In this document: positions 1 to 39,575 of the stretch, piece by piece
How positions within the stretch are numbered: the stretch's first letter is position 1
Layout: each line of letters begins with the position of its first letter
Virus record (IMG/VR): IMGVR_UViG_3300035074_000025
Location: 1-39,575 of that record
Strand: one strand, 5' to 3'
DNA: 39,575 nucleotides
DNA from: a virus
The notes under the pieces: model-generated
What the model saw: the letters and a program-made list of their open reading frames with translations, nothing else
What the model was told of the DNA's origin: nothing
Databases searched by the model: none
Translations under genes and position numbers: made by a program

Positions 1-36
1 CGTCCATTTGGTCGTATCCGTCAGTCTCTTTGCCAT
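1..36 (-). CDS. Partial gene, N-terminus of a replication-type phage protein
   Basis: An ATG at 36-34 on the minus strand is preceded by a purine-rich AAGGAAG stretch and opens a frame reading MAKRLTDTTKWT before the window ends. From memory, N-termini of the type MAKRLTDTxKW are common in phage replication initiators and replisome organisers, so I infer that role. Only 12 codons are visible, so the call rests on that short resemblance and on its place at the far end of the leftward early operon. If the two window ends were joined, the frame would meet the right-edge codons in phase and stop after 20 residues. Confidence 0.35.
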   Translation of the reverse strand, partial: MAKRLTDTTKWT

Positions 37-111
37 CTACCTACACTTCCTTGCCGATCGACGTTTCTAATCCCATCTGTAATCCCATTGGAATGGGTTA
101 GCTTGTGTCAG

Positions 112-203
112 TCACGCCACGCTCTCCGCAATGCTGATTAATAAATCCCTGAAAGGGGGCGGCGTTCTCGCTCTTTGGCTAGTGGAGAGGAATTCGCAGC
201 TAG
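112..203 (-). other. Second, out-of-frame C-terminal segment of the methyltransferase-like gene
   Basis: Downstream of the TGA at 204-206 and in another minus-strand frame, the sequence encodes FLSTSQRARTPPPFRDLLISIA and a short tail, ending in TGA at 112-114. It matches the upstream gene's own C-terminus (ISAAERIHTPLPFRDLLLQIA) at 12 of 21 positions, while only about 30 of 63 nucleotides agree. It is therefore a diverged homologous end, not a recent copy. The reading frame reaching it stays open back through the TTCG repeat, so one more repeat unit would join it to the gene body. Confidence 0.6.
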
Positions 204-851
204 TCAAGCCGAACTCCTTTGCCCTGCTATTTGAAGCAATAGATCGCGAAACGGTAACGGCGTGTGTATCCGTTCTGCTGCGCTGATTCTCTTCATTGGC
301 ATAATTCCTGCGATTCGTTCGTTCGTTCGTTCGTTCGTTGAGTGGTATCCTTCTTCCAAGCGCATTTTCCCAACACACGGACCCCATGTGAGCTCCGGCA
401 GCGGCCTGGGGGCGACGACGTAAAGCCATGTGGCCTTGTCTGCGCGGTGCCCGTAATGCCCTTGGTGAACTTGGCAAACCCACGCGCCGAACCCATCGCC
501 AGCGGAATGCCAGCCCCCAGCAACATCGGGGAAAGCTAAGCGGTAGTATTTAAACGCAGCGGAGAACGCCGGGTGCTCCAAGACGCCGCCGAAGTTCCGC
601 ACCGCCCATAGTGCGCGGTCAAAACATCCCCCGTCGTCTCCTTTAACTCTTCTCTTCGCTGCTGGATTAGGACCGCCAGAATGATATTTCCCCCAGCGTT
701 CGCAGGGTGGATGCGCCACCACAGAATGTGGCCCGGCATAGCTACGCGCATCGCGTTCCAAATCATATGGATCTACGTTCGGTAATCCGAAGTACGGCCC
801 ATCTTTCGCTACAAATAATGCGGCGATCACTACTCCCCCACTTACGTCCAA
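204..851 (-). CDS. Methyltransferase-like phage protein (HPPC/LEHP motifs) with a tetranucleotide repeat
   Basis: A 215-residue protein of a family I recognise in many phages. Visible landmarks are an AALFVxxDGPYFGLPxVDPYD start, HPPC at residues 47-50, GDDGGCF near 71-77, LEHP at 91-94 and a C-terminal TPLPFRDLLLQIA. The HPPC and EHP pair recalls motif IV (PPC) and motif VI (ENV/ENP) of cytosine methyltransferases, but no AdoMet-binding loop is clear and activity is unproven. The open start is TTG at 851; a GTG at 830 behind a GGGGGAG stretch fits the family start (IAALFV) better. Codons near 171-180 are encoded by a CGAA tandem repeat, so the C-terminus depends on repeat number. It is the last complete gene of the leftward early operon. 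Confidence 0.72.
   Translation of the reverse strand: MDVSGGVVIAALFVAKDGPYFGLPNVDPYDLERDARSYAGPHSVVAHPPCERWGKYHSGGPNPAAKRRVKGDDGGCFDRALWAVRNFGGVLEHPAFSAAFKYYRLAFPDVAGGWHSAGDGFGAWVCQVHQGHYGHRADKATWLYVVAPRPLPELTWGPCVGKMRLEEGYHSTNERTNERIAGIMPMKRISAAERIHTPLPFRDLLLQIAGQRSSA
314..337. repeat. Tetranucleotide tandem repeat (TTCG)x6 inside a coding region
   Basis: Six uninterrupted TTCG units (CGAA on the coding strand) followed by TT. They encode the NERTNER-type residues of the methyltransferase-like gene. The unit is not a multiple of three, so gain or loss of one unit changes the downstream frame. Repeats of this kind drive phase variation of bacterial restriction-modification genes. Confidence 0.95.
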
Positions 852-1072
852 CTAGAAGGCACTGAAGATAGGCAGTTGGTCTGCGGCCTGATGCTCAGGG
901 CTTGCACCTGATCTAAGGCTGGGTTCCGCGCCATCAATACCCGGCAACCACGCCGCTATCCTCAGTAGCCAAGAGCGCCCCCGAATCCCCTATGCGTTTG
1001 CAAATCGGAGTGATCGGAAATTCAGGGGCACTCTAAGCTAGCCGTTTTACGCCACGGCTACGGGCTGGATAC

Positions 1073-1285
1073 CTAGTAAGTCGTAACCTCTGTGTGGTTT
1101 TCAGGCTGGGAAGCAATGGCCTTCGCGCCGAAGAAAATTCCCTCTTCCACTTTCGTGATGAAAATGGATTTATCGCGGCCCTCTGGCATCGTGGCGGTAA
1201 CGGTCTTAACCGCATCGGCCATCGTCTGCTTATAGGTTTTCATTTTCTCAAAGCCGGTATCGTTCAGTTTATGCGTGTCGAACAT
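1073..1285 (-). CDS. Acb2/Tad1-type hairpin protein, predicted cyclic-nucleotide sponge
   Basis: A 70-residue protein with the helical hairpin signature of the Acb2/Tad1 family: PEGRDKS at 34-40, then TKVEEGIFFGAKAIA at 44-58. Family members usually read SRERSLALTKLEEAxxWANAAIA. Acb2 sequesters cyclic di- and trinucleotides and blunts CBASS; Tad1 binds the Thoeris signal gcADPR. I infer an anti-defence role in the cytoplasm early in infection. The ATG at 1285 sits behind GGGAG. It lies between the recombination genes and the methyltransferase-like gene, a usual place for anti-defence cargo. It is short, and the ligand cannot be told from sequence. Confidence 0.72.
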   Translation of the reverse strand: MFDTHKLNDTGFEKMKTYKQTMADAVKTVTATMPEGRDKSIFITKVEEGIFFGAKAIASQPENHTEVTTY

Positions 1286-1382
1286 TCTTACTCCCTTTGT
1301 TGTTTGTTAAAAATCCGCCCCCGGTACCTTCGCTATTAGAAACCGGGAGCGAACCCCTTCCCCGCCCTAGAGCGGAAAATCG

Positions 1383-2000
1383 TTAAACTCCCTTGCTTGC
1401 CGGACGCTCCACGAAATCCAAATACTTTCCAGCTTCCGTTACCGCCTCTAAAAGTGGGCCGGTTGGATTTTTGGCTTTCCAGTAATCAACAAATCCGTTC
1501 AAATCGTGTTGCCCGATGGCGTCCAGGCGCTTGTCTTTGTACTTGCCGACCTTGATTACATAGGAGCCTGGCTCGGAAGTGGCCTGGAGTGTTGCCTTGC
1601 CTTTGGGCGACTGTGGTGCCTCGGCAAGCTTCGCGTTTTCGCTTGGCTCGCGTTCGTCAAGCCTTCCCTGTTCCTCTAACTCCTGAGCCATGAGGGTGCC
1701 GAAGTTGCAGAAGGAGGCAGCCCTGGATACGGCGCAAGTTTCCGCCTTCTCGACAAACGCCTCAAAGCCTTGCTTGGTTTCCATGCTTGTCGCCTGGGCG
1801 ATCACCCTTCCCTGTTCATTGCGAATGGTGGCTCGGCACACGGCTACGGAGTCAGTGAGTACTGGAAATTCCGTTTCAATCCCCCACTCCGGCCTTTCCT
1901 CGCGGAACCACACGATACGGGGAGCCGCCTGGAGATAGTCCTTTCCCTTGATATCCATAATGGGAAGCTCTGTACCCTTTGGAGTTTTGAATGTTTTCAT
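1383..2000 (-). CDS. Putative single-strand annealing recombinase with ExoX-like C-terminal domain
   Basis: 205 residues. The N-terminal part (about 20-105) resembles Rad52/Erf-like phage annealing proteins: RIVWFREERPEW, then a strand pair around AVCRATIRNEQGRVIAQATS, then FVEKAETCAVSRAASFC, which matches the KAETxAIGRAL helix of that group. Residues 145-200 (IKVGKYKDKRLDAI, then FVDYWKAKNP) resemble the small domain at the C-terminus of ExoX-type exonucleases and DUF3820 proteins. The likely role is annealing of complementary single strands during phage recombination. Its ATG overlaps the stop of the Gp157-type gene upstream (ATGA), as expected for a recombination operon. The family assignment is from motif memory, not a search. 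Confidence 0.55.
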   Translation of the reverse strand: MKTFKTPKGTELPIMDIKGKDYLQAAPRIVWFREERPEWGIETEFPVLTDSVAVCRATIRNEQGRVIAQATSMETKQGFEAFVEKAETCAVSRAASFCNFGTLMAQELEEQGRLDEREPSENAKLAEAPQSPKGKATLQATSEPGSYVIKVGKYKDKRLDAIGQHDLNGFVDYWKAKNPTGPLLEAVTEAGKYLDFVERPASKGV

Positions 2001-2518
2001 GCGCCCACCTTCTTATTTGCGTACTTTCTCAAACTGTAAACGTCTTCAAGACCAGCTCCCTCGATCGCGCACCCGTTTTGCAGATCCACCTTTATGCGTT
2101 CCTTGTCGGGAACCCACTCCGTTACCTGCATCTTGTATTCCTGGGGAATTTTCTCTTCGTTAAGCACAACCTTCGGCGCGAGTTTCGATAATTTGAAACG
2201 CACGTCGCCGCCCTTAACCTCGTCGGTGTTCAAGGTACGCATGGCGAATTTGATATTGTCGTTAAGCCGCTCTTTCAGCGCCTTGCAGGATTTAGAAACC
2301 TTGGAATACGAATCAGCCTTGGCCTTCCAATAATCGGCCTCAGTTTCAAGACGCTCCATAAACACAGCGTAGCCATCGCACTTGGTAGCCAAGTCGGTTC
2401 CCACGTTATCGAATGCGCTTTCAAGTTCCGGCGTTAGCTCGCCACCGTTCTCGATGATTGCGGACACAATCACGCTCATTTCGGAAACGATTGTGGATAA
2501 AGATTTATTTTCACTCAT
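1997..2518 (-). CDS. Siphovirus Gp157-family protein
   Basis: 173 residues with the Gp157 layout: an acidic N-terminal helix (ELTPELESAFDNV), a coiled-coil stretch of about 55-100 rich in Lys and Glu (METEADYWKAKADSYSKVSK type), then the short sheet segment FKLSKLAPKVVLNEEKIP and a C-terminal KxxIKVDLQNG. Gp157 proteins sit beside single-strand annealing proteins and nucleases in many phages; the name comes from a Streptococcus phage resistance factor and the biochemistry is unclear. Start and stop overlap both neighbours by ATGA, so translation is probably coupled. Confidence 0.7.
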   Translation of the reverse strand: MSENKSLSTIVSEMSVIVSAIIENGGELTPELESAFDNVGTDLATKCDGYAVFMERLETEADYWKAKADSYSKVSKSCKALKERLNDNIKFAMRTLNTDEVKGGDVRFKLSKLAPKVVLNEEKIPQEYKMQVTEWVPDKERIKVDLQNGCAIEGAGLEDVYSLRKYANKKVGA

Positions 2519-2709
2519 CGCGGATTTTCCTTTGCGTAAATTTCGTAATCGCTGGGCATATCAACCGAATCGGCCCTAACGGATTCAGCGCCGCAAGCCG
2601 GGTGCCTGTCGTCCATGCTCAGCCACGCTCTCGCGCCCAGCTCAAAAAACTCTTCGCAGCATTCGCAATACCGCTCCCGATAAATAAGGTTCCTTTGTTT
2701 AGTGGCCAT
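2515..2709 (-). CDS. Small zinc-ribbon protein
   Basis: 64 residues from the ATG at 2709, which shares bases with the stop of the gene before it (TAATG). The chain begins MATKQRNLIYRERYC and carries CECC at 17-20 and HPAC near 38-41, a possible four-ligand zinc site. No function is assignable. It is tightly packed in the early operon between another Cys-rich gene and the Gp157 gene. A longer frame runs upstream but lies inside the neighbour and lacks a ribosome site. Confidence 0.6.
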   Translation of the reverse strand: MATKQRNLIYRERYCECCEEFFELGARAWLSMDDRHPACGAESVRADSVDMPSDYEIYAKENPR

Positions 2710-2990
2710 TAGCGGTCCTCCCGCATTTCTCTGGCCGCTTCCGCGCGAGATGATAATTCTTCGGTCATATCTTTGCCGCAGTCCAAACAAACGCGGTCAT
2801 CAAAGCAGATGTCGCCGTGATCGCAGGAGTCATCAACTTTTGAAACAGGAGCACCATGCTTCATGGTCAGCTCATACGCCGTGATTAGACCCGACGGCTT
2901 TAGGAAGTTCACAATCTCCGGCCCGCTTAAGCGTTTCACTGCGCCCCCGATCCATTCGGCGGAACCGGCCCACGAAAGCCATTGTTCCAT
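2709..2990 (-). CDS. Small Cys-rich protein, unknown function
   Basis: 93 residues from the ATG at 2990. The C-terminal half holds a probable zinc-binding cluster (CDHGDICF, then VCLDCGKDM) followed by a charged helix. The N-terminal half (MEQWLSWAGSAEWIGG, then LSGPEIVNFLKPSG) overlaps the preceding gene by 55 bases, which is long for this operon. An internal ATG at 2864 would give a 51-residue protein holding only the Cys cluster. Neither start has a strong ribosome site. Confidence 0.5.
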   Translation of the reverse strand: MEQWLSWAGSAEWIGGAVKRLSGPEIVNFLKPSGLITAYELTMKHGAPVSKVDDSCDHGDICFDDRVCLDCGKDMTEELSSRAEAAREMREDR

Positions 2991-3205
2991 GCGAGCCTAT
3001 GCTGCGTGGTCCAGGTGGGTTCCACTGGCGGAATGTTTACGGGAAAGATACCGGCAAGGCCGGAGAGGGCTTCGCGTACCTCTTCGTCAAGTTCCTTGAA
3101 CTTGGTTCCGAAGAACACGTCGGCCTTGACCATGTTCCGAAGCAGGTCCGTGGCGACGTAAATGGCGTCCACGTCCTTGGCTTGGATCTCGAATTTAAGG
3201 GCCAT
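2936..3205 (-). CDS. Hypothetical early protein
   Basis: 89 residues starting MALKFEIQAKDVDAIYVAT. I chose the ATG at 3205 over the GTG at 3211 because GGAG lies five to six bases ahead of it. The protein is mostly helical in appearance with no motif I recognise. It is the second gene after the Cro-like regulator, separated from it by a gap containing a small hairpin (ACGCC-TTTT-GGCGT). Confidence 0.5.
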   Translation of the reverse strand: MALKFEIQAKDVDAIYVATDLLRNMVKADVFFGTKFKELDEEVREALSGLAGIFPVNIPPVEPTWTTQHRLAWNNGFRGPVPPNGSGAQ

Positions 3206-3274
3206 ATTCACTCCAAAAAGACAAAATGATGCTGCACGCCAAAAGGCGTTTTATTTACCAGTTCTTTATGCTAT

Positions 3275-3481
3275 TCAGCCCGCAGCTTTGGACTGAGTTA
3301 CGTATCTCTCGATCGCCTCCACCACCCGGCGGCGGTATTCGTCGGAAACTGACTTGTCACTGAAAACATCTTGGACGGTCGCATTGGAAACCTTGGCAGC
3401 GCCACACAGATCGGTGCGCGTAAATCCGGTTCCCCTAAAAAGGAGCCGCAGCTCTCGCCCACTCTTTTGCCAAAAACTCAT
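3275..3481 (-). CDS. Cro-like small helix-turn-helix regulator
   Basis: 68 residues starting MSFWQKSGRELRLLF. The segment GFTRTDLCGAAKVSNATVQDVFS reads as a helix-turn-helix: a first helix at TRTDLCGAAKV, then the recognition helix SNATVQDVFS. Size and divergent placement opposite a longer repressor fit a Cro role, binding the shared operators and opening the leftward early operon. An in-frame start nine bases upstream (MYEM) is also possible. This is position plus fold pattern, not a named family. Confidence 0.6.
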   Translation of the reverse strand: MSFWQKSGRELRLLFRGTGFTRTDLCGAAKVSNATVQDVFSDKSVSDEYRRRVVEAIERYVTQSKAAG

Positions 3482-3490
3482 TTCGTACAC

Positions 3491-3639
3491 CCGTATGTAT
3501 TACTTACATATATACGTGTACATACTATATCTTATCCGACGTTCTGAATACACCATTCATCGGATAGCTACAGTTCCACGTACTTACGATACTTATAATA
3601 CTTCTTATTATATCACGCAACACAAAAAGTGGTTTTCCT
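3491..3639. promoter_or_regulatory. Divergent operator/promoter region of the immunity switch
   Basis: About 150 AT-rich bases between the divergent Cro-like and CI-like genes. A perfect inverted repeat TATGTA-N5-TACATA spans 3494-3510, with a further TACATAC half-site at 3519-3525, next to the Cro-like start. A wider pair, TATCCGA at 3533-3539 and TCGGATA at 3560-3566, lies in the middle. A TATAAT at 3594-3599 could be the -10 of the rightward repressor promoter, and TATAGT (minus strand, 3524-3529) a leftward -10. Which repeat binds which regulator is not visible. Confidence 0.6.
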
Positions 3640-3978
3640 ATGCTTAAATTGGACGATTTCCCCATTAGGCTTAGAAAGTACCGGGAAGAACAAGGGTTAC
3701 ACCAGGGCCAGCTAGCTAAAATGGCCAACGTAACCCAGGGGCAGATCAGCCATTACGAGCTCGGGAAAGCCTTCCCCAACCTTGAAAGCACCATAAGGAT
3801 AGCGAACGCCATGGGTGTAACGGTCGCCTCTCTTATAGGAGAAACGGACGCAAGACCGGCACCGCCCAGGCCACCGCGCAAGGAAGAAATGGCGCTATTT
3901 ATCCTGGAGGCGCTGGGGATTAGCGAAATCAAGGTGGATCAAGTGCGATACATCTTGGGGGAAGTGCCTAAATATTAG
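3640..3978 (+). CDS. CI-like repressor, short HTH_3 type
   Basis: 112 residues. Residues 8-62 form a classic HTH_3 (Cro/CI) domain: IRLRKYREEQG, then HQGQLAKMANVTQGQISHYE with the recognition helix at TQGQISHYELG. A Pro-rich linker (PAPPRPPRKEE) follows, then about 30 helical residues. It lacks the S24 peptidase half of LexA/CI repressors, so induction would not be by RecA-stimulated self-cleavage. Likely role: prophage repressor acting on the 3.5 kb operators. The membrane protein at 4090 follows on the same strand. Confidence 0.75.
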   Translation: MLKLDDFPIRLRKYREEQGLHQGQLAKMANVTQGQISHYELGKAFPNLESTIRIANAMGVTVASLIGETDARPAPPRPPRKEEMALFILEALGISEIKVDQVRYILGEVPKY

Positions 3979-4089
3979 ACAGTTGTACTCCTTTTGTCTC
4001 CTCCCCTACCCCACTGCCGGGCGTGTAATGGACATAAATCTATTTATCTGCCATGCGCGGCGCGGCATATTCGGTGCATAAATTCAGGC

Positions 4090-4422
4090 ATGAGAACTTT
4101 AATAGGGTTTTTATACTGGCCGGCCCTTTTGATTTTGGGGATGAACCTAGCGAGCTCGCCCGGCGTGACCATGAAAGCCGCCGCGTGGATACTGATGTTT
4201 CTCGCCATGCCTGGGTTATGGAATGCAGTCGCGTTTCAGTGGGAGTGTTTAAAAAAACGCCGCTGGAAGTTGATCGCGATGAATTCGCTCTATGCTGTAT
4301 TTGTTTACGTCGCGCTGGTGGTTTTTACGCAAGGTGAGATCCGCTATATGCACGAATTATCGCCCCAGGAATACGCCGAATTGCATTCAAATAGCGACCT
4401 GGGATTAATCCCCGCGGAATAG
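4090..4422 (+). CDS. Three-helix membrane protein ending in DLGLIPAE
   Basis: 110 residues from the ATG at 4090 (an earlier TTG frame only adds an unlikely Cys-rich tail). Hydrophobic segments lie near 3-20, 29-50 and 64-83. The basic loop CLKKRRWK between helices two and three suggests a cytoplasmic loop, placing the C-terminal tail in the periplasm. That tail (ELSPQEYAELHSNS) ends exactly in DLGLIPAE at residues 103-110, a peptide that occurs twice (once as DLGLIPAD) at the N-terminus of the giant ejection protein at 19832. Position beside the repressor suggests prophage-stage expression. A superinfection-exclusion role is my hypothesis only. Confidence 0.6.
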   Translation: MRTLIGFLYWPALLILGMNLASSPGVTMKAAAWILMFLAMPGLWNAVAFQWECLKKRRWKLIAMNSLYAVFVYVALVVFTQGEIRYMHELSPQEYAELHSNSDLGLIPAE

Positions 4423-4681
4423 GAAGTGTTTTTCCCGAAACATTCTCGCATCGCCTATATTCGGGGCGCCGGATCTCGTATCAGGAATCATGATTTGAAA
4501 TAAAACCAGGTTAAGGAAAGGGAGCTCTGCATCGCGCCCCTTCCCCCGGTCCCTGACTTTCTATCAACTATGCAGCGCTTTCAAACGATAGACCATTAAG
4601 TGAAGCGCGGGAGTACCTTGCGGCATCGCGCCCCCTTCCAGGGAGTATGGTTATCGAAAGTTTCTAAATACAGGTCAAGGT

Positions 4682-4861
4682 TTAATCACATTTGCGGCAT
4701 AGACCGTCACCAGGAGATCCAGCCGCGTCTTCTAAACGCTGGCCACACTCGCAGAAATAGTATTCTAGGTGAGTTTCGCAGTAATCATCATCCACAACGG
4801 CATCATTGCAGTCGGGATGTTCGCACGGCCTGTATTCCTTTGTTGGATCGGGATGGCTCAT
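4682..4861 (-). CDS. Small zinc-finger protein (59 aa)
   Basis: A 59-residue frame starting MSHPDPTKEYRPCEH at 4861, with its ATG overlapping the stop of the upstream gene (ATGA). It has two Cys/His clusters: CEHPDC, then CETH, and CECG, then CRKC, consistent with one or two zinc-binding knuckles. It is the last gene of the 6.4-4.7 kb leftward unit and converges on the membrane protein gene ending at 4422. Between them (4423-4681) I see no gene, only a near-repeat of GCATCGCGCCCC. Confidence 0.65.
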   Translation of the reverse strand: MSHPDPTKEYRPCEHPDCNDAVVDDDYCETHLEYYFCECGQRLEDAAGSPGDGLCRKCD

Positions 4862-5217
4862 GTTGACGCCTTCCCGTTGACGTAGACAATCCCGGTAGCC
4901 GAATCGACTTCGTAGAGGTATTCTATATCACCGTGTTGAACGGTATCTAATCCCCAGCCGATAAACCGTTGACCGCCCCATTCTTCGCCTGGCTCGCGCG
5001 GATCGGCATAAGCGAATTCTCTCACTATTTGGCAAAGCAGATAGTCTGGCTCATTGCCGCGAGCCTTTACAAAGCGCTCAACGAACGGTTTTAAGATACG
5101 CAATACGCCATGTTCCCCTTCCGGATACCCGTCGCAATGCTTATAGATGTAGATTCCGCCAGTTTCCTTAAAGCCCGGTGTATCCCGTTTGATGCAGATT
5201 TGCGCTCTTGTGCTCAT
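4858..5217 (-). CDS. Hypothetical phage protein of the MSTRAxI type
   Basis: 119 residues beginning MSTRAQICIKRD, then YKHCDGYPEGEHGVL. This N-terminus (MSTRAxIxV, then HxDGYPEG) recurs in phage and plasmid proteins of unknown function. The C-terminal part (YLYEVDSATGIVYV) ends as a strand pair. The start is set by AAGGAG eight bases upstream. The leader (TTCAAAC, then AGGAGTAC) resembles those of the genes starting at 5633 and 6415. Confidence 0.6.
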   Translation of the reverse strand: MSTRAQICIKRDTPGFKETGGIYIYKHCDGYPEGEHGVLRILKPFVERFVKARGNEPDYLLCQIVREFAYADPREPGEEWGGQRFIGWGLDTVQHGDIEYLYEVDSATGIVYVNGKAST

Positions 5218-5261
5218 ATTAGTACTCCTTGTTTAAGAGCCGTTTGAAAGGCTCGGGTTGA

Positions 5262-5633
5262 TTAGGCTGTTTTGAACTTAGAGAATAGGACGAACTTATC
5301 AGTGCCCTCTTTAATGGCACGGGCTAGAGCCGTTTCCGGCATATCGTGGGAGAGCATGGTGCCCTTTAAATCCGCCATATCTGCATAGGTCACGCATCCG
5401 AGATAGTCTGTTCCGGTGCCTATCACTTGCGCTTCATAAAGCAGCGTTGCCTCGACCTTAATGCAGCACCAACCATATTTGCCTGAGCGCACGTTCTGAA
5501 TGTCCTCATTTAATTCAAAGGAATCGGCCGGATCGGTACCTTCTGGCAGGTCATAGGCGCGAATCAGTAAATCCACGCTCTTGCCCATAAACTTGGTTTT
5601 TGTAACTGTCTCGTGGAAGCAATGATATTGCAT
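5262..5633 (-). CDS. Hypothetical protein
   Basis: 123 residues, MQYHCFHETVTKTKF at the N-terminus; no motif recognised. Mixed alpha/beta appearance, no membrane segment. A strong ATAGGAGTACC ribosome site precedes the ATG, and 25-35 bases further upstream lies CTGATTCAAACCA, the same leader found before the gene starting at 6415. Confidence 0.55.
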   Translation of the reverse strand: MQYHCFHETVTKTKFMGKSVDLLIRAYDLPEGTDPADSFELNEDIQNVRSGKYGWCCIKVEATLLYEAQVIGTGTDYLGCVTYADMADLKGTMLSHDMPETALARAIKEGTDKFVLFSKFKTA

Positions 5634-5730
5634 TTTGGTACTCCTATTTAGTTTCCATGGTTTGAATCAGGCACCTGGCTCATCAGCGTTGGACGGTGAG
5701 CTCCAGCGGACGGTATTGCTACCGTTTCGC

Positions 5731-6081
5731 CTATTTTCCTTCGGCCTTGGCAACCGCATCGAGAATGGCGCCGGCCTGCTCTTTATTCATGGCGTTCATC
5801 AGGCGATTGTCGGCAAGCACAATATGTAGGGCCTCCAGCATTCCCGGTATCGCTTCGGGGTTAATCCCGTCACAGGCATTAACGCAAGCCACAATGCGCC
5901 CCGCGTCCTCGTTCGAAACGTCGTTTGTTACGGTCTGGTATTCCGCCTCGATGCAGGTGTGTTTGTTATGTACTTCAATGCGCCACGTGCCGCGGGAGTG
6001 TTGACGCATTTTCCGCGTACGCCTATTTTGCATTTCAGTGGCCGCGCGTATTGCGTCGTCCTGTAGTTCGCCTGGCTTCAT
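5731..6081 (-). CDS. Hypothetical phage protein with VACVNACDGI motif
   Basis: 116 residues from the ATG at 6081, chosen over an upstream in-frame ATG at 6126 because TGAGG lies five bases ahead of it. The stretch RIVACVNACDGINPEAIPGMLEAL is a recurrent motif in small phage proteins, usually close to the C-terminus and without known role. The basic segment RRTRKMRQHSRG precedes it. Third gene of the unit beginning at 6415. Confidence 0.55.
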   Translation of the reverse strand: MKPGELQDDAIRAATEMQNRRTRKMRQHSRGTWRIEVHNKHTCIEAEYQTVTNDVSNEDAGRIVACVNACDGINPEAIPGMLEALHIVLADNRLMNAMNKEQAGAILDAVAKAEGK

Positions 6082-6187
6082 AAATACCTCATTTTGAATT
6101 GTTAGACTTGGTGCGTTGTGTTGCAAAATGCATCATATTGACAAGGGCCGTCCAGTTTAGCCCATGCCATTGCACTTGTTGATTAGA

Positions 6188-6415
6188 CTAGTCGAGCTTC
6201 TTTTTGATCTGCTTCAATCCAATTGAAGCTCCAGACTTGGAAACTTTCGCTTGCATCGCAGTACACTTGAAAGACTCACTTCCCTTTAAGGAAGCAAGTA
6301 TCGCAGTCTCGGCATTGACTTGTTTCCCGTTAACCAGGAAGAACTGCTTAAAGTCTGGATTGTCTTGAGCTGATGCAGTGGTGCTCAGCAGTAGCATGGT
6401 GATGATGTATCTCAT
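6188..6415 (-). CDS. Small exported protein with signal peptide
   Basis: 75 residues. MRYIITMLLLSTTASA is a clean Sec signal peptide with an ASA cleavage site, leaving a mature chain of about 59 residues (QDNPDFKQFFLVNGKQ and a Lys-rich end, LKQIKKKLD). One Cys remains in the mature part. TAGGAG is eight bases ahead of the ATG. It is the first gene after the promoter at 6464-6493. A periplasmic role is implied, but no family is recognised. Confidence 0.6.
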   Translation of the reverse strand: MRYIITMLLLSTTASAQDNPDFKQFFLVNGKQVNAETAILASLKGSESFKCTAMQAKVSKSGASIGLKQIKKKLD

Positions 6416-6463
6416 GATCGGTACTCCTATATATGTTGCGCTGGTTTGAATCAGCGTTCGGAG

Positions 6464-6493
6464 TATATAGCATCACTCATTCCAGATAGTCAA
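6464..6493 (-). promoter_or_regulatory. Sigma70-type promoter for the 6.4-4.7 kb leftward unit
   Basis: On the minus strand TTGACT (6493-6488) and TATATA (6469-6464) are separated by 18 bases, about 50 bases ahead of the first gene. It is among the best sigma70 matches I see in the window, which suggests that host polymerase reads this accessory block. Confidence 0.65.
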
Positions 6494-6846
6494 TCCTTAT
6501 TTATCAATGCGTTCTATTTAGTAACTCATCCTTAGTATGTAGAACTTCTTACCATCTATGTATTCCTTACTCATCTCTATCCAATCTCATCCATCCATGC
6601 ACTAAACATACCTTGTTGACTACATCCTGCTTTGATACAGAGATTATCATAGGAGAACAGAGTAAGGGGGGGTACCCCAAAGTTACGCTTCGTTTGTGGG
6701 TTTATCAGTACACCTCTATCCACTAACACAATAGCAAAACGTCATGTCCGACTAAACAGCACTGTCTTTACCTAAACAGAGATTATTGCGAATCAAGATA
6801 TGTGGTATGGAATAAAAAAAGTGGAATTAGGAAATACACGACCATC

Positions 6847-7079
6847 GAGGCTAGTGCCTCTTAAGGAACCCCTACCGAGTAGTGTTCCATCCGTAGCTCC
6901 GACTCGTCTTCGCTAGTACGTCTTGTCAGTTCCTTGATCCCTATTCCTCAAGGCGAGTGTTGCCAGTATGAGAGGTTTAGGACTTAGGCTTTTTAGGGCC
7001 ATCTAGCTATCACTCGGACGGAGTGCCCTGCTTTCTCAGCAGACCCAGTTCTCCTGTGGGTCTTTGGTAATTCTACCAA
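6847..7079. other. Cluster of hairpins, possible structured RNA or terminator array
   Basis: Successive inverted repeats: GAGGC-TAGT-GCCTC (6847-6860); GGAAC...GTTCC with an inner TAC/GTA (6865-6888); CCTTGA-N10-TCAAGG (6932-6953); CTGC-N7-GCAG (7028-7042); AGACCCA-N9-TGGGTCT (7041-7063); TTGGTA-ATTC-TACCAA (7064-7079). None is followed by a long T tract on either strand, so they are not textbook intrinsic terminators. The density is far above the rest of the window. Confidence 0.5.
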
Positions 7080-7116
7080 TAGAAAAAAGAGAGCGGAAAT
7101 GTTTATGCTTGAGCGT

Positions 7117-7311
7117 TTAGCTGTGGATACGGGCTTTACCCTTTGGCTTTGAATCTAGCGCCCGCTCGAACTTGGTGATGCGTGAAGATGACCTAGCCTC
7201 TTTCGCTTCTTTGAGGGCTTCCACAATGGCGTCTTCGCAATAGATTGCCCACTGGCCCCATTCGGATACCAATTCGTTCATGGTCTTTGGTCTGGAAACC
7301 TTGATGTTCAC
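7117..7311 (-). CDS. Small helical protein, unknown function
   Basis: 64 residues from a GTG that overlaps the previous stop (TAGTG), with GAGG just ahead. The sequence MNELVSEWGQWAIYCEDAIVEALKEAKEARSSSR reads as two amphipathic helices followed by a basic tail. It is the last gene of the leftward virion operon. No family recognised. Confidence 0.5.
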   Translation of the reverse strand: MNIKVSRPKTMNELVSEWGQWAIYCEDAIVEALKEAKEARSSSRITKFERALDSKPKGKARIHS

Positions 7312-7466
7312 TACCTCACCTCACGCTTCAGGTAGGCGTAGAAAAGCTCGTAAACGCTCGTGACCGATACCAGCTCCCAGCCGTCATTCCCGAGCCGCTC
7401 TAATTCAGGGCATCCACAGGGCTTGGTGAGTTTAATGCCTATGTACTCCCAGCGTATAGCGGCCAT
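7311..7466 (-). CDS. DUF4177-like small protein (51 aa)
   Basis: 51 residues from the ATG at 7466: MAAIRWEYIGIKL, then ELERLGNDGWELVSVTSV, then FYAYLKRE. The pattern WEY, L-N-x-GWELVSV and YLKR is that of DUF4177, a small beta-sheet protein found in many phages and bacteria. No function is known. A longer frame upstream only overlaps the neighbour. It starts a few bases after the stop of the 122-residue gene. Confidence 0.6.
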   Translation of the reverse strand: MAAIRWEYIGIKLTKPCGCPELERLGNDGWELVSVTSVYELFYAYLKREVR

Positions 7467-7470
7467 CTGG

Positions 7471-7839
7471 CTACACTTTATACTGGTAGTTGTCCGTGAG
7501 GATCGTTCCGCCTCTGCCGGGCCGGTCAGTGAGAATATCAATCTCCGCCTGTCGCTTTACCCGAGCTCGTTCCTTCTTGTTCTCCGCATCCACCTTTGCG
7601 GGGTCAATAGGATCTGCAATGTTCGGGGTTTCCGGCTCTCCCATCGCTCCGCCAACAATCCCCTTCCCCAAGTCCACATACGGGGCGACGTTGGCCTTCA
7701 CGCCCTTACCGAGTGCTTTCCCCAATCCCTCGCCTCGGCCCAATGATTGAACGGTATCTATTGCGCCCCTTACGGGAGCGACCGAAATATCATACCCCGT
7801 CTGCGCAACACTCTTTACTGCTTGAACTGCTCCGCTCAT
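7471..7839 (-). CDS. Putative virion-associated protein next to terminase
   Basis: 122 residues. A Gly-rich amphipathic N-terminal half (APVRGAIDTVQSLGRGEGLG, then GIVGGAMGEPE) is followed by a charged helix (DAENKKERARVKRQAE) and a C-terminal GRGGTILTDNYQYKV. The GRGxTILT tail recurs in small podovirus proteins encoded beside the terminase or portal, which I take to be minor virion components. The ATG overlaps the large-terminase stop (ATGA). Confidence 0.5.
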   Translation of the reverse strand: MSGAVQAVKSVAQTGYDISVAPVRGAIDTVQSLGRGEGLGKALGKGVKANVAPYVDLGKGIVGGAMGEPETPNIADPIDPAKVDAENKKERARVKRQAEIDILTDRPGRGGTILTDNYQYKV

Positions 7840-9191
7840 AGATGGCTCCCAAAATCTTCAAACTCAGTTATCGCCCGGTCCTGCCTTTTAGTTTCTCCCA
7901 TCGGACGCTCCCTGTCGATACCCATAGCAAGAGTCCTAAACCCGTCACTTCCGTGAGATGCCCAATCATGCAGGGGCTTATCCTTGAACACCTGAGCCTT
8001 ATCGTCCCAATCCCGCCTATAAGCGCGAAGGCCCTCTATTCCACGGCGAGTCTTTTCCTCATCGAACCAACACATAGGCAGCAGGTTCTTCACGGCATTG
8101 ATTCCGTCGTTTAACCCCTTACGCTCCAAAACTTCTATTCCACGGAGTCCCAAACCCCTCAGCGTATCCACCCTACTCTTCCCATCGTTCAATCCCCTCA
8201 CCGAGGCATCGTGAGGCAGGATGTGCGTGGTATAAACATAGGGCTTTTCTTTTAGCTCCCGCACCACATCGTGAAGACCGTCAGGCATATCGGAAAGCTC
8301 CAGGTAATCAATGATCCGCACCTCCCTAAAGAGCCTTTGCGCAAACCATATTACCAGGGAGTCGTTGATGCCCAAATCCCACGCGGTCATTACCCCAAGC
8401 GCAGGGTCATACGGAACGCGAGTCAGCCGCTTGCTGTCTTCCATATTCGCAATGAGCTTCGAGTAATAAGCCCCCTTCAGCGCCGCCTCGAAGCTGCACT
8501 CGTACTCCTGCTGGTACTCTTCCTCCCCCATTGTCCGGCGAGCAGAAGCCAGCTCCGCAGCATCCACGTATCCAGTCTCCGATGCTTTAAGCACCCGCTG
8601 ATACCACTCTGGATCTCCGCTGTCTTTCGCGTACTTGAACTGATCGTAGAAAGAATTCTTCCCCCTAGGCGTTCCAATGAACATCGCCCATGGCGGGTGA
8701 ACCTTCACCCGGTCCAAGTCCGAAAGCTGCGGGCGAATGGCGGTTGTCCATGTGGCTGGATTCATCACCCCGTACTCGTCCAGTATCGCGCCATCGAGAT
8801 ACGTTCCCACGAGCTTCTCTGGATTCTCAGCCCCCCACATTTGAAAACGGAGCGTGTCGGTAGAATCGCCAAAAAGAGAAATATCAATTCTAAGTTCGTT
8901 CTCGTTCGGGATATAACCAGGAACGTCTTTAAGATAACTTTTGAAATAGTCCCACGCAATACGCTTCGCAAGTCCATAGTCGGGCGCTATGTACGCGTAA
9001 CGAGGGCGGGGAAGTTTCCTAGAAGTATAAAGCCTTAGCCCTTGGTCAATCATCTCGTTCGCAGAAAACACGGACTTGCCGAATCTGCGGTGCGCCACGA
9101 TGACGGAGAATCTCTTTAGTGACCTGTGAAGCTCCGCCTGGAGCGGCCTCGGAACATAGCCGGTATTAATCGTTTTCGCTTGGCTCGACAT
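7836..9191 (-). CDS. terL: Terminase large subunit
   Basis: 451 residues. The ATPase domain shows a Walker A-like AHRRFGKS at 33-40, a Walker B ending AILDE with D138-E139, and the coupling segment FIGTPRGK at 171-178. The nuclease domain begins WDLGIND (D272) and has later acidic positions near HDWASHGSDGFR (about 420-432), as in the RNase H-like fold of packaging nucleases. It cuts and pumps DNA through the portal. It overlaps the small subunit gene by 26 bases. Length is normal for compact podovirus or siphovirus terminases and shorter than T7 gp19. Confidence 0.95.
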   Translation of the reverse strand: MSSQAKTINTGYVPRPLQAELHRSLKRFSVIVAHRRFGKSVFSANEMIDQGLRLYTSRKLPRPRYAYIAPDYGLAKRIAWDYFKSYLKDVPGYIPNENELRIDISLFGDSTDTLRFQMWGAENPEKLVGTYLDGAILDEYGVMNPATWTTAIRPQLSDLDRVKVHPPWAMFIGTPRGKNSFYDQFKYAKDSGDPEWYQRVLKASETGYVDAAELASARRTMGEEEYQQEYECSFEAALKGAYYSKLIANMEDSKRLTRVPYDPALGVMTAWDLGINDSLVIWFAQRLFREVRIIDYLELSDMPDGLHDVVRELKEKPYVYTTHILPHDASVRGLNDGKSRVDTLRGLGLRGIEVLERKGLNDGINAVKNLLPMCWFDEEKTRRGIEGLRAYRRDWDDKAQVFKDKPLHDWASHGSDGFRTLAMGIDRERPMGETKRQDRAITEFEDFGSHL

Positions 9192-9828
9192 TCACCACAG
9201 TACCTTCTACTGGAATTGGTTCCCTCTGAATCCCCGTCTGAAAAACAATGTTTACGGTTGCAGGAGCCGGGTCTTGCTTCACCTGCTGCCCGAATCTCTC
9301 CCGATCGTTAACGCCCATTAAATGCTTCATAATATCTGCCTTGACCTTGGAGCTTCTGGCGTTGTCTTCGTCGACCTCTTCCGCCACTTCCACCAGCTTA
9401 TCGTGGTAGAACTCCGCACGAACGCGCCTCGCCTCGTCAATCAGGTTCTTAAATTCCTGGTCCCTCGCGTACCAATAGAAAACCGTGCGCGTAGATGGAA
9501 ACTGCTTGAGTTTATCCAACTGATAAAACGTCTTTCCGTTCGCAATCTCCATCGCGATCTCTAAACAAAGATTTCTCTTGTTCTTCCAGATCGACCACTC
9601 AGGATCTAAGTTCTTTTGCGGAACGTCTCTAGGAACAAGTATATGATTGCCGTCTGTCGCGGTTTTCCACCGGAAATCGTAGTCCGATCTCTCCCGATCA
9701 TGGACAAGATTTCTCCCATCGACTCCGGTGGTTTTTGGGGCGGCGCTGGCCTCGATCTCGCCAGTTTCGGGATTAACGAAATCAACTGACCCATCTTTAT
9801 GAACCAGCGCCTTTGGTTTGCGGCCCAT
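9166..9828 (-). CDS. terS: Terminase small subunit
   Basis: 220 residues. After a variable N-terminus (MGRKPKALVHKDG), residues 85-120 carry a helix-turn-helix of the terminase small-subunit kind: ICLEIANG-like helix, then FPSTRTVFYWYARDQEFKNLIDEAR. A helical oligomerisation segment follows (EFYHDKLVEVAEEVDEDNARSS). It recognises phage DNA and regulates the large subunit. It lies directly upstream of the large terminase, one base after the scaffold gene. The C-terminal TVNIVFQTGIQREPIPVEG is typical of this family. Confidence 0.88.
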   Translation of the reverse strand: MGRKPKALVHKDGSVDFVNPETGEIEASAAPKTTGVDGRNLVHDRERSDYDFRWKTATDGNHILVPRDVPQKNLDPEWSIWKNKRNLCLEIAMEIANGKTFYQLDKLKQFPSTRTVFYWYARDQEFKNLIDEARRVRAEFYHDKLVEVAEEVDEDNARSSKVKADIMKHLMGVNDRERFGQQVKQDPAPATVNIVFQTGIQREPIPVEGTVVNVEPSEND

Positions 9829-9829
9829 A

Positions 9830-10774
9830 TCAAGCCGTTTTCTGTCTCGCGGCGTTCAGACGTTCGCGCAGCTTAACCGCCTGTTCGCTCCATTCATTAA
9901 CCCGTGGATTGAGAACGTCAGAGAACATCTTCGTCTCAATCGCCTCAAGTTCTTTTGCTAGAATGGCCGGGTCTTCACCTTGAAACGAAACTCCCGTTCC
10001 ATCCCTAATTTTATCCTCGCTCATCATTCCCTTAAGTTCCGCGAAGAACTCAATCATTTCGGGGCGGGAACCTAAACCTGAAGTTTTCAGAAATTCGGTC
10101 AGTTGCGGCTTCGCCAGTGCGCGTAGCGCAACTCTTGCCGAATCAACCCGCGCCATGTACTTGTCTTCACCGCCAAGTGTTTCCTTATACGAGTTAAGCG
10201 AGTCTCTTAGCGCATTAGCCTTCGTTGTCTGTTCAGCGGCCTGGGCAGCAGCGACAGCCCCGAAATTCCACTCGGCAAGTCCAGCGACCTGCTTGGCAGA
10301 TAAGCCCATCTTAAATGCGAGATCCTTAAATCCTTTGGTAACTTCTTCGTTAATCGTTTGACCTTCAGGAGCCTTGATTTCGTACTTATCGGAGCTTTCA
10401 GGGCGACCGACTTTCTTGTAAAACGCATTCCAATCTTCCTCCGTGCTTTTCTCGTTCGGGATCACAACCTTCTCGGCACCCATCATCTTCTGTGCGCTAA
10501 CCCAAGACTTTGCCAATGATGCGGGGTCCTTGAACATCGCAAGACTTGGATCTGCCTTTATGTCGTCGGGGAGAGCCGCCAACCAGCTTCTATCATCTCC
10601 TGCGCCACTTCCAGCTCCACTAGCGCTGTCGCCCACGGATTGTTGTGCGGACCCCGCTCCACTTGCACCATCTGCGATGTTCGCGGCTTGTACAGCTCCT
10701 CCACTAGATCCGGCAGCTCCTCCGGTAGATCCATTTTCTCCCCCCGCTTCTTCCATTAAGAATTGCTTAAACAT
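9830..10774 (-). CDS. Capsid scaffolding protein
   Basis: 314 residues. A disordered Gly/Ala/Ser N-terminus (2-60) leads to SWLAALPDDIKADPSLAMF, KDPASLAKSWVSAQKMMG and EEDWNAFYKKVGRPESSDKYE, a signature I recognise in podovirus scaffold or capsid-assembly proteins. The C-terminal half is helical and charged. It would template procapsid assembly and then leave. AGGAGGGA precedes the ATG. It lies next to the portal and terminase genes, but the capsid gene it should serve is on the other strand at 12.9 kb. Confidence 0.82.
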   Translation of the reverse strand: MFKQFLMEEAGGENGSTGGAAGSSGGAVQAANIADGASGAGSAQQSVGDSASGAGSGAGDDRSWLAALPDDIKADPSLAMFKDPASLAKSWVSAQKMMGAEKVVIPNEKSTEEDWNAFYKKVGRPESSDKYEIKAPEGQTINEEVTKGFKDLAFKMGLSAKQVAGLAEWNFGAVAAAQAAEQTTKANALRDSLNSYKETLGGEDKYMARVDSARVALRALAKPQLTEFLKTSGLGSRPEMIEFFAELKGMMSEDKIRDGTGVSFQGEDPAILAKELEAIETKMFSDVLNPRVNEWSEQAVKLRERLNAARQKTA

Positions 10775-11042
10775 GACTTCCCTCCTGCTCGTTTATTTGT
10801 GCGATCAATTTTTCAGGATCAATTCGCAGGATGTGCATGATCTGCTTAACAACCTCCTGCTTCCCAATGTTCTTGAATGTGCTCGCGTCATCACCAGGAA
10901 CGTGCGGCGTCTTCCACATAATGAAATTGCTTTTCATCATGTCGTAAAGAACCGCCTCCCCATCGGGAGTGCCAAATACCTTGCGGTACTGCGATATAAG
11001 TTTTTTGGATTTATCAATCCGTTCTTGTTCCGTGTTTTTCAT
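10767..11042 (-). CDS. Bbp19-family protein
   Basis: 91 residues. The segment YRKVFGTPDGEAVLYDMMKS matches the Bbp19 family of small phage proteins (usually YRxVFxxPDGxxVLxDL), named from Bordetella phage BPP-1 and encoded between portal and scaffold. The role is not established. Here it sits exactly between portal and scaffold, overlapping the scaffold start by eight bases. Confidence 0.75.
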   Translation of the reverse strand: MKNTEQERIDKSKKLISQYRKVFGTPDGEAVLYDMMKSNFIMWKTPHVPGDDASTFKNIGKQEVVKQIMHILRIDPEKLIAQINEQEGSHV

Positions 11043-11049
11043 GCCTTAT

Positions 11050-12660
11050 TTAAGCAGCGCCCATCTCCGAGGCGATCTTTGCTGCGGGTGCCGCCGCCGC
11101 CACCTGATCTACCGCTGCTTGCTCCTGTTGTGCTTGTACGGCTGCCGCTTGTGCTTCTTCGATAGCCGCTCTCATCTGTTCCAATTCTTCCTTGTCCCGC
11201 GTCAGCTCTACGGGGAGGCCCAAAGTTCTCGCCACGTACATCACGCCCTCGTCAGCCTTGATTACCTGTGCTGATTTCGGATCAAGCTGAATGAACGGAG
11301 CCGATGCTTGAATGGCTCTCGTCAGGTTGTTCAGCTCGTTCATCAACTGCGCCTTGGCAATCTGCGAGCGGTACTTCATGCTGATCTTTCGCTCGGAGAG
11401 AATCTTAGGCATCGGCGGAATCATCCCCGCCTCGTCGGCAATCTCGTACACACGCTCAATCGTTGGCCGTAGCGATTCCGGCTGCTGCCTTCCCATAAGT
11501 GGGCCAAGGTGCCGATTCTGCTCGTCCGTGCGTTGCATGGATTCCGTTGCCGTCATCTGCGGGCCGTTCCTGAGCTGCAACTGGTCGGAATAAAAGGTTT
11601 GCTTGATGCGGGTGCGAACGTCTTCGAGAATTTCCTGCGATAGATGCAGGTTCGTGCCGATGGTAAGGGGCTTAATGAAATCCCCCTGCCCGCCCCGATA
11701 CGTTGTGATCCCTGCGGGAGTGAGTCGCAAGGAACCCATGATTCCGTCATCGGGGACAAGCATGGGGGGATAATTGGAAAGCTGCTGCGCCCGGATGGTT
11801 TCCTTCATCATTTCTTGCAGCATCTTGACATCTGCCAAGCAAATCATTGCGGGAGAGCGCCCATAAACCTCACCGCTCGCCTTCGACCAGCGGCCAATGG
11901 CAAAGGGAAGGTTGTTGAAGCCTTTCTCATCGAGTTTCACCTGGTCCTGCTCGTTCTTTATATAGGTGCAGGAAATGAACTTCTTCCCGGCAATGGCGAG
12001 CTTCTTGGCTTTGGAGTATTGGCGGTTGGGCAGGATGACCTGAAGAAGCTCAATCTCTTCTTCCGGTGATTGCGCATCCTTATCGAGAATGAATTTCGGA
12101 ACCTTGTCACCGAACTCTTGGATGATCTGGCGGGGCTTCCACTTGAAGACGTAGAAAACCGTGTCGACCATTCCTTTATTGTTCTCTTCGATCCAGCAAT
12201 CCTTGATGTGCTTGGTGGAGAAACGGATAATGTCCACATCGTCACGCTCAATGAACATTGCAGCGGTGCCGAAGGAGCAAAGGTCTAGGTAGTATTCGTG
12301 GATCTCGGTCTGGAAGTTCGACCCGTTCATCAGCTCATGGCAAACGTGTGCCGAACGCTGGAGCCACCGCCTAACCTCGTCATCCTTATCTAGTTCAGGA
12401 ATGCCGGTCGTGAACTCAAACCAATAAGAAGAGGGATTCGTGAGCATCCCGTGTAGCGCTGATGCAAGGGTGTCGTTCGCCTTGATGCCGGTCGAATCAT
12501 ATATTTGGAGGGTGCGCTTCTCGCCTTGCGTCCCCTCTCGCGTGAAATTGTTCTTATTCGGGTGGAAGTAATCGGCAATTTCCTGAAGGTGAGAATCGAG
12601 CGTTGAACGCTTAGACTTCAGCGCTTCCAGGCGCTTATACGCATCCTTGGCTTCCAGCAT
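11050..12660 (-). CDS. Portal (head-tail connector) protein
   Basis: 536 residues from the ATG at 12660, which has AGGGG just upstream; an earlier in-frame ATG at 12693 lacks one. The T7 gp8-type connector is recognisable: KRLEALKSKRSTLDSHLQEIADYFHP at the start, LASALHGMLTNPSSYWFEF, DLCSFGTAAMFIE, KMLQEMMKETIRAQQLSNYPP, and a C-terminal Ala/Gln-rich barrel tail. Twelve copies would form the DNA gateway at the capsid vertex. It is the first gene of the leftward virion operon and diverges from the capsid gene. Confidence 0.93.
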   Translation of the reverse strand: MLEAKDAYKRLEALKSKRSTLDSHLQEIADYFHPNKNNFTREGTQGEKRTLQIYDSTGIKANDTLASALHGMLTNPSSYWFEFTTGIPELDKDDEVRRWLQRSAHVCHELMNGSNFQTEIHEYYLDLCSFGTAAMFIERDDVDIIRFSTKHIKDCWIEENNKGMVDTVFYVFKWKPRQIIQEFGDKVPKFILDKDAQSPEEEIELLQVILPNRQYSKAKKLAIAGKKFISCTYIKNEQDQVKLDEKGFNNLPFAIGRWSKASGEVYGRSPAMICLADVKMLQEMMKETIRAQQLSNYPPMLVPDDGIMGSLRLTPAGITTYRGGQGDFIKPLTIGTNLHLSQEILEDVRTRIKQTFYSDQLQLRNGPQMTATESMQRTDEQNRHLGPLMGRQQPESLRPTIERVYEIADEAGMIPPMPKILSERKISMKYRSQIAKAQLMNELNNLTRAIQASAPFIQLDPKSAQVIKADEGVMYVARTLGLPVELTRDKEELEQMRAAIEEAQAAAVQAQQEQAAVDQVAAAAPAAKIASEMGAA

Positions 12661-12695
12661 GAATCCCCTGCGGTTTGGAGCCTTGCACCCCAAAA

Positions 12696-12720
12696 GTTAA
12701 TAGAACTTAACAATGTTAAG
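12696..12720. promoter_or_regulatory. Palindromes in the portal/capsid divergent gap
   Basis: GTTAA-TAGAAC-TTAAC at 12696-12711 overlaps a 15-base palindrome CTTAACAATGTTAAG at 12706-12720. The GTTAA-N6-TTAAC form recurs at 14440 and 25082. A related pair of direct TTAAC half-sites (TTAACAATTTTAAC) lies at 12862-12875 just ahead of the capsid ribosome site. These are the likely control elements for the two divergent virion operons; no convincing -35/-10 pair overlaps them here. Confidence 0.5.
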
Positions 12721-12897
12721 AAAATTCTCTTGACGAGTCGAGTAAAAAAACTCAAGCTGAAATTAAGCTGAGAAGCGGGGAATCTGTTTTCATAGCAGAT
12801 CCGCTACAAAATCGGCCCAGGTAGATCCCGTTCCTCGGGACAATCTAACCGCAAATCAATCTTAACAATTTTAACCTTTTTTGGGAGATGACACACC

Positions 12898-13839
12898 ATG
12901 TCTGCTCAAGTAACAGAAGCACACGTACAGCAGTACAGTTCAAACGTTTACCACCTAGCGCAACAGCGCGGTTCGCGCCTTCGCGCCGCCGCCCGCCAGG
13001 AAATGCAGAACGGGAAACGCAAGTTTTTCGACCGCATCGGGTTGGTAGAGGCGGTCCTTAAGACCAGCCGCCACCAAGATACCCCTCAGAACGACACGCC
13101 CCATAGCAGACGTGCCGTAGACCTGAGCGACTACATCCAGGCCGACCTGATCGATGACGAGGATTTGATCCGTATGCTCATCAACCCTCAGAGCGCCTAC
13201 TCTCAGGCTTTCGCTAACGGTTTTGGTCGCAAGATCGACTCCGTGATGATCGCCGCCATGAGAGGCAATGCCTACTCTGGTGAGACTGGCGGAACCGCCG
13301 TGGCCCTCCCCGCTGCTCAGAAGGTGCTTGCCGCCCTCGACAGCGCCGTGGGAACCCCGACCGGCCTCAACGTGGACACCATCCGTCGCGTTGGCTACGT
13401 CTTTGATGAAGCCGATGTGGACCCCTCGCTGCCCCGCTACTTCGCCATCACCGCAAAGCAGAAGCAGCAGCTCTTGGGTCAAACCGAGATCACGAACTCC
13501 GACTACGCGAGCGTAAAAGCCCTCGTAAGCGGCCAGATCGATACCTTCTACGGCTTCAAGTTCATCCACACCCAACTCCTTCCCCTGGAAGCGGCTACCT
13601 ACGATGCCACGACCGGTGCGATTGACTCGGGCGCTGGTTCCTTGGGTGCCACGGTAGCTCGTCGGTGCTTGGCCTGGGTTGGCGACGGCGTAATCCTCTC
13701 CATCGGCAAAGACATCGAAGCCAAGGTGGAAAAACGGGCAGACAAGAACTACTCCACGCAGGTTTTCACCCGCATGAGCGTAGGCGCTACCCGCATGGAA
13801 GAAGAAAAGGTTGTCGAAGTGGTGTGCTCCGAAGCCTAA
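12898..13839 (+). CDS. Major capsid protein
   Basis: 313 residues. The chain resembles the BPP-1-type capsid family (HK97 fold): RQEMQNGKRKFFDRIGLVEA, RRAVDLSDYIQADLIDDEDL, then NPQSAYSQAFANGFGRKIDSVMI and RYFAITAKQKQQLL. It assembles the icosahedral shell with the scaffold from the opposite strand. GGGAG lies seven to eight bases before the ATG, inside a gap that holds the late palindromes. A hairpin with a T tract follows the stop, so it is probably read at a higher level than the genes after it. Confidence 0.85.
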   Translation: MSAQVTEAHVQQYSSNVYHLAQQRGSRLRAAARQEMQNGKRKFFDRIGLVEAVLKTSRHQDTPQNDTPHSRRAVDLSDYIQADLIDDEDLIRMLINPQSAYSQAFANGFGRKIDSVMIAAMRGNAYSGETGGTAVALPAAQKVLAALDSAVGTPTGLNVDTIRRVGYVFDEADVDPSLPRYFAITAKQKQQLLGQTEITNSDYASVKALVSGQIDTFYGFKFIHTQLLPLEAATYDATTGAIDSGAGSLGATVARRCLAWVGDGVILSIGKDIEAKVEKRADKNYSTQVFTRMSVGATRMEEEKVVEVVCSEA

Positions 13840-13846
13840 ACCAAAC

Positions 13847-13871
13847 GGGGGCGAGAAGCCCCCTAGTTTTT
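13847..13871 (+). terminator. Hairpin with T tract after the capsid gene
   Basis: GGGGGC-GAGAA-GCCCCC (13847-13863) followed by TAGTTTTT. A six-pair GC stem and T run fit an intrinsic terminator or an attenuator that tunes capsid against decoration protein. Confidence 0.65.
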
Positions 13872-13898
13872 AAACTTTTACTTTAAGGAGATTAGAAA

Positions 13899-14366
13899 AT
13901 GGCTAGCAAATACGGAGCAGAATACCAAAACGTAACTCAGGACGTACCCAGCGAGAAGGCACCCATCAATAAATGGGGTGGCCGCGTTCGTGTGATGTAC
14001 GACACCTACGCCATTTCGGCTGATTTGGCCTCGGGCGACAAAATCTATCTCGGCAAACTCAAAAAGGGCGACCGCGTTCTTGATGTGGTTATTGCCTTTG
14101 CTGATCTCGATGGATCGGGCGGAACCATTGACGTTGGCTATGAATATAACGCGGCTGGTGAATCGTCTCTGACCGATGACGCGGACGCATTCCTGGCCGA
14201 TGTGGACGTAACTTCCGCTGGCACCGTGGGCATGATCGAGCAGGCCAACATGGCCGGTTTTGGTTATGAAATCGAGGGCGATGCCGACATCGTAGCCACC
14301 ATTGACGGTGATACCGACGCCACCTCGGGAACGATTAAGTTGATGGTTATTTTCGCTTCTGCCTAA
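13899..14366 (+). CDS. Capsid decoration/cement protein
   Basis: 155 residues: ASKYGAEYQNVTQDVPSEKA, GRVRVMYDTYAISADLASG, then alternating strands and an acidic Ser/Thr/Asp-rich C-terminus. I take it for a BPP-1-like jelly-roll cement protein that binds the shell exterior. The place directly after the major capsid gene, a strong AAGGAG and termination right after it support a high-copy head protein. The family call is by resemblance and position. Confidence 0.65.
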   Translation: MASKYGAEYQNVTQDVPSEKAPINKWGGRVRVMYDTYAISADLASGDKIYLGKLKKGDRVLDVVIAFADLDGSGGTIDVGYEYNAAGESSLTDDADAFLADVDVTSAGTVGMIEQANMAGFGYEIEGDADIVATIDGDTDATSGTIKLMVIFASA

Positions 14367-14385
14367 CGCCTGACTCCTGTGCGGG

Positions 14386-14427
14386 GGGTGCCCTTTCTTG
14401 CTTCCGTGGGATTGGGCACCCTTTTTT
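14386..14427 (+). terminator. Intrinsic terminator of the capsid unit
   Basis: GGGTGCCC (14386-14393) pairs perfectly with GGGCACCC (14414-14421), and TTTTTT follows directly. The loop is 20 bases. It closes the capsid/decoration unit just ahead of the promoter-like element at 14437-14479. Confidence 0.8.
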
Positions 14428-14436
14428 ATCGGTCCT

Positions 14437-14479
14437 ATTGTTAATTTTTCTTAACAATTTAGTGCCGACGCATCATAAT
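14437..14479 (+). promoter_or_regulatory. Palindrome-overlapped promoter of the tail operon
   Basis: ATTGTTAA-TTTTTC-TTAACAAT (14437-14458) is a perfect eight-base-arm inverted repeat. Its right arm supplies TTAACA (14451-14456), and 17 bases later comes CATAAT (14474-14479): a good -35/-10 pair for the tail genes. The palindrome covers the -35, so a bound protein would control this promoter directly. Confidence 0.6.
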
Positions 14480-14502
14480 CAATAAATCCGCAGGGGGAGT
14501 CC

Positions 14503-15072
14503 ATGACTTTGGCGATCTCCGCCATTTCAATTTGTAATTCCGGGCTGATTAAACTCGGCCAGGAACCTATATCCTCGCTTGCCCAAGACACAAAAACCGC
14601 CAGGCTCTGTAACGCAATCTTTGAAGTCTGCCGGAACGAGGTTCTCGAAGCGCATCCTTGGTGCTTCGCTACCAAAACGCAAGAACTCGCTTCCGTAGTG
14701 GCCGAAGATACGCTGGAGATTTGGCAGTATCTCTATCAACTCCCTGCGGATTTTTTAAAACCCGTACTCGTTGACGACGAAAAGCAGGAGTACGAGATCC
14801 GCGACGGATATTTGATGGCTGATAACGAGCCAGTGGTTCTGAAATATATTTACGAGAACACGAACACCGGGACGTGGAGCTACTCCTTTGCTCAGTGCCT
14901 TTCTTGGCGCATCGCCGCCGAAATCGCTTACGCCTTAACCAATTCCACCACCATCGCGGAAGCCATGTTCAAGGGATATGACATGAGCCTCAGAGCTGCT
15001 CGCTACAACGATTCTCTTAAGAAGGCTCCGCATAAAGTGATCCTGGATTCCTTTATTGATGTGAGGAACTGA
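14503..15072 (+). CDS. Tail adaptor (tubular protein A, T7 gp11-like)
   Basis: 189 residues: NSGLIKLGQEPISSL, ETKTARLCNAIFEVCRNEVLEAHPW-type segment, and a C-terminal RAARYNDSLKK. The pattern N-x-AL-x-LG, then AR-x-L-x-x-x-y-x-x-x-RdelLe-x-HPW is that of T7 gp11-type adaptors, which bind the portal and seat the nozzle. It starts the tail operon. Its TGA shares a base with the next ATG (TGATG). Confidence 0.85.
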   Translation: MTLAISAISICNSGLIKLGQEPISSLAQDTKTARLCNAIFEVCRNEVLEAHPWCFATKTQELASVVAEDTLEIWQYLYQLPADFLKPVLVDDEKQEYEIRDGYLMADNEPVVLKYIYENTNTGTWSYSFAQCLSWRIAAEIAYALTNSTTIAEAMFKGYDMSLRAARYNDSLKKAPHKVILDSFIDVRN

Positions 15073-17282
15073 TGGCCAGGAAGGTAGTCCAGAAGACCAG
15101 CTTCCTTGGTGGAGAGGCGGGGCCGCTCCTTGAGGGCCGGTCTGATCTGGCACAATTCCAGCTTGGGGTATCCCCCGGACAAAACTTCATTGCTCTTAAG
15201 GGCGGTGGTGTTACTCGCAGGCCAGGAACGCGATACGTGAAGGCAACCGAGGGGAATAAACCCGCAAGGCTTTTCCCTATCGTAACCAGCCTAGATTCTT
15301 CGGCCACGATTTACTTAATGGAAATTGCGGTTGCCAGTTCCACTACGCTCACTTTCAGAGCCATAAAAGTGTCAGACGGATCTGTAACTGGTGCAGGGAC
15401 GTGGACAGTATTGACCGGAAATTTCGATTCCACGACAGGCGCGGGATTAGAAGAAATTCAGATGGCGCAATCTGGCCTTGATTTCTTTTTCACGCACAAG
15501 GGATTCGCGCCGATCATTATTACGTGCTCGCCGGGCGGCGGCCCACTCGCTCAGATCGAGTATACAGCAAGAGTTACGGCCAGTCGCGCCCTTTGGTTCG
15601 CCGTTCCATATCGAACGGCCAATATATCCACAACCACACTTTCTATCGACGTTGAAACTGTAGGAACGGGGAGAGTGGTTACGGCATCGTCTGCAATCTT
15701 TGTCGATAGTTCTGTTGTTGGTTCTTGGTACAGAATGAAGACATCGGGAGGGAGTGATGGTTGGTTTAAAATCACAGGATGGACCGATACCACACACGTC
15801 ACTGTTCAGGTTTATTCTGCAATAAGCGCCGCTGCGTCTGCGACAACGGATTGGTCTGAGTCCGCATGGAGCGATTACCGTGGCTGGCCGAGGACGATAA
15901 CATTCTACGGCCAGCGCCTAGTCTTTGGCGGAAACTCCCATCAACCAGATACGTTTTGGATGAGCCAGGTTGGCGACAACCTTCAGATGAGCGCCAGCAC
16001 AAGCGGGATTGATGATCCACTGCAATTCACCCTAGCGTCAAGCAGGCTAAACCAAATTCGCTGGATGGACGGCGGGAAAAAACTCACCATCGCCACGTCC
16101 TCCTCTGAGTGGGTGGGAACCGTTAGCAACGATGGAACGAATCTTTTCGTGGAATTCAATGAAGAGACAACCCACGGAAGCTCCACGGCAAAAGGAGTTA
16201 AGGTAGACAACGGATTAATTTTCGCTCAGAGATCCGAGCGGACGATAAGAGAGTTGTCTTTTAATTTCGACAATGATGCCTATGAGGGAACTGACCTAAA
16301 TCTTTTTGGCTCCCACGTTGGAACGGCTTACGGGAGATTCGAGTCTACTAGCGGAGTTGGCATTGCGGAACTAGCCTATCAGGGCTCTGGATCGGACGTT
16401 ATTTGGGCGAGAGATAATTATGGGCGATTTTTCGGAATAACCAGGGACAAGAAACAACAGATCGCCTCGTGGCACTCGCACACAGTTGGCGGTAAGGTGA
16501 CAGATTCCCTGTTCACTGGTGGATCGGGAGATGATTATCCCGCACTTGTGAAAAGTATTTGCGTTGTTCCCGAGTCAACTGGAAAGCGCGACAGAGTGTG
16601 GATGGTTGTTCGCAGGGCCATTAACGGAGGAAACATCTACTCGGTTGAGTACATGGATGATATTAAGGTCCATCCATACCTAACCTGCGGAACGTCTGGA
16701 GACATTAAGGCGTTCCTTGATTGCGCCTCTTTCGCTACCGCAGCTTCAACCGTCACGTGGTCCGGATACGCCGGGTCCACGTCTGGAAAACCTGATCTAA
16801 GAAATGAGTCCGTTTACGTTGTGGCAGAAGACACCAACGGGGCAATTGTCCATTCTGGATTATTGACCGTTAGCAACACTGGCGTAATCACACTTCCGAC
16901 CGCCGCCACATCTATCGCTGTTGGCCACCATTCAGACGCCATTCTTAGACTACTTCCAATTGAGGGCGGGGATGCTCCGGATGTCAAAATGCGCTCGGCC
17001 AAACGGGTTGATGTTGCTGCCGTTCGCCTCCATCAAACTTGGGGCCTGCGTGTTGGGAAAAACAGAATACAGCGCATCAGTGGTAATGAGGACAATACTA
17101 CATTTGAGCCAATATCCTTCAATCTGAAGGATTTGCCGACGATCGCCACGTTTACGGGTACAAAGGAAATACCAATCCCAACGGATGCCGACACCGATGG
17201 ATCTTTTGCGCTTGCCATGCAGGAGCCTTGGCCATGCACCATTCTCTCTATTTCGTCTCGGGTGGTGTCTAATGAAGTATAG
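15072..17282 (+). CDS. Tail nozzle (tubular protein B, T7 gp12-like)
   Basis: 736 residues. The N-terminus SFLGGEAGPLLEGRSDLAQF, QNFIALKGGGVTRRPGTRYV is the hallmark of podovirus nozzle proteins, and DDPLQFTLASSRLNQIRWM in the middle is also typical. Six copies would form the distal tail tube through which DNA leaves. Length is close to T7 gp12 (about 794). The frame ends at 17282 and overlaps the next start by 11 bases. Confidence 0.9.
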   Translation: MARKVVQKTSFLGGEAGPLLEGRSDLAQFQLGVSPGQNFIALKGGGVTRRPGTRYVKATEGNKPARLFPIVTSLDSSATIYLMEIAVASSTTLTFRAIKVSDGSVTGAGTWTVLTGNFDSTTGAGLEEIQMAQSGLDFFFTHKGFAPIIITCSPGGGPLAQIEYTARVTASRALWFAVPYRTANISTTTLSIDVETVGTGRVVTASSAIFVDSSVVGSWYRMKTSGGSDGWFKITGWTDTTHVTVQVYSAISAAASATTDWSESAWSDYRGWPRTITFYGQRLVFGGNSHQPDTFWMSQVGDNLQMSASTSGIDDPLQFTLASSRLNQIRWMDGGKKLTIATSSSEWVGTVSNDGTNLFVEFNEETTHGSSTAKGVKVDNGLIFAQRSERTIRELSFNFDNDAYEGTDLNLFGSHVGTAYGRFESTSGVGIAELAYQGSGSDVIWARDNYGRFFGITRDKKQQIASWHSHTVGGKVTDSLFTGGSGDDYPALVKSICVVPESTGKRDRVWMVVRRAINGGNIYSVEYMDDIKVHPYLTCGTSGDIKAFLDCASFATAASTVTWSGYAGSTSGKPDLRNESVYVVAEDTNGAIVHSGLLTVSNTGVITLPTAATSIAVGHHSDAILRLLPIEGGDAPDVKMRSAKRVDVAAVRLHQTWGLRVGKNRIQRISGNEDNTTFEPISFNLKDLPTIATFTGTKEIPIPTDADTDGSFALAMQEPWPCTILSISSRVVSNEV

Positions 17283-17724
17283 CCTTTTTGATGTAACGCC
17301 GGAAGACGTAGATAAAATCCAAGCAAAGGAGTGCTACTCGGTTGGGGAACTTGGGTGCTGCAAACTCCTCATTAAGATGGCGATGGTAAACGTCGATAGC
17401 ATTGCCCTTGGTTTCGGTGACGAAGACGGAAGACTTCACGGGATTGCTGGCTCTTATAGACAGTGGGAACACTCCTCTCAGCTATGGGCGATCTTCGATA
17501 AGCGCACCGAGAAGTATCCTCTCGCCCTTACAAAGGTATGCGAATCGCTAATCAAGTTCGCCGTTAAGAAGCAGGACCTACACAGAGTTTCACTTAACGT
17601 CCGCTCTGATTACACCTGCGGAAACGCATTCGCGAATTTTCTTAAATTCAGCCTAGAGGGAAGAATGAACCGTTATCTTCCTGACGGCGGTGACGCAAAC
17701 CTTTACGCGAGGTTGTTTGTATGA
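17272..17724 (+). CDS. GNAT-fold protein in the T7 gp13 position
   Basis: 150 residues starting MKYSLFDVTPEDVDKI inside the nozzle gene's end. The second half has an acetyltransferase layout: IAGSYRQW, LALTKVCESLIKFAVKKQDLHRVSLNV, then FLKFSLEGRMNRYLPDGGDANLYARLF. T7 gp13 and relatives are small GNAT-like virion or assembly proteins encoded directly after the nozzle. Whether it has enzymatic activity cannot be seen. The pyrophosphate-loop (Q/RxxGxG/A) is not clear, so a structural role is as likely. Confidence 0.6.
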   Translation: MKYSLFDVTPEDVDKIQAKECYSVGELGCCKLLIKMAMVNVDSIALGFGDEDGRLHGIAGSYRQWEHSSQLWAIFDKRTEKYPLALTKVCESLIKFAVKKQDLHRVSLNVRSDYTCGNAFANFLKFSLEGRMNRYLPDGGDANLYARLFV

Positions 17725-18206
17725 GTGCCGCAGCGCTGGCAATCGGAACAGGATTAGCCGCTTACGGAAGCATTCGTGCCGGTCAATCGAAAGCGGCGGC
17801 CTATGAAATGGAAGCCAAAGCTAAGGTTTCCCAGGCCGCGCAGGTTGATCTTGCTGCCGCGAGAGAGATTGAGCTTACCGAAAGGCGATATCAGCAAACA
17901 AAGTCGGCACAGATTACTGCCATTGGCCGGTCTGGTGTTCAGATAAGCGGCTCGCCCCTACTTCAACTAGAGGATTCTGCTGCTAATGCCTTTGACGAGA
18001 TTCAGTCGATTAAGCAAGCCGCCGCATACAGAAAACAAACACTACAGGATGAGGCCGGAATGAGTCGCTTCCTTGGTAACGATGCCGAAATGGCCGGATA
18101 CATTAATGGAGCGAGCAGCATCCTTACAGGAATTTCTCAGAATCCATATATGTACGATCAGAAGCCAAGTTCCAATTACGTGAACCTTGGCCCATCTGGA
18201 GGATAA
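17721..18206 (+). CDS. Internal virion/ejection protein, T7 gp14-like
   Basis: 161 residues. LAIGTGLAAYGSIRAGQSKAAAYEMEAKAKVSQA, then ERRYQQTKSAQITAIGRSGVQISGSPL is a recurrent pattern for the smallest ejected core protein of podoviruses. The N-terminal helix is hydrophobic and Gly/Ala-rich, and T7 gp14 ends in the outer membrane during ejection. ATGA overlap with the gene before it. Size is close to T7 gp14 (196). Confidence 0.7.
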   Translation: MSAAALAIGTGLAAYGSIRAGQSKAAAYEMEAKAKVSQAAQVDLAAAREIELTERRYQQTKSAQITAIGRSGVQISGSPLLQLEDSAANAFDEIQSIKQAAAYRKQTLQDEAGMSRFLGNDAEMAGYINGASSILTGISQNPYMYDQKPSSNYVNLGPSGG

Positions 18207-18209
18207 CCT

Positions 18210-19832
18210 TTGCCGACGCTGCCGAAATTCGAAGAATCGCGTAACCGCTTACCAGAAGCGCCTCCGGCAACGGACATTAGCGCCGAACGCTTTGGCAAAG
18301 ATGCCGCCGCACTCGCTCAATTTGGCGGGGAGCTGGGGCAATTGGGCGGCAAACTCATGCAAGCGCGAAAACAGGCGATTGAATCAGATGCCGTGGCTAA
18401 CGCGCAAACGAATGACCTTATTGAATTCAGCACAATGGAAGACGAGGAACGTGCGGCTTACCAGAAGGATATTTCCGCCCCAGGCGTAGACGTAAGCCAA
18501 GTCTCCAGTATGTCCGACCGCTTGAAAACTCGAATGGAGAAATCCATTGAGGCGAGATCGAAGGGAATGCCAACGGGGGACGCGCAAAGGGAGTACCTAC
18601 AAAGGATTACTCCAGTTGCCACCCGCTCCTACCTTGGAAACGTCGATTGGGAGAACAAAACAAGAACTGGCGCAATTCTAGGAAACATGGAAACCAAGGG
18701 AAACCTTGTTTCTCAGAGCATTGCTAAGAATCCATCCTTGGCTCGCGCAATGGATCACATCAGCGCACTCAAAGCAGACGTGGCCGCGAAGACGGGAACC
18801 ATTTTCGATAACGAACAAGCGCAGAAAGCGTACAAGGTTTTAGGGAAGAACTACGCCGTAAGTTTATTTGAAGGTTTGGCCAACGGTACAGCAGCGGATT
18901 CCAAGTACGGCAGGGAATTGGCGAAGAATATGCCTCCCGAGATGGCCGCACTCTTTGACGCTGGCGACGTAGACAAGATTGATAAGCGATTCGACCAGGC
19001 CGACCGCGAGCGAAAGCAGCAGTTCGATATCGACAAGGCGGCTAAGAAAGAAGCCCTGCAACTCCAGCGCGATAAAGCGCAAGACGCCATTCTTGCCGAT
19101 ATTTACGAAGGTAAATCCAACGTGCGGGACATTATCCACGGAAAGGGCGCAATCCTCGATCCTGACAAGAAGCAGCAGATGCTTGGGATTCTAAAGCAAA
19201 GGCAATTCGAGCCGAAGATTCCCGCCCCCGCCGCGCTGAAAGATGTTATCGGCAGAATCCATGCGGAACCGGGAGATCCTAAAAGAATCGCTTCCGAAGA
19301 TCAGTTATTGAACGTCTACAACAAGGGCGGAATGACGTACACGCAGCTAAATCAAGCGCGAAAAGAATTGCGCGACTTAAGCACTCCGCAGGGGCAGGTT
19401 GAGGGAGATTTAAAGAAGCAGCTTTTCACCCAAGCGAAAAAAGCACTCACTGGCAAGAACGCGATGGAGATGGTCGATCCAGACGGCGAGGAACAATACG
19501 CAAAGTTCATGGCATACGCCTATGACCGTATCGAGAACGCGAAGAAGAACGGCGAGAATGTGCGCGATCTTCTCGACGCCAATTCCAAGAACTACATCGG
19601 TAACGCGATTAAGAATTTCCAGAAGTCGCCGCAGCAAGTAATGAAGGCGCAGGTGGATAAACTCAAATTCGCTGCGATGGCCAAGAAAGCGGCCAATGAG
19701 CCTCTCGCCCCACAGCCCAAGGGCACGGTGTTGATGCTCGACCCCGCAGGGAAGAAATTCTATGTGCCGGAAGCTAACGCGCAGAAGGCGGCGGCGCGAG
19801 GATTTAAGCCTGCCGAAGCCAAAAGGAAGTAA
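18210..19832 (+). CDS. Internal virion/ejection protein, T7 gp15-like
   Basis: 540 residues, mostly long charged helices (RKQAIESDAVANAQTNDLIEF, DKAAKKEALQLQRDKAQDAIL). The first codon is TTG with GGAGG about seven bases upstream; no nearby ATG fits. Sequence resemblance to gp15 is not evident to me; the call rests on gene order, helical make-up and size. T7 gp15 forms the periplasmic part of the ejection channel. The TAA shares bases with the following ATG (TAATG). Confidence 0.6.
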   Translation: MPTLPKFEESRNRLPEAPPATDISAERFGKDAAALAQFGGELGQLGGKLMQARKQAIESDAVANAQTNDLIEFSTMEDEERAAYQKDISAPGVDVSQVSSMSDRLKTRMEKSIEARSKGMPTGDAQREYLQRITPVATRSYLGNVDWENKTRTGAILGNMETKGNLVSQSIAKNPSLARAMDHISALKADVAAKTGTIFDNEQAQKAYKVLGKNYAVSLFEGLANGTAADSKYGRELAKNMPPEMAALFDAGDVDKIDKRFDQADRERKQQFDIDKAAKKEALQLQRDKAQDAILADIYEGKSNVRDIIHGKGAILDPDKKQQMLGILKQRQFEPKIPAPAALKDVIGRIHAEPGDPKRIASEDQLLNVYNKGGMTYTQLNQARKELRDLSTPQGQVEGDLKKQLFTQAKKALTGKNAMEMVDPDGEEQYAKFMAYAYDRIENAKKNGENVRDLLDANSKNYIGNAIKNFQKSPQQVMKAQVDKLKFAAMAKKAANEPLAPQPKGTVLMLDPAGKKFYVPEANAQKAAARGFKPAEAKRK

Positions 19833-22800
19833 TGCCCGAAACAGCCGCACAGACTGACGACTTGGGACTCATCCCCGCAGAGGTTCAGCATGATCCCGGG
19901 GAAGACCTTGGGCTGATTCCTGCCGACGCTCCGAAGCTTGAGCCTGACATGGCTTCGATGAAAGCGCATTTCGAGGAAGCCTTAAAGAAGCCAAAGGAAG
20001 ATGGGACTCAGCGACAAGCGGAAGGCATTTGGGATGCGATCGTTGCTGGGTGGCAGGGGTCTGCTGGCGTTGGCGTTAAGCGGTTGATGACTGGCGAAGG
20101 ACGACCAGAAGTTATTCTGCCGGAAAACGCTCCCATGGCTTCTCAAATCGCATCAGGACTATCGGGATTTGTTGGCGATGTTCCGGCAATGATTCCTGGC
20201 TTCTTTGCTGGTGCCGCCGCTGGAACTTCCGTGGTCCCCGGCCCGGGAACCGCCGTTGGTGCTGCTGCTGGCGCGATGGCTTTCCCGGCTGCGATTCGCA
20301 AGGCGCTGATGGATCACTACGAAAAAGGAGACATCAAAGACGCGCACGATTTCGTAGCTCGCTCCATGTCTGCGCTTTGGGAAGGATCTAAGCAAGGTGT
20401 TGTTGGGGGATTAACTGGCGGTGCCGGACTTGTCGCCGGGAAGGTGGTCACTCCTATCGCAGGGAGCTTAACTGCGCGGCTGGCCCCGACAGTGGCTGAA
20501 ATTGCTACGATGACCACGGCAGGAGCGGCTATCGAAGGACACCTCCCAAACGCCGAAGACTTCACCGTTGCCGGGCTGATGGTCGCAACGATTCACGGAT
20601 TAACTAAAGTTGGTGTCGGAGGATCAAAGCACGTTTCGCAGAAGATGCGGAAAATCTACGCCGAAACCGGGATTAGACCCGAGCAAGTAGTTGAAGATGC
20701 AAAACAAAATCCTGTATTACAGCAAGAGTTACTAACGGACAATAACGAGGTTCCGAAGGCGTATAAGCCGCTGGCGGAACAGTCTTTGGATATTAAGTCT
20801 AGCGGTGAGATTTCTGAGGTAACTGGCAAAAGCCCTAAACGAGCAGACCTTAATGACGACACTCCGATTTATCGGGGTCACAGACCGAAAACAGAGGGTA
20901 GTTACTGGACGCTGAATCCAGAACAAGCCAAGGGCTATGCCGGAACAGATGGCGAGTTGTTTCAATCTCGCCTAGGAAATGTTCCCAAGGATGTTTTCAA
21001 TAACGAATTTGGCGATCAGCTTTCGTATCAACAGCACTTTGAAACAACAGATGTTGTCGCTGGACCATCGCTAAGAAACCTGCCCATAGAAAAGAAGTAC
21101 ACGCAGAAAAGCGTTTCCATGGCCGAGGTGGTGAACGAGCCGGCACCAGAGATCAAGCCCGATCATCCTGCGGTGAAGACGATTCTCGAAAACGTGGAAG
21201 ACGCGCCCAAGCCAGCAAAAGAGGGATACAGTTTCTCAAAAGCCTATACGGATTTTATTGACCGCCTAAATCCCATCAAAGAGGCGGTGGATGTTCTGAC
21301 GGGGGGGAAGAAGAATCTTTCCGTCGAAGAAAACCCCTATCAGCTTGCGCGAATGGCCAACGACTTCAAGGCTAAAGTGAAGCATTTCGTTGAGCGCGGC
21401 ACGATTGATTTCAAGACGCTACAGGTCAACGGTAAGGGATTGAACGAAATTGTTGCTCCATTTAAGGAAAACCTGCGGGAGTTTGAAGCGTTCCTTATCT
21501 CGAAACGCGCCATGGATTACGAGAAGCGCGGTCTATCTGCCGGGTTCGATATGGCTGCCGCCAAAGAAGTCATCAAGATGGGCGAGAAGAAATATGGCGC
21601 AGCGGCAAAAGAGCTAGTTGAGTTTCAGCGCCGCACTCTTCAATACGCTCTCGATGCCGGACTGATTAACGAGAAATCCTATAACTCGATGATTAAGGCT
21701 GGCGAGGGGTACATCCCGCTTAAGCGCCTATTGGAGCCTGGGCAATTCGAGAACGTGCGAACCAAGGGCGGGGCACTTAAGAGAGTCAAGGGCGTCGAAG
21801 AAGGCGCGGACATAAAAACCAAAAGCCCCATGCTTTCCATTCTGGAAAACACCGAATCGCTCATGCGCTTGGCTGAGAAGAACCGCGCCGTGGAATCCTT
21901 TGTGAAGATGGCCGAGGGAGATCCTGCCGTAATCGAGAAGGTGCAAGCCAAAAGCCGCCCCATCGAAATATCGGAAGCGGAAGTGAGAAAATTCTTCGAT
22001 GAACACGGAATTGAGGGGGATGCGGAATCGTTCAATATCTTCCGCCCCAACCAGTTAAAACTGGCAGAGAACGAATTCGAGGTTATCCGAAACGGCAAGC
22101 GGGAGGTTTTCCGCACCACAAAGGAACTAGCCGAAGCCTTCCACGCACTCGATGGCGACGCCACATCCATGAATATCGGGATGAAGATTGCCCGCGCGGT
22201 CACAACGCTTAAGCGCATCGGCATCACTCTGACACCAGAATTCATAACGCGAAACTTTCTGCGCGATCAAATGATGTCTGCGGCCACATCCAAGGGCCAT
22301 GTTCTTCCCTTCGTAGATGTCGTCGTAGCAATTGGCGACTTGGTTAAAAAGAATGACCACTATTACAACTGGCTTAAAGCTGGAGGCGCTCAGGGGGCGT
22401 TCCTAGAACTCAATGACCGCTACCTAATGAAAGACGTTTTCAAGCTGGAGAAAAGCACGGGGATGCTGGAATCCACTTGGAACGTCATCCGAAGCCCGGT
22501 TGATGCCTTGCTCGCTGGCGCTCATATCGTGGAACTCGCCCCGCGCTTAGCGGAATTCAAGAAGGTATCGAAGGGCGCGGCATCGGGAAAGGGCGTGTTT
22601 GAAGGCGGATTTGCTTCTCGGGAGGTGACACTCGACTTTCAGCGCATGGGCGCGAAGATGAGCGCATGGAACGCTATTACTGCCTTCACCAATGCCACCG
22701 TCCAGGGCGCGGATAAGGCGGCACGGGCATTAAAGGAAAACCCGGGTGAGGTGGCGCTGAAGGCTGGGATTTACATTACTACCCCGTCGATCCTCCTATG

Positions 22801-23839
22801 GTGGGCGAATAAGGATGATCCTAGGTACGAAGCCATCCCGAGGTGGGAGAAGGATCTTTATTGGATTATCCCGACCGACAAGTGGGTGGCGGCAACGCCG
22901 GAAGACCATGCGGAGTTAATGCCCGAGCACCTAACCAAGGTTGTGAACGGGGAATTGCAGATCAATAAAGGCGTGGTTTACCGCGTTCCTAAGCCTCACG
23001 AATTCGGCGTTTTGTTCGGCTCTTTGCCTGAGCGCCTGATGGAGAAATACTTCAAAGAGAATCCCCGCGCCTTCAAGGATTTCGATGAAACGATCATGGG
23101 GGTGCTATCCCCCAGCATTGTGCCGGATGCCGCCGCGCCCGCATTAGAACAGTGGGCGAACAAAAGTATGTTCACTGGCAGGGATTTGGTTCCCTTCACA
23201 TTGGAAGGCGTGGCTCCAGAGTATCGTTTCACGGACTACACTTCTGAATCGGCAAAGCAGCTTTCCAAGATGACATCCTGGCTGGCCGGGCCAGAGCGCG
23301 CGGCTACTCCGATCATGATTGATAACTACGTTCGCCAGTGGAGCGGCACCATGGGGCAGTACGCTCTTGAACTGTCCGACACGCTTTTGCGAAAGGCTGG
23401 CGTGACGGATGGCGTGGACGCCGAGAAATCGCTTGCGGATATTCCCGCCATCAAAGCCTTTGTGGTTCGCTACCCTGGCGCAAACGCTTCGCACATAACT
23501 GACTTCTATGACCGCAAAAAGCAGGTCGATCAGAAGATGAAAACGATTAAGCACCTCTCCAAGCAGATCGACATGGAAGACGAGCTGGAATCCTATATGG
23601 AATCAACCTCCGGCGAATCCATGGCGCAAATGAACGGCACGGCCAAGGCGCTCACCGCATCTAGGAAGACGATTCAAAACATCAATGCAAACCCGGAAAT
23701 TAGCCCGAAAGAGAAGCGGCAGTTAATCGACGGTGAGTATTACAAAATGATCGAAGCGGCGAAGATGGCAATGCAGATCGCAGATGAACTAGACAAGCAA
23801 ATGGCGAAAGCCGAAACACGGATGACACAAGGAGAGTAA
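19832..23839 (+). CDS. Giant internal virion/ejection protein, T7 gp16 position, LPD38-like
   Basis: 1335 residues, nearly the length of T7 gp16 (1318). The N-terminus holds two copies of a short linear motif: DLGLIPAE at 10-17 and DLGLIPAD at 25-32. Residues 104-151 are Gly/Ala-rich and hydrophobic (GFFAGAAAGTSVVPGPGTAVG), a possible membrane-inserting part. Residues 344-408 (PIYRGHRPK, then GSYWTLNPEQAKGYAG) look like an ADP-ribosyltransferase-type fold. About 790-1060 matches the large polyvalent protein domain LPD38 (TLTPEFITRNFLRDQMMSA). No lytic transglycosylase is visible, unlike T7 gp16. It would be ejected into the cell envelope with the DNA. Confidence 0.78.
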   Translation: MPETAAQTDDLGLIPAEVQHDPGEDLGLIPADAPKLEPDMASMKAHFEEALKKPKEDGTQRQAEGIWDAIVAGWQGSAGVGVKRLMTGEGRPEVILPENAPMASQIASGLSGFVGDVPAMIPGFFAGAAAGTSVVPGPGTAVGAAAGAMAFPAAIRKALMDHYEKGDIKDAHDFVARSMSALWEGSKQGVVGGLTGGAGLVAGKVVTPIAGSLTARLAPTVAEIATMTTAGAAIEGHLPNAEDFTVAGLMVATIHGLTKVGVGGSKHVSQKMRKIYAETGIRPEQVVEDAKQNPVLQQELLTDNNEVPKAYKPLAEQSLDIKSSGEISEVTGKSPKRADLNDDTPIYRGHRPKTEGSYWTLNPEQAKGYAGTDGELFQSRLGNVPKDVFNNEFGDQLSYQQHFETTDVVAGPSLRNLPIEKKYTQKSVSMAEVVNEPAPEIKPDHPAVKTILENVEDAPKPAKEGYSFSKAYTDFIDRLNPIKEAVDVLTGGKKNLSVEENPYQLARMANDFKAKVKHFVERGTIDFKTLQVNGKGLNEIVAPFKENLREFEAFLISKRAMDYEKRGLSAGFDMAAAKEVIKMGEKKYGAAAKELVEFQRRTLQYALDAGLINEKSYNSMIKAGEGYIPLKRLLEPGQFENVRTKGGALKRVKGVEEGADIKTKSPMLSILENTESLMRLAEKNRAVESFVKMAEGDPAVIEKVQAKSRPIEISEAEVRKFFDEHGIEGDAESFNIFRPNQLKLAENEFEVIRNGKREVFRTTKELAEAFHALDGDATSMNIGMKIARAVTTLKRIGITLTPEFITRNFLRDQMMSAATSKGHVLPFVDVVVAIGDLVKKNDHYYNWLKAGGAQGAFLELNDRYLMKDVFKLEKSTGMLESTWNVIRSPVDALLAGAHIVELAPRLAEFKKVSKGAASGKGVFEGGFASREVTLDFQRMGAKMSAWNAITAFTNATVQGADKAARALKENPGEVALKAGIYITTPSILLWWANKDDPRYEAIPRWEKDLYWIIPTDKWVAATPEDHAELMPEHLTKVVNGELQINKGVVYRVPKPHEFGVLFGSLPERLMEKYFKENPRAFKDFDETIMGVLSPSIVPDAAAPALEQWANKSMFTGRDLVPFTLEGVAPEYRFTDYTSESAKQLSKMTSWLAGPERAATPIMIDNYVRQWSGTMGQYALELSDTLLRKAGVTDGVDAEKSLADIPAIKAFVVRYPGANASHITDFYDRKKQVDQKMKTIKHLSKQIDMEDELESYMESTSGESMAQMNGTAKALTASRKTIQNINANPEISPKEKRQLIDGEYYKMIEAAKMAMQIADELDKQMAKAETRMTQGE

Positions 23840-25086
23840 TGCACAAAGCACAGGAATGGGCGGTTTGGGGATACGAGTGGTTTGCACAAATCTTTATCTG
23901 GCTGGTGTTTGCGGCGCTGATAATCATGATGCCAGCAGATTCCCCAGGCCAAACGAAGTGGACGCTCATAGCCATTTTAAGCGCGGGGCTTATATCTGAA
24001 ATCTTGATTCGAGAAAAGCTAGGGATTGCCGCGCAATTGCTCTTTGTTTACTGCGTGGCCAACGCCGCTTGGTTCGGTATCTATAAATTCAACAGATACC
24101 AGTTCCTTTGCGTGGCCGATGTGTACTCAGGAAAGTGCATCCTCGATGAGCAAGGAAGGGGGATGCTAGATGTCTATAGCCAACAGGCCATCAAGATGTT
24201 TGCCATGGACGGGCTGGCGAAACTCCTTCTCGTAATCGTCCCGCTGATGCTTTTTTTGGAAAACAGGGAAAGATTGCGCTTTTGGGGATCTCGCTTGGCG
24301 GCGGCATTCTGTGGCGTTGATGTTCTAATGGTCTTCTACGCCTTCTTTTTCGAGCCGAAATGGTGCCAAGTCGTGAACACCTGCGGGGGTTCTTTAAGCA
24401 ACCCCTCAATGAACTCCAGCATGATAGTGGCCACCCTGCCCTTCCTTATTAAGCACACGGGCGGCAAGGTTCGGTGGATTGCCTTGGCCCTTGCCGTTGG
24501 CTCAGTATTTCTCTCCAAGGGAAGCATCGGGATTGGGCTTCTCTGTGCCCTGGCGGTGCTTTACGCCATCCGGTTCAAGTGGTGGAAGCTGCTGGCGCTC
24601 GCCCCCCTGCCCCTTGCTGTGGGCGCATTTCAGATGCCTCTCAATCTGCTGTTTAACTCTGGAAACCGCTTCAACGCTTGGGAGTTCCTCATGGGCGCAT
24701 GGGCAAAGCGGCCCATAAACTACCCCTTTGGGACGGGTTACGGAACCTTTGGGGTCTTCTCGGCAAACCTTCAAGTATCGAGCGGTAAGTTCCAGAATGA
24801 TTGGTGGATTTGGCTCCATAATGATTGGCTGGAAGTCCTCTTTACGCTGGGTGTCGTTGGGCTTGTTCTGGCCCTCCTAGTCTACGCCTCGGCTCTTTGG
24901 AGGCTTTACTGCCGTGGGGAGCATACTGAAACCATATCCCTGTGCCTGTTCGGGCTGGTGATGGGATGCAATTACCCGGCTCATCAGCCGATTTCCGCCT
25001 TGTTCGGAGCCTGGATTGTGCTTTTGGGGCTTCTAAAGACAACAAATAAAGATGCGGAAATTGTCTTGTCGCGGCATAATTGTTAA
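23839..25086 (+). CDS. O-antigen ligase/polymerase-like (Wzy/WaaL) membrane protein
   Basis: 415 residues with about ten hydrophobic segments. Family landmarks are present in order: GGSLSNPSMNSSMI (about 185-198, like the GPFGNPN segment), LSKGSIGIGLL (like SRGA), FNAWEFLMGAW with PFGTGYGTFGVF, then WIWLHNDWLEVLFTLGVVGLVLALL (about 321-345, the H-N-D-x-L motif of Wzy_C). Such enzymes join or polymerise O-antigen at the periplasmic face. The ATG shares the stop of the ejection gene (TAATG), so it is made with virion proteins. LPS modification or envelope targeting is inferred. Confidence 0.75.
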   Translation: MHKAQEWAVWGYEWFAQIFIWLVFAALIIMMPADSPGQTKWTLIAILSAGLISEILIREKLGIAAQLLFVYCVANAAWFGIYKFNRYQFLCVADVYSGKCILDEQGRGMLDVYSQQAIKMFAMDGLAKLLLVIVPLMLFLENRERLRFWGSRLAAAFCGVDVLMVFYAFFFEPKWCQVVNTCGGSLSNPSMNSSMIVATLPFLIKHTGGKVRWIALALAVGSVFLSKGSIGIGLLCALAVLYAIRFKWWKLLALAPLPLAVGAFQMPLNLLFNSGNRFNAWEFLMGAWAKRPINYPFGTGYGTFGVFSANLQVSSGKFQNDWWIWLHNDWLEVLFTLGVVGLVLALLVYASALWRLYCRGEHTETISLCLFGLVMGCNYPAHQPISALFGAWIVLLGLLKTTNKDAEIVLSRHNC

Positions 25087-25100
25087 GATTTATTAACTAT
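25079..25100. promoter_or_regulatory. Third GTTAA-N6-TTAAC palindrome, before the fibre region
   Basis: ATTGTTAA-GATTTA-TTAACTAT spans the end of the Wzy-like gene and the short gap before 25112. Arms match at seven of eight positions. TTGTCT with TAAGAT 17 bases later overlaps it as a weak promoter candidate for the 25.1-32.4 kb unit. Confidence 0.5.
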
Positions 25101-25111
25101 CGGGGGTATTG

Positions 25112-25444
25112 ATGCGCCTTTTCCTTATGTTAGCCATTGTCCTCCTGCCTCAATTTGCCTTCGCCGATGCCGGTGCAATTGATGCCGCAGTGGTGGTGAA
25201 CTACGACGCTTCCACTCAAAGTTCCGCACTCACGGCACCTGCGGGAGCGGGCGGGATTCAGAAGTATCGAATCGCCGCGCAGACCGCCGTTTACTACGTC
25301 GTTGGCGCAGACCCCACGGCCAATTCCACGGGCACTTTTCTTCCCGCAAACACGGTTGATTACGTCTACGTCCAGAGCGGCCACAAAATCGCGGTCGTGA
25401 AGGTTGCTACCTCGGGCCTCATGTCGATCAACAAAGTTAAATAA
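25112..25444 (+). CDS. Small virion-type protein with signal peptide
   Basis: 110 residues from the ATG at 25112. MRLFLMLAIVLLPQFAFA is a Sec signal peptide (AFA cleavage). The mature part, KYRIAAQTAVYYVVG, then GTFLPANTVDYVYVQSGHKIAVV, is like minor tail-region proteins of phages that normally have no leader. First gene after the third late palindrome. Export to periplasm or surface is predicted by the leader; the role is unknown. Confidence 0.6.
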   Translation: MRLFLMLAIVLLPQFAFADAGAIDAAVVVNYDASTQSSALTAPAGAGGIQKYRIAAQTAVYYVVGADPTANSTGTFLPANTVDYVYVQSGHKIAVVKVATSGLMSINKVK

Positions 25445-25455
25445 TGGAGAGAACG

Positions 25456-26046
25456 ATGAAAATCTTTTACCTACTTCTTGCACTTACGATTTCCACTAAC
25501 GCTTTCGCTACTCGGAGAGGTGCACCCTTTCACCCGCATGACGATAAGCGATTCGATGAAATCGAAGATCAACTCGATGAGACAACGGAAGCGGCATCCC
25601 TCGCACGGAAGCAAGCACGGTTCGTCTACGATGTGGCCGTTGATGGCGGTAGCTCGACGGCGAACAAAGCCTTGGGCGTTACCCTCCCTGCGGGAGCGGT
25701 GATTTCCAAGGTTCTGCTCTATATCAACACCGCCTTCACCGACTCTGGAACGGGCTCATTGGCAATTCAGTGCGGTGGAACCAGAGACATTCTTGGTTAT
25801 GCCGACGTAACTTCGCTATCGATGAACTCCATGCTTATCGGCGGATACGAAGACTCTGCAACGAACTCTCCCACAAGCGGCGTGATGATTGTTGGGGACG
25901 GCCCGGCCCTCACCGCGATTACCACGGGGCTTAATAGCGTAACCACCGCTTGCGAAGTGACCGCGATTGTTCGTGGCGATTCCGGCTATGTGCCGCTAAC
26001 GGCTGGCAAGCTCACTGGCATTATCGAGTATTTCCAATTCGAGTAA
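25456..26046 (+). CDS. Beta-rich tail-region protein with signal peptide
   Basis: 196 residues from the ATG at 25456 (GGAGA seven bases ahead; an in-frame ATG at 25444 is less likely). MKIFYLLLALTISTNAFA is a signal peptide. A short coiled coil follows (DKRFDEIEDQLDETTEAASLARKQ), then strands typical of phage trimeric decoration or fibre tips (VTLPAGAVISKVLLYINTAF). Coiled coil plus beta domain suggests a trimer. Confidence 0.6.
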   Translation: MKIFYLLLALTISTNAFATRRGAPFHPHDDKRFDEIEDQLDETTEAASLARKQARFVYDVAVDGGSSTANKALGVTLPAGAVISKVLLYINTAFTDSGTGSLAIQCGGTRDILGYADVTSLSMNSMLIGGYEDSATNSPTSGVMIVGDGPALTAITTGLNSVTTACEVTAIVRGDSGYVPLTAGKLTGIIEYFQFE

Positions 26047-26080
26047 CGGCGACTAAATGAGCGGATAAGGGGGTTAGGGA

Positions 26081-26710
26081 ATGACCCTAGCTGTTCAAAC
26101 TGTACGGCAAGTATTCAACGGTAACGGAAGTACGGTTGATTTCACGATTCCCTTCGCCTTTTCTGCAAACGATGAAGTAGAGGTAATTCACGTTTCTTCG
26201 GCTGGCGTGGAAACGGCACAAACATACACCACGCACTACACAATCGTCGGATCTACGCTGACGATGGTAACGGCCCCGGCAAGCGGGGCCTTTCTTCTTA
26301 TCAAGATGGATAAGGACTTAGAGCAGCAGACGTGTGACTTCGCTGACAACACTCCATTCCTGCCGACGACTGTAGAATCCTCAGACGACTACCAAGCCTC
26401 TCTTATTCAGCAGCTAAACGAGCGAATCGACCGCTGCGTTACTTTCCCGAAAAGCTCTACACATACCAATATAGAGATCCCGCGAACGCTGGTGGCCAGT
26501 TCTGTGCCGATGGTGAATGCGGGAGCAACAGCTTTCGAGTGGATCACGAGAGACAGTTTAGCGGGTGACGACGGGACCGATGGGGCTGACGGCGATGACG
26601 GTGCCAGGGGAAGTCTTTGGACTACTGGCTCGGGGGCACCGGCTGGCTCGGCTAACGCCGGGGACTTGTACTTGGACGAAGATACGGGGAACGTATGGCA
26701 ATACAGCTAA
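26081..26710 (+). CDS. Tail fibre, N-terminal half (split by HNH insertion)
   Basis: 209 residues. The N-terminus (VQTVRQVFNGNGSTVDFTIPFAF) is the T7 gp17-type domain that anchors fibres to the tail; a helical linker follows. After about 165 comes a collagen-like run GDDGTDGADGDDGARG and then GSAPAGSANAGDLYLDEDTG-type sequence ending NVWQYS. In intact phage fibres this segment usually continues W-x-x-IGNIKGxTGPxG. That continuation is found in the same frame 474 bases later at 27182. The stop here coincides with the end of the antisense HNH gene. Confidence 0.75.
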   Translation: MTLAVQTVRQVFNGNGSTVDFTIPFAFSANDEVEVIHVSSAGVETAQTYTTHYTIVGSTLTMVTAPASGAFLLIKMDKDLEQQTCDFADNTPFLPTTVESSDDYQASLIQQLNERIDRCVTFPKSSTHTNIEIPRTLVASSVPMVNAGATAFEWITRDSLAGDDGTDGADGDDGARGSLWTTGSGAPAGSANAGDLYLDEDTGNVWQYS

Positions 26711-27126
26711 ACATTCAAAGTATCTTCTGCCGACCACTTTGCATGAAGTCGCTTTCTCTTCGCCATTTCGCAGATGGAACAGTAACGCTGTTTTCCATAA
26801 ACTTTATCAAATGGATGCCCTCGTTTGCAGTGCGTCTTTCTGGCATTAAGCGCAGGTCGAGAAACGCTGTCATTGAAAATGTTTTCTTTGCGCGTGAGAA
26901 GCTGAAGATGCTGGGCGTTCACGCATCCAGGCTTTCGGCAAATGTGATTAATGACAAGTCCTTCGGGAATGTCTCCGTGGACAAAGAACCAAGCAACGCG
27001 ATGTGCGCGGCGGTTTCTTCGGCGAAAGTGAAAAGTTCCATATCCGTCCTTATCAACCTGGGCTTGCCACATATGGCAGTCACCAACCTTTTTCCACTTA
27101 GTATTAAATCTTTCGTTGTCCGTCAT
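26707..27126 (-). CDS. HNH homing-type endonuclease inserted in the fibre gene
   Basis: 139 residues from the ATG at 27126 with GGAGG five bases upstream. It shows the phage HNH layout: CHMWQAQVDKDGYGTF, RAHRVAWFFVHGDIPEG, VINHICRKPGCVNAQHLQLLT (His-Asn-His core), then a Cys cluster HCKRGHPF and CSIC for zinc. Free-standing HNH genes of this kind spread by cutting intron- or insertion-less relatives. It is antisense to the surrounding operon and fills almost the whole gap between the two fibre halves. Confidence 0.88.
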   Translation of the reverse strand: MTDNERFNTKWKKVGDCHMWQAQVDKDGYGTFHFRRRNRRAHRVAWFFVHGDIPEGLVINHICRKPGCVNAQHLQLLTRKENIFNDSVSRPALNARKTHCKRGHPFDKVYGKQRYCSICEMAKRKRLHAKWSAEDTLNV

Positions 27127-27181
27127 ATGAGCCTCCGCATGGAACGCATGGGTGCATGGAACACATGGGGGAATTTCTAAC

Positions 27182-27601
27182 ATGGGATGGACGCAGATTG
27201 CAAACATTAAGGGTACGACCGGTCCCGCAGGACCGACCACCTATGACTTAGTTGTAGACGCCGCTGGCGGCGGGGACCATACGACGATAGGTGCCGCGAT
27301 TACTGCGGCCAGCGCCGGGGATTCCATAATTATAGTTAAGGGCACATACGCCGAGAACGTCACTGTTTCAAAGCAGCTATTTATTCAAGGCAGGGGCCGA
27401 GGCTCATTCATCGACGGCACGGTTACGTTTGATTCATCGTCGGATTACAGCACTCTAAAAGACGTGAAGGTTGGCGGCGACGTAACTCTGCAATCTGGCG
27501 CTGATGGGATTCGTGCCGACATTCTTTTCGAGAACGGATTTCAATTCCAAGTTGACGCGGCAGTTGTTGGCGACAACCTAACAAGCGTCACGGAGGCATG
27601 A
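27182..27601 (+). CDS. Tail fibre, C-terminal half (beta-helix part)
   Basis: 139 residues from the ATG at 27182. It opens GWTQIANIKGTTGPAGP, the usual sequel to the NVWQYS end of the upstream half, then VVDAAGGGDHTTIGAAITAA, SIIIVKGTYAENVTV and repeated short strands, as in right-handed beta-helices of the pectate-lyase type. GGGGGA nine bases before the ATG could let it be translated alone. It lacks its own tail-anchoring domain. It is in the same frame as the upstream half. ATGA overlap with the next gene. Confidence 0.65.
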   Translation: MGWTQIANIKGTTGPAGPTTYDLVVDAAGGGDHTTIGAAITAASAGDSIIIVKGTYAENVTVSKQLFIQGRGRGSFIDGTVTFDSSSDYSTLKDVKVGGDVTLQSGADGIRADILFENGFQFQVDAAVVGDNLTSVTEA

Positions 27602-28296
27602 TGTTCAGGCTTTTAGTTATCCTACAGATTCTCCCAGCGATTGCCTTCGGTGCTGCGTCAAGCGGTTATACGGTTGGAGGCCCGATTAAGTCTCGTACCA
27701 GCTTTATCCTGGAAGACCCGGGGGCCGGTCAGAGCACGGTTACAATTGTTTCCCCATCGGTTGTTGGATCTAGCAAAATAGCCACGCTTTTCGATGCGAC
27801 GGATACGATTGTCGGCAAGGCGACCACTGACACCCTGACGAATAAGACGATTGCTGCGGCCAACAACACCCTGACCATAGCTTGCTCTGATCTATCTGAC
27901 GAAGCGGCATCATGCGCCACCGATGCCACGAACGCCTCGAACATTTCCAGCGGAACACTTTCCGTAGCCCGCGCCACCATTGCCAACACGGCCCTCACAA
28001 CCTGCACCACGGCGAGAACCGTTGACTGGTCTTTGGGGAACTCGTTCACGCTTTTACTGACTGACGCGAACTCTTGCGCAGTTACATTCTCCAACCCAAC
28101 GTCTGGACAAGTTATCGTTATCGACTATACAAACGGTGCTGGTTCTGGTTCTGGCTCTGTTTCCTATGTTTCTACAGTGAAGTGGCCCGGAGGAACCGTG
28201 CCCACAATGTCCACTGGTGCCTCTGCCACCGACTCCTGCACGTTCAAGTACAACGGGACCGACTACAGGGGAAGCTGCGTACAGGATATGCAATGA
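27598..28296 (+). CDS. Tail-fibre-like protein with signal peptide
   Basis: 232 residues (a second ATG at 27601 would remove one). MMFRLLVILQILPAIAFG is a probable signal peptide. The mature part has the fibre repeat DTLTNKTIAAANNTL, then SGTLSVARATIANTALT and a beta-sheet end with NPTSGQVIVIDYTNG. Such sequences are otherwise typical of cytoplasmically assembled phage fibres, so the leader is odd. Overlaps both neighbours by ATGA. Confidence 0.65.
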   Translation: MMFRLLVILQILPAIAFGAASSGYTVGGPIKSRTSFILEDPGAGQSTVTIVSPSVVGSSKIATLFDATDTIVGKATTDTLTNKTIAAANNTLTIACSDLSDEAASCATDATNASNISSGTLSVARATIANTALTTCTTARTVDWSLGNSFTLLLTDANSCAVTFSNPTSGQVIVIDYTNGAGSGSGSVSYVSTVKWPGGTVPTMSTGASATDSCTFKYNGTDYRGSCVQDMQ

Positions 28297-29213
28297 TTAG
28301 GCTCCTTGCCATCATTGCCATCATCATCCCGGCGAACGCTGGCGTTTTCCCGTTTTCTTTCTGGCAGAGCGGCGGATTACTCGTATCCACCTGTGCCGAT
28401 GGAACGCTTACAAGCGATGGCGATTACGATATTTGCAATATGGGTTCTAGTGGAAACATTGTTTTCACTGGCGGTCCTGGGCTTGTTTGGCGTGATGCAG
28501 TTGGCGGCGGCGGGGCTGGCGGAAACAGTAAGGCATCTGAAGATGGAACTGGCGGAGGGGGCGGCGGCGGGGAGCACCTAGACGATGCTGCGCTGGCATA
28601 TTCCGTTTCTGCTGGAACATATCCCATAATAATTGGTGCGGGAGGAGCGCACGATCCTACGGCATCGAACGGCGCTCGCGGTGGTATTGGTGGCGATACA
28701 ACGGGAATCGGCGTTACCGCAGATGGCGGCGGCGGCGGCGGCGGTACTGCTGTAGATGGCGGCATAGGCGGCGACGGCGGAAACGGCGGAGGCGGGGCCA
28801 AGAGCACAACCAAGGATGGCGTTGCCGGTGGTAACGGAGATCAGTTCGATGGTGGTGCTGGAGAAACCACGGACACGCGCTTTGCTGCTGGTGGCGGCGG
28901 CGGTGCCGCAGAGAACGGCGATGACGGAACGAATACAGTAAACGGTGATGGGGGCGTAGGAACTGCCAGCACAATCACTGGATCTGCAATTGATAAGGGT
29001 GGCGGCGGTGGCGGCGGTACTGAATCGGCATCTGCCGGAACTGGCGGCACAGGGGGCGGTGGAGCTGGTGGAGCCGATCAGAACGATGGAAATGCCGGGA
29101 CCGATGGACTGGGTGGCGGTGGCGGCGGTGGCGGCGGCGCTTTCGCTGGAGTCGGTCACGTTGGGGCGGACGGCGGTGACGGGAAGTTCATCGTTCGCTG
29201 GAAGGCAAGATGA
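28293..29213 (+). CDS. Glycine-rich adhesin-like protein with signal peptide
   Basis: 306 residues from the ATG at 28293. MIRLLAIIAIIIPANA is a signal peptide. From about residue 70 the chain is dominated by Gly runs (GGGGGGEHL, GGGGGGGT, GGGGAGGAD and so on) with an extremely Gly-rich middle, ending GADGGDGKFIVRWKAR. Phage adhesin tips such as S16 gp38 pack Gly-rich runs as polyglycine-II helices; a similar receptor-binding fold is inferred. The repeats would be recombination-prone. Confidence 0.65.
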   Translation: MIRLLAIIAIIIPANAGVFPFSFWQSGGLLVSTCADGTLTSDGDYDICNMGSSGNIVFTGGPGLVWRDAVGGGGAGGNSKASEDGTGGGGGGGEHLDDAALAYSVSAGTYPIIIGAGGAHDPTASNGARGGIGGDTTGIGVTADGGGGGGGTAVDGGIGGDGGNGGGGAKSTTKDGVAGGNGDQFDGGAGETTDTRFAAGGGGGAAENGDDGTNTVNGDGGVGTASTITGSAIDKGGGGGGGTESASAGTGGTGGGGAGGADQNDGNAGTDGLGGGGGGGGGAFAGVGHVGADGGDGKFIVRWKAR

Positions 29214-29584
29214 TTACTTTATTTATACTTATTTTCTCAATGCAAGCGGATGCGGCACGCTACTTCGCGCAGGTGGATGCGGGCGTAGTGAAGAATGTTA
29301 TCAGGGCAGATAACCCTGAGTTTTTGAAAAAGCTTCCCGGAGAATGGGTGGAAACCTCGAAAGACGGTTCCATTGGGAAGAACTACGCCATGATCGACGG
29401 CGAATACCATAAAGACATTAACGCTTTTCTTTCAAAGAAACCCTTTCCCTCATGGCGGTTAGATAAAGACAAAAAGGAATGGGCACCTCCAATCGGGAAA
29501 GAGAAACCGCCGAAGGAAGAGAAATCAGTTTTTGAGTGGGATGAGCAAACCCAAGGATGGAAGAAAATCAATACCAGGGATTAG
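29210..29584 (+). CDS. Tail-fibre-assembly-like protein with signal peptide
   Basis: 124 residues, ATGA overlap with the Gly-rich gene. MITLFILIFSMQADA is a leader with an ADA cleavage site. The rest (YFAQVDAGVVKNVIRADN, PFPSWRLDKDKKEWAPPI, FEWDEQTQGWKKI) is a known phage pattern: FAxxDxxNxVxxVIVxD, then PYPSWxLDEDTCxWxPPxP and YxWDExxxxW. Relatives are virion-gene neighbours without leaders. Confidence 0.6.
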   Translation: MITLFILIFSMQADAARYFAQVDAGVVKNVIRADNPEFLKKLPGEWVETSKDGSIGKNYAMIDGEYHKDINAFLSKKPFPSWRLDKDKKEWAPPIGKEKPPKEEKSVFEWDEQTQGWKKINTRD

Positions 29585-29599
29585 GGGGCAAGGAAGCCT

Positions 29600-29764
29600 A
29601 TGGACCCGGAAGAGCAGAAAAAGATTTTCAAGGAAGCGCTTAAAGAGTGGATGGACGAGAAGTACGTCGCGCTCGGGAAGTGGTCAATGGGAATGATCGC
29701 CGCCCTTGCGATGGGCGCTCTGGCTTATTTCATTCTTTGGGCCAATGGCTGGAGGCAAGGATAG
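29600..29764 (+). CDS. Small one-helix membrane protein, holin-like (54 aa)
   Basis: Starts MDPEEQKKIFKEALKEWMDE, then a Lys/Leu amphipathic part and one membrane span (MIAALAMGALAYFILW) with a short tail. The layout (acidic helical N-terminus, ALGKWS, single span ending NGW) is one I know from small phage proteins beside lysis genes. AAGGA precedes the ATG. A holin or holin-regulator role is possible. Overlaps the next gene by 20 bases. Confidence 0.6.
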   Translation: MDPEEQKKIFKEALKEWMDEKYVALGKWSMGMIAALAMGALAYFILWANGWRQG

Positions 29765-30104
29765 TGTGTGGAGGGAGAAGCTACAGCACGCTTTTGATTC
29801 TATCGGCTCTGAGCTTATTGCTGGCGTTAGCCTCATGGTTACAGCCGCAGTTCTCGGATTCATTCGATCTATTTTTAAACGACTCTTGCCGGAACAACCA
29901 GCGGGAGTGCAAACAATAAAGGAGACAAAAATGGAAGAGAAAAAAGCAGTAGTATTTAAAATCGACGGTGGCTTTTTCTACATCAGCGTAGACCCCAACA
30001 AAGACGGTCAGAACGTGCTGGAGTTGAAGGTGGATCTTGCCGAGGTGCCTGACGAAGTAATCAGCGCATTGAAAAGCAAAGACGCTCCCGCTCCGGTGGC
30101 GTAA
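29745..30104 (+). CDS. Membrane protein with a second internal start
   Basis: 119 residues from the ATG at 29745: MAGGKDSVWREKLQHAF, one hydrophobic segment (LIAGVSLMVTAAVLGFI), basic residues (FKRLL), then a soluble domain. The soluble domain starts at a second ATG (29931, MEEKKAVVFKIDGGFF) that has the strongest ribosome site in the area. It may make a 119-residue membrane form and a 57-residue soluble form, as in lysis genes with two starts. Confidence 0.5.
   Translation: MAGGKDSVWREKLQHAFDSIGSELIAGVSLMVTAAVLGFIRSIFKRLLPEQPAGVQTIKETKMEEKKAVVFKIDGGFFYISVDPNKDGQNVLELKVDLAEVPDEVISALKSKDAPAPVA
29918..29924 (+). promoter_or_regulatory. Internal ribosome binding site for a 57-residue product
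   Basis: AAAGGAG lies six to seven bases before the ATG at 29931, within the frame that opens at 29745. It is a better ribosome site than that of the upstream start. Confidence 0.55.
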
Positions 30105-30790
30105 TGGTAGCGCGGTTTATGGCCGGGGCTGTAATGGCCCTGGCTTTAGCCTCCTGCTCAGCCGTTAATCAAGAGCTGAACGCTAAGATTGTTTATAAGC
30201 CAGAGATGTTCATGGAGATCAACGGGAAGGAATTCCGTGGAACTGCTGTGCCGGATCGCGCCGAAAGCTACAAGGTCAAGATCGTGGCACGCGGGAAAAT
30301 TAATATGTTCCTCGCCACCACCTGCCATGAGGAAATCAAGCAGGAATTCGATCCCGGCTTTTTCGAGAAGGGCAATAAGCACGAATTTACCTATACGCCG
30401 GTCAAGGAATTGGAAGACGGTGAAACCTGCATGATGACCCTCGCCACCTACGAGAAGGATAAGGGTCGGCATGAGTGGGGCGCTATCGACTTCCAGAACG
30501 GAACGGAGAACGTATCGGCCACGCTTCTCTGCGATGGCTACAAGGTATTAACCAAGCCGGTTTCCATCTGCCGGGCGCATGAGGGGCTTATGCAGCGGAT
30601 CGTCTTTGATCGCGAAATGGTGGTTAAACACGATGAGCCACACTGCGCGGTGATGAAAAGCAAAGACATGAAAACCTTTGATTGGATCATGCCCAAGGGC
30701 GAATGCACCTACTACTTTGGCGACGAGAACGATAATTTCCACCGCCTATCGACTATCGGCTACGACGGGCACCTTCTGAGGGAGATGTAA
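30104..30790 (+). CDS. Phage-encoded lipoprotein
   Basis: 228 residues. MVARFMAGAVMALALASCSAV ends in a lipobox LASC with Cys18 as the acylated residue, so it should be an envelope lipoprotein. The mature part has scattered Cys (TTCHEE, ETCMM, LLCDGY, SICRAHEG) and a conserved-looking end PKGECTYYFGD. ATG overlaps the previous stop (TAATG). A surface-exclusion or fibre-region function is possible from position; the family is not named. Confidence 0.65.
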   Translation: MVARFMAGAVMALALASCSAVNQELNAKIVYKPEMFMEINGKEFRGTAVPDRAESYKVKIVARGKINMFLATTCHEEIKQEFDPGFFEKGNKHEFTYTPVKELEDGETCMMTLATYEKDKGRHEWGAIDFQNGTENVSATLLCDGYKVLTKPVSICRAHEGLMQRIVFDREMVVKHDEPHCAVMKSKDMKTFDWIMPKGECTYYFGDENDNFHRLSTIGYDGHLLREM

Positions 30791-30791
30791 T

Positions 30792-31025
30792 ATGTGGACA
30801 GTAATCCTAAACATCCTCGGCCCATTGATTCTTTTCGCTTGTGAGAAATTCCAAGGCACCGAGGCCAAGCGGCGCGAATACATGATTATGGTGGAAGCCA
30901 TGGCGAGCTACGGCATTAAGTCTGCACAGCGGCGCATGAAGGCTTGGGAGCAGAAATTCGAGGTTCGCGAAGAGTGGAAGCGCATTAAGGCTGAACGGGC
31001 GGCGGCGGCAAAAAGTGGAACTTGA
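30792..31025 (+). CDS. Small membrane-anchored helical protein
   Basis: 77 residues: MWTVILNILGPLILFACEKF is a short membrane anchor, then a long charged helix (EYMIMVEAMASYGIKSAQRRMK, VREEWKRIKAERAAAA). An N-terminal anchor plus long helix recalls i-spanins (Rz), but the length is short and no o-spanin lipoprotein is nested in it. Two bases after the lipoprotein gene. Confidence 0.5.
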   Translation: MWTVILNILGPLILFACEKFQGTEAKRREYMIMVEAMASYGIKSAQRRMKAWEQKFEVREEWKRIKAERAAAAKSGT

Positions 31026-31116
31026 AGACCTGCGGGGGGCTTCAAAAGCAGAATTAGAAGCGATTAAAAAGAAGCGCAAGCGGAAGAAGAAAAAGCAGAA
31101 GACGCGCAGAAAGTAA
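31015..31116 (+). CDS. Possible 33-residue very basic peptide
   Basis: A GTG at 31015, inside the end of the previous gene, opens VELEDLRGASKAELEAI followed by a run of Lys and Arg (KKKRKRKKKKQKTRRK). No ribosome site of note. The composition suits nucleic-acid or membrane contact. It may equally be untranslated spacer. Confidence 0.3.
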   Translation: MELEDLRGASKAELEAIKKKRKRKKKKQKTRRK

Positions 31117-31152
31117 TACCTAGTATCACCAACGCAGGGACGCGGAGGTTTT

Positions 31153-32127
31153 ATGAGTAGCAAGGTAGCGGCTCACGATATTCTGGCAGACCTCTCAAGG
31201 GTTCATAAGGAACTTGGGCGCGTTCCTACCAGGCCGGAATACAATAAGCTTGGGAAGTTCTCTGGCTTGATCGTCATAGAGTATTTCGGAAGTTACGCCG
31301 CCATGGTAACGGCTTCCGGTCTACACTACGCAGCTAAGGGGAAAAGGAATAAGCAGGATCTCCGTCGTCAGCACTTCGATGCCTTACAGAAAGAAGTAGA
31401 AGAAAAGAGAATTCCAGCACCACCGCCGCTTGCGAAAAACCTGCTGATTATCCCTGATCTCCACGCGCCATATCACCACCCCGACGCCATGGAGTTTCTT
31501 CGAGAGCTTCATGCTGCTTATAAATTTGATACCGTAGTAAATACCGGCGATGAAATTGACGGGCACGCATGGAGCTTTCACGATAAAGACCCTGACGCGC
31601 TATCTCCTGGGCATGAACTAGAAGCAGCGATAAAAGCATTGGAACCGCTCTATAAACTCTTCCCCAAGATGCGCCTTGCTGAGAGCAATCACGGTTCACT
31701 CATCCACAGGCGAGCTAAACACTTCGGCCTTCCCCAGCACGTTATCAAATCCTACCGGGAAATCATCTGCGCCCCCGGAGGGTGGGAGTGGGATTTCGAG
31801 ATTCAATTACAGATGAGTAACGGGAAGCGTCTAATGATTCACCACGCTTATTCCGCCAATGCTTTAAGGGCATCACAGCAGAGGGGTGTAAGCGTTGCCT
31901 TCGGTCACCACCACAGTCAGTTTTCGATTCAATACTGGCGGAACTATGAAGACGTTTACTTTGCAGCGTTTGCCGGATCACTCGTCGATGAGAAAGCACT
32001 GGCCATGGAATACGGAAAGAACCTGATGCAAAGGCCGATTCCTGGTGCATTGATTGTTTTAAGTGGCGTTCCAGACCTTCGCCCAATGCACCTAGACAAA
32101 TACGGAAGATGGACGGGCAAGCTATGA
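31153..32127 (+). CDS. Metallophosphoesterase with a homing-nuclease-type N-terminal repeat
   Basis: 324 residues. Residues 12-58 (LADLSRVHKELGRVPTRPEY, then FGSYAAMVTASGL) match the homing-endonuclease-associated repeat (HNH_repeat), a DNA-contacting module. Residues 97-260 form a calcineurin-like phosphoesterase: PDLHAP (D102, H104), GDEIDGH (D133), SNHGS (N179, H180), IHH (230-231) and GHHH (251-254), all metal-site positions present. It probably hydrolyses a phosphodiester in the cytoplasm. GCGGAGG precedes the ATG. The repeat fused to a phosphoesterase is unusual. Confidence 0.8.
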   Translation: MSSKVAAHDILADLSRVHKELGRVPTRPEYNKLGKFSGLIVIEYFGSYAAMVTASGLHYAAKGKRNKQDLRRQHFDALQKEVEEKRIPAPPPLAKNLLIIPDLHAPYHHPDAMEFLRELHAAYKFDTVVNTGDEIDGHAWSFHDKDPDALSPGHELEAAIKALEPLYKLFPKMRLAESNHGSLIHRRAKHFGLPQHVIKSYREIICAPGGWEWDFEIQLQMSNGKRLMIHHAYSANALRASQQRGVSVAFGHHHSQFSIQYWRNYEDVYFAAFAGSLVDEKALAMEYGKNLMQRPIPGALIVLSGVPDLRPMHLDKYGRWTGKL

Positions 32128-32366
32128 TCCGCACTATATTCTTGGCATTAGTATTTATCGCTGTATGCCTGACGATGCGGGAGGTTATGGATACGCACTG
32201 TCGCCTTTCATGCAAGGATGATGGCGAGCTCGGCGGCTACTGGCTGGAAAAGCGCAATGCCTGTGTCTGCATATTCTTGCGGGAGCCGGCGCTTAAGATC
32301 AACGGAACCTTGCCAAAGAAAGAAGAAGTTGAAGACGAAAAGCCCTATAGGTACGACAATAGATAA
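32124..32366 (+). CDS. Small membrane or exported protein
   Basis: 80 residues from the ATG at 32124, overlapping the phosphoesterase stop (ATGA). MIRTIFLALVFIAVCLTM is a leader or anchor; the remainder has four Cys in two pairs (HCRLSC, NACVC), consistent with periplasmic disulfides. Last plus-strand gene; it ends two bases from the convergent minus-strand gene. Confidence 0.55.
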   Translation: MIRTIFLALVFIAVCLTMREVMDTHCRLSCKDDGELGGYWLEKRNACVCIFLREPALKINGTLPKKEEVEDEKPYRYDNR

Positions 32367-32367
32367 C

Positions 32368-32514
32368 TTACCAGAGTAAGTCCCAACAGATATTCTTTAG
32401 GTGGCCACGGCTCATGCAAGCCTCCATTACCTGCTGGTGGCGGAAGTAGAAGATAACCCCCATCACCAAGAGCATTACGAATATGGCTAAAGCATTTCCG
32501 TCTTCTTCGCGCAT
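32368..32514 (-). CDS. Small one-span membrane protein (48 aa)
   Basis: MREEDGNALAIFVMLLVMGVIFYF, then a polar tail with two Cys. A single membrane span behind an acidic N-terminus. It is the last member of the right-arm chain, one base after the previous stop. No strong ribosome site, so it would rely on coupled translation. Confidence 0.45.
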   Translation of the reverse strand: MREEDGNALAIFVMLLVMGVIFYFRHQQVMEACMSRGHLKNICWDLLW

Positions 32515-32515
32515 A

Positions 32516-32602
32516 TCAATTCACCGCCCAAAAGAAAAGCTTCATTAGTACGCACCAGGCCGTAAAGGACAAGATTACAACTGTGGTAGCGATCACCCTC
32601 AT
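32516..32602 (-). CDS. Tiny hydrophobic peptide (28 aa)
   Basis: MRVIATTVVILSFTAWCVLM and eight more residues, one membrane span in total. The ATG overlaps the previous stop exactly (ATGA). Size and overlap fit a tiny coupled membrane protein; it could also be chance. Confidence 0.4.
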   Translation of the reverse strand: MRVIATTVVILSFTAWCVLMKLFFWAVN

Positions 32603-32802
32603 GTGCCTTCCCCATCAAATCCCGTAGCCGTTTTCACTGTGCTGGATATGGTGTCAGATAGAATCCTGTGCCACTCAGAATCTAATGCAGCCGCTTGTTC
32701 ATCCGTTAATTTATCCAGCATGTTATAACGAGCGGCTAGCACATACAGGCGGTGCATGGCGTGTTCCAAGCTGAACCCGTATGCCTTTGCTTTCTCGCTC
32801 AT
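32599..32802 (-). CDS. Small helical protein
   Basis: 67 residues from the ATG at 32802 (GGAGG five bases ahead). MSEKAKAYGFSLEHAMHRLY, then LDKLTDEQAAALDSEWHRIL; fully helical and soluble. An upstream in-frame start lacks a ribosome site. Overlaps the 39-residue membrane peptide before it and the 28-residue one after it. Confidence 0.5.
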   Translation of the reverse strand: MSEKAKAYGFSLEHAMHRLYVLAARYNMLDKLTDEQAAALDSEWHRILSDTISSTVKTATGFDGEGT

Positions 32803-32918
32803 TTCCGCCTCCAAATCGTATGCCATGTTCTTCTGCGCTTGGACGACCTGACGCGCACCTTTTTCCCGAAAAACCATGCCACCGCAACGGCAAGCCACAC
32901 GGCTAGGCGGTTGGGCAT
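32799..32918 (-). CDS. Tiny basic membrane peptide (39 aa)
   Basis: MPNRLAVWLAVAVAWFFGKK followed by a tail with many Arg and Lys (RSSKRRR, WRRK). One span with a strongly positive end, predicted to stay in the cytoplasm. Its TGA overlaps the next ATG. The layout is like very small holins, but nothing proves expression. Confidence 0.4.
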   Translation of the reverse strand: MPNRLAVWLAVAVAWFFGKKVRVRSSKRRRTWHTIWRRK

Positions 32919-32932
32919 GAGCTTAGGAACCA

Positions 32933-33226
32933 TCATTTCTTGCACCAAGAAATCTCGCATCCCTCACGAATGGCTATTCTTTGAAACTGGCTAACCCATG
33001 TGCAAACGGGGTCCGGCCTGTCTGGAATATCGAAATGGCAATCGGTGGCCTCATCGTGCCAGTGGAAAACTATGTAATCATTCCCGCGATAGTGGGAAAT
33101 CTCAGAGCACTTCTTAAAATACTCAAGCTTGTTGCACTTCTTTTCTTTGGGTGGATGTGGGTATTTGCTTGGCTTGGCATCTGCCACCCCCGCCGCGAGC
33201 ATTGCAGATAGGAGGAGGGGGATCAT
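32933..33226 (-). CDS. Exported Cys-rich protein with signal peptide
   Basis: 97 residues. MIPLLLSAMLAAGVADA is a signal peptide. The mature chain has six Cys (KKCNKL, KKCSEI, TDCHF, PVCTW, GCEISWC) in an exported context, so disulfides are likely. GGGGGAAATT precedes the ATG, which overlaps the previous stop. No family recognised. Confidence 0.6.
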   Translation of the reverse strand: MIPLLLSAMLAAGVADAKPSKYPHPPKEKKCNKLEYFKKCSEISHYRGNDYIVFHWHDEATDCHFDIPDRPDPVCTWVSQFQRIAIREGCEISWCKK

Positions 33227-33552
33227 AATTTCCCCCGCATCGCATTGTCTCTCAGGCGAAAAATAACATCCTCGCTTTTATGACCGTCCCATTCCTTGTC
33301 GGGCGCTTCCTTAACGTGCTTTTCCACGATGCAGAGATATTTATTTTGGATGTGATAGCTAATCTGCCCAGCCGGAGATTCCCAGTAAAGAATGAACCAG
33401 CCAGGAGAACTTTCGTCTTTCTTCCAGCCGGAAAAAGCGGGGTCATAAATGCGCAGGTTTATGAATAGCAGATTGCGATGTTCATAAAGCTCATCGAACG
33501 TGTGGTATCCGTCCGACATATCCTCGCCACGAATTTCAAATTTCTTACTCAC
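33223..33552 (-). CDS. Hypothetical phage protein with WDGHKSEDV motif
   Basis: 109 residues from a GTG overlapping the previous stop (GTGA). GYHTFDELYEHRNLLFINLR, WFILYWESPAGQISYHI, then WDGHKSEDVIFRL. This belongs to a common phage protein family with YHTFxELYxHR and WDGHxSxDVxxRL; function unknown. Confidence 0.65.
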   Translation of the reverse strand: MSKKFEIRGEDMSDGYHTFDELYEHRNLLFINLRIYDPAFSGWKKDESSPGWFILYWESPAGQISYHIQNKYLCIVEKHVKEAPDKEWDGHKSEDVIFRLRDNAMRGKL

Positions 33553-33887
33553 CTGTTCTCTCCTATTTCCGCCACTTCCACCTGACTACGCAAGTCAGAA
33601 TCGCGCTGATCGAAGTCGAGGGGCCGACCACTACAGATTTTTTCGGCGCAGCAATTCGGACACTTTTCGTATTCATTGAGCGGGCTAAGACAATAACAGC
33701 ACTTAATTGGGCTGCCCCCTCCCTGCTTGGGCTGTAGCTGCCGGTGCTTCCACCTGGCTCCCATTACGAAAGCTCGTTCTTCGCAATGGCGTACACCACT
33801 GTTTACCCTTTGCCTTGGCGGTTTAGCGTATTCCTCTGCAGCCTTCTCCGCTTCCGCTTCGTTGAAAGAATCGACCTGCTGATTCAT
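33549..33887 (-). CDS. Zinc-ribbon protein, unknown function
   Basis: 112 residues. The middle holds KCCYCLSPLNEYEKCPNCC, a zinc-ribbon pattern (two CxxC pairs about eleven apart). The N-terminus is acidic and helical. Coupled by overlaps on both sides. Confidence 0.55.
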   Translation of the reverse strand: MNQQVDSFNEAEAEKAAEEYAKPPRQRVNSGVRHCEERAFVMGARWKHRQLQPKQGGGSPIKCCYCLSPLNEYEKCPNCCAEKICSGRPLDFDQRDSDLRSQVEVAEIGENR

Positions 33888-34012
33888 GGCTTCAACACCC
33901 GCACCATGCGATCCGTCACGCGCTCATATTTCTCAACGTCCCAATAGTAGGTAACGCTCAGTGTGGCGAAAATAAACGCAAGCACCACTACTACTAACTG
34001 ATCTCTATCCAT
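33884..34012 (-). CDS. Small one-span membrane protein (42 aa)
   Basis: MDRDQLVVVVLAFIFATLSV, then YYWDVEKYERVTDRM; one span and a short charged tail. GGAGG five bases before the ATG makes it the best supported of the tiny membrane frames. Its TGA overlaps the next ATG. Confidence 0.6.
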   Translation of the reverse strand: MDRDQLVVVVLAFIFATLSVTYYWDVEKYERVTDRMVRVLKP

Positions 34013-34089
34013 CACTTCCTCCGAAATGTTTTTAGGTAAAGCACTACCGCGATAAAAAGGAAAAATCCTATCGGTATTAAAAGCCCCAT
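34012..34089 (-). CDS. Tiny one-span membrane peptide (25 aa)
   Basis: MGLLIPIGFFLFIAVVLYLK plus a basic end (TFRRK). Start and stop each share one base with the neighbours (TGATG). It is so small that it may be only a coupling leader, yet its composition is a perfect membrane helix with positive end. Confidence 0.4.
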   Translation of the reverse strand: MGLLIPIGFFLFIAVVLYLKTFRRK

Positions 34090-34406
34090 CACTTCTCCCT
34101 CTCTGCGCTGGGGGCGGGGTTCCATTTAGCGGTAAGGCAACGCTCGGTCACAAGCCGTCCAAAGCCGCGCCTGACATTAATCCTGAAATCAATGGTCATA
34201 TCTTCCCTGGCAATGCTTGTGTTGGCGGTTGGTTTCATCCACTCGTTTTTATCCATTTCCCGGCCAAGGGATTTCAGCGATTCGCGAAGCAGATAAGGGA
34301 AATCACATTCAATAGCTGCGCGAGCGTCTTCAAAACCGGCGTAATACCCGGCGTTGTAGCCACGCGTGTATGGGTCTTGTAAGGCAGCAATCAATTTACC
34401 GATCAT
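34089..34406 (-). CDS. Hypothetical protein
   Basis: 105 residues. GYNAGYYAGFEDARAAIECD near the N-terminus is a pattern often seen in small phage proteins (GxxxGxxxG with aromatic residues). No function known. Overlaps the previous gene by four bases. Confidence 0.55.
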   Translation of the reverse strand: MIGKLIAALQDPYTRGYNAGYYAGFEDARAAIECDFPYLLRESLKSLGREMDKNEWMKPTANTSIAREDMTIDFRINVRRGFGRLVTERCLTAKWNPAPSAEREK

Positions 34407-34903
34407 CCCCCCTCCTTTTCAGCGGCGGGGGCGAGCGCCCGGCGAGCTACAAATCCGGTTCTAAGCGTAGTTTTCAGTGCTTCCGCCTTTGGACTTCCAC
34501 CCTCTGCCAAAATTTTAGGAACATTCAAAACTGTAGGAAGAACTTCACAGTCTTCCGTAGTGCCAAAGCTATCTAGGTAAACGTGCCTACCGCTGGCGTA
34601 GAACTTCAAAGCGCCTTCAAGATTCTTGATGCGCTCGCGGGCTTCCGAAAGAGCCGCTTCCGCCTTATCTCTTTCATGGGCGCGAAGATCAGATTGGTAA
34701 ACCTCCGCGTTCAACTTGCCCTCTGCGATAGCTGCGAGGTGCTGGTGCTCTGAGAGGGAGAGGTAGTCAGCACATTGCGAACAGCGATTATGACTTGTCG
34801 CCGGGAAAACAAGAGCTGGCGGCGTATTGTAATCATTGGGCATCCAATGAATTAACACCCTCGGAGGAAACGCAGCGCCTTCTGGCTTCGGGGGGTTAGT
34901 CAT
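34403..34903 (-). CDS. Hypothetical protein with coiled coil
   Basis: 166 residues. N-terminus MTNPPKPEGAAFPPRVLIHW; residues 75-105 are a coiled coil (DKAEAALSEARERIKNLEGAL), followed by FYASGRHVYLDSFG. A similar tail-of-operon layout (AFPPR start, coiled coil, then short beta part) is seen in the genes at 35730, which may be related by module shuffling. Function unknown. Confidence 0.5.
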   Translation of the reverse strand: MTNPPKPEGAAFPPRVLIHWMPNDYNTPPALVFPATSHNRCSQCADYLSLSEHQHLAAIAEGKLNAEVYQSDLRAHERDKAEAALSEARERIKNLEGALKFYASGRHVYLDSFGTTEDCEVLPTVLNVPKILAEGGSPKAEALKTTLRTGFVARRALAPAAEKEGG

Positions 34904-35094
34904 TTAATCCCCCAAGAAACATTGCACTTAGAGCAGTGCAGGAGTTTCACATCGCGACCATTCCAGTTTAGTGCAGATACGCTTTTTGTGAAAATCCAGT
35001 GCCAGAACGGATGCTTTGGCGGGGCTTCCACGAAAGCCTCCTGCGCCTTTTTCATCGCGGCTATCGTGTCTTTTAAGTCTTTGGGCGCTTCCAT
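34900..35094 (-). CDS. Small protein with one CxxC
   Basis: 64 residues: helical N-terminus (LKDTIAAMKKAQEAF), then WNGRDVKLLHCSKCNVSW with one CxxC. The TGA overlaps the next ATG. Unknown role. Confidence 0.5.
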   Translation of the reverse strand: MEAPKDLKDTIAAMKKAQEAFVEAPPKHPFWHWIFTKSVSALNWNGRDVKLLHCSKCNVSWGIK

Positions 35095-35114
35095 ACTCTC
35101 TCCTTTGTTTTCTA

Positions 35115-35492
35115 TCAGGTGGTTGGGGTACGGGCGGCTGGCCTAATAGCGTTCAGCCTATCAATCAGACTAAGAATCGTTGGCTGCATCTCCAGACGCA
35201 TTTTTTTCAACTCTTCGGTTGGTAGCGCAACAGTCTCACCAAGGGCAATGTACATAAGCATGGTGTCAATCTCTTCGTTTGTGAAAGCAGAAGCGGCCCG
35301 CGCCTCCCCCAGCGCAGCTTGGTGCTTTTCTTCTAGGGCGGTCAGGAGGGTGGCGGGTACGTATTCGATATCCTCCGTGGGGTGAGTTACGAATGGATCA
35401 TTGTCGTCCCATACTTTAAAGTATTGACCTTCTCCATCGCGGTGGTTCAACTCATCAAACGGAACTATGATCTTTCTCGGTATGCCTCTCAC
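35115..35492 (-). CDS. Hypothetical protein
   Basis: 125 residues from GTG at 35492, chosen because GGAG is five bases ahead and the GTG overlaps the previous stop (GTGA); a longer frame to 35537 has neither. VRGIPRKIIVPFDELNHRDG, then a helical end (EEIDTMLMYIALGETVALPTE). No family recognised. Confidence 0.5.
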   Translation of the reverse strand: MRGIPRKIIVPFDELNHRDGEGQYFKVWDDNDPFVTHPTEDIEYVPATLLTALEEKHQAALGEARAASAFTNEEIDTMLMYIALGETVALPTEELKKMRLEMQPTILSLIDRLNAIRPAARTPTT

Positions 35493-35740
35493 ATTTGCTC
35501 CAATCGCATCCAGCCGATGCCCGACGTGGTGATCCATTCACGCGACCTGGGAATTTCAAGAACTCCAATGGGATCATCTCCAAATCTGTAGCGAACGGCT
35601 GTCACGCGCACGAAAATCCAAAGGAACGTATAGTGGACTACGTGCTCGACGGAAACCATTCCGACGTTTCCCTCTTTGGTTATCGTGTCGTAACTCTTCA
35701 CGCAGTATTGCGGCGGCAACTTCTTGTTCTCAGCTTCCAT
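35489..35740 (-). CDS. Hypothetical protein
   Basis: 83 residues: MEAENKKLPPQYCVKSYDT, then EHVVHYTFLWIFVRVTAVRYRFG. Probably beta-rich. GAGGAG precedes the ATG, and it overlaps the gene before by 11 bases. Confidence 0.5.
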   Translation of the reverse strand: MEAENKKLPPQYCVKSYDTITKEGNVGMVSVEHVVHYTFLWIFVRVTAVRYRFGDDPIGVLEIPRSREWITTSGIGWMRLEQM

Positions 35741-36008
35741 TGTCGGCTCCTCGGATTTTGGTTAGGGCTTCGGCGGCATCTGAGTAATACGAAGGCCAAC
35801 CGTCATTAGCGCTAATAAATTTGTACTTCTCTAAAGCCTCCACTGCCACCCGCAGCCTCTCATCCATGGCGGCGATAGTCGCGGCGTGCTCCGCTTGGGA
35901 AATATAGCTAGTCCACTCTGGCGTATTCTGGTAGTCGCCGATAAGAATCGCAGTTTGCGTGTTTTTAAATGATAGCCTCGGCGGGAACGCTGCTTTGGGG
36001 GCGGTCAT
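35730..36008 (-). CDS. Hypothetical protein
   Basis: 92 residues. AAFPPRLSF near the start echoes the 34403 gene; a helix AATIAAMDERLRVAVEALEKY follows, then WPSYYSDAAEALTKIRG. This order (Ala-rich coiled coil, then short end) is common in small phage proteins of unknown role. Confidence 0.5.
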   Translation of the reverse strand: MTAPKAAFPPRLSFKNTQTAILIGDYQNTPEWTSYISQAEHAATIAAMDERLRVAVEALEKYKFISANDGWPSYYSDAAEALTKIRGADNGS

Positions 36009-36175
36009 TGGGTTATTTCTCCAATTGTCGGCGCATAGCCCAAAACCAGAATCGAAAGCCGATCAACTAGGTTGTTGATCTGTTCTTCTGTCAGCGCGAC
36101 ACCTTTCGCCATTGACCATTCGCAAACAATTTTGTCGAATTCCTCTGGTGTAAGTTTTTTAATTTCTTCACTCAT
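36005..36175 (-). CDS. Small acidic helical protein (56 aa)
   Basis: MSEEIKKLTPEEFDKIVCEW, then LTEEQINNLVDRLSIL. The stop overlaps the next ATG (ATGA). GTGAGGG sits ahead of the start. No function known. Confidence 0.5.
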   Translation of the reverse strand: MSEEIKKLTPEEFDKIVCEWSMAKGVALTEEQINNLVDRLSILVLGYAPTIGEITQ

Positions 36176-36214
36176 CCCTCACCCCTCATACCGCTTCCGG
36201 CGCGGAAGCTTTGG

Positions 36215-36400
36215 TTATTGCCTCATCCACTTCTCGGTCTGTTCGCCAATGGCTTGCAGTGCGTCTTCGGCAATGCGAATACGCGTTCCCTTAACCCCGC
36301 GTGGATCGGTGTCCGGGTTGGCGATTGCCTCCAAGGCATCCGTGGCTGTATCCAATAGCTCCATTACTTGCTCTGCACTAAACTCATGAATCGGTTTCAT
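36215..36400 (-). CDS. Small helical protein
   Basis: 61 residues: SAEQVMELLDTATDALEAIA, DPRGVKGTRIRIAEDALQAI. AGGGAGAGG precedes the ATG. Two helices linked by a basic turn; function unknown. Confidence 0.5.
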   Translation of the reverse strand: MKPIHEFSAEQVMELLDTATDALEAIANPDTDPRGVKGTRIRIAEDALQAIGEQTEKWMRQ

Positions 36401-36429
36401 GCCTCTCCCTTTCTTCCGCTTGCGCGGGG

Positions 36430-37035
36430 TTACTTGTTTCGTTCCAAAGTTGCCAAGCGCCGCGCCCTATTATCCCAACCTTTTTTTGCCCATGCCATAT
36501 TTGGATATTTCTTCACCCGCGCCTCATTGTAGCGGAGTACGGCGGCAGAGAATCGGCCAAGGAAATTCTTTTCCTCAAAGCCGTTCACCTGATTAATCAC
36601 GTTCACGCTGTATGGAATCACTGTATCGAATGGAATCAACACGGCATCGCGCAAGCAATTCAAACACCCCGTAAGCCCCTTATTCACGGCAGTATCGAAG
36701 ATCACCGTAGCTACGGAATCATAGGTGTACTCATCCCCTCTAATGGGTTTCCAAAACTTCTTAATGTAGATCCGCTTGGCGGCCTCCAACGGCATATCCC
36801 GAATCTCCTCAGATGTGAGCTTCCTTCCAAGAAATTCCTCATACTCTTTATGGATCACGCCCCATTTCGTACTTCCGCCGGGGTCACGCGGATCATTGCT
36901 GAACCCCCCCTCATTGAGCAGCACATACTCCAGCGCCTTATCGAATCGCGATGTGTCCAGCGGCGGCGCTACTGGTTCCTTCACCGGAAGCGGCTGGGCT
37001 TTTTCAAAGTCTTTGGGCGTTTTTGTGATGGTCAT
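36430..37035 (-). CDS. Endolysin, glycoside hydrolase family 108 type
   Basis: 201 residues. FDKALEYVLLNEGGFSNDPR, then DPGGSTKWGVI (about 31-61) is the GH108 N-terminal signature with the catalytic Glu at position 42; AKRIYIKKFWKPIRGDEY and ATVIFDTAVNKG follow as expected, and the C-terminal VINQVNG, then FLGRFSAAVLRYNEARVKKYP fits the partner peptidoglycan-binding domain. It cuts peptidoglycan glycan strands at lysis. No signal peptide, so it needs a holin. The ATG overlaps the Gly-X gene stop (ATGA), a strong sign of coupled expression. Confidence 0.9.
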   Translation of the reverse strand: MTITKTPKDFEKAQPLPVKEPVAPPLDTSRFDKALEYVLLNEGGFSNDPRDPGGSTKWGVIHKEYEEFLGRKLTSEEIRDMPLEAAKRIYIKKFWKPIRGDEYTYDSVATVIFDTAVNKGLTGCLNCLRDAVLIPFDTVIPYSVNVINQVNGFEEKNFLGRFSAAVLRYNEARVKKYPNMAWAKKGWDNRARRLATLERNK

Positions 37036-37184
37036 CCGAGCACCTCATCCCAGCCGTAGCCGTCGCCGTAGCCGTAGCCGTCGCCGTAGCCGGAGCCGTC
37101 GCCGGAGCCGTCGCCGTCGCCGGAGCCGTAGCCGTAGCCGGAGCCGTAGCCGTAGCCGGAGCCGTTGCCTCTTCCATCAATCAT
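37032..37184 (-). CDS. Gly-X repeat protein, copy 2 (50 aa)
   Basis: MIDGRGNGSGYGYGSG then strict alternation of Gly with Ser, Tyr or Asp, ending GYGWDEVLG. Encoded by six-base units GGC-TCC/TAC/GAC. GAGG lies seven bases before the ATG, which overlaps the stop of copy 1; its own stop overlaps the endolysin ATG. Expected to be disordered. Phage proteins of this composition exist, with no known role. Confidence 0.6.
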   Translation of the reverse strand: MIDGRGNGSGYGYGSGYGYGSGDGDGSGDGSGYGDGYGYGDGYGWDEVLG

Positions 37185-37351
37185 GATTTCACCTCATCCC
37201 AGCCGTCGCCGGAGCCGGAGCCGTAGCCGTAGCCGGAGCCGTCGCCGGAGCCGTCGCCGGAGCCGGAGCCGTCGCCGGAGCCGTTGCCGTAGCCGGAGCC
37301 GGAGCCGGAGCCGTCGCCGTAGCCGGAGCCGTTGCCTCTTCCATCAATCAT
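37040..37351. repeat. Tandem duplication built from six-base units
   Basis: Two arrays of six-base units (plus strand GCCGTA, GCCGTC, GCCGGA) about 150 bases each, each bordered by the same ends: CTCATCCCAGCCG at one side and GCCGTTGCCTCTTCCATCAA at the other. They differ in number and order of units. Confidence 0.85.
37181..37351 (-). CDS. Gly-X repeat protein, copy 1 (56 aa)
   Basis: Starts with the same codons as copy 2 (MIDGRGNGSGYG), continues with Gly-Ser/Tyr/Asp alternation and ends GDGWDEVKS. I chose the ATG at 37351 because both copies share the bases from there on; an upstream in-frame start would only read back through the previous gene. It overlaps the gene before it. Confidence 0.6.
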   Translation of the reverse strand: MIDGRGNGSGYGDGSGSGSGYGNGSGDGSGSGDGSGDGSGYGYGSGSGDGWDEVKS

Positions 37352-37790
37352 GCTCCCATCCCAAAGCTGAAAGCAGTTTCCCGCCCCAATCTTTTGAAAC
37401 ATGGTCACGTATTTCAAATGCCGTTATGGGGGAATCGTCCCTCCCGGCCCTCTCCAGCGCCGTTCTACAACCTGACAGACAAGCGCCGGTTAGCACTCGA
37501 AACTCACTCAGCGTGATCTTCCTTTTTTTACCAGCCTTCACAATGTCTGCTTTCAAGGCATCAATCGTCGGGCGGCGTGCCGGATCTTTCCATAAAGCAT
37601 CGGCCACAGCGGAAGCCACAGAATCGCCATGAGCACACCAGTGGCTACCGGACAGGGTGGCGAAGTATTTTCGCTTACCAGTCGACAGCTTGTAATGTTC
37701 AACCGTATGGCCGTCACTGGTTACTTTGACTTTGATCGGCCCCGTTATTTCTTCCTCAAGGCCATCGCGGTAAAACTTGCGCGACTTCAT
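37344..37790 (-). CDS. Hypothetical phage protein, often neighbour of Gly-X genes
   Basis: 148 residues. HTVEHYKLSTGKRKYFATLS, SHWCAHGDSVASAVADALWK, then ITLSEFRVLTGACLSGCRTAL and FEIRDHVSKDWG. I recall the same C-terminal block (ITLxEFRxLTGACxxGCRxxL) in other phage proteins, partly next to Gly-Tyr/Ser/Asp repeat sequences. No biochemical role is known. Confidence 0.6.
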   Translation of the reverse strand: MKSRKFYRDGLEEEITGPIKVKVTSDGHTVEHYKLSTGKRKYFATLSGSHWCAHGDSVASAVADALWKDPARRPTIDALKADIVKAGKKRKITLSEFRVLTGACLSGCRTALERAGRDDSPITAFEIRDHVSKDWGGKLLSALGWEHD

Positions 37791-37793
37791 TGG

Positions 37794-38099
37794 CTAATTT
37801 TTCCATTCCTGAATGCTGGTATAAGCATCATCCGTCATCTCGGCCAGTTCTAAACCCGCTGGATTTGTAACTACAACCGATTTAAGGCAAGCACCAATCG
37901 AATGCCCGCCGTTTGGTTTTAGGCCATTCGCGGCCACGTCGCTGATGGAGCCAGACTTGTCTCTCGTATATACGCGCCACAGCCTGTATGCGTTAGCGAG
38001 CACTACGGTCTGCGTTTTCGGATCGAATTCCTTTACTACGCCAGCGTGAACGCCCGCCACGTTTGCCCGAACAATCATTTTCTTTCCTACTATTTTCAT
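37794..38099 (-). CDS. DUF6948-like protein
   Basis: 101 residues from the ATG at 38099 (GGAGAAAGAGAA before it; the frame extends upstream without need). MKIVGKKMIVRANVAGVHAG, VVLANAYRLWRVYT, SISDVAANGL, then a Cys and VVVTNPAGLELAEM. The order VIVRTxxAGVHxG, then VVLxNARRLWxW and LSxIAxxGV is that of DUF6948. Function unknown. Confidence 0.6.
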   Translation of the reverse strand: MKIVGKKMIVRANVAGVHAGVVKEFDPKTQTVVLANAYRLWRVYTRDKSGSISDVAANGLKPNGGHSIGACLKSVVVTNPAGLELAEMTDDAYTSIQEWKN

Positions 38100-38180
38100 T
38101 TCTCTTTCTCCTTTTTGCAGTTTCCTGCTGTTAGTTTTCCTCATTCTCAAGCTTCCACTCTCTGAGCGTTGCGTGGGGTT

Positions 38181-38288
38181 TCATCTATAATCCTTGAAAT
38201 TTGTAGGCTTAAAGAACCTCGCCACTGCAAGGCTAATTCCTATCCACACTACCGTAGAAATCAGGAGGAGGTTTTTAAGGGGTCTCAT
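38181..38288 (-). CDS. Tiny one-span membrane peptide (35 aa)
   Basis: MRPLKNLLLISTVVWIGISL, AVARFFKP and a short polar end: one membrane span. The ATG overlaps the previous stop (ATGA). Its own TGA overlaps a further ATG that opens a 17-codon frame to 38131, likely too short to matter. Confidence 0.45.
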   Translation of the reverse strand: MRPLKNLLLISTVVWIGISLAVARFFKPTNFKDYR

Positions 38289-38530
38289 TTGCGGCCAGCC
38301 AGTTCAGCCAGCAGCGCATCGGCCTGCTTCACCGCAAGTCTGTGAATGGCCTCTCTGTCGCAAATCATTCGGCCTTCGTTTGGATCAGTTATCAGCATCC
38401 CCTGCATAGCCAGCCCAGCGAAATACTCGCGCTTGGTTAGGCCACCAACCATGCCCGTAGTTGCGATGCCTGGCATATCGCCTGGCACTTCGCCGGTGAT
38501 CGGAAACGCCGATTCGTTTGCTTTACTCAT
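38285..38530 (-). CDS. Hypothetical phage protein (GLTKREYFA type)
   Basis: 81 residues: ESAFPITGEV, GLTKREYFAGLAMQGMLI, then IHRLAVKQADALLAELAG. This is a very common small phage family (AFP, GLTKREYFAAxAMQGLLA, AVxxADALLAEL). Role unknown. Stop coupled to the next frame. Confidence 0.7.
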   Translation of the reverse strand: MSKANESAFPITGEVPGDMPGIATTGMVGGLTKREYFAGLAMQGMLITDPNEGRMICDREAIHRLAVKQADALLAELAGRK

Positions 38531-38532
38531 TT

Positions 38533-38754
38533 CTATACCTTTCTGATCTTGCTAAGTGGAAAGCTCATCTTCTGCGGGCCGACTTTCGTTTCGCAGATAA
38601 CGAACGCGCGGTTCAACGCGGTGTACGAGTGGAAAACCGCCTCCCTCCACACAGACGGCTTATCAATCGGCACCGTGTTCCTGAAAATCTTTGTGTGACG
38701 CTTCAGCTCTACGAGCACCGGCTCATTCTTAACGAACGTGATTACTTCGCTCAT
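38533..38754 (-). CDS. Hypothetical protein
   Basis: 73 residues from the ATG at 38754, which overlaps the upstream HNH gene stop (ATGA). VKNEPVLVELKRHTKIFRNT, then AFVICETKVGPQKMSF. Beta-rich. The longer upstream frame lies in the HNH gene and is not needed. Confidence 0.55.
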   Translation of the reverse strand: MSEVITFVKNEPVLVELKRHTKIFRNTVPIDKPSVWREAVFHSYTALNRAFVICETKVGPQKMSFPLSKIRKV

Positions 38755-39080
38755 GCCGATTTCCCCGCCTTGTTTTCCTGCCTGGTTTTCTTCCCGTGGC
38801 AAACCTTGCACAACGCTTGAAGACCGCTTGAAGGGCAGAACATCCGTTCGATGAACCCTTCCGTTAGCTCTCCCACTGGTTTGATGTGATCGGGGTAAAT
38901 CTTGGCTACGATTGCAAAACATCCCTCGCAGGTAGCGAAGCCCGTGCTTTTATCCGTGGCTCTACTAACGCAAAGGCGTCTTGCATGGGACCATGACCAC
39001 ACTTGACGGATGGCGGTGCGGAGTTTCTTTTTATCCTCCGGGCCGAGCCCGTCCACCTTCTCTGGTTTTTTCTTTTTCAC
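38751..39080 (-). CDS. NinG-like HNH nuclease
   Basis: 109 residues from a GTG overlapping the previous stop. Residues 30-100 hold two zinc-type Cys pairs around an HNH-like core: TCEGCF, YPDHIKPVGELTEG, then LQALCKVCHGKKTRQE. The pattern with DHI-x-P and LQxLCxxCHxxKTxxE is that of phage HNH/NinG nucleases, used in recombination or DNA processing. The basic N-terminus (MKKKKPEK) suits DNA contact. Confidence 0.65.
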   Translation of the reverse strand: MKKKKPEKVDGLGPEDKKKLRTAIRQVWSWSHARRLCVSRATDKSTGFATCEGCFAIVAKIYPDHIKPVGELTEGFIERMFCPSSGLQALCKVCHGKKTRQENKAGKSA

Positions 39081-39421
39081 TTCTTAATCTCCACTGGTTC
39101 ATTCCTGGGAACAATCAACATCCACCGTTCTGCTTTTGGCGGCGGAACAAGTTTGTCTTTGTTTCTAGTCCAGCCTTTTTCCTCGAGGATTTCCCAAAGG
39201 CGTGGGAATTTCTTCAAAAGTAAATCCCTGTTTCTGTGCCATGCGTATGGTTCCTGTGTATGGCAACCAGCGCACAATCCCAATAAATTACTATCGTGAT
39301 TACTGCCGCCAGATGCGCGTGTTTTGATGTGGTGAATTTCCGTTTCAAACATATTTCCACAAGCCTGACAGCCTCCTTCGCGGATCTTTGTGAATCTATC
39401 TCGGGTGACTTTATTGCTCAC
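39077..39421 (-). CDS. HNH endonuclease
   Basis: 114 residues from GTG at 39421, which overlaps the stop of the gene before it (GTGA); a longer frame to 39451 is possible. CQACGNMFETEIHHIKTRASGG then NLLGLCAGCHTQEPYAWHRN shows a CxxC/CxxC-flanked HNH core with IHH, N and H. It resembles small phage HNH nucleases, including Ref-like ones. It may process recombination intermediates with its neighbour. Confidence 0.7.
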   Translation of the reverse strand: MSNKVTRDRFTKIREGGCQACGNMFETEIHHIKTRASGGSNHDSNLLGLCAGCHTQEPYAWHRNRDLLLKKFPRLWEILEEKGWTRNKDKLVPPPKAERWMLIVPRNEPVEIKK

Positions 39422-39552
39422 GCCAACCCACGCAGATATCTTTCCAAGCATTTCCTGTGCAGTACAATCCCAACACCACGGAGCATTCCCTTAACCCAAC
39501 CCCAGGCGTATTCAGTGTTTATGGTTCCATTGCAGGATTCGCAGCGGATCAT
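39418..39552 (-). CDS. Small CxxC protein (44 aa)
   Basis: MIRCESCNGTINTEYAWGWV, then GIVLHRKCLERYL. A CxxC pair and a later HRKC give a possible zinc site. The ATG overlaps the preceding stop (ATGA) and its own TGA overlaps the HNH GTG. Confidence 0.5.
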   Translation of the reverse strand: MIRCESCNGTINTEYAWGWVKGMLRGVGIVLHRKCLERYLRGLA

Positions 39553-39575
39553 GCCGATTCCCCCTCATCCCGCTT
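39549..39575 (-). CDS. Partial gene, last nine codons at the right edge
   Basis: A frame open at the window edge reads KRDEGESA and stops at 39551-39549, with the TGA overlapping the next ATG. The coupling to the next gene indicates that the right-arm operon begins beyond the window. Product unknown. Confidence 0.4.
   Translation of the reverse strand, partial: KRDEGESA

Follow-up and report, generated by a model that had tools for sequence, protein, structure and literature searches.

The window, that is, the whole stretch of DNA analyzed, is a virus record of 39,575 bases that is classed as linear (IMG/VR IMGVR_UViG_3300035074_000025). Near its left end, the minus strand carries a methyltransferase-like gene with a tetranucleotide array, followed by two related C-terminal segments, designated tail 1 and tail 2, the second of which begins immediately past the stop codon of the first, and then by the start of a next gene, which presumably resembles phage replication initiators (Table 1). 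The open reading frame (ORF) considered in an earlier, sequence-only reading of this DNA ran from a TTG codon at 851 to 204 and encoded 215 amino acids (aa). A GTG at 828-830 with GGGGGAG upstream appears to be the likelier start, and its use would make every form of the protein described below 7 residues shorter than when counted from the TTG codon.

Table 1. Features of the methyltransferase-like locus in the window and of two related array-containing genes in other phages
Feature	Position	Strand	Description	Basis
Start of next gene (MAKRLTDTTKWT...)	1..36	-	Cut by contig end	Sequence
Tail 2, SCEFLSTSQRARTPPPFRDLLISIAESVA plus TGA	112..201	-	Read at 4, 7, or 10 units	Family HMM
Methyltransferase-like gene (phrog_12600)	204..830	-	208 aa with six units; TGA stop at 204-206	PHROG, homologues, AlphaFold2
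Tail 1, TPLPFRDLLLQIAGQRSSA	207..263	-	Native C-terminal helix; read at 3, 6, or 9 units	Family alignment; model
(CGAA)n on coding strand, TTCG on plus strand	314..339	-	6.5 copies; encodes NERTNER	TRF; frames
L285 C5-methyltransferase with CGAA array and two modules	L285:10423-11562	-		
L292 C5-methyltransferase with CGAA array and two modules	L292:1741-2322	-		

Between the methyltransferase-like gene and an ORF at 1073-1285, no clear gene was seen; this gap (834-1072) may be decayed or regulatory, and its frames gave no PHROG match that would point to a decayed gene. Elsewhere in the window, about 16 copies of an 18-base repeat (AGCCGT type), open in arginine/serine-rich frames, were observed at 37052-37336, adjoining an endolysin-like gene (36430-37035). 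An ORF at 26707-27240 that by eye appears to be of the HNH type lies on the minus strand, opposite to the flanking tail-region genes, and a 17-base direct repeat is found in its region (27137-27169). The phage is probably temperate, since it encodes a repressor-like HTH protein (3640-3978, plus strand) and a Mu Gam-like end-protection protein (1997-2518, minus strand).

The gene product is predicted to adopt a C5-methyltransferase-like fold

The gene product matched phrog_12600, a family of unknown function, over most of the length of the profile (E = 3.1e-57; positions 4-193 of 203). A total of 174 homologues were collected, and relatives occur in Pseudomonas, Caulobacter, and Xanthomonas phages, in microviruses, and in many viral and bacterial contigs. 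The product had no match in Pfam at E values up to 1 (PF00145 included), and nothing significant was obtained in a sequence search of solved structures. The AlphaFold2 model (85 sequences) had a pLDDT of 92. Its closest solved fold by Foldseek was M.HaeIII (E = 2e-4), and it matched DNMT3A and M.HhaI upon structural superposition (Z 9.3; rmsd 4.3-4.4), with residues 1-209 of the model lying on residues 12-324 of M.HhaI; by both approaches, the model has the overall fold of C5-cytosine methyltransferases. Among the 85 relatives, H41, P43, C44, and E86-H87-P88 were invariant and P42 was nearly so; the PPC of motif IV is present, and the ENV of motif VI is replaced by EHP. C5-methyltransferases typically contain an FxGxG motif I, which was not recognizable at the N terminus upon inspection of the family alignment. 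Because this motif and a Pfam match are both missing, we classify the protein as C5-methyltransferase-like only: it models as a small C5-cytosine-methyltransferase-like fold, and methylation is putative.

The tail motif, represented by both tail 1 and tail 2, forms the C-terminal helix in the model (residues 193-203) and, because of the way in which the model superposes on M.HhaI, is placed where C5-methyltransferases have their last helix. The array is positioned in the variable linker preceding this C-terminal helix. Model confidence is lower in this linker (pLDDT about 73-85), which would, judged from the superposition, occupy the place equivalent to the target-recognition region of C5-methyltransferases.

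The length of the array sets the encoded C terminus

The claim that six TTCG units lie in the coding region of this minus-strand gene was borne out by TRF (100% match), and the protein lengths given earlier for four to seven units were reproduced upon recomputation from the TTG codon at 851. With six units, the protein has 215 aa and terminates in ...TPLPFRDLLLQIAGQRSSA, and the forms with seven units (247 aa) and four units (243 aa) both terminate in ...TPPPFRDLLISIAESVA. With five units (184 aa) or eight units (188 aa), a stop is encountered just past the array and the motif is absent; the frame of tail 1 was regained at three and nine units. The arrangement is that expected for C-terminal phase variation, the array being located in the 3' part of the gene and its length altering the encoded C terminus. 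The open frame leading from the array to tail 2 is no evidence by itself, because in 94 of 161 homologues at least one other frame is open beyond the gene's own stop from the equivalent point.

The 1.69 Mb of comparison loci fetched irrespective of repeats (L002-L256) contained only one perfect tetranucleotide array of four units and none that was longer; chance composition cannot account for the TTCG array. A tetranucleotide array of at least four units was absent from all 174 homologues of the gene, which makes the array peculiar to the present phage. Near-identical relatives were found neither in the viral contigs, which were searched with the repeat-flank pattern, with the tail 2 pattern, and for related loci, nor by blastn against phage and plasmid records.

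The two tails resemble different relatives

Recomputation upheld the reported likeness of the two ends, which are identical at 12 of 21 residues and 30 of 63 bases (48%). In a scan of the six-frame translation of the window with a family HMM (159 homologues), tail 2 was detected at E = 7.7e-7 and, besides the gene and tail 2, nothing scored under E 0.6; PHROGs too matched tail 2 (E = 0.0034). By these sequence matches, tail 2 is a true C terminus of the family. Its best scores were obtained with the TGACQRLSKNQRAATP / TGACQRLSKNQRAATPIPFRDLLISIA subgroup (88 for L053 and 85 for L017), those of tail 1 with a different subgroup (78 for L032 and 76 for L024), and the score of the two tails against each other was only 57. 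Since each tail scores higher with different relatives than with the other tail, the proposal that the two ends were brought together by recombination is supported. Duplication in situ was considered as the source of tail 2 and ruled out, each tail being nearer to other relatives than to its neighbor.

None of the 174 homologues carried a further tail in the 600 bases that follow an intact gene; in L060 and L130, the motif lies downstream merely because their own frame is broken. The YHS-TP linker of relatives of the same subtype was mostly 23-27 residues long and exactly 25 in five of them (L018, L021, L026, L099, and L105), and linkers of 48-50 residues were present in L036, L046, and L101. 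In the window gene, this linker comprises 25 residues at six units and 59 at seven units. Because the 25-residue spacing equals that of the relatives, six units give the native frame and tail 1 is the native end; a comparison of C termini among homologues had been suggested for deciding which of the two ends is ancestral, and it points to tail 1. Tail 2 agrees with the family consensus and shows no decay, and it is therefore either recent or still used. Most likely, it is a 3' remnant of a homologue that has been displaced.

Tetranucleotide arrays in DNA-modification genes of other phages

TTCG arrays of six or more units were found in 47 stretches of viral contigs, and the phrog_12600 gene was present in none of the DNA examined around them. 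On the CGAA strand, such arrays were often located in DNA-modification genes, namely in C5-methyltransferases of phrog_116/363 (L259, L285, L292, and L303), in phrog_67 methyltransferases (L261 and L272), in phrog_757 (L274 and L291), and in a Mom-like protein (L302), as well as in PAPS-reductase-like genes (L263 and L297) and replication genes (L262, L277, and L280). GCAA arrays, used as the control repeat for TTCG, were found in 54 stretches. They were located in methyltransferases (L304, L305, L334, and L348), in a group of phrog_56 methyltransferases on contigs whose names suggest sequenced isolates, in PAPS-reductase-like genes (L320, L322, and L331), in a queuine-tRNA-ribosyltransferase-like gene (L306), and in phrog_2668 (L314, L321, L347, and L349). 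The DNA-modification pattern is thus not special to TTCG.

Matches to DNA methyltransferase or Mom-like families were obtained for 13 of the 43 array loci scanned, and no methyltransferase family had two members among the families listed for 80 control ORFs from array loci. Families phrog_67, 116, 757, and 424 together accounted for 16/43 array loci and at most 4/80 controls (Fisher P = 9e-6), a strong lead rather than a finished statistic, because the array loci are in part related and the ORFs were hand-chosen, the control counts being taken from the first 25 families. The arrays of L257-L357 were often seen close to the start of an ORF or between two out-of-frame halves. They may constitute a general phage contingency system, and we regard the occurrence of arrays in phage DNA-modification genes as a more interesting result than the window locus itself.

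Some of these loci carry signs of switching. In L303 and L320, two parts of a gene (a phrog_116 methyltransferase and a phrog_424 gene, respectively) flank the array in different frames, as an OFF state would require. The sole difference between L327 and L335 across a 3.25-kb region consists of 48 gap bases, corresponding to 8 versus 20 GCAA units (a 12-unit difference) in a phrog_56 methyltransferase gene; an upstream ATG was seen in both that is out of frame with the main ORF at both unit counts. In the related phage C5-methyltransferases of L285 and L292, two homologous modules, ANCIKARYDDGISN..GSGVCE and AATLLSRDYKG..NGVIE, come after the CGAA array. The modules lie in different frames, the +1 offset between them being the same in both genes, and L285 now reads the second module and L292 the first. 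A second repeat, (AGAGC)4, lies about 400 bases past the CGAA array of L285. L336 and L350, on one contig, are copies of an array locus with 12 and 18 units, the upstream 400-base flanks of which are identical and the downstream flanks only about 70% identical; they could be alternative cassettes. Signs of switching in other gene families only make the reading of the window gene more plausible.

Discussion

By analogy with these loci, the array most likely makes this gene phase variable, and we lean toward reading it as an ON/OFF contingency-type repeat in a C5-methyltransferase-like phage gene, with tail 2 most likely a recombination stub. In the assembled state of six units, the native C-terminal helix would be read in frame (ON). 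At five or eight units, a stop right after the array would yield a protein without the helix (OFF), and such forms are expected to be inactive because the helix that packs back onto the core is missing. With four or seven units, out-of-frame reading through tail 1 would continue into the second family C terminus, and a seven-unit form with a second working end is possible. Tail 2 itself would derive from an older homologue that once preceded the next gene and of which mosaic recombination left only a 3' stub when it displaced the rest. Slippage of the window array is assumed by analogy, and any benefit would presumably lie in DNA modification that varies between progeny phages. The position of the array in the 3' part of the gene counts against an ON/OFF repeat, the usual site of which is the 5' end.

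Phase-variable DNA modification is established in bacteria, and the type III mod phasevarions of Haemophilus and Neisseria are switched simply ON or OFF by tetranucleotide arrays in host chromosomes. The window gene is similar to these in that a tetranucleotide array lies within a gene for a DNA methyltransferase (here methyltransferase-like) and dissimilar in that it is a phage gene, belongs to a different fold family, and has its array in a 3' position. C-terminal phase variation was described in Helicobacter canadensis (PMC2823697) and in Neisseria gonorrhoeae, in which one gene can terminate in either of two ways or, in its third frame, run on into the next gene as a fusion (PMC5320596). 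The window gene shares with these cases a repeat near the 3' end and three frames that lead to three C termini, there sometimes by fusion with the next gene; however, those repeats are bacterial homopolymer tracts with observed length variation, whereas the repeat here is a phage tetranucleotide array of one assembled length followed by two homologous ends. No phage-borne C-terminal phase variation was found among the titles and abstracts listed in searches of the open-licence PMC literature. The same CGAA array is present in the phage methyltransferase genes of L259, L285, L292, and L303, and two homologous modules are present in L285 and L292, but these genes belong to phrog_116/363 and encode larger proteins. 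The earlier statement that no phage gene with this arrangement was known needs to be narrowed, as C-terminal phase variation is a described bacterial class and L285 and L292 resemble phage parallels.

The sequence-only reading had proposed a three-state switch, in which slippage selects between two working C termini and a truncated third state. Such a switch might also affect the choice of target, given that the array maps to the counterpart of the target-recognition segment. A slippage-prone coding array and two homologous ends in different frames are indeed present, but we consider a switch between two working ends unlikely. Tail 2 is intact and matches the family consensus, long linkers are known in L036, L046, and L101, and L285 and L292 carry two homologous modules, in different frames, past the array, all of which would suit two working ends. 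So would the NgoAV type I system, in which a slipped poly-G tract joins hsdS1 to hsdS2 and specificity is proven to change (PMC9577141). As in NgoAV, slippage at the gene end would here join a homologous downstream segment of a DNA-modification protein; NgoAV, however, is a host system in which a homopolymer acts on a specificity subunit with proven function, and the downstream segment here has only about 29 codons. Against two working ends, the seven-unit linker is far longer than the native one and partly out of frame, a second tail is absent from all homologues, alternative frames are commonly open, and L285 and L292 come from another family and show further frame changes in their modules.

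It is likewise improbable that nothing switches, with an array that arose by chance slippage and became fixed in this phage and a tail 2 that is an unrelated recombination scar. The lack of the array in all homologues and the scar-like position of tail 2 would agree with this, but arrays of five or more units are rare in loci not selected for repeats, those of other phages show a much higher share of DNA-modification genes than is seen among control ORFs, and a random site in the window would meet this 3'-end stretch in <1% of cases (330/39575; calculated post hoc). Tail 2 lies at most 203 bases from the end of a linear-classed record, and the last 200 bases at the contig end might have been joined from a related strain during assembly. 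Such an artefact is very improbable, as tails with so few bases in common offer no long shared word to mislead an assembler, and an ordinary gap and then a gene start lie beyond tail 2.

Under the ON/OFF reading that we favor, copying slips at the array could silence the gene or give it another tail. A tentative and rather doubtful extension is that tetranucleotide slippage is a general contingency of phages in DNA-modification genes and that some, such as the window gene and L285/L292, swap homologous C-terminal segments in addition to being switched off. If phages carry such a switch, one burst would hold virions of different modification states, and these mixed states would be a bet against hosts with differing restriction systems. 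The similar arrays in other phages suggest that phages, like some bacteria, can treat DNA modification as a gamble.
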